Assembly (NCBI RefSeq): GCF_000018285.1
Contig: NC_009901.1
Coordinates: forward strand, 3,099,001 to 3,163,000
DNA: 64,000 nt
Direction of reading: 5' to 3'
Source: Shewanella pealeana ATCC 700345
GTDB lineage: Bacteria > Pseudomonadota > Gammaproteobacteria > Enterobacterales > Shewanellaceae
Positions 1 through 64,000 of this stretch are shown in pieces. The notes under the pieces are model-generated. The model searched no databases and was not told the DNA's origin. It worked only from the letters and a program-made list of their open reading frames with translations. The position numbers and the translations under genes were made by a program. The number at the start of each line of letters is the position of its first letter. Position 1 is the stretch's first letter.

Positions 1-2055
1 TTTTACAGGACACTGACTCGAACATGCCTTACAGGCTAGACAGCCTTTTAATGACTCCATCACTTCATGTGAATAATCGTATTCTTTATCGATTTTTAAT
101 GAGTTTTGCGCTCTTTGCAGCCAACTGAGAGGCTTACTGCGACTGAGTTCATTTACATCGATTCCTTCCGCCTCGAGTAATCTCAGCCATTCACGCATCA
201 GGCCTGCACGCCCCTTAGGTGATTGAACTCGATCGCCTGTTACCTTAAACGATGGACACATAGGTGAATAGACGCCGTAATTAAAGCACAAACCATTACC
301 GTTACAGTTCATCACATCGGGAAACGCTTCACGAGTTTTAACTGGGATCTGCCTATCGAACGTACCACGCTTAACACTGTCGACGTTATACAGCATTGGG
401 CCGCTGTTCTTAGGTGCCACCAGCTTTCCCGGATTAAGCTTGTTTTGAGGGTCAAATAACCCCTTAACCTCTTCTAACAAACCATAAAGATGATCACCAA
501 ATACTGCTGGGCCATATTCACCGCGCACGCCTTTACCGTGCTCGCCCCACATTAAGCCGCCATATTTAAGGGTTAACTCGGCAACTTGATCGGAAAGTGT
601 TTTCAGCAGTTTCTCATCTTCTATATCGCACATATCAAGCGCAGGGCGCACATGCAGCACGCCAGCATCCACATGACCAAACATGCCGTATTGCAATTGA
701 TGAGTATCGAGTAGCGCTCTAAACTCTAAAATAAAGTCTGCCAGCTTTTCAGGTGGCACCGCCGTATCTTCAGCAAACGCAATTGGCTTACGCGAACCTT
801 TGGCCGCGCCTAAAAGCCCAACGGCTTTTTTACGCATGGCATAAATAGTATTGATGCTGGCTTTATCAGAAGTGACTTGATAGCCAAGCAACCCTGCCTC
901 ACTTTGCTCAATTTGAGCTGTAAGCATCGACTCTAACTGAGCGACTCTCGCTTCAACATCTACTTGCTCACCCGCAAACTCCACCATATTAAGGCCATCG
1001 ATCTCTTTACCCGGTACATCTTGGATAAGCGATGACACCGAATGCCAAATGATGTCTTCTTTAGCAAGATTAAGCACTTTAGAATCGACGGTTTCAACCA
1101 CTGTGGCATTAGCTTTAACCAAGTCTGGAGCATGACGTAATGCGGACTCAAATGACTCATACTTGATATTGACCATCATCCGACACATCGGTAGCGGTGT
1201 GATATTAAGCTTTGCCTCGGTAATCACTGCTAGTGTGCCTTCAGAACCAGTTAAAATACGGGATAAGTCAAAACTTTCTAATTTGTCATCCCAAACATTT
1301 TTAAGATCGTAACCGGTCAAAAATCGATTCAATTTAGGAAAGCGCTGCTCAATATGTTCACGATTGCCCCTACACATATCCGCAATAGTGGTGATTAGCT
1401 GCTGCCCTAAAACGTTGTCGGTTATTGATTCAACATCGGTGAGTTGCGCTGCGGTTATCGGTTGAGTATCAAGCTCACTGCCATCAAATAAAATACTGGT
1501 TAAACCAAGCACATGATCGGAAGTTTTACCATAAACCAAGGAGCCAGCTCCTGAGGCGTCGGTATTTATCATGCCGCCTAAAGTCGCGCGATTTGACGTC
1601 GATAAATCTGGGCTAAAGAAAAAACCATGGGGACGTAACGCATCATTGAGGGCATCTTTAACCACGCCAGCCTGCACCTTAACCCAGCCTTCAGCAGCAT
1701 TAACTTCAAGCACTCGATTCATATAACGCGACATATCGATGATGATGCCATGAGTTAGCGATTGGCCATTGGTACCAGTGCCGCCGCCTCTTGCGCTAAA
1801 GACCACCTTAGCAAACTCATCTTGGCTAGCTAACTTTAGTGCTATTTGGACATCTTCAGCCGATTTGGGATAGATAACAGCCTGAGGCAAAAACTGGTAA
1901 ACTGAGTTATCCGTCGCTTGCGCTAGGCGAGCGCTGTAGCGAGTATCAATATCTCCGGAAAAAGCCTCCTCTTCTAGCGTCGACAAAAAAGAAAGATAAG
2001 TAGGTTCAAGCGTTTGTTGATGCGATAACTTGGGTAACATGATTGCTTCTGTCAT
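1..2055 (-). CDS. ydiJ: FAD-binding oxidase with C-terminal Fe-S domain, YdiJ family (partial)
   Basis: The 5' part of a long minus-strand gene that runs off the left edge; about 685 codons are visible, against roughly 1,018 in E. coli YdiJ. The N-terminal half has the FAD-binding (PCMH-type) signature: RGGGTGTNGQSLTHG, then the TLGGMINTDASGAGSLVYGKTSDHVLG block. At the window edge a CLACKACSSQCPVK cysteine cluster begins the 4Fe-4S region that follows the FAD-linked oxidase domain in this family. YdiJ-type enzymes oxidise D-2-hydroxyacids; E. coli YdiJ has been linked to D-2-hydroxyglutarate. The exact substrate here is inferred. The start is either the ATG at 2055 (MTEAIMLPKL) or the one at 2040; neither has a strong ribosome site. 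It lies upstream of ppsA in the same orientation, as in the E. coli ydiJ/ppsA neighbourhood. Confidence 0.9.
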   Translation of the reverse strand, partial: MTEAIMLPKLSHQQTLEPTYLSFLSTLEEEAFSGDIDTRYSARLAQATDNSVYQFLPQAVIYPKSAEDVQIALKLASQDEFAKVVFSARGGGTGTNGQSLTHGIIIDMSRYMNRVLEVNAAEGWVKVQAGVVKDALNDALRPHGFFFSPDLSTSNRATLGGMINTDASGAGSLVYGKTSDHVLGLTSILFDGSELDTQPITAAQLTDVESITDNVLGQQLITTIADMCRGNREHIEQRFPKLNRFLTGYDLKNVWDDKLESFDLSRILTGSEGTLAVITEAKLNITPLPMCRMMVNIKYESFESALRHAPDLVKANATVVETVDSKVLNLAKEDIIWHSVSSLIQDVPGKEIDGLNMVEFAGEQVDVEARVAQLESMLTAQIEQSEAGLLGYQVTSDKASINTIYAMRKKAVGLLGAAKGSRKPIAFAEDTAVPPEKLADFILEFRALLDTHQLQYGMFGHVDAGVLHVRPALDMCDIEDEKLLKTLSDQVAELTLKYGGLMWGEHGKGVRGEYGPAVFGDHLYGLLEEVKGLFDPQNKLNPGKLVAPKNSGPMLYNVDSVKRGTFDRQIPVKTREAFPDVMNCNGNGLCFNYGVYSPMCPSFKVTGDRVQSPKGRAGLMREWLRLLEAEGIDVNELSRSKPLSWLQRAQNSLKIDKEYDYSHEVMESLKGCLACKACSSQCPVK

Positions 2056-2088
2056 TATAATTCTTAGGTTTATCTCAGCATTATAAAC

Positions 2089-2118
2089 AAAAAAAAGCCG
2101 CTAAATAGCGGCTTTTTT
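2089..2118 (-). terminator. Intrinsic terminator after ppsA
   Basis: A GCCGC/GCGGC stem with a TAAATA-type loop, flanked by an A-run and a T-run, about 70 bp past the ppsA stop. It separates ppsA from ydiJ, and the symmetric A/T runs could let it act in both directions. Confidence 0.8.
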
Positions 2119-2184
2119 CATGTTTTTAACAAAATGTTAAATCAAACAGAATTAACACTTCATCCTAACGGTTAACAATGACTG

Positions 2185-4554
2185 TTATCCGTGTGCTTCA
2201 GCTAGGTATAACCAAGTATCGATAACTGTATCAGGGTTTAGCGATACAGTGTCGATGCCTTGCTCAACCAACCAAGCTGCAAAGTCAGGGTGGTCTGATG
2301 GGCCTTGGCCACAAATACCAACGTAAGCACCTTTAGCTTTAGCGGCTTTAATTGCTAGAGCAAGTAACGCTTTAACCGCTTCATTACGCTCATCGAATAG
2401 ATGACTGATGATGCCTGAATCTCGATCAAGACCAAGAGTCAACTGAGTTAAATCGTTAGAGCCGATAGAGAAACCATCGAAGTGCTCAAGGAACTGCTCA
2501 GCAAGTAGTGCATTTGAAGGCAGCTCACACATCATAATGACGCGTAGACCGTCTTTACCGCGCTCTAGACCTTGCTCTTTAAGAAGCTCAATCACTTGCG
2601 CCGCTTCGTCTAGGGTACGAACGAATGGGATCATGATTTCAACATTCTTCAGACCCATATCGTTACGAACACGCTTAATCGCTTCACACTCTAGCGCAAA
2701 ACAATCACGGAACGATTCTGAGATGTAACGGCTTGCACCACGGAAGCCCAGCATTGGGTTTTCTTCTTCTGGCTCGTAACGCTCACCACCAACCAAGTTT
2801 GCATATTCGTTTGACTTAAAGTCAGACATACGCACAATCACTTTCTTTGGATGGAAAGCTGAACCAATCGTTGCAATACCTTCAACAAGACGTGCCACGT
2901 AGTATTCTACTGGTGACTCGTAACCCGCGATCATTTCGTGGATCTCTTGTTGTAACTCAGCAGTCTGGTCGTTGAACTCAAGCAATGCTTTAGGGTGAAT
3001 ACCGATCATGCGATTGATGATGAACTCAAGACGCGCAAGACCAACACCTTCGTTAGGAAGACGAGCAAAGTCAAATGCTCTGTCTGGGTTACCCACGTTC
3101 ATAGTGATCTTCATTGGCAATTCAGGCATTGAATCTACACGTGATGAAATCACTTCAAAGTCTTGTAGACCATTGTAAATAAAGCCTGTGTCACCTTCGG
3201 CACAAGAAACTGTTACTTCTTGGCCATTTTGGATACGCTCGGTTACATCGCCACAACCAACAACTGCTGGTACACCAAGTTCACGTGCGATAATTGCAGC
3301 GTGACAAGTACGGCCACCACGGTTAGTAACGATAGCGCTTGCGCGCTTCATGATTGGCTCCCAATCAGGGTCAGTCATGTCAGTAACTAACACGTCACCT
3401 GGTTGGATTTGATCCATATCTTCGATTGACTTAAGTACCTTAGCGACACCTTTACCAATCTTATGACCAATTGCACGACCCTCACAAACAACATCACCTT
3501 GAGTCTTAAGGTGGTAACGTTCGATTAGCTGCACATCTTCACGAGAACGAACAGTTTCAGGACGAGCCTGTACGATATACAACTTACCGTCGTTACCGTC
3601 TTTAGCCCATTCGATGTCCATTGGACGACCGTAATGCTTCTCGATGGTCATAGCCTGCTTAGCAAGCTCTTGTACTTCAGCATCGTTAATTGAGAACTCG
3701 CGGCGCTTATCTGCTGCAATATCTTCAATCTTAACTTGCTTGCCGTGTGATTCATCGTCTGAATAAACCATTTGGATAAGCTTGCTACCGATGTTACGGC
3801 GTACAACCGCTTTATGACCTGCAACTAGTGTTGGCTTATGAACATAAAACTCGTCAGGGTTAACCGCGCCTTGAACAACCATTTCACCTAGACCAAATGA
3901 AGAAGTAATAAATACTACGTCATTGTTGCCAGACTCAGTGTCCATAGTGAACATAACACCAGAAGCAGCTTTGTCTGAACGCACCATGCGCTGAATACCA
4001 GCAGACAGTGCGACGCCTTTATGGTCATATCCTTGGTGAACACGGTATGAAATTGCACGGTCATTAAACAAAGAAGCAAATACATGCTTAGTTGCTTCTA
4101 AAACGGCATCATAACCCTTAACGTTAAGGAAAGTTTCTTGTTGGCCAGCAAATGATGCGTCAGGCATATCTTCTGCTGTCGCTGAAGAGCGAACCGCAAA
4201 AGAAGCATCAGTTGTTTCAGAGCTAAGCTTGTCGTAGGCTTCACGAACCGCTTGCTCAAATTCTGGGTGGAATGGGGTGTCGATAACCCACTGTCTAATC
4301 TGTGCACCGGCTGTAGCGAGTGCTTTCACGTCATCTACATCTAGCGTTTCTAGAATTTCGTATATCTTCTGGTTAAGTCCACTTTGTTCAAGAAATTCAT
4401 TGAACGCAAAAGATGTTGTCGCAAATCCACCAGGTACTTGAACGCCTGCGTTTGATAGGTTGCTAATCATCTCACCAAGAGAAGCGTTTTTACCGCCTAC
4501 CTTGTTAACATCGCCCATGCCTAATTCTTGATACCAGAGTACGTATTGCTGCAC
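2185..4554 (-). CDS. ppsA: Phosphoenolpyruvate synthase
   Basis: Cytoplasmic enzyme that converts pyruvate, ATP and water to PEP, AMP and phosphate for gluconeogenesis. At 789 residues it has the normal family length (E. coli 792). The N-terminal ATP-grasp domain carries [21 protein letters not shown]. The swivelling phosphohistidine domain has [21 protein letters not shown] at about residue 418, with the catalytic His and the adjacent Thr that PpsR phosphorylates. The C-terminal PEP-utilising barrel ends with SIGSNDLTQ and [11 protein letters not shown]. The start is a GTG (4554) preceded by GGAG nine bases upstream. Its regulator ppsR is divergent from it across about 125 bp, and aroH follows ppsR, matching the E. 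coli gene order. Confidence 0.98.
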
Positions 4555-4680
4555 AGTTTTTATCTCCGCAAGTATATTTTAGTGTGGCTCTTCACACGAG
4601 AGCAGAGGCATCTTACACTCCATGACAACAAGCGTAAATGTATAATTTTATTTGTAATTTTATTACTACAAGAGGTCAAA

Positions 4681-5493
4681 ATGTTACGTAAAGTATTCTA
4701 TATCTCAGATGGGACAGCGATCACAGCAGAGGTATTCGGTCATGCAGTGCTTTCTCAGTTTCCACTTGAATTTGATGCACTTACAATTCCATTTGTAGAA
4801 ACACAAGAAAAAGCAGAAGCAGTTAAGGCTCAAATAAATGATTGTTTTATTACAACAGGTGAGAGACCTCTAGTTTTCCATTCCATCGTAAAAGCTGAGA
4901 TCAGAGACATCATCTATAGCAGTGAAGGCTTAGATTATGACTTTTTGAACACTTTTGTCGCGCCATTAGAGAAACAACTAGGTGTTGCTGCTGCCCCGGC
5001 ACTACATCGTACTCACGGTAAAGCAAATGAAAGCTATGAGGCGCGTATCGATGCCATCAACTACGCCATGGAAAATGATGACGGCCAAACCATGAAGCAT
5101 ATGGATAAAGCTGACCTTATTTTATTGGGCGTATCCCGTTGTGGTAAAACGCCGTCGAGCCTCTACCTTTCTATGCAATTTGGTATAAAGGCTGCCAACT
5201 ATCCTTTTACCGAAGATGATATGGATAACCTTAAGTTGCCAGAAGCCCTTAAGCGTAATAAACATAAGCTGTTTGGATTAACGATTGATCCTGAAAGGTT
5301 GCATGAAATTCGCCACAGTAGAATGTCTAACAGTCGTTACTCTTCACTGCGTCAATGCCGCGTGGAAGTGAAAGAAGTTGAAATGTTGTATAAGAAAGAG
5401 CGCATTCCGTATGTGAACACCACCAATCACTCTGTAGAAGAGATCGCCACCAAAATCTTAGAAGAAACTGGATTAAAGCGTCATATGTTCTAA
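4681..5493 (+). CDS. ppsR: PEP synthase regulatory protein (bifunctional kinase/phosphorylase)
   Basis: Switches PEP synthase off by ADP-dependent phosphorylation of the Thr next to the catalytic His, and on again by Pi-dependent dephosphorylation. The 270-residue protein carries the diagnostic P-loop [15 protein letters not shown] in its second half, plus [19 protein letters not shown] family features ([12 protein letters not shown]) at the N-terminus. The open frame extends upstream to 4528, but the ATG at 4681 is the right start: it has an AGAGGTC ribosome site just upstream and gives the usual family N-terminus [13 protein letters not shown]. It is divergent from its target ppsA. Confidence 0.96.
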
Positions 5494-5520
5494 ATATCGA
5501 TACTGATTTTATCTCCCCAA

Positions 5521-5552
5521 AATTAAAGGCTTTTATCAAAAAGCCTTTAATT
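5521..5552 (+). terminator. Intrinsic terminator after ppsR
   Basis: Nearly perfect inverted repeat: AAAGGCTTTT on the left arm and AAAAAGCCTTT on the right, with a short ATC loop, starting 28 bp past the ppsR stop. The T-run is short on the plus strand, so its strength is uncertain. Confidence 0.65.
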
Positions 5553-5683
5553 CATATCAAGTAATTTTCAAGATAATGAAAATTAGCCTCACTTTTAAGG
5601 CAATTGCCACTGTGCACAGCCAAACTATTAGTTATAATCCGAGGTAATCAGGCGATAGCCCATACGAACGCTCGGTATTTTGA

Positions 5684-6751
5684 ATGACCATTAAAACAGA
5701 CGAACTCCGCACTTCCCTTTTATGTAAGGTAATTTCACCTGCACAACTCGCTTCTGAATATCCTTTAACGCAAGATGCCGCTGACTACCTAGTTCAGCAA
5801 CGTCATGAGGTCGAAGCCATTATTAATGGTGAAGACCAACGTTTACTTGTGATTATTGGTCCTTGCTCAATCCATGACACAGAAGCGGCTCTAGATTACG
5901 CAAAACGCTTAGCTGAACTACACCAGCAATATAAAGATGATTTATGCATCTTAATGCGTGTCTATTTTGAGAAGCCTCGTACAACAGTCGGATGGAAAGG
6001 ACTTATCTCAGATCCTGATCTAGACGGTAGCTTTAGCCCTAATAAAGGCCTACGTAAAGCACGTCATCTACTGCAGCAGATCACTGAGCTTAAGTTACCT
6101 ATCGCGACAGAGTTTCTCGATATGGTAAACGGCCAGTACATCGCCGATCTGATTACTTGGGGCGCTATTGGTGCTCGTACGACTGAAAGTCAGATCCACC
6201 GTGAGATGGCTTCAGCGCTTTCTTGCCCTGTAGGCTTTAAAAACGGTACCGATGGTAATATCGATATCGCTGTTGATGCTGTTCGTGCCGCGCAAGCGCC
6301 GCACATCTTCTACTCTCCTGACAAAGATGGTGCAATGGCGGTTTACCGTACTCACGGTAACCCTTATGGCCACATCATCTTACGTGGTGGCAAACAGCCA
6401 AACTACCATAGCGACGATATCGCAAAAGCTGCGGCTCAGCTTGATAGCGTCGGTGTGACTCAGAGAATGGTTGTTGATTTCAGCCATGGCAATAGCCGTA
6501 AGATGCATAAAGAGCAGCTTAATGTCGCTGACTCAATCATGCAGCAAATGGCTAATGGCGAAACGGCTATCGCTGGCATTATGGCTGAAAGCTTTATCGA
6601 AGAAGGCAATCAAAAAGTGGTTGCAGGTGAAGAGCTCATCTACGGTAAGAGCATCACCGATGCTTGCATTGACTGGGAAGACTCAAAAGTCTTACTAAGT
6701 GATCTGGCTAAGGCTTCACGCGCAAGAATAGAATTGCTTAAGCAAAAATAA
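5684..6751 (+). CDS. aroH: 3-deoxy-7-phosphoheptulonate synthase (DAHP synthase), AroH-like
   Basis: First step of the shikimate pathway: PEP plus erythrose 4-phosphate to DAHP. The 355-residue class I enzyme shows the family blocks LLVIIGPCSIHD, RVYFEKPRTTVGWKG, WGAIGARTTESQ, SCPVGFKNGTDG and DFSHGNSRK. Comparing remembered E. coli paralogues, the EFLDMVNGQYIADLI, SPDKDGAM and SHGNSRK blocks sit closer to the Trp-sensitive AroH than to AroF or AroG, and the ppsA-ppsR-aroH order is the same as in E. coli. The isozyme call is therefore likely but not proven. Upstream, a TATAAT at 5633-5638 overlaps a small AACTA-T-TAGTT palindrome that could be part of an operator, although no good -35 is visible. 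A clear terminator follows. Confidence 0.9.
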   Translation: MTIKTDELRTSLLCKVISPAQLASEYPLTQDAADYLVQQRHEVEAIINGEDQRLLVIIGPCSIHDTEAALDYAKRLAELHQQYKDDLCILMRVYFEKPRTTVGWKGLISDPDLDGSFSPNKGLRKARHLLQQITELKLPIATEFLDMVNGQYIADLITWGAIGARTTESQIHREMASALSCPVGFKNGTDGNIDIAVDAVRAAQAPHIFYSPDKDGAMAVYRTHGNPYGHIILRGGKQPNYHSDDIAKAAAQLDSVGVTQRMVVDFSHGNSRKMHKEQLNVADSIMQQMANGETAIAGIMAESFIEEGNQKVVAGEELIYGKSITDACIDWEDSKVLLSDLAKASRARIELLKQK

Positions 6752-6788
6752 TTCGCTAACGCATATCTTATGCTTCAGCTTAATCTAG

Positions 6789-6823
6789 AAACGTACCCAC
6801 TCACCGAGTCGGTACGTTTTTTT
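6789..6823 (+). terminator. Intrinsic terminator after aroH
   Basis: AAACGTACC and GGTACGTTTTTTT arms around a 13-base loop, ending in seven T, 38 bp past the aroH stop. Confidence 0.85.
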
Positions 6824-6849
6824 ATATCTTAAAATAGTTGTCTGTACAT

Positions 6850-7669
6850 TCAATGCTGCGGATTAATCTTTGAGCTTAATATATGATCTTGCCAACAACC
6901 TGCAATCTTAATACCAATCAGTATAAAGATTTGGTCGCTCAGCGAGAGTTTAGCAGCACTGAGACAAGGCAACGAGTGAAGAGCATAGTTACTCTACGTT
7001 TAAGCTCGTTAACGCAGTATCAGAGCCGCTAAAACTCGCCATTCTGGAGCGTTTTTGGCTGCCTACTTCTGCGTTGAATAACTTCACAAGGGAGCAACCA
7101 TTCTTTCAGTTATTCGCCTTGAATTAGTTTGCCAAAAACGCTCTGAGTAGATCAACTTCTTATACTGATTGGTATAAGGTATGATTTGGCTAACCCTTCA
7201 TTCTCAAAGCCCAATCGTTTAAGCAACGCGCCACTGCGTTCATTACCTACAATATAATTTGCCATTATTCTGTGAGGGCCAACAACGGTGAACATGTAGT
7301 TTATTGCCGCCTCTAAGCTCTCCAACATATAGCCTTTGCCTTCATGCTTCTTCGCAATGGAAGAACCTAGATTACAGGCTTGAAATGTACCGTAGACAAT
7401 ATTTGTAAAGTTACAGACTCCAATAACTTCAGTTCTTTGCTTATTGATCACAGCAAATTTCACTTCATTACCCGATTCGAAAGCAACTCGGCTCTGCACC
7501 AAACTCAGTTTCCATCTCTCTTCCGTATAAAAATCAGCGGTTCTTTCGGGCTCCCAATGAGATAAGTGGACTTTATTTTCAATATAATAGCTCAGCATTA
7601 GCTTTGCTTGTCTTTCGCTTAAAACGACAAGTACCGCCTTTCCGTTTCAATTTCTAAAGTCTTTTCCAT
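6850..7669 (-). pseudogene. RimJ-like GNAT acetyltransferase, disrupted by frameshift and MITE
   Basis: The reconstructed product is about 184 residues and resembles RimJ-type ribosomal-protein N-acetyltransferases (E. coli RimJ 194 aa). It starts at 7669 with MEKTLEIETER. One base is then missing near 7635: restoring it (AGG CnG GTA) joins the start to VLVVLSERQAKLMLSYYIENK. The body has IGVCNFTNIVYGTF, the acetyl-CoA loop KHEGKGYMLE, and RIMANYIVGNERSG. At codon YL the 263-bp MITE at 6912-7174 interrupts the frame. The tail KIAGCWQDHILSS continues on its far side to a stop at 6850-6852, matching the RimJ ending (YLLIDGQWRDHVL). The uninterrupted stretch inside now ends in seven MITE-encoded residues. 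The sequence was assembled by hand; the halves and the duplication fit exactly. Confidence 0.88.
6912..7174. mobile_element. MITE copy 1 (263 bp, internally deleted)
   Basis: A non-coding element with perfect 15-bp terminal inverted repeats (TACCAATCAGTATAA at the left, its complement at the right), flanked by a direct TAA duplication at 6909-6911 and 7175-7177. It interrupts the RimJ-like gene, and removing the element plus one TAA restores the reading frame. Inner arms (TAGCAGC...GCCGCTAAAACTCGCC) form a second nested inverted repeat. It lacks about 60 bp that copies 2 and 3 have. There is no transposase, so it depends on an enzyme supplied in trans. Confidence 0.88.
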
Positions 7670-7929
7670 TATTATCATCCCTAAAATAACAGTTTGTGAG
7701 TCTCTGTCGATTTTTGCCAGTTAACCGGAATTCATAGCGGCACTAACGCGTATATTAGCCAATGCGAAAGTAATGTTAATCCATATTAATCAACAGGTAA
7801 AATATATGTCCAGATAACAAGCCTAAAAAACAGGTTCTCTCTCTTCCAACTCCCCCCTGTCAACCTGTTATAAAATTACAAAAACGGCTATAATCTCGGC
7901 TTCCAAAATGCATAACCCTAGGTTGCCGT

Positions 7930-8358
7930 ATGCCTTTAACTCAAACTCCCACACAATTTCCCGATGATGTCTCGCTTCGAATCGAGCAATCTGAAGCCCG
8001 AGTCATCAAAGCTGTGTTCCCCTCTATTACTAATCATCACAATACCCTGTTTGGTGGTGAAGCATTGGCCTGGATGGATGAAACGGCCTTTATCGCAGCA
8101 ACCCGCTTCTGCCGTAAAACCCTAGTAACCGTGAGTTCGGATAGAATCGACTTCAATAAGCCTATTCCAGCTGGAAGCCTAGCCGAAATCATTGCTCGCG
8201 TGATCCATGTGGGGAACACTTCTGTTAAAGTCGAAGTGAATATATTCGTAGAAGACATGTATCAAGACTTAAGGGAGCATGCTATTCGTGGTGTATTTAC
8301 CTTTGTAGCGGTAGACGAGCAAAGAAAACCAACTGCAGTTTGGCCGCCCCATTGTTAA
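7930..8358 (+). CDS. Acyl-CoA thioesterase, hotdog fold
   Basis: Hydrolyses acyl-CoA to free acid and CoA in the cytoplasm. The 142-residue protein has the single hotdog layout: the helix motif NHHNTLFGGEALAWMDETA with the acidic residue used for catalysis, then VTVSSDRIDFNKPIPAG, VGNTSVKVEVNIFVED and a C-terminal strand. This is the YciA-like/acyl-CoA hydrolase branch; chain-length preference cannot be read. The ATG at 7930 follows a TATAAT at 7889-7894. It stands alone, between the broken acetyltransferase and crbR. Confidence 0.88.
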   Translation: MPLTQTPTQFPDDVSLRIEQSEARVIKAVFPSITNHHNTLFGGEALAWMDETAFIAATRFCRKTLVTVSSDRIDFNKPIPAGSLAEIIARVIHVGNTSVKVEVNIFVEDMYQDLREHAIRGVFTFVAVDEQRKPTAVWPPHC

Positions 8359-8478
8359 CCTTATTCATAGCTTTATGAGTCAAGGGCTATTCTGTTAGCC
8401 CTTTGCTAGTTCAACTATTAGTCATCCTGTTTTAGTAATCACTGCAATAATTGCAACTAAGCCTAGCAGTCTCAGCTT

Positions 8479-8492
8479 TAGACTAAAGTCTA
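8479..8492. promoter_or_regulatory. Palindrome upstream of crbR (candidate CrbR box)
   Basis: TAGACT-AA-AGTCTA: two perfect 6-bp arms around AA, 119 bp upstream of the crbR ATG. The same architecture recurs upstream of acs (14918-14931) and in degenerate form upstream of the porin. NarL/LuxR-type regulators bind such short inverted repeats. Autoregulation is an inference. Confidence 0.5.
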
Positions 8493-8610
8493 ACTTCGTT
8501 AATTATTTTAACAAATAGTCACTTTTCCAGGCTAAAGCCATAGAATCCCTTGTCATTTATCTGTTACATTGAATCATCTTCACGCGCAACCAAAACAACC
8601 TTATAAAGCC

Positions 8611-9270
8611 ATGAAGCCTGAAAATTTAAATATTATTATCGCCGACGACCATCCATTATTTCGAAATGCGCTTAGGCAAGCTTTATCGTCTGAGTTTAAA
8701 AATACACAATGGTTTGAAGCAGATAGCGCCGATGCGCTACAAGTTCTACTCGAAAATAGCGACATTGAATATGATGTAGTGTTATTAGATCTACAGATGC
8801 CTGGCTCCCATGGCTATTCGACGCTGATCCACCTAAGAACTCATTTTCAAGACTTACCTGTAGTCGTTATCTCTGCCCATGAAGATAGCCTCACTATCAG
8901 TCGTGCCATCCACTATGGTAGCTCAGGCTTCATTCCAAAGTCTTCTTCGATGGAAACCTTAGCCGAAGCTCTAGAAGCTGTGTTATTTGGCGACGTTTGG
9001 TTACCCCAAGGTGTTGAACTCCAAGAGATCGATGAAGATGATACCAACCAGATGGCCAGCAAACTTGCCGATCTCACCCCACAGCAATATAAAGTCTTGC
9101 AAATGTTTGCCGAAGGCCTGCTCAATAAGCAGATCGCTTATGATCTAGGGGTGTCTGAAGCAACCATTAAAGCTCACGCAACGGCAATATTTAGAAAGCT
9201 AGGAGTAAGAAACCGAACTCAAGCAGTGATTGCGTTGCAACAGCTAGAGATGGAAAAGGTCGATATCTAA
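8611..9270 (+). CDS. crbR: LuxR/NarL-family response regulator, CrbR-like
   Basis: A two-domain response regulator. The receiver domain starts at NIIIADDHPLFRNAL, has the phospho-acceptor Asp in VVLLDLQMPG and the conserved Lys in GFIPKSS. The C-terminal helix-turn-helix is LTPQQYKVLQMFAEGLLNKQIAYDLGVSEATIKAHATAIFRKLGVRNRTQAVI. CrbR, paired with the CrbS symporter-kinase, switches on acs for acetate uptake in Vibrio and Pseudomonas; both crbS and acs lie within 6 kb here, which supports the assignment. The frame stays open to a TTG at 8569, but the ATG at 8611 gives the typical compact N-terminus; neither has a strong ribosome site. A TAGACT-AA-AGTCTA palindrome sits upstream. Confidence 0.87.
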   Translation: MKPENLNIIIADDHPLFRNALRQALSSEFKNTQWFEADSADALQVLLENSDIEYDVVLLDLQMPGSHGYSTLIHLRTHFQDLPVVVISAHEDSLTISRAIHYGSSGFIPKSSSMETLAEALEAVLFGDVWLPQGVELQEIDEDDTNQMASKLADLTPQQYKVLQMFAEGLLNKQIAYDLGVSEATIKAHATAIFRKLGVRNRTQAVIALQQLEMEKVDI

Positions 9271-9299
9271 ATCATTCACTCTATCAAAAAGCACGACCA

Positions 9300-9329
9300 A
9301 AAAAATCCGCTATCGAAGCGGATTTTTTA
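9300..9329. terminator. Bidirectional terminator between crbR and the PuuB-like gene
   Basis: AAAAATCCGC and GCGGATTTTTT arms around a seven-base loop, located between two convergent genes; A and T runs on both sides allow use from either strand. Confidence 0.85.
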
Positions 9330-9353
9330 TAAGCTCAGTTTCCCAAACCTGTA

Positions 9354-10643
9354 TTAGCGGAAGTTTTCCATCACCTTGTAATACATCATCCCCAGCGCTA
9401 AAGCTTGATTACCAAACCATTCATTAAGTGGGATCCGGTAATGGGACATCTGTGCAAACAAATCAAACTCTTGCAGCTCTCCGGCTACAGCATTAGCCAT
9501 AATTTCCCCCATAATATGCGATGTCGCTACACCATGTCCTGAATAACCTTGGCAGTAATACACATTGGGTGACACTTTGCCTAACTGAGGGATACGATTA
9601 AGCACTATCCCCGCCATACCCGTCCAACCAAACTCAATATCCACGCCTTTAAGTTGTGGAAAGGTCCGCTCAATCGCGGGTCGTAACTCTCCAGCAACGT
9701 CTTTGGAATCTCGACCCGAATAATTAGTACCACCGCCAAACATCAAACGGTTATCGGCAGTTAAACGATAATAATCCAGCACGAAACGAGTGTCGTATAC
9801 GGCAACATCTTTGGGAATTAAACTCATCGCCAGTTCTGGTGATAGCTGAGCCGTCGCACAATTACCCAAGGATGCAGGAAACAACATGCCGCGTAATTTT
9901 TTACGAGCAAGTTTATGATATGCATTACCAGCTAACACTACCCGATTAGCCACCACTTTACCTTTGGCTGTCGTCACCGTTGCTAATGTGCCATCATCGA
10001 TATCTACAACTGCAGAATGCTCAAAAATTAATGACCCAAGGCTTTCTGCAGCCCTCGCCTCACCAATACAAAGGTTAACCGAGTGTAGATGCATATTGCG
10101 TTTGTTAAGTAGTCCGCCGTGATATAAAGGCGTATCAATATAATCGGCTAATTCCGGTTTGTTCAGCATAGCCAATTCACTTTCCATACCTCTAAGGCAC
10201 GCTTCGGCATAGGTTTTTTCAAGCTCTTTTAAGTGGCTAGGCTTGTAGGCTGTATGCAGATGACCAAACTTTAAGTCACAGGCAATATCATACTTTTTGA
10301 CTCGTTCTTTAATGATCTCATGCCCACGCCAGCGCATATTCCAAACATACTGCTCTGCATCACTACCGATCCGGCTTCTAAGCTGTTTTGTCATCGCCTC
10401 ATCGCCAGAAAGGCTTCCCGTTACCTGACCACCATTGCGACCTGTCGCGCCCCAACCAATTTTATTCGCCTCGAGCAAGGCAACTTTATAGCCTTTCTCT
10501 GAGAGCTCTAACGCCGTCGCGACCCCAGTAAAGCCTCCACCAACTATTACTACATCGACTCTAAGCTCCCCCTCTAGCTCTGGATATTGGGTTTCCTCAT
10601 TGATCGTAGCGTTATAATACGAGTTGCAGCGTGGCTCAGACAT
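9354..10643 (-). CDS. puuB: FAD-dependent amine oxidoreductase, PuuB/OrdL-like
   Basis: A DAO-family flavoenzyme resembling gamma-glutamylputrescine oxidase of the Puu putrescine pathway. It has the Rossmann FAD motif VVIVGGGFTGVATALELSEKG, then GWGATGRNGGQV, LDYYRLTADNRLMFGGG and the C-terminal YYCQGYSGHGVATSH. With the ATG at 10643 (AAAGGA six bases upstream) it is 429 residues; E. coli PuuB is 426. The open frame goes on to 10700, but those extra residues have no family match. No other Puu genes are nearby, so the substrate is uncertain. Upstream lies about 290 bp without genes. Confidence 0.85.
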   Translation of the reverse strand: MSEPRCNSYYNATINEETQYPELEGELRVDVVIVGGGFTGVATALELSEKGYKVALLEANKIGWGATGRNGGQVTGSLSGDEAMTKQLRSRIGSDAEQYVWNMRWRGHEIIKERVKKYDIACDLKFGHLHTAYKPSHLKELEKTYAEACLRGMESELAMLNKPELADYIDTPLYHGGLLNKRNMHLHSVNLCIGEARAAESLGSLIFEHSAVVDIDDGTLATVTTAKGKVVANRVVLAGNAYHKLARKKLRGMLFPASLGNCATAQLSPELAMSLIPKDVAVYDTRFVLDYYRLTADNRLMFGGGTNYSGRDSKDVAGELRPAIERTFPQLKGVDIEFGWTGMAGIVLNRIPQLGKVSPNVYYCQGYSGHGVATSHIMGEIMANAVAGELQEFDLFAQMSHYRIPLNEWFGNQALALGMMYYKVMENFR

Positions 10644-10991
10644 CTTCATTCCTTTTGAGTAATCTGTTACTTCTTGTTTTATATTTTTTACACTTCTCAC
10701 CTTTTGTTCAGTATATCCATCTAACTAGGCAGGTCAAGGCTTGAAAAAAAGCAATATTTAAAATAAAAAATTAATAACTTTTTTGAAATCCATAGTCACT
10801 AAATGATTGCTGATGTTTTGCCCCTTCATGTTAAGTGCAGTCACTTGTCTATACAGATTTCAACGACTATCTTCAATAGTGAATGTCTTCGCTATCAAAC
10901 ACTCAATTTCGTGTTTTCGAAAGTAAGTCTCGGAGCGTCCAACGACTTCGACAGGTATAGCAATAACGATTGAATGACAAAGGAAAGTGAT

Positions 10992-11324
10992 ATGAAAAAA
11001 CTTGGTATCGCACTCATCGCGTTAGTACTCAGTGCTTGCGCCTCTTCTCCTGCGACGTGGAAAGGTATGTCTGAAAGAGACATTGCAGCATGGAAAGATA
11101 TTGGCTTTAATGCTGAGCAAGCTCAGGCTTGGAAAGGCGCAGGGTTTAATGCTGAGCAGTCGAGCGGATGGGCAAAAGCTGGCTTTAATTTGGAGAATGC
11201 CCAGAGCTGGAAAAACCAATCTTTTAATCCAGAAGAAGCGAAAAGTTGGAAGACTAGCGGTTTCGACGTAGAGACAGCCGTTGAGTCTCGGGATCAAGGG
11301 CTTACGCCCGTTAAGGTTGAATAA
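10992..11324 (+). CDS. Small lipoprotein with five 13-residue W-x-x-x-GF repeats
   Basis: A 110-residue predicted outer-envelope lipoprotein: MKKLGIALIALVLSAC is a signal with the lipobox LSAC. The mature part is almost entirely five degenerate 13-residue repeats: AWKDIGFNAEQAQ, AWKGAGFNAEQSS, GWAKAGFNLENAQ, SWKNQSFNPEEAK and SWKTSGFDVETAV. Trp opens each unit and (G/S)F sits at positions 6-7, so each repeat could be a short helix-turn unit with regular aromatic packing. I do not recognise the family. The ATG at 10992 has AAAGGA upstream, inside the spacer after a possible earlier in-frame start at 10974. It stands alone, with a terminator after it. Confidence 0.8.
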   Translation: MKKLGIALIALVLSACASSPATWKGMSERDIAAWKDIGFNAEQAQAWKGAGFNAEQSSGWAKAGFNLENAQSWKNQSFNPEEAKSWKTSGFDVETAVESRDQGLTPVKVE

Positions 11325-11333
11325 GCATCCCCG

Positions 11334-11372
11334 CATCATAAAGGCACATTGGTATACGTGCCTTTATGATTT
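11334..11372. terminator. Bidirectional terminator between the lipoprotein and crbS
   Basis: ATCATAAAGGCAC and GTGCCTTTATGAT form a 13-bp perfect stem around a short AT-rich loop, placed between convergent genes and followed by TTTTT. Confidence 0.9.
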
Positions 11373-11389
11373 TTAGACCTTTGAGTAAA

Positions 11390-14300
11390 TTATTTTTTCC
11401 TTACTAGGCTTGAGATTAATGCCCTTAAAGCGGCAGGCTTGACCATCTTTGCCATATAATGATAACCACGGCGCTGCATATCGTCTATCAACTCCTTTTG
11501 GGTGTTGGCGGTGATCAAAATACCTGGTAGGTGCTCACCATACAGGTTTCTAATACCGTCCATGGCATCGACACCATTTTGATCGTTATCCAAATGATAG
11601 TCAGCAAGGATAATATCGGGGGCTACCCCTTTTAATCCGAGCTTGATGCGAGCATCAGCCAAATCACTTGCACATATCACTTCGCACTGCCAACGGCTTA
11701 ATAAACTCTCAAGTCCGGCTAAAATTGCCTCCTCGTTATCGATACACAGCACCTTAACTCCCGCTAGAGGCTGTAACAATGAAGGCTCTTTTTTAAGTTT
11801 AGGTGCAGTATTTTCTTTACCTATTGGTACTCGAATAGAGAACATAGAGCCTTTACCCAGTTCAGATCTGACATTGATCTCATGGGATAGCACTCGGCTG
11901 ATCCTATCTGCAATCGCTAAGCCTAACCCTAAGCCGCTCACACTCTTGCTCTCAGGGTTATCCAGCCGTTTAAACTCTTTAAAAATCTCGGTTGTTTCAC
12001 TCTCATCGATACCACAACCTGTGTCTATAACTTGGATCTCCAGTTCATCACCACGGCGTCGACAACCTAATAAGACTCGATTGCCCTTAGCGTACCGATA
12101 AGCATTTGTTAGGAAATTTTGCAGTACACGTCGCAACAGACTCGCATCTGAATTGATGGTTGCCGAGCTTGGGACATAGTTAAATTTGATTAAACAATCC
12201 TTAGACATTGCATCAAACTCGACCGCTAAACCATCGATTAAATCAGCAATAGCAAAATCACGTCGATTAACTTCTACCATATCGGAGTCAAGCTTAGAGA
12301 TATCCAATAGGTCGGTAAGCAGCTCTCCTGCAATCTTCAGTGAGCTGTTAACATGGTTGAGGGTCGTTTTCCCCTCTTGATCGAGATTTGGATATTGCGA
12401 TAAAGAGGCGGTAAACAGCCGTGCTGCATTTAACGGCTGCATTAAATCATGACCTACTGCTGCTAAGAAGCGACTTTTAGACGCATTAGCCATCTCCTCT
12501 TGAGCCTTAGCCTCAAGCAGCTTGCTATTGAGCATAGATAGCTCATAGGTACGCTCTTGAACTCTGGCCTCTAAAGTTTCGTTTGCTTGCTGCAGTGCTT
12601 TGGCTTGCAGACGATATTGAGTAATATCGGTAAAGGTCATCACAAAACCACCACTGGGCATTGGGTTGCCTTGAATTTTAATAACCTTGCCATCTTTGCG
12701 TTGCCGCTCGGAAACGTGTGGCGTGCCATTGCGCATATGTTGTACTCGCTTTTCAACTTGCGCCTCTATGTCTCCTACACCACAAAATCCTCGGGCTGCA
12801 TTAAAGCGCACCACGTCGCTAATTGGCATCCCAGCTTGGAGGAAATGCTCAGGATAATTATATAGCTCTGCGTATTTATAGTTCCAAGCCACCAAATTAA
12901 GATCTTTATCAACCACACTCATGCCTTCATAGGCGTGCTCTATAGCGCCACGTAGCATATCTTGGCTTAAAATTATCTTCGAGGAGGCTTCATCGACCAA
13001 GCTAAACACTTCATCTAGGGCTAAATCACGTCCTTGTAGCACAGAGTCAAGCACCAAGGAGGCGCTAGAAGCCCCTAATACTCCGGCTAACATATGCTCT
13101 GTATGGGCGATAAGTTCTGGCGGCGCCACTTTATGCCAGCTATCACTTTTTACCGCCTCTTCTGAGAATGCAGAAAAGCTCTCGTAGGCGCGAGTAGGGC
13201 TCACAAAGCGACTGGCTAAAATAAGTAAGTCTTGCTGTGAAACCGGGCTACTCTTTCTATTAATATCTTTCTTAAGTTGTCCAGGGGTTACAAATGCGCT
13301 CGCCTGCATTCGCTCTGCCACTCCAGCTCTAAACCAGATAGAGCCCAACATATAACAGGCACAGTTTGCTAATAACGCAATGAGAATGTCGCGCACATTA
13401 GGCGTAATCGATTCAAGCAGTACAAACTCAGAAGTGACAATCGTCGGCGAGTTCACCACACCTTGTAATAAGATGTAGCACCAACAACTAAAACCCACTG
13501 CAAGCCCTAAAAATACACCACTGCGATTTCCATGCTTCCAGTACATACCACCTATAAGCGCAGGTGCTAACTGAGCAAAAGCGCCAAAAGAGAGCATACC
13601 CAGTGATGAAAGCGAGTCACTATCCATAAATGATAGATAGCTAAAGTAACCAAGCCCCAAAATCAGAACGATTGCCAAACGTCTTGCGTTAAGTAGCAAT
13701 TGGGAAAACTGGCTAAAATTTTTCTCTCTTATCTGACCAGTACGCAGCATCAATGGCACTAACCACTCATTACTCACCATCACACTAATGGTTACTACGG
13801 CGACAATCACCATGCCAGTTGCCGCAGAAAGCGTCCCTAAGAGCGCTACGACCGCAAGCCAGGGCTGATTAAGAGCTAAAGGAAGGTTTATTACATACGT
13901 ATCGGCTGCAACTGCGTCACCCAGTAAAAGCTGCCCAGCCAATGCTAACGGCGCGACGAACATGCCAAACAACACTAAGTAGAGTGGAAATAACCAGCGC
14001 GCTTTAAGTATAGTGCTCTCATTTTCACACTCCACCATCATCACGTGAAACTGGCGTGGCATACAGAGAAAAGCCGCCATCCCAACCAGTAACTCAGGCG
14101 TAAGCGACTCTAAGCGAATATTGGGCTCATTAATTAAGTCTCGCTCTGTGGCTTGCTGCCAGATATCGCCAAAACCATCAAAGACACCGAAACTAATCAC
14201 AATACCTACCAGCAAGAACGCTCCGAGCTTCACCAGAGACTCAAAGGCGATCGCCAACATCATGCCAGGGTTATGTTCAGTTGCGTCAAGTTTTCTCGTA

Positions 14301-14818
14301 CCAAATAAAATGGCAAAAATGGCCAAGATGGCAGTGATAATTAGTGATACTTTAGCCCCATCGAATAACTCACCATAGGGCTGAAAAAGATTAAGACTAA
14401 ACACCATAGCTTTAAGCTGCAGTGCGATATAAGGCATTATTCCAAACAGGGCTATGAAGGTAACAATCGCGGCGAGAAGCTGTGACTTGCCATAGCGTGC
14501 GGCAATAAAATCTGCAACAGAGGTGATATTCTGTGCCTTAGAAACAATCACCATCTTACGTAGTAAGCTAAAGCCAAAAGTAAATATTAAGATTGGACCG
14601 ATAAAGATAGGCAGAAATGACCACAGATCCTGAGCAGATTGCCCTACCGTTCCAAGAAAACTCCATGATGAACAGTATACTGCGAGACTTAAACCATAGA
14701 CCCAAGTTTGTATGCGTTTAGTGATGCCGCCAAACCAGCGCTCAGCGCCCCAAGCGATTAGAAACAGCAGCAGCACATAAACAATGGCAATGGTGCCAAC
14801 TAACACGGTCAAGTTCAT
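11390..14818 (-). CDS. crbS: Hybrid sensor histidine kinase with N-terminal sodium/solute symporter domain, CrbS-like
   Basis: A 1,142-residue inner-membrane protein. Residues 1 to about 500 form a multi-span SSS/PutP-like transporter region (e.g. ATGMVIVAVVTISVMVSNEWLVPL). A PAS region follows around 620-745 (LRGAIEHAYEGMSVVDKDLNLVAWN). The kinase core has FLAAVGHDLMQPLNAAR with the phospho-His near residue 790, the N-box NFLTNAYRYAKGN, and G-boxes DTGCGI and GLGLGLAIADRIS. The C-terminal receiver has its Asp in IILADYHLD near residue 1073. This fused architecture is that of CrbS, which with CrbR controls acetate scavenging through acs. Here acs is divergent from it and crbR lies about 2 kb from its stop. 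Whether the symporter part transports acetate or only senses is not visible. Confidence 0.92.
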   Translation of the reverse strand: MNLTVLVGTIAIVYVLLLFLIAWGAERWFGGITKRIQTWVYGLSLAVYCSSWSFLGTVGQSAQDLWSFLPIFIGPILIFTFGFSLLRKMVIVSKAQNITSVADFIAARYGKSQLLAAIVTFIALFGIMPYIALQLKAMVFSLNLFQPYGELFDGAKVSLIITAILAIFAILFGTRKLDATEHNPGMMLAIAFESLVKLGAFLLVGIVISFGVFDGFGDIWQQATERDLINEPNIRLESLTPELLVGMAAFLCMPRQFHVMMVECENESTILKARWLFPLYLVLFGMFVAPLALAGQLLLGDAVAADTYVINLPLALNQPWLAVVALLGTLSAATGMVIVAVVTISVMVSNEWLVPLMLRTGQIREKNFSQFSQLLLNARRLAIVLILGLGYFSYLSFMDSDSLSSLGMLSFGAFAQLAPALIGGMYWKHGNRSGVFLGLAVGFSCWCYILLQGVVNSPTIVTSEFVLLESITPNVRDILIALLANCACYMLGSIWFRAGVAERMQASAFVTPGQLKKDINRKSSPVSQQDLLILASRFVSPTRAYESFSAFSEEAVKSDSWHKVAPPELIAHTEHMLAGVLGASSASLVLDSVLQGRDLALDEVFSLVDEASSKIILSQDMLRGAIEHAYEGMSVVDKDLNLVAWNYKYAELYNYPEHFLQAGMPISDVVRFNAARGFCGVGDIEAQVEKRVQHMRNGTPHVSERQRKDGKVIKIQGNPMPSGGFVMTFTDITQYRLQAKALQQANETLEARVQERTYELSMLNSKLLEAKAQEEMANASKSRFLAAVGHDLMQPLNAARLFTASLSQYPNLDQEGKTTLNHVNSSLKIAGELLTDLLDISKLDSDMVEVNRRDFAIADLIDGLAVEFDAMSKDCLIKFNYVPSSATINSDASLLRRVLQNFLTNAYRYAKGNRVLLGCRRRGDELEIQVIDTGCGIDESETTEIFKEFKRLDNPESKSVSGLGLGLAIADRISRVLSHEINVRSELGKGSMFSIRVPIGKENTAPKLKKEPSLLQPLAGVKVLCIDNEEAILAGLESLLSRWQCEVICASDLADARIKLGLKGVAPDIILADYHLDNDQNGVDAMDGIRNLYGEHLPGILITANTQKELIDDMQRRGYHYMAKMVKPAALRALISSLVRKK

Positions 14819-14917
14819 TAGTGTTCTCTTTTTTTAATTCTATTTTGCGGTAAATAACGAATGAAATCCAGCCGAATTAAAATTACAACCAATTAAAAAA
14901 TAAGGATATTTAATTAC

Positions 14918-14931
14918 TAGACCAAGGTCTA
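14918..14931. promoter_or_regulatory. Palindrome upstream of acs (candidate CrbR box)
   Basis: TAGACC-AA-GGTCTA with perfect 6-bp arms, 64 bp upstream of the acs ATG and inside the crbS/acs divergent spacer. It shares its layout with the palindrome upstream of crbR. Binding by CrbR is inferred. Confidence 0.55.
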
Positions 14932-14994
14932 ATAGAGAAATAACCCCTTCCCAATCCATACTCAGCTTACGCATTATTAGATAAGGGAAGCCAA

Positions 14995-16947
14995 ATGAGC
15001 ACGCAGTCTCTCTATAAAGTACCAAGTGAAATCGCTGCAAACGCACTTGTAAACGATGAACAATATAAAAAAATGTATCAGGAGTCGATTGTAAACCCTG
15101 AAGGTTTCTGGAGAGAACACGGTAACCGTATCGACTGGATCAAACCTTTTACTAAGGTAAAGAAAACCTCATTCGATGACCACAATCTATTTATCAAGTG
15201 GTTCTATGACGGCACGCTCAATGCCTCTGCTAACTGTTTAGACAGGCACCTTGAAAACAATGCCGATAAATTAGCAATTATCTGGGAAGGTGATGACGCT
15301 AAAGATCAGCGCACTCTAACTTACGGCCAGCTTCACGCCGAAGTTTGTAAATTCGCTAATGCACTTCGTAGCCAGGGTGTACGTCGAGGCGATGTTGTGA
15401 CTGTTTACATGCCTATGGTGCCAGAGGCCGCAGTCGCCATGCTTGCATGTGCCCGAATTGGTGCAATTCATTCGGTTGTATTTGGTGGCTTCTCACCGGA
15501 CTCTATTGCTTCTCGCGTTATCGATGGCAACTCAAAAGTCGTCATCACTGCCGATGAAGGCGTTCGTGCCGGCCGTATCATTCCTCTAAAAGCCAATATT
15601 GATGAAGCCCTTTCTCACCCTGATGTCAATTGCGTCGAAAAAGTGATCGTGATGAAACGCACAGGCGGTGATATTAACTGGGTAGAAGGTCGTGATATCT
15701 GGTGGGGATCTTTAATGGAGACCGCATCTGAGCATTGCATTCCTGAAGAGATGGGTGCCGAAGATCCGCTATTCTTACTCTATACCTCGGGCTCCACCGG
15801 TAATCCTAAAGGTGTGCTGCACACTACAGGTGGTTACATGGTTTATGCGGCCATGACTCACGAGTACGTATTCGACTATAAAGAAAATGAAGTCTATTGG
15901 TGTACGGCTGATGTTGGCTGGATCACAGGCCACTCTTATATGGTCTACGGACCACTCGCCAATGGCGCGACAGTGCTTATTCACGAAGGTGTACCAAACT
16001 ATCCAACCCCTGCACGCTTAGGTGAGATGGTTGACCGTCATAAAGTAAACATTCTATATACGGCTCCAACCCTTATTCGCGCACTCATGGCTGAAGGCAA
16101 AGAACAATTCGAAGGGTTTGACGGTAGTTCGTTACGTATTATGGGATCTGTCGGTGAGCCGATTAACCCAGAGGCTTGGCGCTGGTATAACGATGTTATT
16201 GGCCATGAAAAATGCCCAATCGTAGATACTTGGTGGCAGACTGAAACTGGCGGCATCTTGATCAGCCCGCTACCAGGTGCCACAGATACCAAACCTGGAT
16301 CCGCGACTCGCCCATTCTTTGGCGTACAGCCGGCTCTTGTCGATAATATAGGTAATATCGTCGAAGGAGCTAACGAAGGTAACTTAGTTATCTTAGACTC
16401 TTGGCCTGGACAGATGCGTACGGTATTCGGCGACCACGACAGATTCGTACTCACCTACTTTAAAACCTTCAGAGGCATGTACTTTACAGGTGATGGCGCT
16501 AGGCGTGATGAAGATGGTTACTACTGGATCACCGGCCGTGTGGATGATGTGATTAATGTGTCGGGGCACCGCTTAGGTACTGCAGAAGTAGAAAGCGCAT
16601 TGGTCGCCCATGAACTCGTTGCCGAAGCCGCTGTAGTAGGTTACCCCCATGACATTAAGGGCCAAGGTATTTACGCCTATGTCACCTTAACTAAAGGCTC
16701 GGTTGAAACAGAGGAGCTTCGTCAAGAACTGAGACAGTGGGTTCGTAAAGAGATTGGCGCACTGGCAACGCCAGATCTTATCCAATGGGCTGGCGGCTTA
16801 CCTAAGACACGTTCAGGTAAGATCATGCGTCGCTTCCTGCGTAAGATTGCCGCAAACGAGGTCACTAACCTAGGTGACTCATCGACTCTCGCAGATCCAG
16901 CGGTAATCGATACCTTGATTGAGACTCGCCTTAATCGCAGCGAATAG
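14995..16947 (+). CDS. acs: Acetyl-CoA synthetase (AMP-forming)
   Basis: Activates acetate with ATP and CoA through acetyl-AMP. At 650 residues it is full length. Motifs: [20 protein letters not shown] (P-loop), [41 protein letters not shown], and [11 protein letters not shown] with the catalytic Lys (about residue 609) that is silenced by acetylation in other bacteria. The ATG has AGGGAAG upstream. It is divergent from crbS and carries the TAGACC-AA-GGTCTA palindrome in its promoter region, so control by the CrbS/CrbR pair is likely. A strong terminator follows. Confidence 0.98.
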
Positions 16948-16988
16948 TTAATTTTCATCAAGTAAAATATCTATTGTTTGACCTCCCC

Positions 16989-17014
16989 TAGCCCCTCTAT
17001 GAGGGGCTTTTTTT
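16989..17014 (+). terminator. Intrinsic terminator after acs
   Basis: AGCCCCTC and GAGGGGCT arms with a TAT loop, then seven T, about 40 bp past the acs stop. Confidence 0.9.
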
Positions 17015-17130
17015 GTCCCATTTTTCCATCAATATATACAAAAACAATATTAGCCAATATTTTACTTATCCCATGCCAGCAAATATGGGATCATCCCAAG
17101 CATAAACTCGTATTCAATTAGGTTCGTTTA

Positions 17131-18873
17131 GTGCAACTGAGAGATTATCAGCAGCAATCCGTTGACGCCGCCATCAACCATTTCAAATCTAGTTCTGACT
17201 CAGCTTTACTAGTGCTGCCAACCGGAGCAGGTAAGAGCATTGTCATTGCCGAGTTAGCTCGAATAGCCAAGGGGCGAGTACTCATTCTCACCCACGTTAA
17301 GGAACTCGTTGCTCAAAATGCCGAGAAAGTCGGTTTACTGACCACTAAAGCAAAGATCTATTCGGCTGGATTAAAGCAAAAATCAACTGCCGGTAAGACC
17401 GTTGTCGCCAGTATCCAATCAGCAGTGAAACAACCAACTCAATTTGATGAGCCTTACAGCTTGGTCATTATCGATGAATGCCATCGCGTTAGCCCAGATA
17501 AAGACAGCCAATATCAGCAACTGTTAACTCATTTAAAGTCTAAAAATAGTCGCATTAGATTACTGGGGTTAACAGCGACCCCCTATCGTTTAGATTTGGG
17601 TTGGATTTATCGTCATCACTATCACGGCAAGATTGGCAATACTGAAAAACCCGTATTTGAAAAATGTATCTTCGAACTGCCTATGCGTCCACTCATCAAG
17701 AGAGGTTTCTTAAGCCAGCCAAAAATGTTTGATGGGCTCAGTGCGCAATACGACTTTAGTGAGTTAACGGCCTCGCCAACTGGTGAATACAATGAAAAAG
17801 AAGTGAACTCAATACTCAATCATTGTGGCCGAGCAACAACGGCTATCGTTAAACAATTAATTGCACTAGGAGCACACCGTCAGGGGATCATTATTTTCGC
17901 GGCAACGGTCAAACACGCCGAAGAAATTGTAGCTAAGCTTGAAGGTGAAACTGTTGCACTGATCACCGCGAAGACATCACGAGAAGATAGGGACTCGTTA
18001 ATCGGCGCGTTCAAAGCAAAGAAGATCAAGTACCTCGTCAATGTTGCAGTATTAACAACAGGCTTTGATGCCCCCCACGTTGATCTTATTGCTATATTGC
18101 GCCCTACCGCCTCTGTTAGCCTTTTTCAACAAATGGTTGGCCGAGGGCTCAGAATCGATAAAAATAAAGATGAGTGCCTTGTCATTGATTATGCGGCCAA
18201 TGGATACGACCTATTTTATCCTGAAGTCGGACAACCTAAACCCAATAGCAAATGCAAACCTGTACAGGTTCATTGTCCGGTATGCGATTTTGCCAATATC
18301 TTTTGGGGCTTAACCGATAATGATGGCGACATTATTGAACATTTTGGCCGCAGGTGTCAGGCGCTAATAGAAAGAGAGGGACGTAAACAGCAATGCGATT
18401 TTCGATTCCGCTCTAAGTCTTGTCCAAACTGCGGGGAAGAAAATGATATTGCAGCTAAAGTCTGCCAACATTGTCAGTTCGTTTTAGTCGATCCAGATAA
18501 AAGGCTTAAAGAAGTTCTGCAGCAAAAACATCACCACCTGTTTAAATGCCAAAGCATGGTTCTAGAACCGCAAGAAGAACGCTTAGTGGTCCGCTATATT
18601 GACCTCGATGGTAATGACTTCTGCCGTTACTTTAAAATGCAAACTCCGGCACAGATCCGAGCAGTATTTGCGTTGTTTATTTTCCCTCATAGCCGAACGC
18701 CAGGTATAAAACATAAAAAATACCAAACACCACAGCAACTAGCTGATGATGCAAACTTGTTTAGAAAGCCTGATCTGCTATTACTCAAAAAAGGCAAAAA
18801 AGGCTGGGAGCTGATGGAAACAATTTTTGATTACAAAGGCCGATATCAAACCGAGAAAACACATTTCGAGTAA
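17131..18873 (+). CDS. radD: DEAD/DEAH-box helicase RadD (YejH)
   Basis: A superfamily 2 ATPase involved in double-strand-break repair and RecA-linked strand exchange in E. coli. The 580-residue protein (E. coli 586) has Walker A LPTGAGKSIVIAELA, the DEAH-type box VIIDECHRV, motif III LLGLTATP, and motif VI QQMVGRGLRIDKNKDE. A C-terminal zinc region has two cysteine sets: CPVCDFANIFWG and CPNCGEEN...CQHC. The start is a GTG at 17131, giving MQLRDYQQQSVDAAINHF. It is monocistronic between acs and grxA on the same strand. Confidence 0.93.
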   Translation: MQLRDYQQQSVDAAINHFKSSSDSALLVLPTGAGKSIVIAELARIAKGRVLILTHVKELVAQNAEKVGLLTTKAKIYSAGLKQKSTAGKTVVASIQSAVKQPTQFDEPYSLVIIDECHRVSPDKDSQYQQLLTHLKSKNSRIRLLGLTATPYRLDLGWIYRHHYHGKIGNTEKPVFEKCIFELPMRPLIKRGFLSQPKMFDGLSAQYDFSELTASPTGEYNEKEVNSILNHCGRATTAIVKQLIALGAHRQGIIIFAATVKHAEEIVAKLEGETVALITAKTSREDRDSLIGAFKAKKIKYLVNVAVLTTGFDAPHVDLIAILRPTASVSLFQQMVGRGLRIDKNKDECLVIDYAANGYDLFYPEVGQPKPNSKCKPVQVHCPVCDFANIFWGLTDNDGDIIEHFGRRCQALIEREGRKQQCDFRFRSKSCPNCGEENDIAAKVCQHCQFVLVDPDKRLKEVLQQKHHHLFKCQSMVLEPQEERLVVRYIDLDGNDFCRYFKMQTPAQIRAVFALFIFPHSRTPGIKHKKYQTPQQLADDANLFRKPDLLLLKKGKKGWELMETIFDYKGRYQTEKTHFE

Positions 18874-18969
18874 AAATCAGTAAATCGATTAACACGAATT
18901 TAAATATCGATTAGAACAATTGCAATCGCTATGATATAAAGTGTTCAAGCTAAAACTGAGGAAGCTATC

Positions 18970-19236
18970 ATGTTTGTTGTAATTTTCGGTCGTCCAGGTT
19001 GTCCTTATTGTGTTCGTGCTGTACAAGTTGCCGAGCAACTCACAGAAAAGCGCGATGATTTTAAATTTAAGTACGTAGACATTCATGCTGAAGGGATCAG
19101 TAAAGCTGATCTAGAAAAAACAGTAGGTAAGCCAGTTGAAACTGTGCCACAAATCTTTGTTGATCAAGTACACGTTGGTGGTTGTACTGAGTTTGTACAA
19201 TACGTAAGTGACAACGAATTAATGCCAGCTGCATAA
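18970..19236 (+). CDS. grxA: Glutaredoxin 1
   Basis: An 88-residue thioredoxin-fold protein that reduces disulfides using glutathione, including in ribonucleotide reductase. The active site is GRPGCPYCVRA (dithiol CPYC), and the GSH-binding TVPQIFVDQVHVGGCTEF block is intact. GAGGAAG lies upstream of the ATG. E. coli GrxA is 85 residues. Confidence 0.96.
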   Translation: MFVVIFGRPGCPYCVRAVQVAEQLTEKRDDFKFKYVDIHAEGISKADLEKTVGKPVETVPQIFVDQVHVGGCTEFVQYVSDNELMPAA

Positions 19237-19257
19237 GTAAAATGTTCAGATCATCAT

Positions 19258-19286
19258 AAAAAAGGAGGCCAAGGCCTCCTTTTTTG
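19258..19286. terminator. Bidirectional terminator between grxA and the porin
   Basis: GGAGGCC and GGCCTCC form a tight stem with A- and T-runs on both sides, between convergent genes. Confidence 0.88.
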
Positions 19287-19297
19287 CGTTAGATAGA

Positions 19298-20458
19298 CTA
19301 AAGCACGTACTTCATTGAAAATATCACTCGATTTAACTCACCATCCATACCGTTCTCTTTGGTGTTCTTCGCATACATATACTCTAAGCCTACCGTCAAT
19401 GGCTTAACAGGCGAATAAAGTAAGTTAATGTAGCCAGAGTAAGAATCTTTATTCACATTATTGCCAATTAAGTCAATGTTGTTCTCAGCCTTGAAACCAG
19501 AACCAGTGATGCTCGTTCTCCATTTATCGCTCCACCAATGGCGATATGAGATATAGCCACCGTATGACTCAATCGTTTCAATGTCACCACTAGCATTCAA
19601 TACACCAGCATTAACATAGTTAAGCGCCATATATCGCCCTAACCCTTCACCATAGGTCGCAGACATCTTAATATCATCTTGGCCCACTGGAATGACACCA
19701 GTAAAGCTCACACCATAACCAAACTCTGATGAATCGATAGGGTTAGCAGTATCTTTATCCTTTTCAACATTTAACTGACGCGCAATACCTGCAAACGTGA
19801 AGGCCATGCCGCCCTCAGTCTTCATGTTATAGCGTGCGACAAAATCAGGCACCATACCACTACCACTAGTAATACGACTACCCGAAATATCTCGATAACC
19901 ATTCACTGTCGTTTCAGGATTCTCAGCTGAGAACTGGAAGCCACCGTTGGTGTATCGCACCATGGTTTGACGCACAAATGGTGTACCTTCAGCCGCACCA
20001 ACAAAATCTAAGTTCTCAGGTAATGCACCAGGGTTTTGGAAAGTGGTCCACATTTGACCTGCGGCCCAATTATCAAAACTTACAAATGCTTGTCGAATAC
20101 GTGGGGAGTAACTATTTGATACGCGCTCATTACCGTCGGTATGAGTCATAAAATCCAGTTCAATAAAACCAGTGAGCTTATGTCCATCTAGATCAGTGGA
20201 AGTTTTAAAGTTAAAGCGCGATTCTCTTGCGTGAAAATCGACAACCTGCTTACCGTTGCTTGGATCACCGTATATCGTACCAGGTACATAAAACTGTCGT
20301 GATAAACTGCCAGAATCTGGTGCACCGTTGCTATAGTCACTAAACATTACATCGGCCTTCACATAACCACCAAACTTAAACTCGGTATCAGCCTGAGCAC
20401 TAAAACTCACCGCGGCAATTGTTGCTGCGGCTAAAACTGTTAACTTTGTATGTTTCAT
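19298..20458 (-). CDS. DcaP-like trimeric outer-membrane porin
   Basis: A 386-residue outer-membrane beta-barrel with a clear signal peptide MKHTKLTVLAAATIAAVSFSAQA. The mature start TEFKFGGYVKADVMFSDYS and the following RESRFNFKT and LTGFIELDFM strands are typical of DcaP-type channels, which admit small negatively charged compounds such as dicarboxylates. The last residues (VIFSMKYVL) give the usual C-terminal aromatic-hydrophobic barrel end. The ATG at 20458 has a purine-rich GGGAGAAAGGGA stretch in front; the open frame's earlier start at 20512 would spoil the signal peptide. A degenerate AGACCAAGG element about 80 bp upstream resembles the candidate CrbR box, so acetate-linked control is possible. 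Confidence 0.88.
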   Translation of the reverse strand: MKHTKLTVLAAATIAAVSFSAQADTEFKFGGYVKADVMFSDYSNGAPDSGSLSRQFYVPGTIYGDPSNGKQVVDFHARESRFNFKTSTDLDGHKLTGFIELDFMTHTDGNERVSNSYSPRIRQAFVSFDNWAAGQMWTTFQNPGALPENLDFVGAAEGTPFVRQTMVRYTNGGFQFSAENPETTVNGYRDISGSRITSGSGMVPDFVARYNMKTEGGMAFTFAGIARQLNVEKDKDTANPIDSSEFGYGVSFTGVIPVGQDDIKMSATYGEGLGRYMALNYVNAGVLNASGDIETIESYGGYISYRHWWSDKWRTSITGSGFKAENNIDLIGNNVNKDSYSGYINLLYSPVKPLTVGLEYMYAKNTKENGMDGELNRVIFSMKYVL

Positions 20459-21126
20459 TCCCTTTCTCCCAGATATTTTTATTATCCATACAAAATATGA
20501 CCGAAGTAACAATTCGACAACATTAGCAATAGGTCTATCAGACCAAGGTAGAACACCAAATGCTAATTAATCATATCCGTATTTAACGATTAAAATATTA
20601 GTAAAGAAATATGCAAAGTGTTAATTTTGTTTCAGTTTATCGCTGCTGACAATAATCTAATTGAACAATTACCAGCGCAAAAAAAGTCTAAAGCAAACAG
20701 TTAAATACATTTAAAAACAGTCGCTTGCGACACTGTGGACTCCAAAAAGCTTTCTTTTGAAACAGTACTGAAATCTTAGTGTCACACTAAAAAATATTTA
20801 AAATAGTGACCTAAAATCAACTTATAGTTAGACAGTTTCATTCCAATACAAGGGTCTACTGTTGAAATCCATCGACCTTGAGCCAATTACATTTAAGTCG
20901 AATCCATGCACGATGAATATCCCTATGCACTACTTTAATATGGCTCATATCATGACTATCCATGCTTAACTAAGCTATTTCACAGTACTACAAAGTGATA
21001 AATGAATTAAATTCATAAACCGCAGCACTCTGACAAAACCGATCGAGATAAAAAAAGTCAGTAAACTTGAAACTGTTTGAGTTGTTTGAGTTGTTTGAGA
21101 AAGTAAAACTGGGAATGAGCGAGAAG
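20459..21126. other. Gene-free stretch upstream of the porin
   Basis: AT-rich spacer that should hold the porin promoter (minus strand). It contains the degenerate CrbR-like box at 20539-20552 and, at 21074-21100, three tandem TGTTTGAGT units leading into the relic tRNA. No coding region is supported. Confidence 0.6.
20539..20552. promoter_or_regulatory. Degenerate CrbR-like box upstream of the porin
   Basis: CAGACC-AA-GGTAGA keeps the AGACC-AA-GG core of the acs palindrome, but the right arm has two mismatches. A GGTCT copy just to the left (20532-20536) forms an alternative GGTCT-ATC-AGACC inverted repeat with it. It lies about 81 bp upstream of the porin ATG. Confidence 0.35.
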
Positions 21127-21222
21127 TGGTGGGTCGTGAAGGATTCGAACCTTCGACCAATGTGCTAATTAACAGCAAAGCCAACTGCATGATCTATAAC
21201 AAACGCGACTGAACTTACTAAC
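21127..21222 (-). pseudogene. Decayed tRNA-Lys copy
   Basis: The 3' acceptor and T-arm region (TGGTGGGTCGTGAAGGATTC on the plus strand and onwards) matches the intact tRNA-Lys genes closely, including encoded CCA. The anticodon arm is scrambled (extra TGCTAATTAACAG) and only traces of the D-arm remain. The right boundary is approximate. It sits one unit beyond the last intact tRNA in the direction of transcription. Confidence 0.7.
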
Positions 21223-21253
21223 TAGTTTTGATTAGCTGGATAGTTTTTTGAGC

Positions 21254-21295
21254 TGTTTGAGGAAGTAAAACTGGGAATGAGCGAGAAGTGGTGGG
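21254..21295. repeat. Direct repeat flanking the array (second copy of 21092-21133)
   Basis: About 42 bp (TGTTTGAG, GAAGTAAAACTGGGAATG, AGCGAGAAGTGGTGGG) occur both in front of the relic tRNA and in front of the last intact tRNA, with one mismatch, 162 bp apart. This marks an old duplication that carried a tRNA copy. Confidence 0.8.
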
Positions 21296-21364
21296 CTGTG
21301 AAGGATTCGAACCTTCGACCAATTGGTTAAAAGCCAACTGCTCTACCGACTGAGCTAACAGCCC
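21289..21364 (-). tRNA. tRNA-Lys(UUU), copy 1
   Basis: 76 nt with encoded CCA. The minus strand gives acceptor GGGCUGU/ACAGCCC, a D-arm with AGCUCAGUCGGUAGAGC, anticodon loop CUUUUAA (anticodon UUU), and the T-loop UUCGAAUC. It decodes AAA/AAG. This is the last intact gene of the array in the direction of transcription. Confidence 0.97.
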
Positions 21365-21422
21365 CTCTGGGTATTGCGTCTCTGAATTCATCTGCTTTGC
21401 AGCAAACCCACTTTCAGAAAAG

Positions 21423-21498
21423 TGGTGGGCTGTGAAGGATTCGAACCTTCGACCAATTGGTTAAAAGCCAACTGCTCTACCGACTGAGCTAACAGCCC
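21423..21498 (-). tRNA. tRNA-Lys(UUU), copy 2
   Basis: Identical 76-nt gene with CCA. One C is missing from the leader next to the acceptor 5' end compared with most copies. Confidence 0.97.
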
Positions 21499-21556
21499 TC
21501 TGGGTATTGCGTCTCTGAATTCATCTGCTTTGCAAGCAAATCCACTCTCAGAAAAG

Positions 21557-21632
21557 TGGTGGGCTGTGAAGGATTCGAACCTTCGACCAATTGGTTAAAA
21601 GCCAACTGCTCTACCGACTGAGCTAACAGCCC
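21557..21632 (-). tRNA. tRNA-Lys(UUU), copy 3
   Basis: Identical 76-nt gene with encoded CCA and anticodon UUU. Confidence 0.97.
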
Positions 21633-21690
21633 CTCTGGGTATTGCGTCTCTGAATTCATCTGCTTTGCAGCAAACCCACTTTCAGAAAAG

Positions 21691-21766
21691 TGGTGGGCTG
21701 TGAAGGATTCGAACCTTCGACCAATTGGTTAAAAGCCAACTGCTCTACCGACTGAGCTAACAGCCC
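21691..21766 (-). tRNA. tRNA-Lys(UUU), copy 4
   Basis: Identical 76-nt gene with encoded CCA and anticodon UUU. Confidence 0.97.
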
Positions 21767-21825
21767 CTCTGGGTATTGCGTCTCTGAATTCATCTGCTTT
21801 TCAAGCAAATCCACTTTCAGAAAAG

Positions 21826-21901
21826 TGGTGGGCTGTGAAGGATTCGAACCTTCGACCAATTGGTTAAAAGCCAACTGCTCTACCGACTGAGCTAACAGCC
21901 C
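21826..21901 (-). tRNA. tRNA-Lys(UUU), copy 5
   Basis: Identical 76-nt gene; its 3' flank carries the CTTTTCAAGC spacer variant. Confidence 0.97.
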
Positions 21902-21958
21902 TCTGGGTATTGCGTCTCTGAATTCATCTGCTTTGCAGCAAACCCACTTTCAGAAAAG

Positions 21959-22034
21959 TGGTGGGCTGTGAAGGATTCGAACCTTCGACCAATTGGTTAA
22001 AAGCCAACTGCTCTACCGACTGAGCTAACAGCCC
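21959..22034 (-). tRNA. tRNA-Lys(UUU), copy 6
   Basis: Identical 76-nt gene with encoded CCA and anticodon UUU. Confidence 0.97.
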
Positions 22035-22092
22035 TCTGGGTATTGCGTCTCTGAATTCATCTGCTTTGCAAGCAAATCCACTCTCAGAAAAG

Positions 22093-22168
22093 TGGTGGGC
22101 TGTGAAGGATTCGAACCTTCGACCAATTGGTTAAAAGCCAACTGCTCTACCGACTGAGCTAACAGCCC
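22093..22168 (-). tRNA. tRNA-Lys(UUU), copy 7
   Basis: Identical 76-nt gene with encoded CCA and anticodon UUU. Confidence 0.97.
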
Positions 22169-22226
22169 CTCTGGGTATTGCGTCTCTGAATTCATCTGCT
22201 TTGCAGCAAACCCACTTTCAGAAAAG

Positions 22227-22302
22227 TGGTGGGCTGTGAAGGATTCGAACCTTCGACCAATTGGTTAAAAGCCAACTGCTCTACCGACTGAGCTAACAGC
22301 CC
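22227..22302 (-). tRNA. tRNA-Lys(UUU), copy 8
   Basis: Identical 76-nt gene with encoded CCA and anticodon UUU. Confidence 0.97.
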
Positions 22303-22361
22303 CTCTGGGTATTGCGTCTCTGAATTCATCTGCTTTGCAAGCAAATCCACTCTCAGAAAAG

Positions 22362-22437
22362 TGGTGGGCTGTGAAGGATTCGAACCTTCGACCAATTGGT
22401 TAAAAGCCAACTGCTCTACCGACTGAGCTAACAGCCC
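22362..22437 (-). tRNA. tRNA-Lys(UUU), copy 9
   Basis: Identical 76-nt gene with encoded CCA and anticodon UUU. Confidence 0.97.
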
Positions 22438-22495
22438 CTCTGGGTATTGCGTCTCTGAATTCATCTGCTTTGCAGCAAACCCACTTTCAGAAAAG

Positions 22496-22571
22496 TGGTG
22501 GGCTGTGAAGGATTCGAACCTTCGACCAATTGGTTAAAAGCCAACTGCTCTACCGACTGAGCTAACAGCCC
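22496..22571 (-). tRNA. tRNA-Lys(UUU), copy 10
   Basis: Identical 76-nt gene with encoded CCA and anticodon UUU. Confidence 0.97.
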
Positions 22572-22630
22572 CTCTGGGTATTGCGTCTCTGAATTCATCT
22601 GCTTTTCAAGCATATCCACTTTCAGAAAAG

Positions 22631-22706
22631 TGGTGGGCTGTGAAGGATTCGAACCTTCGACCAATTGGTTAAAAGCCAACTGCTCTACCGACTGAGCTAA
22701 CAGCCC
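22631..22706 (-). tRNA. tRNA-Lys(UUU), copy 11
   Basis: Identical 76-nt gene; its 3' flank carries a CTTTTCAAGCATATCC spacer variant. Confidence 0.97.
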
Positions 22707-22765
22707 CTCTGGGTATTGCGTCTCTGAATTCATCTGCTTTGCAAGCAAATCCACTCTCAGAAAAG

Positions 22766-22841
22766 TGGTGGGCTGTGAAGGATTCGAACCTTCGACCAAT
22801 TGGTTAAAAGCCAACTGCTCTACCGACTGAGCTAACAGCCC
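22766..22841 (-). tRNA. tRNA-Lys(UUU), copy 12 (promoter-proximal)
   Basis: Identical 76-nt gene, first in the transcript. Its 5' flank differs from the internal spacers and leads to the array promoter about 95 bp upstream. Confidence 0.97.
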
Positions 22842-22935
22842 ATCTAGTATTACTGATATCTTTACTCACCAGTCAGAATTACTAACTTTATGATTTAAGA
22901 TACCCCCGAGTGACTGTGTCTCTCTGAGGGCGCCT

Positions 22936-22963
22936 ATAATACCTTTTTCATCTTCGCATGCAA
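22936..22963 (-). promoter_or_regulatory. Promoter of the tRNA-Lys array
   Basis: On the minus strand, TTGCAT (-35), a 16-base spacer, then TATTAT (-10), followed by AGGCGCC. A G/C-rich discriminator right after the -10 is typical of stable-RNA promoters under stringent control. The predicted leader is about 90 nt. Confidence 0.7.
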
Positions 22964-22995
22964 GCGCAAATTTACCATTTCACCGCGTTTGTCTG

Positions 22996-23020
22996 AAAAA
23001 CAATCTAAGAGATTGTTTTA
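22996..23020 (-). terminator. Terminator after cpoB
   Basis: AAAACAATCT and AGATTGTTTTT arms around a 3-base loop, about 15 bp beyond the cpoB stop on the minus strand. It separates tol-pal from the tRNA array promoter. Confidence 0.75.
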
Positions 23021-23034
23021 TGAATAAATCAGCA

Positions 23035-23760
23035 TCAAAGTGATGAAAGTTGCTGCAACGCAATTCGGGCTGCAGCGCTGTTCGCATATTCCTGAGTGAC
23101 TTTTTGATAATAAGCTTTAGCTTTAGCTTTATCTCCCGTCTTTTCTGCAATCATACCCAGTTTGACTAAGCTTTCGCCACGCTTGCTCGAATCGGTGTAT
23201 TTTTCAACAACAGTAGTAAAAGCTTTAGAGGCTCCGTCAAACTCACTCTTATTATAAAGTAGCTGACCTAACCAATAATTAGCATTAGGTGCGTAGCTAG
23301 AATTTGGGTAACGCTGGATAAATTGTGCAAAAGCAGGAATAGCAGCTTCGTACTTTTTCTCTTTCAACACTAAATTGACCGCTTGCTCATAGCTTGCAGT
23401 TTCACCTAGGCTTGAAGATACAGAAGGTGTGCTACTAGTCGTATCAACTACGACTGCATTGGCAGGCTTTGAAGAGAGGTTAGCTATGTCTTCATATAAT
23501 TGGCGCTGTCTTTGTAACATCTGCTCAATTTGATATGACTGCTGTTCACTTAGTCCGCGTAAATCTAGAACTTCTTGCTGCAATGTTTCTAAACGCTGCT
23601 GCATTTGAAATTCGCTTTGTTGCTTAGCTTTAATAACTCGCTCTAAACGAGCAACTCTATCGTCTGTAGAGCCACCAGCAATATCCTCAACAGGAGCAGG
23701 TGCTGCGTAAGCAGAACCTGCAACTAGGATAATTGCCGCTGATAAAACGGCGTGTTTCAT
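23035..23760 (-). CDS. cpoB: Cell division coordinator CpoB (YbgF)
   Basis: Periplasmic partner of the Tol-Pal machine that coordinates outer-membrane constriction with septal peptidoglycan synthesis. The 241-residue protein has a signal peptide MKHAVLSAAIILVAGSAYAA, a trimerising coiled coil around residues 30-95 (DDRVARLERVIKAKQQSEF...LQQEVLDLRGLSEQQ), a linker rich in Ser/Thr, and C-terminal TPR units (SYEQAVNLVLKEKKYEAAIPAFAQFIQRYPNSSYAPNANYWLGQ). It is the last gene of the operon, 24 bp after pal. Confidence 0.96.
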   Translation of the reverse strand: MKHAVLSAAIILVAGSAYAAPAPVEDIAGGSTDDRVARLERVIKAKQQSEFQMQQRLETLQQEVLDLRGLSEQQSYQIEQMLQRQRQLYEDIANLSSKPANAVVVDTTSSTPSVSSSLGETASYEQAVNLVLKEKKYEAAIPAFAQFIQRYPNSSYAPNANYWLGQLLYNKSEFDGASKAFTTVVEKYTDSSKRGESLVKLGMIAEKTGDKAKAKAYYQKVTQEYANSAAARIALQQLSSL

Positions 23761-23784
23761 AAGGTAAACCTTTTACCAGTGCTA

Positions 23785-24324
23785 TTAATAAACGAGTACT
23801 GCACGACGGTTTTTAGCAAAACCATCATCTGAGCGAGAAAAATCCAGTGGTTTCTCTTCACCATAACTCACGATGCTCATTTGGCTTGGTTGAACACCCA
23901 TGCCTTGTAGGTATTTTGCAACGGCTTTCGCGCGGCGCTCACCTAGTGCAATATTATATTCTGGTGTACCACGCTCATCAGCATGACCTTCAATCATCAC
24001 TCGAACATTTGGGTGCTCAACAAGATAGTCACCATGAGCATCCAAAATCTCAGCGAACTGTTGAGAAACCGAGCTACGATCAAAATCAAAATAGATGATG
24101 TGTTCTTTTCTCAACTCTTGATACTTAAGGCGTTGCTGCTCCTGTGGAGTCAATACAGGTGCAACACCTCCTGTTTCAACGCCATTGTTAGCATATTCAC
24201 TCGATGAAGACGACTCAGTAGAGCTCGTTGCATCCGTTTCAGACTCAGAAGTTGAGCTACAGGCGCTGATAGCCATAATAGGAAGTACGACTAACATGGC
24301 TTTAAATAGCTTATTCAGATCCAT
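23785..24324 (-). CDS. pal: Peptidoglycan-associated lipoprotein Pal
   Basis: Outer-membrane lipoprotein that ties the membrane to peptidoglycan. The 179-residue protein has the lipobox ISAC at about residues 19-22, a Ser-rich linker, then the OmpA-like domain: YFDFDRSSV, MIEGHADERGTPEYNIALGERRAKAV and SYGEEKPLDF, with the diaminopimelate-binding Asp/Arg pattern present. It sits between tolB and cpoB in the operon. Confidence 0.97.
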   Translation of the reverse strand: MDLNKLFKAMLVVLPIMAISACSSTSESETDATSSTESSSSSEYANNGVETGGVAPVLTPQEQQRLKYQELRKEHIIYFDFDRSSVSQQFAEILDAHGDYLVEHPNVRVMIEGHADERGTPEYNIALGERRAKAVAKYLQGMGVQPSQMSIVSYGEEKPLDFSRSDDGFAKNRRAVLVY

Positions 24325-24348
24325 TTTTTAAATCCTTAATCTTTATAG

Positions 24349-25671
24349 TTAGAGAAATGGTGACCAAGATGGTGATTTAACTTCACCCTGCCCAGCTGGC
24401 AGTCTTGCTTTAAAACGTCCATCCATAGAAACCGCAGCTAATACCTGCTTCCCTTGGTATGTTGTTCCATAAATAACCATGGTGCCATTTGGCGCCACGC
24501 TTGGAGATTCATCTAATCGCGTACTGGTCAGGACTTGCATGAAACGAGTCTCAAGATCCATGCGAGCGATATTAAATTTACCATTGATGCGATTAACAAA
24601 AATAATACTGCGTCCATCAGGCGAAATTGAACCTCCTAGGTTCCATTCACCTTCAAACGTTAAACGAGAAATTTTTCCCGAATCCAGGAAGACGCGATAT
24701 AACTGTGGCCGCCCACCACGCTCAGAGGTAATAAGCAGTGACTTTCCGTCAGGGAACCAAGACGGCTCAGTGTCGATAGCGTAATGATTCGTCACTCGCT
24801 TAATCGCCTTAGTCGCAATATCCACTACATATACTTCAGGCTGACCGTCCTTCGAAAGTGTTACCGCCAACTTCTTACCGTCCGGTGAAAATACCGGCGC
24901 ACCATTAATACCATCGAAGCTGGTTATCTTAGTGCGTTGCTGAGTATAGATGTTCTGTACAAACACCTCCGCTTTACGGTTCTCAAAGCTAACATAAGCT
25001 AGGCTCTGTCCGTCTGGAGACCAAGATGGTGACATCAATGGCTCTGGGGAGCGTAACAACATCTGCTCGTTATAACCATCATAATCGGCAATCATCAGTT
25101 TATAAGGAGATTTTTCACCGTGATTAACCACAACGTAAGCAACGCGAGTCAAGAATGCCCCACGAATACCCGTCAGCTTCTCATACACTACATCACTGAT
25201 CCGGTGACCGTACTGACGAAACTGCGCCGCACTGATCACTGTTTCACGACTATCAATCACTAAATCTTTAGTCGACATAGAATCAGATTGAAGCTGGGCT
25301 TTAACTAAGTCGATGAGCTCAAAACTCACTAAATACTTATCGCCACCATAAGGCTTAATCGAACCCATAACCACAGCCTCTGCTGGCTGCGCCATCCAAG
25401 CCGATGCATTAAACTGTGCCAAAGTGCTTATACCGCGTTGTGGCAGGCTTAACTCATCGGCTGGGCTAAACGTGCCACTTCGCGCTAAGTCTGACATCAC
25501 CACATCGGAGATCTGCGATGGCATAGGACCAGTGCCTTGCCAAACAAATGGGATAACCGCGATGGGTCTCGCTGCATCAACCCCTTCGGTAATAATAATA
25601 TCCAATGCGGCCTTTACTGGCATGCTGCAGATAAGCAGACTTGTCAGTAACCATTTTCCCAAATTTTTCAT
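24349..25671 (-). CDS. tolB: Tol-Pal system beta-propeller protein TolB
   Basis: Periplasmic protein linking TolA and Pal. At 440 residues it is full length (E. coli 430). A signal peptide ([21 protein letters not shown]) precedes the N-terminal alpha/beta domain, and a six-bladed propeller follows with repeated PxxSPDG(K/Q/R) blade motifs: [46 protein letters not shown] and [14 protein letters not shown]. It follows tolA by 9 bp. Confidence 0.97.
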
Positions 25672-25680
25672 GAGACTCCT

Positions 25681-26616
25681 TTAATCAAACTCAGGTTGAA
25701 CTGTTAAATTGATTTCTTTTAGCTTGTTATAAACGTCTGGTTCGCTCGATACCGGTAACCTGCCCGCTTTATTAATCGCAGCTTTAGTCGCACGGCAAAC
25801 TACGCTATCACCATCGAGTGTTTGGCTCGCTGTCACAAATCCATCATTAGCTAAACGAATGAATACCCGGCAACTCTTACCGCGCATAGATTCATCAACC
25901 ACTAAGTTACGCTGAATGGTTGCTCGGATCATAGAGGTATAACGCTGCACTTCAGTCATGACTTGCTTATTACGAGTCTGAGAAAGTGCCGCTTGCTCGG
26001 CAGCCAGTGCATCTTGCATCATCTGCTCTTGCTCACGCCGGGCTTGTTCTTCCGCTTTGCGCTTACGTTCGGCTTCAGCTTTACGTTTTCGTTCATCTTC
26101 GGCTTTTTTAGCTGCCGCTTCTTCAGCTTTACGTTTATCTGCCGCTTTTTTCGCCGCTTCCTCAGAGGCTTTACGCTCAGCTTCTTTTTGCTTACGCTCA
26201 GCTTCAGCCTTAGCCGCTTTCTCATTTTCCTGTTTCTGTTTTAGCTGTGCAGCTTTCGCCGCGTCGGCTGCATTTTTTGTTTCAATCTCTTTTTGCTTGC
26301 GCTCTTGTTCAAGTCGCTTAATTTGGGCCTGTTCTCGTTCTCGCTCTTTGCGAGCTTCACGAACTTTTCTATCCGCATCGTCTTGACGGGCCTTTTCTTT
26401 ACGTTCAGCCTCTCGCTTTTCAGCTTTTAACTTTTCAACGTGCTCAGCAACCCGCTTTTGGTCTACAACCACAGCCTGAACCGCTGGCGCACTCGCCTGT
26501 GGCTGCGGTTTCGGCTTATCTGAAAAGTCGACACCTAAGGCAAGAATAACTATCACGCCAATATGAATCCCAGCTGAAATCACAACGGGTAAGGTTAAAT
26601 CAGATTTAGCCGCCAC
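25681..26616 (-). CDS. tolA: Cell envelope integrity protein TolA
   Basis: Inner-membrane protein that spans the periplasm to reach TolB/Pal. It has 311 residues: one N-terminal membrane helix (VISAGIHIGVIVILALGV), a long Lys/Glu/Ala helix from about 50 to 215 (AERKQKEAERKASEEAAKK-type), and a C-terminal globular domain III (MIRATIQRNLVVDESMRGKSCRVFIRLANDG). The repetitive coding sequence explains several long spurious open frames on the opposite strand. The start directly abuts the tolR stop. Confidence 0.97.
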   Translation of the reverse strand: MAAKSDLTLPVVISAGIHIGVIVILALGVDFSDKPKPQPQASAPAVQAVVVDQKRVAEHVEKLKAEKREAERKEKARQDDADRKVREARKEREREQAQIKRLEQERKQKEIETKNAADAAKAAQLKQKQENEKAAKAEAERKQKEAERKASEEAAKKAADKRKAEEAAAKKAEDERKRKAEAERKRKAEEQARREQEQMMQDALAAEQAALSQTRNKQVMTEVQRYTSMIRATIQRNLVVDESMRGKSCRVFIRLANDGFVTASQTLDGDSVVCRATKAAINKAGRLPVSSEPDVYNKLKEINLTVQPEFD

Positions 26617-27054
26617 TTATTTATCCTCCGGCGAATCTGTCATTAATCCCACCGAAGGTACCCCAGCACCTTGCAAGGTCACCATCAATTGAATCACCTT
26701 TTCATAGGGAATTGAGCGATCGGCTTTAACAACAACTGGACGTTCTGGCTCTAATAGAATAATCGCCCCCACACGCACAGCAACTTCATCTAAGTCTAAA
26801 ACGTCTTTGCTGCTTGAGCTGCCCACATCTAAGTAATACTCCCCCATGGCATCGATTGATGCCACAACGGGAGGCTTGCTATCTGCAGGTAAAGACTCTG
26901 CTTTACCTTGAGGTAAATCGACCTTAACGCCTTGGGTCACAATAGGTGCTGTCACCATAAAAATAATCAGCAGTACCAACATCACATCGATATAGGGCAC
27001 CACGTTTATTTCAGCAACCGGACGACGGCGCTTCCTTTGGTAGCCTTGATGCAT
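26617..27054 (-). CDS. tolR: Biopolymer transport protein TolR
   Basis: ExbD/TolR-family protein that forms the proton-driven stator with TolQ. It has 145 residues. The single membrane helix VPYIDVMLVLLIIFMVTAPIV includes the essential Asp of this family; a periplasmic domain follows with PVVVKADRSIPYEKVIQLM. Its start overlaps the tolQ stop by one base (TAATG), indicating translational coupling. Confidence 0.97.
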   Translation of the reverse strand: MHQGYQRKRRRPVAEINVVPYIDVMLVLLIIFMVTAPIVTQGVKVDLPQGKAESLPADSKPPVVASIDAMGEYYLDVGSSSSKDVLDLDEVAVRVGAIILLEPERPVVVKADRSIPYEKVIQLMVTLQGAGVPSVGLMTDSPEDK

Positions 27055-27743
27055 TATGCCTGTTCCTTCTCGCTGTATGCTTGGCGATGCAAAATGCTAG
27101 AGAACTCTTCCATAAAGTTGGCATAAGACATTTCAACCTTTTCTACTTGAGTTGAGAAACGGTTATAAGCAATGACCGCTGGGATCGCTGCAAATAAGCC
27201 CATCGCCGTTGCGATCAAGGCTTCAGCAATACCTGGAGCGACCATAGCAAGTGTGGCGTTTTCAACCGCGCCCAGTGCGATAAAGGAGTTCATGATCCCC
27301 CATACCGTACCAAACAAACCAATATAAGGGCTGGTAGAACCAATAGTTGCCAATAAAGGCAGGTGAGTTTCAAGCTTTTCTAATTCACGAGATAGCGATA
27401 CGCGCATTGCACGATAACTGCCATCCATCACAGCTTCTGGTACGCGGCCATTTAACTTACTTAAACGAGCATACTCTTTAAAGCCAGTAACAAATAAAGA
27501 TGACAAGCCTGAGTTACTGTCTTGTCTTGCCGACAACTCCTGATAAAGCTTGTTCAAGTCGACACCTGACCAAAACTTATCTTCAAACTTTAGCGCTTCT
27601 TTCTTTGCTGCATTTAATAACCTTCGGCGCTGAATAATCACCGCCCAAGAGGCGATCGACAAGCCTAACAATGTAAGCATGACTAATTTAACTAGTAGGC
27701 TTGCCTGTAAAAATAATCCAATAAAAGAAATATCAGCTTCCAC
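27054..27743 (-). CDS. tolQ: Proton-channel protein TolQ
   Basis: MotA/TolQ/ExbB-family channel subunit with three membrane helices; signature region [30 protein letters not shown] (here [23 protein letters not shown]) and [24 protein letters not shown]. The frame stays open to an ATG at 27761, but the GTG at 27743 has AGGAG seven bases upstream and gives 229 residues beginning (M)[19 protein letters not shown], like E. coli TolQ (230). With that start it overlaps the end of ybgC by 11 bp. Confidence 0.95.
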
Positions 27744-28131
27744 CTTTGAACTCCTGCGCAATATGTTGGGGAATGGCTTTGGGTCTCATACGTGACAGTG
27801 CAACACAGGCAACAACAATGTTAGCCTCACAATACACCACACCTTGCTCGTCAATTAGGCGTTGTTCAAACACCATTGATGCTTTCTTAAGTTGTATGAC
27901 CTTCGTTTCTACAATAAGGTTCTGCTCAAAGCGTGCAGCCTTACAAAAATCTAATTCTGCACTTTTAACTACAAACGCAGTGTCCTCTGCTAATAAGGCT
28001 GTTTGACTGACCTGCATAGCGCGAAGCCACTCGGTCCGAGCCCGCTCAAAAAACTTAAGGTAATTTGAGTGGTAAACGACACCACCAGCATCCGTATCTT
28101 CATAGTAAACCGAAATAGGCCAACGAAACAT
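27733..28131 (-). CDS. ybgC: Acyl-CoA thioesterase YbgC, first gene of the tol-pal operon
   Basis: A hotdog-fold thioesterase, 132 residues with the ATG at 28131 (E. coli 134). The 4-hydroxybenzoyl-CoA-thioesterase-like signature [28 protein letters not shown] holds the catalytic Asp. The open frame continues upstream to 28206, but those residues are not part of the family. The ribosome site is weak. It is the promoter-proximal gene of ybgC-tolQRAB-pal-cpoB. Confidence 0.94.
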
Positions 28132-28326
28132 AAACGATAATCGCCAATCGATGAGATAAAATAGAGGCCTACTATACCTAGCCAGTATGCAATTGTGAAT
28201 CGACATATGTGATATGCCATGCGCTTCTTCATAAAATTTTGTTAATCAACTAAATCCTTGTTGCATAGGCGCCCTAGCAATGAGTACGCCGCGCTTAAAG
28301 CAAGCAGCACATTTTATTTCGCCCAT

Positions 28327-28352
28327 AAAAAAGGAAGCCGAAGCTTCCTTTT
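28327..28352 (-). terminator. Terminator after the prolyl oligopeptidase gene
   Basis: GGAAGC-TTCG-type stem (GGAAGCttcgGCTTCC region) followed on the minus strand by six T, about 20 bp past the stop. Confidence 0.85.
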
Positions 28353-28370
28353 CAAGAGATTTAAACTGCC

Positions 28371-30527
28371 TTATTTGGCTATTTTAGCTGGCACCTGAAG
28401 TCCAAAGTTATGCCAAAGGAAACTATAAATATCGGCAAACTCATCAATCTTCATTGAGGTCGGCTTACCTGCGCCATGGCCAGCCTTCGACTCAATACGC
28501 ATAATTACCGGCGCATCACCTTGCTGTTTCTCTTGCATCAAGGCGCCAAACTTAAAGCTATGCAGTGGTACAACACGGTCGTCGTGGTCGGCTGTCATCA
28601 CCATAGTCGCGGGGTAGGCTTGAGCTTTAAGGTTGTGGTATGGCGAATAAGCATAGAGTGCAGGGAATTGTTCGGCATTATCAGCACTGCCATATTCACT
28701 GGTCCAAGCCCATCCAATAGTGAACTTTTGGAAACGTAACATATCCAATACACCAACAGCAGGCAGTACCGCGGCAAATAGCTCTGGGCGCTGAGTCAAT
28801 GTCGCGCCCATCAATAAGCCACCATTACTGCGACCATAGGCACCTAACTTAGAAGAGTTAGTATAATCTTGCTCTATTAAGTACTCTGCAGCAGCATAGT
28901 AATCATCAAATACGTTCTGCTTTTTATCGAACATACCCGCCTGATGCCAGCTTTCACCATATTCGGCTCCACCACGAAGATTAGGCACCGCATACACGCC
29001 GCCCATATCCATCCAAGCAATATTGGCAGGGCTAAAGCGTGGTGTCAGTGAAATAGCGAAACCACCATAGGCATACAGCAGCGTAGGGTTTTGGCCATCT
29101 TTTTTAATGCCTTTCTTATAAGAGATCATCATTGGCACTTTCGTGCCATCTTTGCTGCTATAAAAAACCTGCTCAGAAATATAATCACTTGGGTCGAAAG
29201 AGATGTCTGGTTTTGAATAAACGGTCGACTCACCAGTGTTAAAATCAAACTTGTAGGTCGTTTGAGGCTGAGTGTAGCTGTTGAAAACATAGTAGAAGTA
29301 ATCTTTACTGCGCTTGCCGTAAGGGCCTGCAATCTTACCTTTACCTGGTAAAGTCACGTCTTGGCGCTTATCGCCATTCATATTGTAAACCGTTAGCTTG
29401 CCTAAAACGTCATGCAGATAACTCACCACAAAATGGTCGTTAATAATCTTTATGCTGCTGATCGGATCTTTTAGCTCTGGAATAATCGTTTTCCAATTAT
29501 CTTTGGCGCTATTGTTTACATCGACCGCAATAACTTTACCGTTTGGCGCGTTATAGTCGGTTTTAAAGTAGAATATTGAATCATCGTTGCCGATAAACTG
29601 GTATTCAGCTTCAAGATCGGGGATCAACTCAACGACTTGAGCTTGTGGTTCAATAAGCGACTTATAAAAGAATCGGTTGCGACTATCGGTTCCTTGAGAG
29701 ATATAAAGCAACAAGTAATCGCCCTTCTCTGACACCTCTATACCAAAACCCCAATCTTTATTCTGAGGTCTTTCATAGACTAAAGTATCTTCACTTTGAC
29801 TTGTACCAATCTTGTGGAAGTAGACTTTTTGGTTAAAGTTAACGTCAGCAAGTGCGTTACCACCTTCTGGGGCATCATAACGGGCATAATAGACACCGTT
29901 GTTATCGCTGCTCCAAACTGCACTTGAAAACTTAATCCAATCCAGCTCATCGGTCAGCTTGTTACCCGTCGCGACATCAATAAAGTGCCATGCCTGCCAA
30001 TCAGAACCCGATTTAGAGACACCATAAGCCAGTGTTTTACCGTCATCGCTTACAGATACACCAGATAAAGCAACGGTGCCGTCATCAGAAAAACGATTAG
30101 GATCTAGCGCAATTTTAGCCTGACCATCTGCAGCTGTTACATAAAGAACTGACTGCGCCTGTAATCCATCATTACGGTAATAAAATGTGTTATCACCCTT
30201 TTCAAACGGTGCAGAAATCTTCTCAAAATTCCAAAGCTCAGTAATACGATCAACAATCGCCTGCTTATTTTCGATATTAGCGAGATATTCGTGGCCCGCT
30301 TTCTGCTGTTCACTTACCCATTTTTTAGTTTTATCTGATTCAACTTCTAAATAGCGATAAGGGTCGGCAACCTGAACACCGTGTATCGTTTCAATAACAC
30401 TGTCTTGACTTTTCGTAATGGTATTTGTTGTATTATCTTGTACTGGTTGTGACTGGCAACCCACTACAGCTATGCCTAAGCCTATAGCTAACAAGTGATT
30501 TTTAGTTAGTATCGAATGAATTCGCAT
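28371..30527 (-). CDS. Prolyl oligopeptidase family serine peptidase, lipoprotein
   Basis: S9A peptidase that cuts short peptides after proline. It has 718 residues. The N-terminus MRIHSILTKNHLLAIGLGIAVVGC ends in a lipobox-like VVGC, so membrane anchoring or periplasmic location is likely. The propeller domain spans about 60-430. The alpha/beta-hydrolase domain has the catalytic Ser in GAYGRSNGGLLMG (about residue 566), Asp in TADHDDRVVPLHSFKF (about 651) and His in SKAGHGAGKPTSMKI (about 685). It is monocistronic, with a terminator after it. Confidence 0.93.
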   Translation of the reverse strand: MRIHSILTKNHLLAIGLGIAVVGCQSQPVQDNTTNTITKSQDSVIETIHGVQVADPYRYLEVESDKTKKWVSEQQKAGHEYLANIENKQAIVDRITELWNFEKISAPFEKGDNTFYYRNDGLQAQSVLYVTAADGQAKIALDPNRFSDDGTVALSGVSVSDDGKTLAYGVSKSGSDWQAWHFIDVATGNKLTDELDWIKFSSAVWSSDNNGVYYARYDAPEGGNALADVNFNQKVYFHKIGTSQSEDTLVYERPQNKDWGFGIEVSEKGDYLLLYISQGTDSRNRFFYKSLIEPQAQVVELIPDLEAEYQFIGNDDSIFYFKTDYNAPNGKVIAVDVNNSAKDNWKTIIPELKDPISSIKIINDHFVVSYLHDVLGKLTVYNMNGDKRQDVTLPGKGKIAGPYGKRSKDYFYYVFNSYTQPQTTYKFDFNTGESTVYSKPDISFDPSDYISEQVFYSSKDGTKVPMMISYKKGIKKDGQNPTLLYAYGGFAISLTPRFSPANIAWMDMGGVYAVPNLRGGAEYGESWHQAGMFDKKQNVFDDYYAAAEYLIEQDYTNSSKLGAYGRSNGGLLMGATLTQRPELFAAVLPAVGVLDMLRFQKFTIGWAWTSEYGSADNAEQFPALYAYSPYHNLKAQAYPATMVMTADHDDRVVPLHSFKFGALMQEKQQGDAPVIMRIESKAGHGAGKPTSMKIDEFADIYSFLWHNFGLQVPAKIAK

Positions 30528-30861
30528 TTTTTACCCCTGATAAACTGACTCTATTTAATGAGCCTTCTGTTCATGTAGTTAGGTTTTTGTAATTAGATAA
30601 TCTTATTTTGTCCCTAACCCTTCTTCAATGCGCACTATACAAACTAAAAAAATACATCGCAAAGTTTGTTTTACTGTTGCTTTAAGCCTAACGCTCCAGC
30701 AACTGTTAATAATTTAGCAACATAGATGAATTAAATATCATGCGAAACTCCAGATGAAGTGTGACTAAACCCACACTATTCCTGGTATACGCAGCTTTTA
30801 TCGACTAGTTCATCTTTATTCAATATTAGAAAAACTAATGATTAAGTCTAATAATTCTAGT
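30528..30861. other. Gene-free spacer upstream of the peptidase and the small RNA
   Basis: About 330 bp of AT-rich sequence that must hold the peptidase promoter on the minus strand. I see no further gene in it. Confidence 0.5.
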
Positions 30862-30890
30862 TTGTCAGTTTGACTCGCTGACCCTATAAT
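30862..30890 (+). promoter_or_regulatory. Sigma-70 promoter of the candidate small RNA
   Basis: TTGTCA (30862-30867), exactly 17 bases, then TATAAT (30885-30890). It is among the best consensus promoters in the window, and no open reading frame follows it. Confidence 0.7.
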
Positions 30891-30896
30891 TCGTCT

Positions 30897-31068
30897 CGTT
30901 TTCAGGAAGTGTCTGCCTAGCAGATTCGGAAACAAAGAACTCTTAAACTTTGGTGGTTATCCACGGAAGTTATATCCCTGGTTCTTATGCTTGACTTCCT
31001 TCCTTCAATTTGTTGATTGCAATGATTTATTTTTGCGGCCCGCTTACTATGTAAGCGGGCTATTTTTT
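30897..31068 (+). ncRNA. Candidate small regulatory RNA (about 170 nt)
   Basis: A near-consensus promoter and a perfect 10-bp rho-independent terminator (GCCCGCTTAC-TAT-GTAAGCGGGC, then a T-run) bracket about 170 nt without a coding frame. Three small stems are visible: TCTGC-CTA-GCAGA, CAAAG...CTTTG and GTGG-TTAT-CCAC. GGA trinucleotides lie in or beside them (CAGGAAG, TCGGAAA, CACGGAAG). A pyrimidine stretch CTTCCTTCCTTC could pair with Shine-Dalgarno sequences. It does not match 6S, Spot 42, GcvB or CyaR as far as I can recall. GGA-bearing loops could suggest a CsrA-binding RNA, but that is weak. Confidence 0.6.
31038..31068 (+). terminator. Terminator of the candidate small RNA
   Basis: A perfect 10-bp GC-rich stem with a three-base loop, then TATTTTTT. 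Confidence 0.9.
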
Positions 31069-31114
31069 ATCTGCAATCTGGCCATAGCCACAAATATCTT
31101 TAAGTTTTTCACAT

Positions 31115-31144
31115 AAAAAAGCCCAGCAATTAAGCTAGGCTCTT
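31115..31144 (-). terminator. Terminator after motY
   Basis: On the minus strand, GCCTAGC pairs with GCTGGGC (one U-G wobble) around TTAATT, then six T, about 20 bp past the stop. Confidence 0.8.
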
Positions 31145-31161
31145 TAAATATCTAAGTTCGG

Positions 31162-32031
31162 TTACAGCGGTTTACTTATCCTAATCACAACACGACGGTT
31201 TCGCGAACGCTCATCAATCGTTTGATTAGAAGCGACATGCCTTTTCTCGCCATGTCCCATGGTATGAATTCGATTTTGCCCAATGCCACTGGCTACAAAA
31301 AAATCCTTCACCGAATCGGCACGCTGCTCTGATACCTTTTGATTGATACTGCGACCACCATAACTATCTGTGTAAGCATCGATCAGCACCAAATCGACGT
31401 TCTGATCGTAGGCTAGATATTCTTGCACTCTTGCGATCTGCGACTTTGCATAACGTGTCAGTTCAGTTCCGCCAGATTCGTAGGTTAATACCGTGAACGC
31501 GATATCTTCAAACGAATAAGGTAATAACGAAGACAGGCACGACTTAAATTCAGAGTACTGACGCCTGAAATTCACCGCCGATAGTCCTACCGCGATTTTA
31601 TTCGACTCGTTATACCAATCAGCATAGTAAAATGTCGGCTGCATACCACTTTCAAGCTCAGCCAGCATGGACCAAGCAGCATTACGCGGTACTTCTCCGC
31701 TAAAGTACTTTTGATAAGTCAGCTCAGTGATCTCTTTCGACAAAACTCCCGGACGCCAAGCGGGGGCCATACTCATCAATTTGGCTTGTGTCACCTGATC
31801 CGGTTTAACCCACATGTCTAGGCTAAAGTTCAGGTTATGGTCTTTGCCCGCGTAACTGGTAAATACCGCTTTGCCATAAGAGGGAATGTCGTGCTCAAGG
31901 CGACACATCACCGGATTATTCCCGCTCAGGCGCCACTGCGACTCTTCTAAAGAAGCGACATATTGCCTCAAATCTGCATTTACAGAAAAAGGTAGTAACA
32001 ATAATGATGTTAAAATTAGCCCAAGCCGCAT
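31162..32031 (-). CDS. motY: Sodium-type flagellar motor protein MotY
   Basis: A 289-residue exported protein with signal peptide MRLGLILTSLLLLPFSVNA. The N-terminal domain (SLEESQWRLSGNNPVMCRLEHDIPSYGKAVFTSYAG...APAWRPG) matches MotY of Vibrio, part of the T-ring needed for the Na+-driven polar flagellar stator. The C-terminal OmpA-like peptidoglycan-binding region has IDAYTDSYGG, VSEQRADSVKDF, MGHGEKRHVASN and RSRNRRVVIRI. Its divergent neighbour is rnt, as in other marine gammaproteobacteria. Confidence 0.92.
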   Translation of the reverse strand: MRLGLILTSLLLLPFSVNADLRQYVASLEESQWRLSGNNPVMCRLEHDIPSYGKAVFTSYAGKDHNLNFSLDMWVKPDQVTQAKLMSMAPAWRPGVLSKEITELTYQKYFSGEVPRNAAWSMLAELESGMQPTFYYADWYNESNKIAVGLSAVNFRRQYSEFKSCLSSLLPYSFEDIAFTVLTYESGGTELTRYAKSQIARVQEYLAYDQNVDLVLIDAYTDSYGGRSINQKVSEQRADSVKDFFVASGIGQNRIHTMGHGEKRHVASNQTIDERSRNRRVVIRISKPL

Positions 32032-32171
32032 AAATTAAGTCTCTTAATTCGTATCACTACTCTCTATCGGCAAAGATTTATCTTTCTTTAGCCTATAAAT
32101 CAATCAAACGCACATGACAGTGATTATCAGTTGCAGCATAATAGTCGCCTGCACACTTTTGGGAAATTTTA

Positions 32172-32870
32172 ATGACTGACACTTTCGACCCTAATTTAAT
32201 GAAAAACCGCTTTAGAGGGTATTTCCCAGTGGTCATTGATGTTGAAACCGCAGGTTTTAACGCTAAAACAGATGCGCTGCTAGAAATTGCAGTCAGCATG
32301 CTAAAGATGGACGATGAAGGTGTGCTTGCTCTAGATAAGACATTGCATTTCAATATTGAACCGTTTGAAGGTGCTAACCTTGAGCCAGAAGCATTAGCCT
32401 TTACGGGGATCGACCCCACCAGCCCTCTTCGCGGCGCTGTTAGCGAAAAAGAAGCTTTCTTAGAAATTTTTAAAGAAGTCAAAAAAGCGCAAAAAGCTGC
32501 GGGTTGTCACCGCAGTATTATTGTTGCTCACAACGCGGCATTCGATCACGGCTTTGTTACCCAAGCGATCGAACGTAATGCACTAAAGCGTACTCCTTTC
32601 CACCCCTTTGCCACATTTGACACCGCAGCGCTTGCGGGCTTAGCCATAGGTCATACTGTACTCGCAAAGGCCTGCGCGATGGCTGGGATCCCTTTCGATA
32701 ACCGTGAAGCCCACTCAGCACTTTATGACACCGAGCGCACGGCTGAGCTATTTTGCTTAATCGTCAACCGCTGGAAGGCCCTAGGTGGTTGGCCTTTTAT
32801 TGCTGATGAAACAGAAGAGGCTGACACCAACTCCTCTGAAGAAAAAGCTGAGGACTACACTAAAAATTAG
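32172..32870 (+). CDS. rnt: Ribonuclease T
   Basis: DEDD-family 3'-5' exoribonuclease that trims tRNA and other stable RNA 3' ends. The 232-residue protein has [21 protein letters not shown] (first Asp/Glu pair), [13 protein letters not shown], and the terminal [17 protein letters not shown] with the His and Asp of ExoIII. The C-terminal tail is acidic and longer than that of E. coli RNase T (215). It is divergent from motY, with a terminator after it, just before the IS element. Confidence 0.96.
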
Positions 32871-32895
32871 TCACTCGAGAGTGAATCACAAGAAC

Positions 32896-32924
32896 AAAAA
32901 AGCTGCGATAATCGCAGCTTTTTT
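32896..32924 (+). terminator. Terminator after rnt
   Basis: AGCTGCGAT and ATCGCAGCT form a tight stem with A- and T-runs on either side, 26 bp past the stop and just before the IS left end. Confidence 0.88.
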
Positions 32925-32977
32925 CATGCTTAAACATGTCCCGTCCTGAGATAAGTTGACACATTGGAGACTTATCT

Positions 32978-33361
32978 ATGAAACCTTCAGGTTCTATCAG
33001 CAATAAACGTACTCAGCGTGATTACACATTAGGCTTTAAATTAGCCGTCGTCAGCCAAGTAGAAAAAGGCGAGCTGACCTATAAGCAAGCTCAAGACCAC
33101 TATGGTATCCAAGGAAGAAGTACCGTCCTTACATGGTTACGAAAGCATGGTAGATTAGACTGGTCCCAGCCTATTGAGCACTCTCCTATGTCTAAATCTA
33201 AAGAAACGCCAGCCCAGAAAATTAAGCGATTGGAGAAGCAAGTCTCTAATCTAGAAATGAAAAACATGATTTATGGCGATATGGTCGAGTTGCTTAAAAA
33301 CGAATACGGCATCGATTTAGAAAAAAAGTACTTAGCCGAACGCTCTGGTTCGCCAAAGTAA
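32978..33361 (+). CDS. IS3-family transposase OrfA
   Basis: A 127-residue DNA-binding subunit. The helix-turn-helix is FKLAVVSQVEKGELTYKQAQDHYGIQGRSTVLTWLRKHG. A leucine-zipper-like coiled coil (IKRLEKQVSNLEMKNMIYGDMVELL) follows for multimerisation. Near its 3' end the A-AAA-AAG heptamer (33322-33328) is a classic site for -1 ribosomal slippage into orfB, which yields the OrfAB transposase. Confidence 0.93.
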   Translation: MKPSGSISNKRTQRDYTLGFKLAVVSQVEKGELTYKQAQDHYGIQGRSTVLTWLRKHGRLDWSQPIEHSPMSKSKETPAQKIKRLEKQVSNLEMKNMIYGDMVELLKNEYGIDLEKKYLAERSGSPK

Positions 33362-34206
33362 AAGGCACCATAAAGTTAGCCACAGCGAGTCGGCAGTTCA
33401 ACTTATCTAGACAAGCAATTTATCAATGGAAACAACGCAGAACGGCAAAAGCTGAAACGCTTAAACCTGTGATGAAGATGGTCATGTATTGGCGCCAGTT
33501 TATGCCTAGAGTGGGGACGCGCAAGCTCTACCAGCTCATCAAGCCACAACTGATAGAACAAGGGATAAAGCTCGGTAGAGATGGGTTATTTCAGTATTTG
33601 AAGCAACAAAATATGCTGGTAAAACCCAGAAAAAATTACACTAAAACGACCAATAGCCATCACTGGCTAAGAAAGTATCCCAACTTACTAAAAGACAGAG
33701 CGGTCAAGCGTGTTGAAGAGGTGCTCGTTAGCGATATCACCTACGTGAAATCAGATGAGGGGACGCACTATTTGTCTCTGGTAACAGATGCGTACTCAAG
33801 AAAGATAATGGGATATGAGTTAAGCCATGAAATGAAAGCTTGTGACGTGGTCAAAGCATTGAATATGATGATAAAGAATCGTCAGACAACAGGCGATGCC
33901 ATTCACCACTCAGATAGAGGGATGCAGTACTGTTCAGCTGAGTACCAGGAGACGTTAGCGGCAAATGGTATTACTCCGTCCATGACAGATGGATATGACT
34001 GCTACCAAAATGCACTTGCAGAGCGGGTTAATGGGATTTTGAAGCACGAGTTTTTGCTTTATCGCTGCCGTACGATGAAGGAGCTCGATATGTTAATCAA
34101 AGAGTCGATAGAGACTTATAACCATTTAAGGCCGCATCTTAGTTTAGGGATGAAAACCCCTAATGAAGTACATAAAAAAGCCAGTCGGGAGTTCCAACTG
34201 GCTTAA
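33322..34206 (+). CDS. IS3-family transposase OrfB frame (made as OrfAB by -1 frameshift)
   Basis: The -1 frame is open from the slippery site at 33322 to the stop at 34206. Independent initiation could occur at the ATG at 33469, but the upstream residues (IKLATASRQFNLSRQAIYQWK) belong to the family, so the fused product is the likely transposase. The rve-type catalytic core is intact: VLVSDITYVKS (first Asp), HHSDRGMQYCSAEY (second Asp) and NALAERVNGILKHEF (Glu). The end of the frame overlaps a hairpin (AAGCCAGT/ACTGGCTT). Confidence 0.92.
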   Translation, partial: KKVLSRTLWFAKVKGTIKLATASRQFNLSRQAIYQWKQRRTAKAETLKPVMKMVMYWRQFMPRVGTRKLYQLIKPQLIEQGIKLGRDGLFQYLKQQNMLVKPRKNYTKTTNSHHWLRKYPNLLKDRAVKRVEEVLVSDITYVKSDEGTHYLSLVTDAYSRKIMGYELSHEMKACDVVKALNMMIKNRQTTGDAIHHSDRGMQYCSAEYQETLAANGITPSMTDGYDCYQNALAERVNGILKHEFLLYRCRTMKELDMLIKESIETYNHLRPHLSLGMKTPNEVHKKASREFQLA

Positions 34207-34261
34207 TAAAAACCGTCAACCTATTTTAGGACTAGACAACAACTTATAAATTCATTAGAAA

Positions 34262-34867
34262 TTATAGTGAATCAGCATTGTCAGTTAGGTAAGAAGCAAC
34301 ACCTGCTGGGCTTGCGTCCATCCCTTTGTCACCCTTTTCCCAACCCGCTGGACATACGTCACCGTGCTCTTCGTGGAAGTGAAGTGCATCAACCATACGG
34401 ATCATTTCATCAACGTTACGACCTAGTGGCAAGTCATTAACCACTTGGTGACGAACTTGACCTTCTTTGTCGATTAGGAAAGAACCACGGAATGCAACAC
34501 CCGCTTCTGGATGCTCAACATCGTATGCTTTACAGATCTCATGCTTAACGTCAGCAACTAGCGTGTATTGAACTTGGCCAATACCGCCCTTGTCTACTGG
34601 CGTGTTACGCCATGCGTTGTGAGTGAACTGAGAATCGATTGAAACACCGATCACTTCAACGCCACGCTTCTTGAACTCATCCATGCGGTGATCAAAAGCA
34701 ATCAGCTCTGATGGACACACGAAAGTGAAGTCAAGTGGGTAGAAGAATACTACGGCAGTCTTTCCTTTAATTGCTTCAGATAGGTTGAAGGTATCAACAA
34801 TCTCACCATTACCTAGTACCGCAGCTGCAGTAAAATCAGGGGCCGGACGGCCGACTAATACGCTCAT
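34262..34867 (-). CDS. Typical 2-Cys peroxiredoxin
   Basis: A thiol peroxidase of the AhpC/Prx1 group that reduces H2O2 and organic peroxides. The 201-residue protein has the peroxidatic Cys in PLDFTFVCPSELIAF (about residue 51) and the resolving Cys in HGDVCPAGWEKG (about 172). A GGIG loop and a C-terminal YL are present, the features associated with sensitivity to over-oxidation in this group. GGAG lies upstream of the ATG. It is divergent from the antiporter gene across about 316 bp; the IS right end is 23 bp past its stop. Confidence 0.94.
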   Translation of the reverse strand: MSVLVGRPAPDFTAAAVLGNGEIVDTFNLSEAIKGKTAVVFFYPLDFTFVCPSELIAFDHRMDEFKKRGVEVIGVSIDSQFTHNAWRNTPVDKGGIGQVQYTLVADVKHEICKAYDVEHPEAGVAFRGSFLIDKEGQVRHQVVNDLPLGRNVDEMIRMVDALHFHEEHGDVCPAGWEKGDKGMDASPAGVASYLTDNADSL

Positions 34868-35183
34868 TTTATTTCTCCATCTATGGATTGCTAAAAACGC
34901 TGTTTCGTTTTAAATCTAAAGGCATTATAGGCAGTGTTTTTCTTTGCACAAGCAATTTGAAAACAATATCAGTTTTTTTAATAAACATTCGATTAACCGA
35001 CCACCACCCTAACTACAACACCAAAGCTTCACATTGCCGTTCACACTTTGTTTTCATGTTTAGCCACAGCTAATTCACAAATCAAATTGAATTCAAGATA
35101 TAGCCTTCCGGTGCTGGACATCTGGGGGCTTAACAGGCAAAAATGGCTGATACTTCAAATATAAGAAATAGATTAATCATATT
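34868..35183. other. Divergent spacer between peroxiredoxin and antiporter genes
   Basis: Should hold both promoters. I see no ORF, riboswitch or convincing operator in it. Confidence 0.5.
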
Positions 35184-36503
35184 ATGAATGCTGTTGTCAT
35201 CGCTGTATGCCTAATGTTAGGCCTCAGCTTAGCTAGAGTTAATATCGTCGTTGCACTCACAATCTCTGCATTAGTTGCAGGACTGGTAGGAGGCATGGAT
35301 CTGCATCAAACCGTCGCAGCTTTTAATACAGGTCTTGGTGGCGGCGCACAAATAGCCTTAAGCTACGCGCTACTTGGTGCTTTTGCCGTTGCCTTGTCGC
35401 ATTCAGGTCTTACTACGGTAATTTCGAATAAGGTTATTAGTTTATTAGGCAAAGAGCAGAATAGCACCAACAACAAACGAGTTCGTTGGGTGCTACTTTT
35501 AACGATTCTTGCTATGGCTATCTCCTCACAGAATATCTTACCGATCCACATAGCATTCATTCCGATTTTGATCCCACCGTTACTGCATGTCATGTCTAAA
35601 CTAAAAATGGATCGTCGTTTAGTGGCCTGCGTGCTCACTTTCGGTTTAGTCACCACTTACATGGTATTACCTATCGGCTTTGGCGGAATTTTTCTTTACG
35701 ATATTCTGTTATCCAACCTAACTAACAATGACCTGCAGGCCGTAAAGGCTCAAGTCGCTCCAGCCATGATAATCCCAGCTCTAGGCATGGTGTTTGGTTT
35801 ATTAGTTGCTATCTTTATCAGCTACCGTAAGCCTCGTGAATATCAAGAAGAGCAAATTTTAGCCGCCGAACCCGAAGAGGGCATAAACCCACGCAACATT
35901 GGCATTGCAGCCATCGCCGTTGTTGCGACATTAGTTGTACAGCTATATACAGGTTCAATGATTTTCGGCGCTTTGATGGGCTTTATCGTTTTCAGTTTTT
36001 CAGGCGCACTTAAACATGTTGCCGATCAAGATATCTTCAACCAAGGCGTACGCATGATGGCCAATATTGGCTTTATCATGATCTCTGCCGCGGGTTTTGC
36101 TGCCGTTATTAAGGGAACGGGTGATGTTGCGAGCTTAGTTGAGATTATGAATACGGCGATTGGGGATAATAAAGCCTTAGCTGCGTTCTTGATGTTACTC
36201 GTTGGCTTACTTATCACCATGGGGATTGGTTCATCGTTTTCGACCATACCAATTATTGCCGCAATCTATGTGCCTTTAGCAATGAGCTTTGGCTTTTCAG
36301 TTGAAGCAACCATTGCCCTCGTCGGTACAGCTGCTGCGCTAGGAGATGCCGGTTCGCCAGCATCAGAGTCAACTTTAGGGCCTACAGCGGGTCTTAATGC
36401 CGATGGACAGCACGACCATATGAAAGACAGTGTTATCCCAACCTTCATTCACTACAATATTCCATTATTAGTGTTTGGCTGGATTGCCGCTATGGTGCTC
36501 TAG
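35184..36503 (+). CDS. Na+/H+ antiporter family membrane protein
   Basis: A 439-residue polytopic inner-membrane protein with about eleven to twelve hydrophobic segments, of the 'Na+/H+ antiporter family' group related to NhaC/YuiF-type carriers. Visible family features: [57 protein letters not shown], and [22 protein letters not shown] near the C-terminus. Homologues have also been annotated as amino-acid (histidine) transporters, so the substrate is open. It is monocistronic, with a strong terminator after it. Confidence 0.83.
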
Positions 36504-36522
36504 ATTCTAGAAAAATGAAAAC

Positions 36523-36550
36523 AAAAAAGGAGCCATTTGGCTCCTTTTTT
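36523..36550. terminator. Bidirectional terminator between the antiporter gene and upp
   Basis: AAAAAAGGAGCC and GGCTCCTTTTTT arms around ATTT, between convergent genes. Confidence 0.9.
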
Positions 36551-36569
36551 ACAATAGAATTTAGACTAA

Positions 36570-36583
36570 TACCAATCAATAAA
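36570..36583. repeat. Solo MITE end (possible)
   Basis: TACCAATCAATAAA preceded by TAA resembles the left end of the MITE family in this window (TACCAATCAGTATAA, TAA target). There is no partner repeat; it abuts the 3' end of upp. Could be chance. Confidence 0.35.
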
Positions 36584-36587
36584 AAGG

Positions 36588-37214
36588 TTATTTAGTACCA
36601 AAAATCTTATCACCCGCATCACCAAGACCTGGCAGGATATAACCTTGCTCATTTAGGCAGTCATCGATTGACGCAGTATAAAGCTCGATATCTGGATGAG
36701 CTTTCTCTAGAGCAGCAACACCTTCTGGAGCCGCTACAAGCACAAGTGCTTTAATAGCAGTACAACCGCGCTCTTTTAGTAGGTCGATAGTTGAAATCAT
36801 CGAGCCGCCAGTCGCAAGCATTGGATCTACAACCAAGGCAATACGTGAAGGCATGTCACTGGCTAGCTTTTCAAAGTAAGGCACTGGCTCAAGTGTCTCT
36901 TCGTCACGGTAAATACCCACAACAGAGATACGCGCACTTGGTACGTGCTCAAGAACGCCATCCATCATGCCAAGACCCGCACGTAAGATTGGTACTACTG
37001 TTACCTTCTTACCTTTGATCTGTTCAATTTCAACAGGACCATTCCAACCATCAATCGTTACCTTTTCAGTTTCAAAGTCAGCCGTCGCTTCATAAGTCAG
37101 TAAACTGCCCACTTCTGCCGCTAATTCGCGAAAACGTTTGGTACTGATGTTACCTTCGCGCATTAATCCAATTTTATGACGGACTAAAGGATGTTTAACT
37201 TCAACGACTTTCAT
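36588..37214 (-). CDS. upp: Uracil phosphoribosyltransferase
   Basis: Salvages uracil with PRPP to UMP. At 208 residues it matches E. coli Upp length. The PRPP-binding motif is [24 protein letters not shown], and the uracil-binding end is [29 protein letters not shown] lies upstream of the ATG. It is divergent from purMN, the E. coli arrangement. Confidence 0.97.
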
Positions 37215-37434
37215 CTTGTTCTCCTGATTTTCTAACGTATTTTTTACGGTAAATTTTAACGATTTTAGTAGATTTGTTCATTTAGGAAAACTTAAAGTTT
37301 CAAAAAGACGGTAAATCGTGACCTCTGTCGCTAAGTTTATTGAAAAACTTAGCTTTCGAGCCTACTCACAAGCTGTTAGAATGGCGCCGCGTAAAATCCA
37401 ATAATAATCTATACCCGTACCCGAGAGGATCTCC

Positions 37435-38475
37435 GTGAGCACTCCTACTACCCCACTAAGCTATAAAGATGCAGGCGTTGATATCGATGCCGGAAATGCA
37501 CTAGTTAACAACATCAAGTCAGCAGTAAAACGTACCCGCCGTCCAGAAGTAATGGGCAATCTAGGTGGTTTTGGTGCACTTTGTGAGCTACCAACTAAGT
37601 ATAAGCATCCAGTACTGGTTTCTGGTACTGATGGTGTCGGCACAAAACTACGCCTTGCTATCGACTATAAAAAACACGATAACGTTGGTGTTGATTTAGT
37701 TGCCATGTGTTCAAACGATCTAATCGTTTCAGGTGCAGAGCCACTGTTCTTCCTAGACTACTACGCGACAGGCAAACTTGATGTTGAAGTTGCGACCGCC
37801 GTTGTTAAAGGAATTGCTGAAGGCTGTGTGCAATCAGGCTGTGCATTAATCGGCGGTGAGACTGCTGAAATGCCTGGCATGTATGAAGGCGACGACTACG
37901 ACCTAGCAGGTTTCTGCGTTGGTGTTGTAGAGAAAGAAGAGATCATCGATGGCACTAAGGTGCAAGACGGTGATGCCCTTATCGCACTCGCCTCAAGCGG
38001 TCCTCACTCAAATGGTTTCTCACTTATCCGTAAGGTATTAGAAGTGAGCAAGGCAGATCCAGCCCAAGAACTTGCTGGAAAGCCACTAATTGATCATTTG
38101 TTAGAACCTACAAAAATTTATGTAAAGTCATTGCTTAAATTGCTTGAACAGCATGATGTTCATGCTATGTCGCACATTACAGGTGGTGGCTTCTGGGAAA
38201 ATATCCCACGCGTATTACCTGAAGATTGCAAAGCAGTGGTAAAAAGCGACTCTTGGCAGTGGCCTGTCGTGTTTAATTGGTTGATGGAAAACGGCAACAT
38301 TTCAGAATTTGAAATGTACCGCACCTTCAACTGTGGTGTTGGTATGGTTGTCGCCCTACCAGCTGATAAAGTCGATTCGGCCTTAGAACTGCTAACAGCA
38401 GAAGGCGAGAACGCTTGGTTAATCGGTAACATTGCCAAGCGTAACGGCGAAGAAGAGCAAGTGGAGATCCTGTAA
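37435..38475 (+). CDS. purM: Phosphoribosylformylglycinamidine cyclo-ligase (AIR synthetase)
   Basis: Fifth step of de novo purine synthesis: FGAM plus ATP to AIR. It has 346 residues. Motifs: [36 protein letters not shown], and [15 protein letters not shown]. The start is a GTG with GAGGATC upstream. The stop overlaps the purN ATG by one base (TAATG), so the two are translationally coupled. No clear PurR box was found in the upp-purM spacer. Confidence 0.97.
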
Positions 38476-39119
38476 TGCCCCAGAGTTGTCGCGTTTTAGT
38501 ATTAATTTCAGGTAACGGCAGTAACCTACAAGCCATTATCGATGGTTGTGACGATAACCTCCAAGCCGAAGTTGTTGGCGTGATCAGTAATAAGCCCGAT
38601 GCCTATGGATTGGTTCGTGCACACCAAAATGAGATTGATACCAGCTGCGTGATAGCTCACACAGGCGAAACAAGACAAGAGTACGACGCTAGACTACTCA
38701 ATGCGATAGAAAAGTATCAGCCAGATCTTGTGGTATTAGCTGGCTTTATGCGCATTCTAAGCGATGAGTTCGTACAGCGTTTTGAAGGTAAGATGCTCAA
38801 CATCCACCCTTCTCTCTTGCCTAAATATACAGGTTTACACACCCATCAACGTGCCATTGACGCTAATGACACCGAGCACGGCGCTAGCGTACATTTTGTG
38901 ACGCCAGAACTCGATGCAGGTCCGGTGATCTTACAGGCGAAAGTGCCAGTTTATGCAGATGATACTGCCGACACATTGGCAGAGCGCGTTCATGAACAGG
39001 AACATGCTATTTACCCACTCGTGGTTAAATGGTTCAGCCAACAACGTCTAGCAATGGTAGACGGTATTGCCATGCTTGATGGTCAAGCGCTTCCAGCTGA
39101 CGGCTACGCTGCTGACTAA
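38475..39119 (+). CDS. purN: Phosphoribosylglycinamide formyltransferase (GAR transformylase)
   Basis: Third step of purine synthesis, using 10-formyl-THF to formylate GAR. It has 214 residues: LVLISGNGSNLQAIID at the N-terminus, catalytic GFMRILSDEFVQRFEGKMLNIHPSLLPKYTG with the Asn-His pair, and GASVHFVTPELDAGPVILQAKV with the catalytic Asp. It overlaps the purM stop and is followed by a terminator. Confidence 0.97.
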   Translation: MPQSCRVLVLISGNGSNLQAIIDGCDDNLQAEVVGVISNKPDAYGLVRAHQNEIDTSCVIAHTGETRQEYDARLLNAIEKYQPDLVVLAGFMRILSDEFVQRFEGKMLNIHPSLLPKYTGLHTHQRAIDANDTEHGASVHFVTPELDAGPVILQAKVPVYADDTADTLAERVHEQEHAIYPLVVKWFSQQRLAMVDGIAMLDGQALPADGYAAD

Positions 39120-39144
39120 ACAAATGTTTAGATAGCAAAAATAC

Positions 39145-39169
39145 AAAGGCACCTGACGGTGCCTTTTTT
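39145..39169 (+). terminator. Terminator after purMN
   Basis: AAAGGCACC-TGAC-GGTGCCTTTTTT, 25 bp past the purN stop. Confidence 0.9.
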
Positions 39170-39193
39170 ATTCCATTTATAAAACCTTGCTAA

Positions 39194-39519
39194 TACCAAT
39201 CAGTATAAACATTTAGTCGCTCAGCGAGAATTTAGCGGTTCTGAGGCAAGGTCATTAAATGCTCCTGCATTAATGACATTCACCACATCCATGTGGTTTG
39301 TAACGAGTGAAGAGCATAGTTGTTCTACGTTTAAGCTCCCTCTTGTTCCTTAAGAGTCACAGCATCAGAACCGCTAAAACTCGCCATTCTGGAGCGTTTT
39401 TGGCTGCCTACTTCTACGTTGAATAGCTTTATAAGGGAATAACCATTATTGCAGCTATTCGCCTTGAATTAGTTTGCCAAAAACCGCTCTGAGTAGATCA
39501 AATTCTTTACTGATTGGTA
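39194..39519 (+). mobile_element. MITE copy 2 (326 bp, longer form)
   Basis: The left end TACCAATCAGTATAA matches copy 1. The right end (TTTACTGATTGGTA) has lost two bases. Outside bases TAA and TAT share only TA, so the duplication is not clean. Compared with copy 1 it carries about 60 extra bases, which include a small AATGCTCC...CATTAATGACATTC motif and CACATCCATGTGG. Inner arms AGCGG-TTCTGAGG and CAGAACCGCTAAAACTCGCC pair with each other. It lies between the convergent purMN and DUF1254 genes and contains no gene. Confidence 0.85.
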
Positions 39520-39526
39520 TATTCAT

Positions 39527-41065
39527 CTATTTAACTTCAACAATGTCACCGGGTTGCCAGCTCTTATCGAACCAAGGCTCCAGTGGCCCATAGAGACGCA
39601 GTAAAATAAACCAACCTTTATTGGGTACGGTTTGGATCCAGTTACTCTCTTTACCTTTAGGAGCCTCTGGACCGAAGTATATATCCACAGAGCCGTCGGC
39701 ATTTTGGGTTAAATCATCGCGCTGATTGTTACGACTTGGGAACTTCTGTCCTGTCTGTAATTCCGAGCGAGTTTGCGTATCGTAAGCGACCACCGACCAA
39801 AAGTTTTTTGCCGGAACATTAGCAGGAATGTTCAATTTATAGGTATTACTGCCATTCAAATACGCCGAGTCTTTTGATTTGTCCAACATGGCATATTGCG
39901 AGCCCTTTCCAATCAGCTTCAACGCCATCGCAGGGGTATTTACCGTCGCCATATAGAAGAAGTAGGTGCGGGCATCCAAGTTACGTCCGCCCTCACCATC
40001 ATCGATTAACCAGCGATAATCTCCACCAATAAAAGCTGTTTTCCAAAGCCTACCGGGGTAGACATACGCCGTATCATCATGTGGTTGAAACATCAGCGAT
40101 CTAGCTGTGGCATTACCTATCGCTACGCCATCACTGAGTAAGGTTTTCATATGTGCATCTGGCGCAAAAGGCTTGCCCTTTTGAATGCCTATACTCGCCA
40201 TCAAGCCACGAAGCTCAGGATCGATAAATGACACAGGCTCCTTCTCCAGTACAGGCTGGATCTCCTTGAAGAAGTGAAAGTCATTGGCATGTACCGTATT
40301 AAACTCTACGCCACTCCCCGACTGAAACTCCATCTTAGGTGGTTGCTTCTTTTTGGCAAGCGGATAGATTTTAAGGTGTTGCTTAAATGCTTGAACGGCT
40401 GAATCTGTCTTGCCATCTTTTAAAAAACCGCGCGCAATAAACCAGTTGGTATAACTCGTTGAGCGTGAGACAAAGTAACCTTCTGGCACCTCACCTTTGT
40501 AACCTGGTGGCAAAATCAGGTACTTTCCCCCTTTACCTTTATCAGGTCCTACAATTCCCATATCCGTAACAAAACGGAAAAAGGCGTCATTAACCGTCGT
40601 TGGTCCCATTCCGGCTGGCACTTCGACAACTGTGGGGCCATCACGTTCAAGGTCTAAAAATGCAGAAGCATAAACTGTGTCAGTATTACCGGTTAAGAAA
40701 AGTGGATTTGAGTCCATCAATTTGTCAAACAGTAGTACTTGGTTCGATTGAGTGATGCCAAGGTTTTCGTGGCCAATCCGTAGCGCTTCCACCGAAGCCA
40801 TAGGGATCGCATTTAAAAACGTTTCGGTTGCACGAAAAGTATTAAGGTTGTCATAAATTTTACGACTCGTTTCAACAGTAGGTGCACCGTCATGGAACTC
40901 CAATGTGCCAATACTCGTCTTAACCTTGTTGGGAGTCATAATGCTATTTGGGATCTTATTGTTATAGCCAGGAGTGGGAGGCTCTTCCGCCACAACCTGT
41001 GATGACAGCCCTAACAATAACGCGATGGACACTGCTGCTGACTTGAGATTAAGTTTAGTATTCAT
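39527..41065 (-). CDS. DUF1254 domain-containing exported protein
   Basis: A 512-residue protein with signal peptide MNTKLNLKSAAVSIALLLGLSSQVVA, so probably periplasmic. It matches the two-part DUF1254/DUF1214 (COG5361) family: the N-terminal half has YDNLNTFRATETFLNAIPMASVEAL and NTDTVYASAFLDLERDGPTVVEVP; the C-terminal half has FWSVVAYDTQTRSELQTGQKFPSRN and VDIYFGPEAPKGKESNWIQTVPNKGWFILLRLYGPLEPWFDKSW. No biochemical role is known with certainty. It is alone between the MITE and the TPR-GGDEF gene. Confidence 0.88.
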   Translation of the reverse strand: MNTKLNLKSAAVSIALLLGLSSQVVAEEPPTPGYNNKIPNSIMTPNKVKTSIGTLEFHDGAPTVETSRKIYDNLNTFRATETFLNAIPMASVEALRIGHENLGITQSNQVLLFDKLMDSNPLFLTGNTDTVYASAFLDLERDGPTVVEVPAGMGPTTVNDAFFRFVTDMGIVGPDKGKGGKYLILPPGYKGEVPEGYFVSRSTSYTNWFIARGFLKDGKTDSAVQAFKQHLKIYPLAKKKQPPKMEFQSGSGVEFNTVHANDFHFFKEIQPVLEKEPVSFIDPELRGLMASIGIQKGKPFAPDAHMKTLLSDGVAIGNATARSLMFQPHDDTAYVYPGRLWKTAFIGGDYRWLIDDGEGGRNLDARTYFFYMATVNTPAMALKLIGKGSQYAMLDKSKDSAYLNGSNTYKLNIPANVPAKNFWSVVAYDTQTRSELQTGQKFPSRNNQRDDLTQNADGSVDIYFGPEAPKGKESNWIQTVPNKGWFILLRLYGPLEPWFDKSWQPGDIVEVK

Positions 41066-41201
41066 TATCTTCCTTATTTTTATTTCACAATCATTCCTTT
41101 TACCTTACAGACTAAGAGCTGAATAAAAGCTGGTCAATACCAACTCTGTCTGTAAGCAGCTTGAAGCACTATTACTTTATTGTTTACCTTCAACCACTTC
41201 C

Positions 41202-43163
41202 CTATAGCGGCGAGCCCTTCTTAGCAATCACCACACAATTTCGTCCTTGTCTCTTGGCTCGATAAAGCGCTTTGTCTGCGCCATCAAGTACATGATGCCA
41301 TGATTCAATCAGATCCAGCGCACCTAGAGGTTGCGCCACTCCCATTGAGATAGTTACTTTCAATTTGTACTCACCAACAACAATAACTGTATTCTCAATA
41401 GCCTGACGAACACGTTCAAAATGTTCAAGCAAGTCAACTCCTGTCTGTGGATATGAAGATATTGGCCAACTCAAGAGCAGGACAAACTCCTCTCCACCCC
41501 ATCGAATAATTAAATCACGCTCACGAATATTCTTATTTATCACATTACCGACCTGAATAAGCACCTCATCACCGACATCATGACCATAGCTGTCATTCAC
41601 GCTCTTAAAATGGTCTATATCGATAATGGCTAAACTCATCATCAGGCTTTGACTCTGCGAAAGTTGATGCTGTTGCTCCAAAAAATCAGAGAAATAACGA
41701 CGATTATATAAACCTGTTAGCGCGTCGATATGTGACTGTTTATACAACTCAAGGTTAGAGGATTGCAGATTCTTATTATCATTTTCTAAACCGAAGCGTT
41801 TCTTTATCAGCAGAAAGATCGAAATAACAGAAACAAGAATAAAAAAGAATAGGAACTTCTCCCGTAGCTGTTGCTCTGCGAATCGAGACTCTTGTAAATC
41901 ATTTTCGGCTTTTAAAACGGCTAATTCTTGTTGACGGTACTTATCTTGATAACGTTGACCCAGGTCAAATGTCATCTTGGCTCGTCGATCAAACAAGAGT
42001 GCCTTATCTTCTTCATTAGCCTTTCGCTGATAGTCTAATGCGGCTTTATAATTCCCCTTTACCTCATAGGCTAGTGCATAAGTATTAAAGGTATCGGCTA
42101 ACCCTGAGCGCTTTCTTATTCGTTTATACAATGATTCACTATGGGCTAAAAATTGCAGGGCTTCATCGACTTGCCCAAGCTTGATCATGGCTTTCGCTAA
42201 TATTCGACTACAATCCCCTTCGAACAACGGGTATTGATTATCCAAAGCAATGTCCACACATTCCAGCCCCTCTTCAACGGCTAAACGATATTCACCTTGA
42301 GCGAGGTAATATTGAATCCATGAGGTCTGAGCATTTAATTTGACTCGCAAATTACCACTTAACAGTGCACTTTCTCGTGAGGAAATTAAGTAGGGCTTAC
42401 TCTCACTCCAGCGTCCAAGTTTTCCTAAAATAAAGGAAGCATTATTATTGAATGCTGCTAACTGCTCGTGACTACCACCATATTTATCAACATGTGCCAG
42501 AGCATTATTATTTGCCTCTAGGGCCTTTTCCCAATCTTCTAAATCAACATAGATAATAGCAACATTAGACAATACCTTACTGACATAGGGGTCCTCTGGA
42601 GTTGCTGTAAAGATATCCAGAGCTCTCAAATAATATTCAAGCGCGATGTAGTACTGATCCTGGAAAAAATAAAGCGCAGCTTTGACATTATATGCTCGCC
42701 CAGTCAGATGGGAAAAATTAACTACTTTTGACAATCGAATAGCCTCATCGATCAATACTAACCCATCATCGAAGCGGCTCTGTTTAGCGGCAAAAGTGGC
42801 CTGCCACATCTTAGCTTCGGCGATCAACCAGCCTGAATTCAGTCTTTGCCCTAATAACAGCATTCTTGCTATAGCCAACTCTGCGGCCTCTGGCGCGGAA
42901 ACAGACAACTCAATGTCATGCAAGAGCCGGTAGTAAGCAAATGCATAATAAGCAGACTGATTAACTTGAGCTTGTGAAATCAGCTGATTTAATTGCAGAC
43001 GCTTCGACTCACCATCTAGTTCTTTATCAGTAAACAAGGCCATAATTTGCTGACCATTGTCAAATGTCTCGATGGTGTTGATTGGGGAGAATTCTGCGGC
43101 TCGAACTGAAAACGAGCACAGCATGATGCTCGATAAAATAACAAATACAATGATCTTTTCCAT
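41202..43163 (-). CDS. TPR-repeat diguanylate cyclase, membrane-bound
   Basis: A 653-residue sensor: signal peptide MEKIIVFVILSSIMLCSFSVRA, a periplasmic TPR array from about residue 60 to 400 (e.g. ALEYYLRALDIFTATPEDPY, KALEANNNALAHVDKYGGSHEQLAAFNNNASFILGKLG), then a membrane helix near residue 437 (FLFFFILVSVISIFLLI). The cytoplasmic GGDEF domain starts at IDALTGLYNRRYFSDFLEQ and has its active site RWGGEEFVLLL (GGEEF, about residue 554), so c-di-GMP synthesis is expected. The ligand is unknown. No EAL domain follows. Confidence 0.93.
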   Translation of the reverse strand: MEKIIVFVILSSIMLCSFSVRAAEFSPINTIETFDNGQQIMALFTDKELDGESKRLQLNQLISQAQVNQSAYYAFAYYRLLHDIELSVSAPEAAELAIARMLLLGQRLNSGWLIAEAKMWQATFAAKQSRFDDGLVLIDEAIRLSKVVNFSHLTGRAYNVKAALYFFQDQYYIALEYYLRALDIFTATPEDPYVSKVLSNVAIIYVDLEDWEKALEANNNALAHVDKYGGSHEQLAAFNNNASFILGKLGRWSESKPYLISSRESALLSGNLRVKLNAQTSWIQYYLAQGEYRLAVEEGLECVDIALDNQYPLFEGDCSRILAKAMIKLGQVDEALQFLAHSESLYKRIRKRSGLADTFNTYALAYEVKGNYKAALDYQRKANEEDKALLFDRRAKMTFDLGQRYQDKYRQQELAVLKAENDLQESRFAEQQLREKFLFFFILVSVISIFLLIKKRFGLENDNKNLQSSNLELYKQSHIDALTGLYNRRYFSDFLEQQHQLSQSQSLMMSLAIIDIDHFKSVNDSYGHDVGDEVLIQVGNVINKNIRERDLIIRWGGEEFVLLLSWPISSYPQTGVDLLEHFERVRQAIENTVIVVGEYKLKVTISMGVAQPLGALDLIESWHHVLDGADKALYRAKRQGRNCVVIAKKGSPL

Positions 43164-43704
43164 AAGAATATCGCTAATTGTGGTTTTATAAGCTGTTCAC
43201 CCTGATTAAGTAAGTCCTAAGATAAGCTTATAAAACATAACCTTATATTCAACGTCTTTGTCATTAGTGAACTTGTTACACAGTATCTGAAATATTGATA
43301 AGGTCAACATAATTGTCACCTTCGCACGGTTTCATTCCCGGCTAACTACACATAAACCATATAAAGTAAAAACCTCACTACTTTTACAAAAAAACTTCAA
43401 AACTGATTTTCTATTCCAAATAAGCAAATAAAACTTTTTGTTCATTAAACTAATGGCAAAGCAATGCACGCTACGGCGATACTCCTTGATTTACGACTAA
43501 AAAGATTTAGCTAGTAAAGCAAAACAAGACGACATAGACGCAAATAACGTTGAGCTGTAATTTCCCAACTTATCTTCAGCGATTTTATTTACTGGCTCTT
43601 ATTTTTTTATCTCACCAAGCGATAAAAGACATTGTTTTTCAACTCCAATTAGCATTAGATTAAGGTCACTTATTCGGCAAACTAATGTGAAGTAAGAGAA
43701 TCTA
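43164..43704. other. Gene-free stretch upstream of nagD
   Basis: About 540 bp, AT-rich, between divergent genes. It should hold the promoters for the GGDEF gene (minus) and nagD (plus). I see no further gene, repeat or RNA signal in it. Confidence 0.5.
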
Positions 43705-44451
43705 ATGAAAAATATTATTTGCGATATCGATGGAGTTTTACTGCACAACAATAAGCTAATACCTGGCAGCGACAAGTTTATTCACCGCATACTCGAGCAA
43801 GGCAATCCACTCGTAGTGCTGACCAACTATCCGGTACAAACAGGTAAAGATCTACAAAACCGCCTAGGTGCAGCAGGGCTCAATGTACCTGAAGAATGCT
43901 TTTACACCGCAGCGATGGCCACTGCGGATTTTCTCAAACATCAACAAGGCACCAAGGCCTTCGTGATTGGTGAAGGCGCATTAACTCATGAGCTATATAA
44001 AGCGGGCTTTACAATTACCGATATTAACCCTGACTTTGTTATCGTGGGGGAAACCCGCTCCTACAACTGGGACATGATCCATAAGGCCGCAAAATTTGTT
44101 AGTGAGGGCGCACGCTTTATTGCGACTAACCCTGATACTCACGGTCCTTCCTTTAGTCCGGCGTGTGGGGCGCTATGTGCTCCCATCGAGCGGATCAGTG
44201 GTAAGAAACCTTTCTATGTCGGTAAACCAAGCTCATGGATAATACGTTCGGCGTTAAACCACATTGGCGGGCACTCTGAAAATACGATTATCATTGGCGA
44301 CAATATGCGTACCGATATTCTTGCAGGCTTTCAAGCTGGCCTTGAAACCATTTTGGTGACTAGCGGTGTTAGCTCACTTGCGGATATAGACAAAGAGCCC
44401 TTTAGGCCAAACCATATTTTTAACTGCGCCGGTGATATCGACGTCATATAA
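43705..44451 (+). CDS. nagD: NagD-like HAD-superfamily nucleotide phosphatase
   Basis: HAD IIA phosphatase, closely resembling E. coli NagD (UMP/GMP phosphatase) over its full 248 residues. Motif I is ICDIDGVLLHNN, motif II LVVLTNYPVQTG, then GEGALTHELYKAGFTITDINPDFVIVGETRSYNWD, FYVGKPSSWIIRSALN, and motif IV IIIGDNMRTDILAGFQAGLETILVTSG. It has no nag-operon neighbours. Confidence 0.95.
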   Translation: MKNIICDIDGVLLHNNKLIPGSDKFIHRILEQGNPLVVLTNYPVQTGKDLQNRLGAAGLNVPEECFYTAAMATADFLKHQQGTKAFVIGEGALTHELYKAGFTITDINPDFVIVGETRSYNWDMIHKAAKFVSEGARFIATNPDTHGPSFSPACGALCAPIERISGKKPFYVGKPSSWIIRSALNHIGGHSENTIIIGDNMRTDILAGFQAGLETILVTSGVSSLADIDKEPFRPNHIFNCAGDIDVI

Positions 44452-44462
44452 CTGTTCGAGCT

Positions 44463-44533
44463 TTCAAATGTAGAAGGTTTCACTAGTCTGTATAGGCCTA
44501 ACAGCTTATATAGCTTTGCTTCTACATTTGAAT
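44463..44533. repeat. 14-bp perfect inverted repeat after nagD
   Basis: TTCAAATGTAGAAG (44463-44476) and CTTCTACATTTGAA (44520-44533), 43 bp apart. It lies 12 bp past the nagD stop. There is no T-run, so it is not a standard terminator. Confidence 0.7.
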
Positions 44534-44690
44534 AAATATCAAATCTCACATCGCAAACTAACCACGCAATATTAAGTAACATTTTTGCAATTAGATTATT
44601 GCCTAGCTCTCTTGCCATTGCGGGCTAATTTCCTCCATCATGATACATCTACCGCTTAAAAGTCTAAAATAACAATAATAGGACCTATTC

Positions 44691-46349
44691 ATGCGTTCAA
44701 TTTTTCCCTTATGCGCGCTAGCCCTGCTCAGTGCTTGCAGCCAGCAAACAAGTAATCTTAACGACCCGAGTGACATAAACTTCGATGAGAGCCGTTTCCG
44801 TCAAGACATTAAAACCCTCGCTTCAGATGAGTTTGAAGGTCGCGCGCCGACAACAAAAGGTGAGCAGTTAACACTGGACTATCTAAGTGATGCCTTTGCC
44901 GAAATGGGTCTAGAAAAGCCTAACGGCAAAGATTATTTACAGGCTGTACCTATGGTAAGTTATACCGCATCAGAGCAGCAAACGGTTCGCTTAGGCGATC
45001 TCGAGCTTAAGCATCGACAAAATGTCGTACTCGGTAGCCGTCACGATGTAGCCAAAATCGATATCAATAATGCCCCGCTGGTGTTTGTTGGCTATGGTAT
45101 TAATGCGCCCGAATACCAGTGGAACGATTATCAAGATTTGGATATGACAGGTAAAATCGCGATAATTTTAGTCAATGATCCAGGCTTTGCACGACCCGAT
45201 TCAGGCAAGTTTAACGGCAAAGCCATGACCTACTATGGCCGCTGGAGTTATAAGTTTGAGGAGGCCAGTCGTCAAGGAGCCCTAGGCGCAATTATCATTC
45301 ACGATACCAAACCGGCCTCTTATCCTTGGTCTGTAGTTGAAAACAGTTGGACTGGTGCTCAACAAGATCTGGTTCATAATAGCGATGAACAAAACCAGCG
45401 AGTCCAAGTCGAAGGTTGGATAAGCTACGACGCTGCAACGACACTATTTAATAAGACAGGTCTATCCTTAGCGACCGTGTCTGATCGCGCTGCAGCAAGT
45501 GCGGTAAATTTACCACTAAATCAAACAGCGACCATTGCCTTTAAGAATAAAGCTGAGTATGCCAATAGTTATAACGTGGTTGCCACCCTACCCGGTAATA
45601 GCCGCGCAGGTGAGCATATACTATTTACCGCTCACTGGGACCATATTGGTGTCGATGCTAACAAAGAGGGCGATCAGATCTACAATGGCGCCCTAGATAA
45701 CGCCTCAGGCACCGCAGGCATTTTAGAAATTGCACGTCAGTTCGCGATACAAGCTAAAAATGGTCACCCACTCGCTCGCTCGTTAACCTTTATTGCCACC
45801 ACAGGTGAAGAGCAAGGCCTGCTAGGGTCTCGTTATTACGCTGCAAACCCTATCTACCCACTGGATAAAAGCGTGGCGGTATTTAACTTAGACAGCACCA
45901 ATGTCTATGGCCGCACCACAGATTACACCATAGTAGGCAAAGGTAAATCTGAGCTGGAGAATTACCTTGTTGATGCCCTTAAAACCCAAAACAGAACAGC
46001 TAAGCGCGAGAAACACCCTGAGTCAGGCGGATTTTTCCGTTCCGATCATTTCAGCTTCGCCAAAGAAGGTGTGCCAGCGGTATTTGCAGGCGGAGGCAGT
46101 GAACCGATAGATGAGGCGACTGCACAATATAAGGCGGCAATGAAATTGAAAATGAAAGGCTGTTACCACAATGTTTGCGACGAGTATCGTGAAGACTGGG
46201 ATCTATCTGGCGCACTGGAAGACTTAGCCATCTTCTATCAAGCCGCTTCTGTACTGGGTAACAATCACCACTGGCCGGGGTATTTTAAAGGCACTGAGTT
46301 TAACGCTTTACGCCCTGCAAACGACAACATAGAGCAAGCGAGCAAATAG
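44691..46349 (+). CDS. M28-family metallopeptidase, PA-domain lipoprotein
   Basis: A 552-residue zinc aminopeptidase-type protein. Lipobox: MRSIFPLCALALLSAC, so likely anchored in the outer membrane or periplasm. A PA insert spans about 100-250 (NAPLVFVGYGINAPEYQWNDYQDLDMTGKIAIILVNDPG). The peptidase domain has the zinc and catalytic set: FTAHWDHIG (His), ALDNASGTAGILE (bridging Asp), TTGEEQGLLGSRYY (Glu-Glu), NLDSTN (Asp), and RSDHFSFAKEGVPA (His). It stands alone; MITE copy 3 begins six bases after its stop. Confidence 0.92.
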   Translation: MRSIFPLCALALLSACSQQTSNLNDPSDINFDESRFRQDIKTLASDEFEGRAPTTKGEQLTLDYLSDAFAEMGLEKPNGKDYLQAVPMVSYTASEQQTVRLGDLELKHRQNVVLGSRHDVAKIDINNAPLVFVGYGINAPEYQWNDYQDLDMTGKIAIILVNDPGFARPDSGKFNGKAMTYYGRWSYKFEEASRQGALGAIIIHDTKPASYPWSVVENSWTGAQQDLVHNSDEQNQRVQVEGWISYDAATTLFNKTGLSLATVSDRAAASAVNLPLNQTATIAFKNKAEYANSYNVVATLPGNSRAGEHILFTAHWDHIGVDANKEGDQIYNGALDNASGTAGILEIARQFAIQAKNGHPLARSLTFIATTGEEQGLLGSRYYAANPIYPLDKSVAVFNLDSTNVYGRTTDYTIVGKGKSELENYLVDALKTQNRTAKREKHPESGGFFRSDHFSFAKEGVPAVFAGGGSEPIDEATAQYKAAMKLKMKGCYHNVCDEYREDWDLSGALEDLAIFYQAASVLGNNHHWPGYFKGTEFNALRPANDNIEQASK

Positions 46350-46354
46350 TATTA

Positions 46355-46680
46355 TACCAATTAGTATAAGAAGTTGATCTACTCAGAGCGTTTTTTGGCA
46401 ACTAATTCAAGGCGAATAGCTGAAAGAATAGTTATTCCATTGTGAAGCTGTTCAACGCAGAAGTAGGCAGCCAAAAACGCTCCAGAATGGCGAGTTTTAG
46501 CGGTTCTGATACTGTGACTCTTAAGGAACAAGAGGGAGCTTAACCCTAGAACAACTATGCTCTTCACTCGTTACAAACCACATGGATGTGGTGAATGTCA
46601 TTAATGCAGGAGCATTTAATGACCTTGCCTCAGAACCGCTAAACTCTCGCTGAGCGACCAAATCTTTAAACTGATTGGTA
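46355..46680 (-). mobile_element. MITE copy 3 (326 bp, inverted orientation)
   Basis: The same element as copy 2 in the opposite orientation, flanked by a clean TTA duplication (46352-46354 and 46681-46683). Ends are TACCAATTAGTATAA and TTTAAACTGATTGGTA. It was inserted directly after the M28 peptidase stop, leaving that gene intact. Confidence 0.9.
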
Positions 46681-46770
46681 TTATATGGCAATAGCCATTA
46701 ACCTTAAAATTCATAAGCGCTTCAATAGGACAATACAAAGTAAGACTTTACCAATTTGATGCTTTCAACC

Positions 46771-46805
46771 AGCCGACTTGCCACCCACTTGTCGGCTTTT
46801 TTTTG
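46771..46805 (+). terminator. Intrinsic terminator upstream of asnB
   Basis: AGCCGAC and GTCGGCT arms, 13-base loop, then a run of eight T. Before the MITE inserted, this probably ended M28 peptidase transcription. Confidence 0.85.
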
Positions 46806-47166
46806 CCTATTTAGAAGCGTTTTCAATCGAACTCAATACAATCTTCTATCCACCCAATTCTCAAAATGAGCAAGCTTCGTGCAAAAAAGTAACTTTTATC
46901 AATTAATTTGCTCAATTAGCTTTAATTGAAACTGCATTACGATATATCTAATCAAGCTTAACAATAACGCCAACCAAATTATCGATAACCCAAAAATATA
47001 GCCAGCTTTATGTGGGTTTATCATTTTTATGATTTTAAAATCGATTTTTAAGTAGGTGATTTACCACTTTTAACAATGATTACTCAAAAGCCGGTTTGTA
47101 TTCTTAAGTATTCGATGGCAGAGTAATACTCAATTGAGTTTAAGACAGAATTTTTTGGAGTGACCT
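46806..47166. other. Leader region of asnB
   Basis: About 360 bp, AT-rich, without an ORF. It contains a perfect 12-bp palindrome ACTCAATTGAGT at 47128-47139, 28 bp before the asnB start, which may be an operator. Confidence 0.5.
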
Positions 47167-48831
47167 ATGTGTTCAATTTTTGCAATTTTAGATATTCAAT
47201 CCGACGCGGCTCCACTGCGTCAAGTCGCTCTAGAGATGTCCAAGCTTCTGCGTCATCGCGGTCCAGATTGGTCTGGGATTTACAGCAGTGATAAAGCAAT
47301 TTTAGCCCATGAACGTTTAGCTATTGTCGATATTGAACACGGCGCACAGCCACTGCTTAGCCAAGATGGCTCTATCGTATTGGCCGTAAACGGTGAGATC
47401 TACAACCACAAAGAGCTTAAGGCCGAGCTTGGTGATAAGTACAGTTACCAAACAAACTCAGACTGCGAAGTGATCTTGGCTCTTTATCAAGAGTATGGCA
47501 CTGAATTCTTAGATAAACTCAACGGAATTTTCGCCTTTGTGCTTTACGACAAGTCAAAAGACACGTATCTGGTTGGCCGCGATCACATGGGTATTATTCC
47601 GCTCTACACCGGCCACGATGCGGAAGGTAACTTCTACGTTGCATCTGAGATGAAAGCACTGATGCCAGTATGTAAAACTGTCGAAACCTTTACTCCAGGC
47701 CATTACCTGTCAAGTGAGAAAGGCGAGCTTACCCAATACTATCAACGTGACTGGCGCGATTTTGCCGCAGTGCAAGATAACCCTGCCAGCGCGGAAGATG
47801 TGCGTGATGCATTAGAAGCTGCAGTAAAACGCCAGCTAATGTCTGATGTACCTTACGGTGTATTACTCTCTGGTGGATTGGATTCATCAGTGATTTCAGC
47901 CATCACTCAAACGTTCGCCAAACGTCGTATCGAAGATGACGGTGAAAGCAACGCATGGTGGCCACAGCTTCACTCATTTGCCGTCGGTCTTGAAGGTGCA
48001 CCTGACTTAATTGCTGCAAAAAAGGTAGCCGATGCCATTGGTACCATTCACCATGAAATTACCTTTACCTTCCAAGATGGTATCGATGCGATTAAAGATG
48101 TGATTTACCACTTAGAAACTTACGATGTCACCACTATTCGAGCGGCTACTCCTATGTACTTGATGGCACGTAAGATCAAGGCTATGGGCATTAAGATGGT
48201 GTTATCGGGTGAAGGCGCCGATGAGTTGTTCGGCGGCTACCTCTACTTCCATAAAGCGCCAAACGCACAAGCCTTCCATGAAGAGCTTGTTCGTAAACTC
48301 GATAAACTACACCTATTCGACTGTTTGCGCGCTAACAAAGCGATGGCGGCATGGGGACTCGAAGCTCGCGTACCTTTCCTAGACAAAGAGTTTATGGATG
48401 TCGCGATGCGCACTAACCCTGATGCAAAAATGTCGAAGAACGGTAAAATTGAAAAGCATATCCTGCGTGAAGCCTTTGAGCACAAGTTACCTAAGGAAGT
48501 AGCATGGCGTCAAAAGGAGCAGTTCAGTGACGGTGTAGGTTACTCTTGGATCGATGGCCTTAAAGATCACGCAGCAGAGAGAGTGGACGATTTAAAATTG
48601 GCAAACGCTAAGTTTAGATTCCCATACAACACGCCAGAAACCAAAGAAGCTTATTTCTACCGTACCTTCTTTGAAGAGCTGTTCCCATTACCAAGCGCAG
48701 CAGAAACGGTACCAGGTGGTAAATCAGTAGCCTGCTCGACTCCAGAAGCCTTAGCGTGGGATGCAAGCCTGCAAGGCATAATCGACCCATCGGGCCGAGC
48801 GGTACAATCGGTACACGACAGCGCCTACTAA
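47167..48831 (+). CDS. asnB: Asparagine synthase B (glutamine-hydrolysing)
   Basis: Makes asparagine from aspartate, ATP and glutamine. It has 554 residues, the E. coli AsnB length. Cys2 (MCSIFAILD) is the glutaminase nucleophile; then LLRHRGPDWSG and NGEIYNHKEL. The synthetase domain has the PP-loop GVLLSGGLDSSVISAI and MVLSGEGADELFGGYLYF. GGAG lies seven bases upstream of the ATG. Confidence 0.98.
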   Translation: MCSIFAILDIQSDAAPLRQVALEMSKLLRHRGPDWSGIYSSDKAILAHERLAIVDIEHGAQPLLSQDGSIVLAVNGEIYNHKELKAELGDKYSYQTNSDCEVILALYQEYGTEFLDKLNGIFAFVLYDKSKDTYLVGRDHMGIIPLYTGHDAEGNFYVASEMKALMPVCKTVETFTPGHYLSSEKGELTQYYQRDWRDFAAVQDNPASAEDVRDALEAAVKRQLMSDVPYGVLLSGGLDSSVISAITQTFAKRRIEDDGESNAWWPQLHSFAVGLEGAPDLIAAKKVADAIGTIHHEITFTFQDGIDAIKDVIYHLETYDVTTIRAATPMYLMARKIKAMGIKMVLSGEGADELFGGYLYFHKAPNAQAFHEELVRKLDKLHLFDCLRANKAMAAWGLEARVPFLDKEFMDVAMRTNPDAKMSKNGKIEKHILREAFEHKLPKEVAWRQKEQFSDGVGYSWIDGLKDHAAERVDDLKLANAKFRFPYNTPETKEAYFYRTFFEELFPLPSAAETVPGGKSVACSTPEALAWDASLQGIIDPSGRAVQSVHDSAY

Positions 48832-48847
48832 GATAAGTTCTGAACAC

Positions 48848-48878
48848 AAAAAAGCCAGTCGGGAGTTCCAACTGGCTT
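48848..48878 (-). terminator. IS-derived terminator for the methyltransferase gene
   Basis: On the minus strand, GCCAGT and ACTGGC form a stem with an 11-base loop, then six T. It lies 36 bp past the methyltransferase stop and is entirely inside the IS remnant. On the plus strand the hairpin lacks a proper T-run. Confidence 0.75.
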
Positions 48879-48912
48879 AATAAAACCATCAACTTATTTT
48901 AGAATTTAGACA
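48848..48912. mobile_element. Right-end remnant of an IS3-family element
   Basis: 65 bp matching the right end of the IS at 32937-34238: the last codons of orfB (KKASREFQLA and stop) through to the terminal TGTCTA (minus), with several substitutions. The rest of the element is gone. It ends two bases before the stop codon of the methyltransferase gene. Confidence 0.88.
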
Positions 48913-48914
48913 GG

Positions 48915-49439
48915 CTAGCCTTTTACCCTAACTCGGTTGTTGGTATCTCGGCTGCTGCGAATAAGCTCGTCACTGGCGATAGAAGCCGATTTAGCCAGTC
49001 TATCGTAAAGCAGCACATTCACAGAGGCTGCAAGATTCATACAACCTACCGTCGGCACATAGACTACGGCATCGGCGCCATTAATCACTTGCTGGCTGAT
49101 GGTGCCATCTTCAGGGCCAAAGATGTAGATCGCTTTATCTGGGTGCTCAAATTCCGGTAGTGGAATAGCCCCTTCTACCAGATCGACACAGACCACTTTA
49201 ACGTCAGGCTCTATCGCATCGAGCAGTGACTCGACTTTTTTCAGTGGGATAGAACTACTGGCGCGCTTAGTGTCGGTATTGTACTGCGCCGTACCATTGG
49301 TGGCGGCCAGCTCATACCGTTTACCGGTATAAAATACCGCATCGGCGCTATAGCAACCCACGGCGCGCATGATGCCGCCGACATTTGTTGGGCTTTTCGG
49401 GTTAACTAGACCGATTGCAACAAAACTAATCATACTCAT
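48915..49439 (-). CDS. SPOUT-family RNA 2'-O-methyltransferase (TrmH family)
   Basis: A 174-residue SpoU/TrmH-type methyltransferase that uses S-adenosylmethionine through a trefoil knot. Motif 1: GLVNPKSPTNVGGIMRAVGCYSADAVFYTG, with Asn and Arg for catalysis. Motif 2: AIYIFGPEDGTISQQVINGADAVVYVP, and motif 3: GCMNLAASVNVLLYDR. It lacks the C-terminal extension of TrmJ, so the target nucleotide is unknown. The IS remnant touches the stop codon, so the last residues may have been changed by the insertion. Confidence 0.87.
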   Translation of the reverse strand: MSMISFVAIGLVNPKSPTNVGGIMRAVGCYSADAVFYTGKRYELAATNGTAQYNTDTKRASSSIPLKKVESLLDAIEPDVKVVCVDLVEGAIPLPEFEHPDKAIYIFGPEDGTISQQVINGADAVVYVPTVGCMNLAASVNVLLYDRLAKSASIASDELIRSSRDTNNRVRVKG

Positions 49440-49502
49440 AAAAGCTTAAACTCTCATCACACTATCTATAGCACTTAACACATAGCACTCATCACAGTGG
49501 CA

Positions 49503-49772
49503 TTAAGCTGCTAGCTTCTCACTTAATTGTGTCCACGCATCATCGACCAATGCGTAATCGGTGTCACTTAGCTCATCTCTTGCCAGTGCCAAACACTCGC
49601 TCATTTTAGCATCTAACGCACTAAGTCCCTGCTCGCTCTCGACTTCAAGTTGCGAAAGAACAACGGCCACATGCCCCTGTAAATAACCACTTGCAAATAA
49701 CGCGTCATCATCACCTTCGGCAACAATGGTTTCAATCCAGTCTTGTAGTGTTTGCTCGTACTGCTCTATCAT
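49503..49772 (-). CDS. yfcL: YfcL family protein
   Basis: A small cytoplasmic protein of unknown function, 89 residues with the ATG at 49772 (GGAG six bases upstream); an in-frame ATG at 49784 is less well placed. It resembles E. coli YfcL (92 aa): DDDALFASGYLQGHVAVVLSQLE and ALVDDAWTQL. It lies in the same aroC neighbourhood as in E. coli. Confidence 0.87.
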   Translation of the reverse strand: MIEQYEQTLQDWIETIVAEGDDDALFASGYLQGHVAVVLSQLEVESEQGLSALDAKMSECLALARDELSDTDYALVDDAWTQLSEKLAA

Positions 49773-49900
49773 TGAGGGCTCCACATGCTTATCGATTGGA
49801 GTGTTGGTCTATAACTGTTCGACCGTCACTCCAAACATCTCTTCAAATCGTAAATTAACATCACCAAGCGCAGTTTCAGCGTACTCAGTGATGAGTCATA

Positions 49901-51022
49901 TTATGCTAAATCCGGATTAGCGACTTGGTACATCACGTAATCGTGATACCCAGTAATCACTTTATAGTAACCCGTAAGTGCTTTATCTAATTCAGGGTCG
50001 CCACTATCCACAATTAATGGCCTTCCATCAAGTGCTTTTAACTTTGTTTTGGTTGCAAGTATAACAATATTGTCTTTACCGACACGCCGTACTAGTTCTG
50101 GGCTTAGCTGCTGATTGCCTCTACCTAATACATGCCCTTGGCCACCAATCAGGGTGATAAATAGCTTTAGTGTTTTATTTTCAGTGAGCTGTAATAACTC
50201 ATTGGCAGAAAGATCGCTGGCAACTAAGGCTTGGTCTTGAATAAGATCGACGCCTAACAAGGTGTTTTCAAGCCCTAGCTCACTCATTACAGCGCCAACC
50301 GTATTACCCGAGCCAATGATGCAAAGGTTATCTTCCATCTGCTCAATCGCTTCGGCGGCAATATCGGCAAGCACCAACTCATCACTCTCTTTACCGCCCA
50401 TCTTCACTGCTTGTACATATCTTGGCTCTGCTGGCACTAACATCTCACCAAAGCGCTTAGCGCGTACCACACCGGTCCTAAATGCTGCCTCATCAATATC
50501 CATCACATCGGCGCTCATCAAGCTGACTAAGTCCCTCTCTAGCAACATTTTGACCACCATGCCGGAAGCATGAGGCGTTATACCGTACACGCCAGAGTGA
50601 ATTTTAACACCTGCTGGCACGCCTAATACGGGAATATTATCATCGGCGATGGCGTATACATCACGGGCAGTGCCATCGCCACCAGCAAATAGCAGCAGAT
50701 CTAAGGTCTCGTTTAACAGCTCTGCCACCACTTTTTGGGTGTCTTGCGCCTGGGTTTGCTGTGGTGCTTGATAAACAACCCGAGTCGTAAAGCCCATCTG
50801 CTTGGCGATTGTCTCTCCCATATCGCCCGAAGCCGTAATCACCTCTATACGGTCCTTATAGAGCTCAATCACTGCGAGTGCTTGCTGCATTCTTAGGTGT
50901 GCTTTAGGCACCGCACCTTTAGCAAGCGCTTCAGCTGCCACACCATCACTGCCTTTTAAGGCAACACTGCCACCAAGACCTGCTAGTGGATTAATGATTA
51001 AACCAAGACGAAACTTCCCCAC
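49901..51022 (-). CDS. ATP-NAD kinase family protein
   Basis: A 373-residue protein of the NAD-kinase/diacylglycerol-kinase fold: LGLIINPLAGLGGSVALKGSDG at the N-terminus, LLLFAGGDGTARDVYAIADDNIPVLGVPAGVKIHSGVYG with the GGDGT motif, and GSGNTVGAVMSELGLENTLLGVDLI. This is the AcoX-like branch, not NadK itself; its substrate is not established. It is downstream of the MFS gene and likely part of the aroC-linked transcript. Confidence 0.87.
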   Translation of the reverse strand: MGKFRLGLIINPLAGLGGSVALKGSDGVAAEALAKGAVPKAHLRMQQALAVIELYKDRIEVITASGDMGETIAKQMGFTTRVVYQAPQQTQAQDTQKVVAELLNETLDLLLFAGGDGTARDVYAIADDNIPVLGVPAGVKIHSGVYGITPHASGMVVKMLLERDLVSLMSADVMDIDEAAFRTGVVRAKRFGEMLVPAEPRYVQAVKMGGKESDELVLADIAAEAIEQMEDNLCIIGSGNTVGAVMSELGLENTLLGVDLIQDQALVASDLSANELLQLTENKTLKLFITLIGGQGHVLGRGNQQLSPELVRRVGKDNIVILATKTKLKALDGRPLIVDSGDPELDKALTGYYKVITGYHDYVMYQVANPDLA

Positions 51023-51052
51023 AATGATGCTCCATTTTTTATGTTGTACTGG

Positions 51053-52216
51053 TTAAGCAACCGTCGCTTTGGGTTTAGGAATAAAAAATACGGCTAGCAT
51101 AGATAAAAATGCACAGGCTGCAGCAAAAATCCAGGTAGACACTGCGCCAGAGCCATCTCCCCAGATGATGCCACAAAGCCAAGTGCCTATTGCGCCACCC
51201 ACACCAAAACTTAAACTGGCATAGAGTGCTTGACCCTGACTGCGACGATTAATATCGAAATGTTTATGAATAAATTGAATCGATGCTGCATGGGTTAAGC
51301 CGAAGGTAAAGGCGTGCAGCAACTGACTGATACTAAGGTAGACAATATTTTCAACGCCGTATGCGAGTAATAACCAACGCACTGCGGTTAAGCCTATGCT
51401 CACGACTAACAGGAGGTTAACCCCAAATCGACCAAGCAACTTAGGCGCATACATAAACATGACAATCTCGGCCATCACGCCCAATGCAACGAAAATCCCC
51501 GCCGTAGCCTCTGTGTAACCAGCTTGCTTTAAATACAAAACGAAGAAGCCATAGAAAGGCCCTGCGCTCATCTGCAACAGCATGGCTGAAATCAAAAACC
51601 AGATGAGGGCTCTATCGAAGACTAAAGGCTTGCGCTTTTGGGTCTTATCGACAACGGCGCGATTTGACGGTAGTGGTAAGGCGCTGACTAGCATACCGAT
51701 AAATAGCATCATGCCGATATAGGGCAAGATCTGCGGCCCAAAGTGATCGATGGCGAAGCCGCCGCTGATCACCAGTACGATATAACCTATACTGCCCCAA
51801 CTACGAATAGCGCCATATCGATTAGTATCGTCACCTAAGGTTTCGAGGGTGATCACCTCAAGCTGCGCCAAAATGGCGTTCCAGAAGAAGGTATACACAG
51901 CTAGACTGATGGCCAGATAGGTTAAGCTGCCATCATAGAAAAATGTTAGATAGCTTATCGCCGCTGCGCCAGCACCGATTTTAATCAGCTCGGAGCGCAT
52001 ACCCGTTCTGTCGGCAACGATAGCCCATAGATTGGGCGCGATGATCCGCGTAGCCATTAAAATGGCGAGTAGCAAGCCTATTTCTTGAGCATCAAAACCA
52101 CGGCTGTCGAAGAAGACTCCCAGATAAGGCACCATGATGCCCAAGATGGAAAAGAAAAAGAAATAACAGGCACAGAGCCAGCGAAGTTGCTGCTCTGTGC
52201 TTTTGGGTTGAAACAT
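51053..52216 (-). CDS. MFS transporter, HcaT/3-phenylpropionate-permease-like
   Basis: A 387-residue, 12-helix major facilitator. The N-terminal pattern RWLCACYFFFFSILGIMVPYLGVFFDSRGFDAQEIGLLLAILMATRIIAPNLWAIVADR and YGAIRSWGSIGYIV fit the HcaT/YcaD/LacY-like group. The ATG at 52216 overlaps the aroC stop by one base (TGATG), so aroC and this gene are translationally coupled. The substrate is unknown. Confidence 0.86.
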   Translation of the reverse strand: MFQPKSTEQQLRWLCACYFFFFSILGIMVPYLGVFFDSRGFDAQEIGLLLAILMATRIIAPNLWAIVADRTGMRSELIKIGAGAAAISYLTFFYDGSLTYLAISLAVYTFFWNAILAQLEVITLETLGDDTNRYGAIRSWGSIGYIVLVISGGFAIDHFGPQILPYIGMMLFIGMLVSALPLPSNRAVVDKTQKRKPLVFDRALIWFLISAMLLQMSAGPFYGFFVLYLKQAGYTEATAGIFVALGVMAEIVMFMYAPKLLGRFGVNLLLVVSIGLTAVRWLLLAYGVENIVYLSISQLLHAFTFGLTHAASIQFIHKHFDINRRSQGQALYASLSFGVGGAIGTWLCGIIWGDGSGAVSTWIFAAACAFLSMLAVFFIPKPKATVA

Positions 52217-53310
52217 CAACGCATTCCGATAATAGGTGTACTGCTATTCACATCCATATTTTGTGCGCGGTGACGTAATAAGTGATCCATCAGCACGATA
52301 GCCAACATGGCTTCGGCAATTGGTACCGCTCTAATACCCACACAAGGATCGTGACGCCCTTTAGTGATAACCTCGGCGACTTCACCCTGAGCATTCATGC
52401 TCTCACCCGGCACGCTAATACTCGAAGTCGGCTTCATAGCAATATGGGCAATAATTGGCTGACCAGAAGAGATCCCGCCTAAAATGCCACCCGCATGATT
52501 GGAGGCAAAACCTGCTGGTGACATCAAGTCTCTATGTTCAGAGCCTTTTTGATTCACCACTTCAAAACCATCACCAATCTCAACGCCTTTAACAGCATTA
52601 ATGCCCATTAGCGCATGAGCGATATCGGCATCCAAGCGATCAAATACTGGCTCACCAAGACCCACTGGCACACCCGTTGCGACTACAGACACTTTTGCGC
52701 CAATGGAGTCCCCACTCTTTTTAAGCTCACGCATGTACTCGTCTAGTGAATCCAGTTTTGTGGCATCAGGAAAGAAAAAGGCATTTTGCTCTATCTGATC
52801 AAAATCGACAGTCTCGGCTGCAATCGGCCCAAGCTGTGACAGATAAGCATGAATTTCAACGCCATGAACTTGTTTTAGGTATTTTTTAGCGACAGCGCCA
52901 GCTGCGACTCGCATTGCCGTTTCGCGAGCAGATGAACGACCGCCACCGCGATAGTCGCGTTGACCGTATTTTTGTTGGTAAGTGTAGTCGGCATGCCCTG
53001 GACGGAACAAATCTTTGATATTAGAATAATCTTTGCTGCGCTGGTCGGTGTTTTCAATCAGTAAACCAATTGAGGTACCTGTGGTTTCCCCCTCAAACAC
53101 ACCGGACAGAATACGCACTTCGTCAGGCTCTCTTCGAGCAGTTGTATATCGTGAAGTACCAGGGCGGCGGCGATCTAAGTCGTGCTGCATATCCGCCTCT
53201 GTCAACTCAACCCCTGGTGGGCATCCGTCGATAATACAGCCGATGGCGACACCGTGGCTTTCACCGAATGTTGTTACTACGAAATTTTGACCTATACTGT
53301 TTCCCGACAT
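52216..53310 (-). CDS. aroC: Chorismate synthase
   Basis: Last shikimate-pathway step, EPSP to chorismate with reduced FMN. It has 364 residues. Motifs: [46 protein letters not shown], and [21 protein letters not shown]. Order prmB-aroC as in E. coli; the downstream MFS gene is coupled by stop/start overlap. Confidence 0.97.
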
Positions 53311-53436
53311 TCGCTTTTTAGCCCTCTTTCTCTTTTTCTAATTTTTATTTACCCGCGTTCTATCGGTAAATTCCTTCAATACCAACCTAAATGTAGGAGT
53401 ACAGATTGCCGCAGACACGTCTGCGGCTAGAACCTA

Positions 53437-54381
53437 TTATTCACTATCTTTATAGATGGCGAAAAGTGATTCATTTTCAACTAACTGGTCACGAGTCAGG
53501 ATAAACACGCCGTCACCACCATTTTCGAAGTTCACCCAAGTGAAAGGTACATCAGGGAACTGCTCACTTAAATGCACCATAGAGTTGCCCACTTCGACAA
53601 CCAGTAGTCCATCTTCTGTTAGATAATCGGCCGCATTAGCAAGAATACGCTTAGTCAAATCTAAACCGTCACGACCCGACGCTAAACCAATTTCTGGCTC
53701 ATGGTGATATTCATCAGGCATATCACCGATATCTTCTGCATCCACATATGGTGGATTAGATACGATTAAGTCGTAATGTGCGCCTTTTGGAATCGCTGAG
53801 AACAAGTCAGACTCCATTGGGAACACTCTATCCATCACTTCAAGGGTTTCGATGTTGATTTGCGCAACGTCTAACGCATCGACACTGATATCTAGCGCAT
53901 CAACTTCTGCATCTTCAAATTCATAAGCACAAGCAATAGCGATACAAGCGCTACCGGTACATAGGTCGAGTACACGGTTAACTGGCTTGTTATACAGCCA
54001 AGGGCTAAAGCGATTCGCAATTAACTCGGCGATTGGCGAGCGAGGAACAAGTACACGTTCGTCAACGTAGAACTCAAGCCCTGCAAAATTTGCTTTATTG
54101 GTCAAATATGGAACGGGCAAGCGCTCTCTTACGCGACGAATGATAAGCTCAACGATCTTATGCTTTTCACTGCTGGTTAAATTAGAGTGAATCACTTGCT
54201 GACCGATCTCTTCCGGCAGATGCAAAGCGTGGAATACTAACGCAATAGCTTCGTCCCATGCGTTATCTGTACCGTGGCCATAGTAAATGTTTGCATCATT
54301 AAAACGACTGACGCCCCAACGTAGCATATCGCCAATAGTACGTAATTCTGTTACCGCTTCATCAACAAAAATCTTATCCAA
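53437..54381 (-). CDS. prmB: Ribosomal protein uL3 glutamine methyltransferase PrmB
   Basis: Methylates a glutamine of ribosomal protein uL3 (N5). The TTG at 54381 is chosen because GGAG lies six bases upstream and it gives [22 protein letters not shown], the E. coli PrmB N-terminus; the open frame reaches 54393. It has 314 residues (E. coli 310). Motifs: [30 protein letters not shown] (SAM binding) and the catalytic [16 protein letters not shown]. It is divergent from smrB. Confidence 0.95.
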
Positions 54382-54460
54382 AATTCGCTCCAACTTTTTA
54401 ATTCCGACTCATTGTAACTGAACTCTATTCATATGGCATCGGATTCAATAAAATAGAAGG

Positions 54461-54991
54461 ATGAATAAAAGCAAAGATAACGACGATTTGGCCCTTTTTG
54501 CAGAGTTAACTAAAGGAATAAAACCTTTTCAGCAAAATAAGCGTCATTTTATAGCGGCTCCTAAGGACCGAAAAATCATTGAAGAGAAAGAGCAGCAACT
54601 GCATGCTGACAGCTATTTCTCCGATACCTATCAACCTCTATTGCCGGTTAATGGTCCGATGAAGTGGGCGCGAGACGATGTGGATAACCATGAGGTTAAG
54701 CGTCTACGTCGCGGTGACTATGTACCGGATCTATTGCTCGATATGCATGGCATGCGCCAAACCGAGGCTAAGCTCGAACTTGCTGCACTGATCCAAGCTT
54801 GCATCAAGCAGCAGAGTCACTGCTGTTGTGTGATGCATGGTCACGGAACCGGAATTTTAAAACAAAACATCCCAATGTGGTTGGCGCAGCATCCTCATGT
54901 CAAAGCCTTCCATCAAGCCACTAAAGAATGGGGGGGGGATGCGGCGCTTTTAGTATTGATAGACATTGGCGACCAGCCCTATCGTCGCTGA
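54461..54991 (+). CDS. smrB: Ribosome rescue endonuclease SmrB
   Basis: Cuts mRNA between collided ribosomes. The 176-residue protein has an N-terminal helical region (NDDLALFAELTKGIKPF), the linker YFSDTYQPLLPVNGPMKWARDDV, and the Smr domain: YVPDLLLDMHGMRQTEAKLELAALI with the catalytic DxH and CVMHGHGTGILKQNIPMWLAQHP. AGAAGG abuts the ATG with almost no spacing. A run of nine G at 54930-54938 encodes WGGD and is prone to slippage. Confidence 0.94.
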   Translation: MNKSKDNDDLALFAELTKGIKPFQQNKRHFIAAPKDRKIIEEKEQQLHADSYFSDTYQPLLPVNGPMKWARDDVDNHEVKRLRRGDYVPDLLLDMHGMRQTEAKLELAALIQACIKQQSHCCCVMHGHGTGILKQNIPMWLAQHPHVKAFHQATKEWGGDAALLVLIDIGDQPYRR

Positions 54992-55082
54992 TGCTCATAC
55001 ACTTAAACAGACATAGACGATCGTTATAGAAAACAAAAATAAATAATACAGCCCCCAGATTGTAGGCCTGAAAGTAAAAAAA

Positions 55083-55125
55083 GTGAGTCTTCTATATACT
55101 CTAGAATGACTCACCTTTTATTATT
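55083..55125. terminator. Hairpin between smrB and sixA
   Basis: GTGAGTC and GACTCAC arms, with an inner TTCTA/TAGAA pair, then CTTTTATTATT. It sits between convergent genes and is probably a terminator, though the T-run is broken. Confidence 0.65.
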
Positions 55126-55157
55126 CTTTATACACCTTTAATAGGATTGCGCTCAAG

Positions 55158-55628
55158 TTAGCTAATCGAATGTGGTGCATGTTGCCAAACCAGATGATTT
55201 CTATCGTTCACTCTTTCAATCAAGGTCACTCCAGAGGTGGCAAACAGAGGTGGTTCAATACCGGGCACTAACTCACTTACGAGGTAACCTAACAACGGCA
55301 TATGGGCAAGGACTAACACATTCTTAGCTTGATACTGCTCGGCGTAGGCAAGCACTAAGTCGGCGACACGACTTGGATCACCCGCTGGAACTAATTCATC
55401 TAACGTGATCCACTTACGCGGTTCAGGGAAGTGCTTACTCACTTCCTGCCAACTTTGCTGAGCTCTCAAGTAGGGACTCACCAATACCAAGTCAAATTCT
55501 TTGGTAGTAAGCCCTAACCAATTACTCATCAGCCCAGTGTGATGACGGCCGATATTGGTAAGGGTACGCTCCCTATCGGAGTGAGCATGATAACCCGCTT
55601 CGCCGTGACGCATTAAAAATAGCTGCAT
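55158..55628 (-). CDS. sixA: Phosphohistidine phosphatase SixA
   Basis: A 156-residue histidine phosphatase of the SixA group that dephosphorylates phosphohistidines of signalling and PTS proteins. The catalytic RHG is in LFLMRHGEAGYHAHSDRERTLTNIGRHH; the second His is in VLVLAHMPLLGYLV. It lies near smrB, as in E. coli. Confidence 0.94.
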   Translation of the reverse strand: MQLFLMRHGEAGYHAHSDRERTLTNIGRHHTGLMSNWLGLTTKEFDLVLVSPYLRAQQSWQEVSKHFPEPRKWITLDELVPAGDPSRVADLVLAYAEQYQAKNVLVLAHMPLLGYLVSELVPGIEPPLFATSGVTLIERVNDRNHLVWQHAPHSIS

Positions 55629-55975
55629 ACTGCGTGGCTACTCCCAATTATTTATTGTTATTTTGTAATTGTAGTCCGATTCTAATCGCCAACATACCGT
55701 TATTGCATCAATAATTAGTCGAATAGATTGATAACGACTAAAATATTTCATAAAAGCGATGTAAACCTCAACTCAAACCTGCTGAAGATTCAACCAACTT
55801 GTAGTTTATTTCACTGATGCCATAGGTTGTGTTTGAAGATAAGTAAAAATGATGGCAAGTTAAGCTCTAAAGAGTAACTATCTTTTTACTCAATTAGTTA
55901 CCTTAGAAAAAATGCCGTGTCAGGGCATAGGCGCAAATAATTCCCTTTATTTATTCGTGATATTGGAGCCACTCT
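55629..55975. other. Gene-free spacer between sixA and the M16 protease
   Basis: About 347 bp between divergent genes. It should contain both promoters. I see no further gene or repeat. Confidence 0.5.
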
Positions 55976-58765
55976 TTGTCGAAAGCTAAACAGATTAAAA
56001 CCAGTCCTAACGATCATCGACTTTACCGCCATATCAAACTCAAAAATGGCTTGTCGGTGTTGCTGGTTGAGGATCAACAGACAAGTCAAGCTGCTGCCTC
56101 GATGGCTGTAGCGGTCGGTCATTTTGACGATCCAGTTTCACGTCCCGGTATGGCCCACTTTCTTGAGCACATGTTGTTTCTCGGTACCGAAAAGTACCCC
56201 GAGTCTGGTGAGTATTCGGCCTTTATCAATCAACACGGCGGCACCAATAATGCTTGGACCGGTACCGAACATACCAACTTCTTTTACAGTATTAATGCCG
56301 AGCAATTCGAAGCTTCGTTAGATCGCTTTAGCCAATTCTTTATTGCTCCACTGTTTAATACTGATTTGGTTGACCGAGAGCGACAGGCTATTGAGTCCGA
56401 GTTTAGCATGAAGCTAAAGGACGATATTCGCCGTGTCTATCAAGTACAAAAAGAAACGGTGAATCCAGCGCACCCGTTTTCAAAGTTTTCCGTTGGTAAC
56501 CTAAAAACCTTGGCAGGTGAAGAAAGTGGGTTAAGGGAAGAACTACTGCACTTTTATCAAGAGAAATACAGTGCAAGCATCATGACTCTGTGCCTAGTAG
56601 CCCCCCTAAACCTAAAGCAGTTAGAAGAACTCGCGAATGAGTACTTCAGTGATATTAGCGACCATATCCGTAAAGACGCTTATCCGGATATTGCTATTTA
56701 CTTACCTGAGCAGCTGCAAACACAAATCAATATCGTGCCGCTCAAAGAGCAAAAACGCGTCGCTATTACCTTTGCCCTGCCCGCTCTCGAACATTTTTAT
56801 CAGCATAAGCCACTGACTTTTATCAGCCACTTATTGGGTTATGAAGGTAAAGGAAGTCTACTGTGCTATTTAAAGGCGTTAGGGCTTGCCGATAACCTCT
56901 CTGCAGGAGGTGGCGTCAATGGCTATAATTTTAAAGATTATAATGTCAGTATTCAGCTGACAGACCGAGGTATTGAAGAGTTAAATACCGTTATAGAAGC
57001 AACATTTGAATACATAGAGTTAATCCGTCAACAGGGCTTGCAAGCTTGGCGTTATGATGAACGAGCAACATTGCTAAAGATTGCGTTTCAATATCAAGAG
57101 CAGGTCGACTCTTTAGATTTAGCCAGCCATCTAAGCATTAATATGCATCACTATGATATTGCAGATATTATTTACGGTGACTACCGTATGGATGGTCTAA
57201 ATCTAGTAGAAACAGAGCAACTACTATCCCTGATGACTCCGCAAAACATGCGAATTCAGTTGATTGCACCTGAGCTTAATACCAACAAACAGGCCGATTG
57301 GTATCACTCGCCTTATCAAATGACCCCCATAGCAGCAGACAAAATCGCTAAATGGTCAAATATCACTGTACGTAATGCGCTGAGCCTACCATCAAAGAAT
57401 CCTTTTATTAATAATGAATGTGTTGCTCGCCCAGATAAAAGTACCAATAAGGTACCTGTTGTTGTTGCACAAAAAACCGGATATCGGATCTGGCATCGAA
57501 AGGATGATGAATTTAACGTCCCAAAGGGACATTTATATTTATCGCTAGATTCAGCACAGGCTGCGGCTTCACCTAAGCACGCAGCGTTGACGCGTCTATA
57601 CGTTGAAATGCTACTCGACTATCTGACTGAATATACATACCAAGCTGAAGTCGCAGGTCTAAGTTACAATATTTACCCGCATCAAGGCGGCATCACGCTA
57701 CATTTAACTGGATTTACTGGCAAACAGGAAGCGCTGCTAGAACTGGTTATAGCAAAAGCGAGAGAGCGTAACTTCACTCAAAGCCGCTTCAATCTGATTA
57801 AGCGCCAAATACTACGGGCTTGGTATAACCACTCTCAAGCTAAACCCATTTCTCAGCTATTTACTAGCCTGACAGTAACCTTACAAAAACGCAGCTTCGA
57901 GCCGTCTAGAATGGCCGAGTTACTCGAAGAAATTACTCTCGATGACCTGCACGCCCATGTTAAAAACTTCTATGAAAAAATTCATTTAGAAGGCCTTGTC
58001 TATGGTGATTGGCTAGAAAGTGAAACAAAGGTGTTGGGTGAGCGCTTAGAAAAAGTGTTATCACTAGTGTCCACTCCCAGCCGAGAATCATCACGAGAAT
58101 TGATTGATTTGTCAGATAAAGGAACCCTTTTACGGGAAATTCCTGCATCACATCCAGATAGTAGCATTATTGTCTACTATCAATCTGATGTGACAACTCC
58201 AGAAACTATGGCACTGTTTAGCCTTCTGAACCACACCATGTCCTCGACTTTCTTCCATGAGTTACGCACGCAGCGCCAACTAGGGTACATGGTCGGGACT
58301 GGCTATCTTCCTCTAAACCGTTATCCGGGGATTATTTTTTATATCCAGTCGCCAACATCCGGCCCAAAACAATTACTAGAAGCGATAGATGAGTTTATCG
58401 CTGACTTTACCTATGCCATATTACAAATCACCAACGCGCAGTGGGAATCAACTAAACACGGACTTATCAATCAATTACTTGTAAAAGACTCGAGCCTTAA
58501 AGCCCGCAGTCAACGTTACTGGTCAAGCATAGGCAACAAAGACTATAAGTTTAACCAAAGAGAGTCTGTCGCTGAACACATAAAATCTCTCACCCGCGCC
58601 GATCTTATTAAATTCATCATGCAGAAAATGCGCACCAAGCATTGTGATCGTTTAGTGTTATTTAGTACAGGTGACTCTCACTTAGAACAGGCACCTCTTG
58701 AGTCAGACAAAATGATCACCGATCTTCGCGCTTTCAAACAAGCTGCTCAGCAATTTGATTATTGA
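55976..58765 (+). CDS. Insulinase-family (M16) zinc metalloprotease
   Basis: A 929-residue protease like E. coli pitrilysin (PtrA, 962 aa), but without a signal peptide, so apparently cytoplasmic. The inverted zinc motif HFLEHMLFLGT is near residue 60, and the downstream Glu ligand is in ERQAIESEFSMKLKDD. The rest of the four-domain clamshell is present (AFFVGSG-like region HELRTQRQLGYMVGTGYLPL in the last domain). The start is a TTG at 55976 with GGAG seven bases upstream. A long inverted repeat follows. Confidence 0.92.
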   Translation: MSKAKQIKTSPNDHRLYRHIKLKNGLSVLLVEDQQTSQAAASMAVAVGHFDDPVSRPGMAHFLEHMLFLGTEKYPESGEYSAFINQHGGTNNAWTGTEHTNFFYSINAEQFEASLDRFSQFFIAPLFNTDLVDRERQAIESEFSMKLKDDIRRVYQVQKETVNPAHPFSKFSVGNLKTLAGEESGLREELLHFYQEKYSASIMTLCLVAPLNLKQLEELANEYFSDISDHIRKDAYPDIAIYLPEQLQTQINIVPLKEQKRVAITFALPALEHFYQHKPLTFISHLLGYEGKGSLLCYLKALGLADNLSAGGGVNGYNFKDYNVSIQLTDRGIEELNTVIEATFEYIELIRQQGLQAWRYDERATLLKIAFQYQEQVDSLDLASHLSINMHHYDIADIIYGDYRMDGLNLVETEQLLSLMTPQNMRIQLIAPELNTNKQADWYHSPYQMTPIAADKIAKWSNITVRNALSLPSKNPFINNECVARPDKSTNKVPVVVAQKTGYRIWHRKDDEFNVPKGHLYLSLDSAQAAASPKHAALTRLYVEMLLDYLTEYTYQAEVAGLSYNIYPHQGGITLHLTGFTGKQEALLELVIAKARERNFTQSRFNLIKRQILRAWYNHSQAKPISQLFTSLTVTLQKRSFEPSRMAELLEEITLDDLHAHVKNFYEKIHLEGLVYGDWLESETKVLGERLEKVLSLVSTPSRESSRELIDLSDKGTLLREIPASHPDSSIIVYYQSDVTTPETMALFSLLNHTMSSTFFHELRTQRQLGYMVGTGYLPLNRYPGIIFYIQSPTSGPKQLLEAIDEFIADFTYAILQITNAQWESTKHGLINQLLVKDSSLKARSQRYWSSIGNKDYKFNQRESVAEHIKSLTRADLIKFIMQKMRTKHCDRLVLFSTGDSHLEQAPLESDKMITDLRAFKQAAQQFDY

Positions 58766-58807
58766 AATTTAACGACCAACAACGCATTAACAAGCAGCCC
58801 TCACTTT

Positions 58808-58860
58808 TGATATAGACTTTTACTTATAAGTAACTAAACACCATAAAAAAGTCTATATCA
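58808..58860. repeat. 14-bp inverted repeat after the M16 protease gene
   Basis: TGATATAGACTTTT on the left and AAAAGTCTATATCA on the right, with an ACTTATAAGT palindrome in the loop. AT-rich, without a terminal T-run. It may act as an mRNA 3'-end stabiliser or weak terminator. Confidence 0.65.
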
Positions 58861-59057
58861 CTAAACCGTCCACTGTTGTTAGCGCAATAATCCACACGCA
58901 ACACAAATTCGAGCTTAAACCGCAGGGTAACAGAAAGGATAAGAATGATTATCTGCTACAATTACCTCTATAATTTTTGACAATACCCTCGCTTTCTGAA
59001 AAGGTGGTGATAACAAGTAGTTGCCTTTCAATGTTGGCTAATAATCAAACAGAAAAT

Positions 59058-62000
59058 ATGCCTAGAATTCTTATAAAAATCGCGACTTTTCTACTCTTTT
59101 GCATTTCTATGGCAAATTCTGCCTATGCATTAACCTTAAACTCTACTTCTTTAGGCGTTCAAGATGGTTTATCACAAAGCAATGTGACCTCCATTGTCGA
59201 AGATGCCGATGGTTATATCTGGATAGGAACAGTCAATGGCCTTAATCGATATGACGGTAAAGAGTTTCGCCATTACTTCCCATCCAAAGAGAATGAACTC
59301 CCAAGTGCATTCATTCGTAGTCTATTTATCAGCGATACGGGTGTAATGTACATAGGTACTGATAAAGGTCTAGCTGTTTATGATTCATTAACCGATAGAG
59401 TGATCTCAATAAAGTCAGGCGACTTTCTTAAAGAACAAGCTATTTGGTCAATATCTGATAATGGAAATGAAATTATTATTGGGGCAGAGAATGCAGTTTA
59501 TATAACACAAGAAAATTCAAAAGAAGCTGTTCTTGAATTATTAAACTCCTACAGTGGCGATTATAATGGAGTAAAGCAAGCAATTCATTTCAAGAATGAA
59601 ATATACATAAGGAATTATATAGGCGAAGTTAAATCAATACAAAACACCCATGAACTTTACTTCCAAAAAGCTACAGCAATAAAAGAAATCAACAATAAAC
59701 TAGTCGTGTTCACAACCGACGGTATATATGAGATGGCAAACGCGTCATTCTCAAAAAAAAATAACGATTCATTTATAAGCGTTTCCTCTGGAGATGGGCA
59801 TTTCGCATTAAAAGAAAGTGCCATCTATGATATATCGAAACTTACAAGCCCTTTATTAATCGGAACCCCATCTCTATCAGAAAGAGAACTAAACCTGTCA
59901 AGGATAAATATTTTTAGAGGGTTAAATAAAACCTTCATAGCACATCAAAATGAAGGGGTAATTATAATAGATGATAATTATAATCTCATCCAAAGTATTA
60001 CTAACAACATTGGCAACGTATGGTCTATATCTGAAGACGACGAAAATAAAATTTTAGTAACTACTGAGGATAGTAAACTAAAACTGTATAACTTAGAATT
60101 TGAACTAATTAAAGAATATGAAACTGGACTATATGGAAACAAATCAGCTTTAACGGTTGATAACAATATATACATTGCCAGCGATCTAGGCCTTTTTTCT
60201 ATCAATAAACAGACTGAAGTCTTATCCAGTGTGAACCAAGGTTCATACTTCCTGTTAGAGAAATTAAACGATGGTAAGACCATAGTTGCTGGTTCATCAA
60301 ATGGATCCATATTAAAATATAACACTCTAGACAAATCATCTAAGAACATTAGAATTGACAGAGTAAACCCTATATTTGACATTCAAGAACTAAATAACTC
60401 TTTGTATGTTGGTACGCAAAGCGGCCTATATAAAGTTGAAAACAACAAAACAAAAATAATATATGACGAAAACTTTGTAACAAGCATTACAAAATCTGGT
60501 AGTTCACTATACTTCGGAACAAGCACTGGGATAAAAAAGTACTCAACAACGAGAAACAGCATTGAAGATGTTTACTCCAACAAAAAACCGATATTTTCTT
60601 TAGCCATAAATAATCAACAGTTATACGCATCATCGATAAATGAAGTGATCATTCATAACTTCAAAAACACTTCAACTTCAATACTAACTAATGAGTTAGG
60701 AGCGCAAGAAGAATACAATTTACAATCTATCCTAGACAATGATAGTGAAGTTTATATTGGTGGTATTTCCGGAGTCAGTAGAATAATCACTAAAGAATTG
60801 AATTCTTTTTTAGAACGCAACACTCCGCCTATAACCGAACTAACAGAACTTTCGATCTTTAATATTATCGAAGAACCAAATGGCTCCGTACTAAAAAATC
60901 AATTATCTCAGACAGATAAAATAAAGTTGAAATATTCTGACTACCCCTTCACTCTATCTTTTAGCAGCCCAGGCAGCTCTTTTAAACATATTAACTATGT
61001 ATATCAAATGCAGGGACTTTCGGAATCTCAGATCCAATCAAAAGGCACAAATTCGGCAACCTATACCAATTTGTCTCCAGGGGATTATATTTTTTCCATC
61101 TATGCAATAGACCCTGTTACGGGTAAGAAAGGACAAATTCGTGAGTTAAATATTGAGATCACACCACCTTGGTGGTTATCAATCACGGCGAAGTTTATCT
61201 ATCTACTCTGTTTCATATTCATCTCTATCTTAATTATCAAAACCATACTACGTCGGCGTGAAATTCAAAGACAGATAGCCAAGAGTGAGGAGCGCCTTAA
61301 GCTTTCTCTTTGGGGAAGTGGCGATGAAATGTGGGACTGGGACATTGAAACAGGCCAAATTTACCGCTCAAATATCTGGGGCTCCCTAGAGTTCCCTCAA
61401 GATGGACAGCGTTCAGGTAATAATGGGGAAGAGAGTAACATCCACCCAATGGATCAGGAGCGTGTCCGCGAAGCATTAAATAAACATTTTTACGGTGAAA
61501 CCGATCACTTTGAAGCGGCCTATCGAGTCAAAGGCAAATCAAACGACTGGGTTTGGATCTTAGATAGAGCGAAAATTGTTGAACGTGATGAAAACGATAA
61601 TGCGCTCAGAATGACAGGAACCATCAAAAACATCAGCAACTTTAAGCAAGCCGAAGAACAATTAAGATTGTTTGAACGGGCCATTCAGAATATTTCTGAA
61701 GGTATGTTTATTCTCGATAGAAACTTTAAGTTTGTAGAAGTGAATGAAGCATGCTGCGACTTATCTATGATGAGTAAGAATGAGCTCATTGGCACCCTAT
61801 TTAATTTTGATCTCTATCCAGATAGCTATTCAGAGCAGATCCGTTCAATACTTAAGCAACAAGGCCGTTGGAACAATGAAGTCGAATCAATAAGAGGCAA
61901 CGGCAGCAGCTTTTTAATGGAGCTCTCCGTCGATGCTATTTATGATGAGCAAGGCGAACTATCACATTTTGTAGGTGTATTCTCCGATGTCAGTCGCCGT

Positions 62001-63341
62001 AAACAACAAGAAGAAGAGCTTAGAAAACTCACAAACAACGATCTGCTAACTAACTTACCTAACCGTTCTAATTTGATGGTAACCCTTGGCAACCTAGTCA
62101 AGAGAGACTCTCACCATACTCTGATGGTTTTAGATTTAGATAATTTTAAGAAAATTAATGATTCATTAGGGCATCAAGCCGGAGATGAACTTTTAGTACA
62201 AGTGTCAGAACGTATTCAAGTCGCCGTACCTAGTCATACCAGTATCTATCGCTTAGGTGGAGATGAGTTTGCAATATTAGTTGATAAAAATCCTGATATC
62301 GGGACTAGCGCCATAATTGCCAAAAACGTTATTCACGCCTTCGAAGCCTCTTTTGAACTAAGCAGTGAAAAAGTCGTCGTTGGTTTAAGTATTGGTATTG
62401 TGTTGTATCCAGAAGATGATCAAAACGAGCAGGCGCTCCTAAGAAAGGCAGATATCGCTATGTATCATGCTAAATCAGCAGGTGGTAACCGTTATCAATT
62501 CTACTCTGAATCCTTGAACAAAAATGCCATTCGCCAGTTAGAAGTTGAAAACCTGATTAGAGATGGCCTTAAAGACGATCTATTTGAAGTCTATTATCAG
62601 CCTAAAGTCGATTTAAAAACTGGCCATATGGCGGGAATGGAAGCCTTAGTGCGCTTAAATCACCCAGAGCTAGGTTTAATCGCACCTAATGAATTTATCC
62701 CATTAGCAGAAGAGAATGGCTTGATTGTCGAAATTGGCGATGTAGTACTCAAGAAAGCCTGCTTCGCGGCGCAAAAGTGGCGCTCACAAGGCTTGTTCAA
62801 CGGACGAGTCGCTGTCAATTTATCGTCGAAACAGTTCGCATTACCTGATTTACAGCAGCGAGTCGAGTCAATTTTACGTCTAACTCAATTACCCGCCGCT
62901 AATTTAGAGCTCGAAATAACCGAAGGTACGGTTATTAAAGAGCCTGAAAAAGCAATCAAAGTGATGCAGCAATTATCTAAAATGGGCGTTAGTTTAGCCC
63001 TCGACGATTTTGGTACCGGTTACTCATCACTTTCTTATTTAAAGCGCTTTCCTATCCACACTTTAAAAATTGACAAGGCTTTTGTTGATGATATTGACAA
63101 GTCTGATCGCGATCTAAAAATGGTCGACTCTATTATCACTATTGCCCACAATATGGGGCTCTCAGTGGTTGGTGAAGGTGTTGAAGATGCCTCTCAGCTC
63201 AGTATATTGCGCGCCTTAAAATGTGAAGAGATCCAAGGCTATATCTTCAGCAAGCCTGTGACTGAATCCAAATTTACCCTGCTACTTCAGCAAGACTCGA
63301 ATAACCAACCAATGACAGCACTCCCCGCAAAAAGAGGTTAA
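59058..63341 (+). CDS. Periplasmic-propeller PAS-GGDEF-EAL membrane sensor
   Basis: A large c-di-GMP enzyme, 1,427 residues with the ATG at 59058, which gives the clean signal peptide MPRILIKIATFLLFCISMANSAYA; the frame is open to 58977. A periplasmic two-component-regulator propeller spans about 25-600 (LGVQDGLSQSNVTSIVEDADGYIWIGTVNGLNRYDG and repeats of YIASDLGLFSIN type), then a Y_Y_Y domain (LSFSSPGSSFKHINYVYQMQGL) and a membrane helix near 705-730. Two PAS regions follow (about 745-985). GGDEF is intact (YRLGGDEFAILV, about 1065), and EAL also (GMEALVRLNHPE, about 1194; LALDDFGTGYSSLSYL). The propeller coding region (59.4-60.9 kb) is visibly more AT-rich than the enzymatic half. It is 98 bp upstream of the repeat-peptide gene on the same strand. 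Confidence 0.93.
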   Translation: MPRILIKIATFLLFCISMANSAYALTLNSTSLGVQDGLSQSNVTSIVEDADGYIWIGTVNGLNRYDGKEFRHYFPSKENELPSAFIRSLFISDTGVMYIGTDKGLAVYDSLTDRVISIKSGDFLKEQAIWSISDNGNEIIIGAENAVYITQENSKEAVLELLNSYSGDYNGVKQAIHFKNEIYIRNYIGEVKSIQNTHELYFQKATAIKEINNKLVVFTTDGIYEMANASFSKKNNDSFISVSSGDGHFALKESAIYDISKLTSPLLIGTPSLSERELNLSRINIFRGLNKTFIAHQNEGVIIIDDNYNLIQSITNNIGNVWSISEDDENKILVTTEDSKLKLYNLEFELIKEYETGLYGNKSALTVDNNIYIASDLGLFSINKQTEVLSSVNQGSYFLLEKLNDGKTIVAGSSNGSILKYNTLDKSSKNIRIDRVNPIFDIQELNNSLYVGTQSGLYKVENNKTKIIYDENFVTSITKSGSSLYFGTSTGIKKYSTTRNSIEDVYSNKKPIFSLAINNQQLYASSINEVIIHNFKNTSTSILTNELGAQEEYNLQSILDNDSEVYIGGISGVSRIITKELNSFLERNTPPITELTELSIFNIIEEPNGSVLKNQLSQTDKIKLKYSDYPFTLSFSSPGSSFKHINYVYQMQGLSESQIQSKGTNSATYTNLSPGDYIFSIYAIDPVTGKKGQIRELNIEITPPWWLSITAKFIYLLCFIFISILIIKTILRRREIQRQIAKSEERLKLSLWGSGDEMWDWDIETGQIYRSNIWGSLEFPQDGQRSGNNGEESNIHPMDQERVREALNKHFYGETDHFEAAYRVKGKSNDWVWILDRAKIVERDENDNALRMTGTIKNISNFKQAEEQLRLFERAIQNISEGMFILDRNFKFVEVNEACCDLSMMSKNELIGTLFNFDLYPDSYSEQIRSILKQQGRWNNEVESIRGNGSSFLMELSVDAIYDEQGELSHFVGVFSDVSRRKQQEEELRKLTNNDLLTNLPNRSNLMVTLGNLVKRDSHHTLMVLDLDNFKKINDSLGHQAGDELLVQVSERIQVAVPSHTSIYRLGGDEFAILVDKNPDIGTSAIIAKNVIHAFEASFELSSEKVVVGLSIGIVLYPEDDQNEQALLRKADIAMYHAKSAGGNRYQFYSESLNKNAIRQLEVENLIRDGLKDDLFEVYYQPKVDLKTGHMAGMEALVRLNHPELGLIAPNEFIPLAEENGLIVEIGDVVLKKACFAAQKWRSQGLFNGRVAVNLSSKQFALPDLQQRVESILRLTQLPAANLELEITEGTVIKEPEKAIKVMQQLSKMGVSLALDDFGTGYSSLSYLKRFPIHTLKIDKAFVDDIDKSDRDLKMVDSIITIAHNMGLSVVGEGVEDASQLSILRALKCEEIQGYIFSKPVTESKFTLLLQQDSNNQPMTALPAKRG

Positions 63342-63381
63342 AAGACGCAACGCAGGAAACATTGGCACAACAACTGCAACA

Positions 63382-63434
63382 ACCTTCTCATAAGTCAAAA
63401 ATATTATTTTATATTTAAAACTCTACGAGAAGGT
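63382..63434 (+). promoter_or_regulatory. Inverted repeat that could hide the ribosome site of the repeat-peptide gene
   Basis: ACCTTCTC (63382-63389) is the exact complement of GAGAAGGT (63427-63434), which contains the Shine-Dalgarno sequence of the following gene. In RNA this would place the ribosome site in a stem with a 37-nt AU-rich loop. Regulation is inferred only. Confidence 0.5.
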
Positions 63435-63439
63435 ACAAA

Positions 63440-63766
63440 ATGAAAACAATAATTAAAGGTTTAGTTACTTCTGCAGTCATCGCTTGCTCTATGCCAGCAT
63501 TCGCATCTCAAAATTCAGATGTAGCTCAATCCAATGTATTTGACCTAAATACAAATATTAGCTTAGCGGGCATTCCAAACATTAGATTCAAGCCTGTACA
63601 AACAGCGGGTATTCCAAACATTCGATTCAAGCCTGTACAAACTGCGGGTATCCCAAACATTCGATTCAAGCCTGTGCAAACAGCGGGTATTCCAAACATT
63701 CGATTCAAGCCTGTACAAACTGCTGGTATTCCAAACATTCGATTTGCAAACCAAGCAACTGCTTAA
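63440..63766 (+). CDS. Exported tandem-repeat peptide precursor (4.6 x 13 residues)
   Basis: A 108-residue protein of no family I recognise. Sec signal peptide MKTIIKGLVTSAVIACSMPAFA, a short spacer (SQNSDVAQSNVFDLNTNISL), then four identical AGIPNIRFKPVQT units and a fifth AGIPNIRF followed by ANQATA. At DNA level the units are 39 bp (63566-63745), nearly identical but with scattered synonymous changes (ATT/ATC, ACA/ACT, GCG/GCT, GTA/GTG). Only silent changes plus one codon swap for Arg (AGA/CGA) have accumulated, so the peptide sequence itself seems conserved by selection. GAAGG precedes the ATG. Repeated release of an exported 13-mer, a repeat-based adhesin or a binding scaffold are all possible. 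Confidence 0.85.
   Translation: MKTIIKGLVTSAVIACSMPAFASQNSDVAQSNVFDLNTNISLAGIPNIRFKPVQTAGIPNIRFKPVQTAGIPNIRFKPVQTAGIPNIRFKPVQTAGIPNIRFANQATA
63566..63745 (+). repeat. 39-bp in-frame tandem repeats (4 full, 1 partial)
   Basis: Units start at 63566, 63605, 63644, 63683 and 63722 (partial). Each encodes AGIPNIRFKPVQT. Confidence 0.95.
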
Positions 63767-63780
63767 TAAAGGACATAAAG

Positions 63781-63897
63781 ATGTTTGATTCAATTAAGAA
63801 AGTCCTAGGTTTTGAAAAGCCCGCTCGTAAAAAAGTTCAGCTTCCTGAAGGTTTGAACCATTTACAAGTAATCCCAGCTAAAGTCTGGTGGAATTAA
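63781..63897 (+). CDS. 38-residue microprotein 1 (unknown family)
   Basis: Starts 12 bp after the repeat-peptide stop, with AAAGGAC upstream. Reading: MFDSIKKVLGFEKPARKKV, then QLPEGLNHLQ, then VIPAKVWWN and stop. It has no signal peptide; the first half is a basic amphipathic stretch. The start of the next gene is a close paralogue (MFNSLMKVLGLAKPARKKV, QLPDGL), so the N-terminal 25 residues are conserved while the tail may vary, a pattern seen for leader/core peptides. Too short for routine gene callers. Function unknown. Confidence 0.75.
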   Translation: MFDSIKKVLGFEKPARKKVQLPEGLNHLQVIPAKVWWN

Positions 63898-63924
63898 GTT
63901 CGCCAAAGATTAAGGAGTATGATT

Positions 63925-64000
63925 ATGTTTAATTCATTAATGAAAGTACTTGGATTAGCTAAACCTGCTCGTAAGAAGGTGCAGTTGCCTGATGGCCTAG
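63925..64000 (+). CDS. Paralogous microprotein 2 (partial, cut by the window end)
   Basis: ATG at 63925 with AAGGAG eight bases upstream. The visible residues are MFNSLMKVLGLAKPARKKV then QLPDGL. Of 25 aligned residues 19 are identical to microprotein 1. Its end lies outside the window, so its length and tail are unknown. Confidence 0.75.
   Translation, partial: MFNSLMKVLGLAKPARKKVQLPDGL

Follow-up and report, generated by a model that had tools for sequence, protein, structure and literature searches.

The window analyzed here, the whole 64,000-nucleotide stretch of the Shewanella pealeana ATCC 700345 genome, carries near its 3' end a gene (A) for an apparently exported tandem-repeat protein, preceded on the same strand by a gene for a large membrane sensor and followed by genes for small peptides (B):

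55976..58765, + strand: M16 peptidase, an upstream neighbour rather than a dedicated part of the cassette (Pfam; kept where the cassette is absent)
59058..63341, + strand: sensor, proposed receptor (Pfam; start codon chosen by us, the list of open reading frames having a TTG at 58977)
about 59130-61160, + strand: periplasmic Reg_prop beta-propeller plus Y_Y_Y part of the sensor (Pfam)
63363..63379, + strand: sigma54-type (-24/-12) promoter-like site TGGCACAACAACTGCAA, 77 bp upstream of the A start codon (ATG)
63440..63766, + strand: gene A, exported tandem-repeat protein and proposed peptide precursor (ORF of 108 aa)
63440..63505, + strand: Sec-type signal sequence of A, MKTIIKGLVTSAVIACSMPAFA (read by eye)
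63569..63763, + strand: five A units with core GIPNIRF, four of them full GIPNIRF-KPVQTA in the register preferred here and the fifth GIPNIRF-ANQATA
63781..63897, + strand: gene B1, 38-aa peptide MFDSIKKVLGFEKPARKKVQLPEGLNHLQVIPAKVWWN, without a signal peptide (ORF)
63925..64000, + strand: gene B2, a B1 paralogue that runs 41 bases past the window end (read in L002)

The array consists, in the ORF translation, of four exact copies of AGIPNIRFKPVQT followed by AGIPNIRF-ANQATA. It was detected independently by TRF (63565-63744, period 39, 4.6 copies, score 311) and occurs once in its own genome by DNA search. An earlier note on this DNA had described a Sec-exported protein whose mature part is almost wholly repeat. 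The signal sequence agrees with export, and the four exact copies and partial fifth are as described, but a spacer of about 21 residues separates the signal peptide from unit 1, so the mature protein is mostly, rather than wholly, repeat. The 13-residue repeat is likewise real, but its register was set one residue off: the natural unit looks like GIPNIRFKPVQTA, core GIPNIRF plus a linker, judging from the C-terminal Ala of 57/65 A proteins and from an apparent signal-peptidase site that directly abuts unit 1 in two relatives (after AFA in L088 and VFA in L094). Five codons vary among the four full DNA units (GGC/GGT, ATT/ATC, AGA/CGA, GTA/GTG and ACA/ACT, compared by eye), all silently, as the earlier note had it; chance or very recent duplication is ruled out as their origin, since the units differ without any amino-acid change.

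No Pfam or NCBIfam family, including adhesin/curlin families and folding repeat domains, matched the window's A protein above its cut-off, in line with the earlier remark that no described family was known to have this unit. A match to Pfam DUF865 (24.1 against a cut-off of 27) was taken as chance, and that of the relative L108 to EPTP (36 against 21 bits for the whole protein, yet with no single stretch that passes) as repeat-driven chance, as were other repeat-driven family matches of A relatives. The AF2 model of A, from an alignment of six rows only, has no confident fold (pLDDT 40.6), which may fit a precursor but is weak evidence. The traits of RiPPs were not found at the locus, where A has a Sec-type signal (by eye) instead of a cytosolic leader and no modification enzyme adjoins it.

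The sensor has 1,427 residues and comprises a signal peptide, a Reg_prop beta-propeller with Y_Y_Y, a transmembrane helix, PAS domains, GGDEF and EAL (Pfam). Both Reg_prop and Y_Y_Y score above cut-off, as in propeller receptors, and the AF2 model of the ectodomain is confident (pLDDT 89.9). The nearest solved fold is that of BT4663 (TM up to 0.78, 19-20% identity), by its title a heparin/heparan-sulphate sensor, which we count against a peptide-receptor reading. The output typical of HTCS proteins (histidine kinase, AraC) is absent from the window's sensor, which has GGDEF and EAL in its place (Pfam). All 58 sensors whose frames are intact contain GGDEF and EAL as literal strings, and mean identity among them is 34% in the propeller and 77% in the cytoplasmic part; left out of this set, for want of an intact long frame, were L088, L109, L119, L122, L129, L135, L137, L139 and L149. 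In PMC4168976, SO3084, which may be this sensor, is listed among transposon insertions left unexplained.

The sensor gene ends 98 bp before A in the window. Among the 65 loci where A and the EAL end were both located, the two genes share a strand and are 79-201 bp apart in 64, sensor first; the exception is G092, with 12.7 kb between them. A whole-sensor match was found in 58/61 fetched loci, the misses being two contig ends (L135, L137) and L122, the locus of G092. A gene for a putative secreted precursor thus adjoins one for a membrane protein with a putative receptor role. The intervening DNA carries TGGCA[CT]-N6-TGC 61-109 bp before the A start codon in 65/66 loci (64/65 without a duplicate genome; exception L134), and the element also precedes non-repeat versions of A and occurs in another genus, while a slightly looser form turned up in 90 of 7414 background windows (160 bp each, with the true sites among them). 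Judged by the sigma54 consensus, the A loci have, as a sequence motif, the GG-N10-GC element at a conserved position that a sigma54-dependent gene should have.

B1 starts 14 bases after the A stop codon. A B profile matched 119/129 genomes of the genus, and these 38-residue peptides are usually encoded downstream of A; B was undetected in L153, where A is present. Other neighbours of A, besides the M16, sensor and B genes, are a small unnamed ORF and, beyond B on the opposite strand, genes with enoyl-CoA hydratase/3-hydroxyacyl-CoA dehydrogenase and thiolase domains, presumably fadJ and fadI. An ORF with the working label duf454 had no Pfam match. The M16 peptidase was considered as a dedicated processing enzyme and rejected, as it is retained without the cassette and no signal peptide was seen in its frame.

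Occurrence and selection within Shewanella

A profile built on the first six relatives matched A in 114/129 genomes of the genus, and named relatives were all from Shewanella (4 named among 5 matches, and 15/15 loci in another search). For comparison of loci (L) and genomes (G), 60 regions were fetched, mainly from genomes in few contigs and from genomes without an A match, and their proteins extracted. Copy number ranges from 4 to 34 units in arrays scored in 59 genomes; the L093 array, outside that set, has three. The unit is 13 residues long in 56/66 scored loci, with lengths of 9, 14 and 15 also found, and 11 inside L101. In two arrays of mixed unit length, L101 (G049; 13 and 11) and L140 (G034; one short unit), the core is kept and the linker alone is shortened. 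Units are near-uniform inside one genome and unlike between genomes (GHPYVKFKPFEVA, AAPGVRWTPMELA, SIPAIKVLNTQMA, GSPHIRYTA and others). The same locus can also hold single-copy versions of A (L138, L146-L149); in G096 A has a single unit, and array collapse is possible there, its assembly being a draft.

Selection within arrays is strongly purifying. In 60/60 arrays pN was below pS, with a pooled pN/pS of 0.13, deviant last units counted; these arrays represent 59 genomes, L122 and L154 being from the same genome and counted twice. The earlier proposal of selection on the peptide itself is thereby strengthened, and the outcome that would have spoken against the earlier note, free amino-acid drift in a protein without homologues, is not what we found: amino acids are constrained and homologues widespread.

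This constraint is unevenly spread along the unit. Counted without an anchor over 670 internal units of 51 arrays, residues 1-7 differ from the array consensus at 0.5% and residues 8-13 at 5.0%; in the last unit of the same 51 arrays agreement with the consensus is 97% for the core and 32% for the five residues after it. Left out of this count were broken, cut or very short arrays (L087, L096, L139, L142), non-repeat loci, and arrays with a unit length other than 13 (L093, L102, L118, L133, L136). The pattern xxPx[IVL][KR]x occurs at least three times in all 60 repeat proteins, its positions being fixed by construction where it doubled as the anchor; the anchored count gave 0.35% for the core and 4.9% for the linker, with constancy at Pro3, [IVL]5 and [KR]6 partly by construction. 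What stays fixed in the unit is a core of seven residues, approximately G-x-P-x-[IV]-[KR]-hydrophobic, and the remainder behaves as a linker. Given these rates and the contrast within the last unit, the conserved entity is a heptapeptide core plus a linker.

Presence and absence of the cassette

Six of the 129 genomes (G055, G091, G095, G097, G104, G109) lack matches to A, B and the sensor at 1e-60. In the four with a readable context M16 and fadJ/fadI are direct neighbours, which means that the whole cassette is missing; the other two stop at contig borders. Conversely, sensor, A and B are kept in L088, L090, L094 and L132, where fadJ/fadI are missing from the fetched stretch.

Three genomes with A and B fell below the 1e-60 threshold for the sensor: G038, at a contig end, where the EAL part was found, and G066 and G122, where sensor frames are split. 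The matches to sensor, fadJ and fadI are all in pieces in the last two (L109 and L129, respectively), which suggests sequencing errors over gene loss. Several cases count against the proposed reading: in G122 the cytoplasmic part of the sensor alone was detected, and the sensor frame is interrupted in G005, G082 and G084, with A open in G005 and G082 and short in G084. The cassette of G084 (L139) looks to be decaying: its sensor has an in-frame stop, its array is short and its B matches fall in two separate frames. Four genomes (G114, G115, G118, G120) have the sensor without A or B, and a 59-residue non-repeat secreted protein at A's place; G474, from another genus of the family, has the sensor and A, with B undetected.

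Co-divergence of propeller and unit

Divergence of the repeat unit tracks that of the adjacent propeller. In a partial Mantel test, a type that can be anticonservative, on the 41 genomes with 13-residue arrays and with sensor, M16 and fadJ all present, unit and propeller similarity were correlated with the cytoplasmic part, M16 and fadJ controlled for (r=0.34, p=0.001). The control correlation of M16 with the propeller was r=0.01 (p=0.39) given the cytoplasmic part and fadJ, and r=0.10 (p=0.07) given the cytoplasmic part alone; unit against M16 gave r 0.03. The genome nearest by propeller differs from that nearest by cytoplasmic part in 27/48 genomes, and unit identity to the propeller-nearest genome was higher in 16 of these 27, lower in 8 and equal in 3, a borderline result (p=0.06). 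Propeller and unit identity were correlated (Spearman 0.54) over the 95 pairs, not independent of one another, whose cytoplasmic parts are at least 90% identical.

The most telling evidence of co-divergence comes from local pairs, above all L105/L127 and the two-island pattern. In L105/L127, fadJ and M16 are 100% identical (rounded) and the cytoplasmic part 99%, whereas the propeller is 34% identical and the units are different. Sliding DNA identity in four pairs gave divergent islands at the propeller and at the array, with some 2 kb of conserved DNA between them; identity in this stretch, by 200-base bin, was 94-98% in L105/L127 and 78-92% in L107/L115, the most distant pair. The candidate ligand and receptor ectodomain are therefore polymorphic together, compared between species, with a conserved intracellular part, and the twin islands resemble the linked ligand/receptor alleles of pherotype systems. 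B was rejected as a specificity partner because its proteins are nearly unchanged where unit and propeller diverge, differing, by eye, at 1, 3, 1 and 0 of 38-39 residues in the four pairs.

Relatives beyond Shewanella

A propeller profile found this sensor type in 82/394 sampled genomes of the order at 1e-90, in 22/114 genera, and in 3/369 sampled genomes of the class at 1e-80, all three from this order. Outside Shewanella, peptide genes, copy numbers and B-like ORFs were recognized by eye. A small secreted peptide gene lies just 3' of the sensor in 36/51 further regions, 23 with a multi-copy core and 13 single, and in 26/30 further regions with fadJ; six regions where no EAL end or no intact sensor ORF could be located (L178, L204, L206, L208, L213, L218) were scored as misses in the 36/51. 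Units outside the family are unlike those of Shewanella: ATRRGMIRI-SNELDTQES (L181), HIPIRF-EPVAEQ (L199), RVIIRY-AQQDEQ (L198), AGKRIKI-SDEFSIKQ (L173) and ARGTKVDPQSRL (L185). L170 and L175 have three W-R-type cores with unlike spacers, and L174, L177, L182 and L187 have single-copy peptide genes. A stop codon follows right after the core in 17/23 multi-copy genes, three of the other six being cut by contig ends. A sigma54-type element is present in 30/36 peptide-bearing further regions, and 14/36 peptide genes are followed by B-like peptides, the majority of which have WW and one further residue at the C-terminus.

Other observations outside the genus count against the reading: no peptide was recognizable in L169, L205, L209 or the second sensor copies L215-L217; L201-L203, from one genus and in the fadJ neighbourhood, have the sensor without a recognizable peptide gene or sigma54-type site; and family f7 and L211-L212 lack the promoter motif. 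Protein database searches with the relatives L181 and L108 gave none and one match, respectively. Weak A-profile matches in G138 and G282, outside the family, were rejected, as the fetched regions held no related repeat protein. One relative, L192 (G467; 1247-2809), has 521 residues, with REGAIDPVNSL-like units followed by RLGEGDPAKIA-like units. The end of the L179 (G187) peptide ORF resembles a sequencing-adapter stretch and is probably an assembly artefact.

Discussion

Together, A and its sensor look like a system of peptide signalling, so far undescribed, in Shewanella and its relatives. What computation shows is the gene order and promoter motif, a core under selection, arrays of varying copy number, absence and divergence of the parts together, and occurrence in several families of the order. 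Our best explanation, which we hold to be rather probable, is that A is the precursor of a peptide pheromone encoded in tandem copies and that the upstream sensor is its c-di-GMP-coupled receptor. A sigma54-type promoter would drive A and the small B genes, and A would be a Sec-exported precursor of a species-specific signal, whose active part may be the core heptapeptide (here GIPNIRF) or a 13-mer containing it. We infer that the precursor is cut in or beside the linkers, outside the inner membrane, and that the released peptide would bind the periplasmic beta-propeller of the sensor. Binding would then alter GGDEF-EAL output, and hence shift the c-di-GMP level in one direction or the other, with possible consequences for surface attachment, biofilm and motility; the peptide could act on neighbouring cells or on the producer only. 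Copy number could set the dose, and homogenization together with selection may keep the copies equal. Ectodomain and peptide may evolve as a matched, repeatedly replaced pair, such that each lineage hears its own kind and replacement of the linked ectodomain and array yields new specificities. The earlier note had recognized a layout like that of polyprotein peptide precursors, and the contrast between core and linker, copy-number variation, single-copy forms and co-variation of the unit with the adjacent ectodomain all favour that view.

The main rival explanation leaves A uncut: its whole, disordered chain of repeats would serve as a multivalent ligand or a component of the matrix, engaging or clustering many propeller sensors or else signalling contact with the envelope or a surface, and copy number would tune avidity. 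The mostly high and variable copy number of the scored arrays would suit such a chain, as would the predominance of 13-residue units, the lack of a stable fold in the AF2 model of A and the fact that no protease-like gene was seen between the sensor and fadJ at the window's own locus. However, single-copy versions occupy the same locus both within Shewanella and in other families, where the core is also often the end of the protein and spacers are variable (L170, L172, L175), and linkers tolerate change while cores hardly do. We regard an uncut chain as unlikely.

Two further explanations give the shared divergence a different cause. If A were the precursor of an antimicrobial or kin-discrimination peptide, with B as immunity protein and the propeller under arms-race selection, one could account for the K or R plus hydrophobic residues of the cores, for units that differ between species and for a small second gene beside A; yet B does not diverge with the unit, L153 has A with B undetected, and GGDEF and EAL motifs mark the variable partner as a signalling protein, all of which make this improbable. 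Alternatively, A may be a surface protein with a structural or adhesive role, its gene simply adjoining that of a sensor which controls it, and the shared divergence would come from hitchhiking at a recombination hotspot. Adhesin loci, too, can show repeats, export, control by sigma54 and c-di-GMP genes, but hitchhiking sits poorly with the well-conserved DNA between the islands of L105/L127 and with M16, which has no such partial correlation once fadJ is included. Nearly fixed cores beside varying linkers also argue against it, and small or single-copy forms are unlikely as matrix polymers; of the explanations considered, we find this one the least probable.

The tandem pheromone-precursor reading has analogues elsewhere. 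The Gram-positive systems Staphylococcus agr, ComX/ComP and CSP/ComD also place a secreted precursor beside a membrane receptor (putative at our locus), with ligand and ectodomain diverging together and the intracellular part conserved. Unlike these, the present locus is Gram-negative and combines a Sec signal peptide and tandem copies with a beta-propeller GGDEF-EAL receptor candidate; it has no maturase or histidine kinase, and no sequence relation to them was found. The HTCS proteins BT4663 (PDB 4a2l) and BT3049 (3v9f) share with the sensor a periplasmic Reg_prop propeller plus Y_Y_Y and a similar fold, at 16-20% identity, but signal through a histidine kinase rather than PAS-GGDEF-EAL; and where BT4663 senses heparin, by its title, the window's sensor is paired with a peptide gene. 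Yeast alpha-factor and neuropeptide polyprotein precursors resemble A in having a signal peptide followed by near-identical copies of a short peptide with spacers, but these are eukaryotic and have dibasic processing sites, which the window's A lacks, and no homology is claimed. In other Gram-negative c-di-GMP signal systems, such as ScrABC of Vibrio parahaemolyticus, periplasmic input likewise controls a GGDEF/EAL protein, but the input is not known to be a ribosomally made repeat peptide and gene organization differs.

The A/sensor pair may thus work in principle like a pherotype system while apparently belonging to none known, no part of it having been found in one. The window's A has no homology to a described precursor family above Pfam or NCBIfam cut-offs, and a search of open-licence papers brought up nothing on this repeat-protein family, though an unnamed mention may exist. 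We judge the system new, since it departs from the known pherotype systems in the kind of receptor, precursor and promoter, in output and in taxonomic setting. Whether it amounts to an undescribed class of Gram-negative peptide signalling in several families of one order, with sigma54-driven, often tandem precursors, hypervariable beta-propeller receptors that turn the released short peptides directly into a c-di-GMP signal, and pherotypes that co-evolve to provide a separate channel for each species or strain, seems to us evenly balanced.

To our knowledge, peptide pheromones are the rule in Gram-positive bacteria and scarcely known in Gram-negatives, and we know of no signal for most GGDEF/EAL sensors. 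The locus supplies a candidate receptor, a predicted ligand of a size suited to synthesis, many natural variants and a model species, Shewanella oneidensis, with routine knock-outs. What propeller GGDEF-EAL sensors sense, and whether Gram-negatives have pherotypes, could be tested directly through it.

Elsewhere in the window, at 21286-22845, about 11 tandem units of 134 bp form a separate array; by eye, their consensus looks like a tRNA gene on the minus strand.
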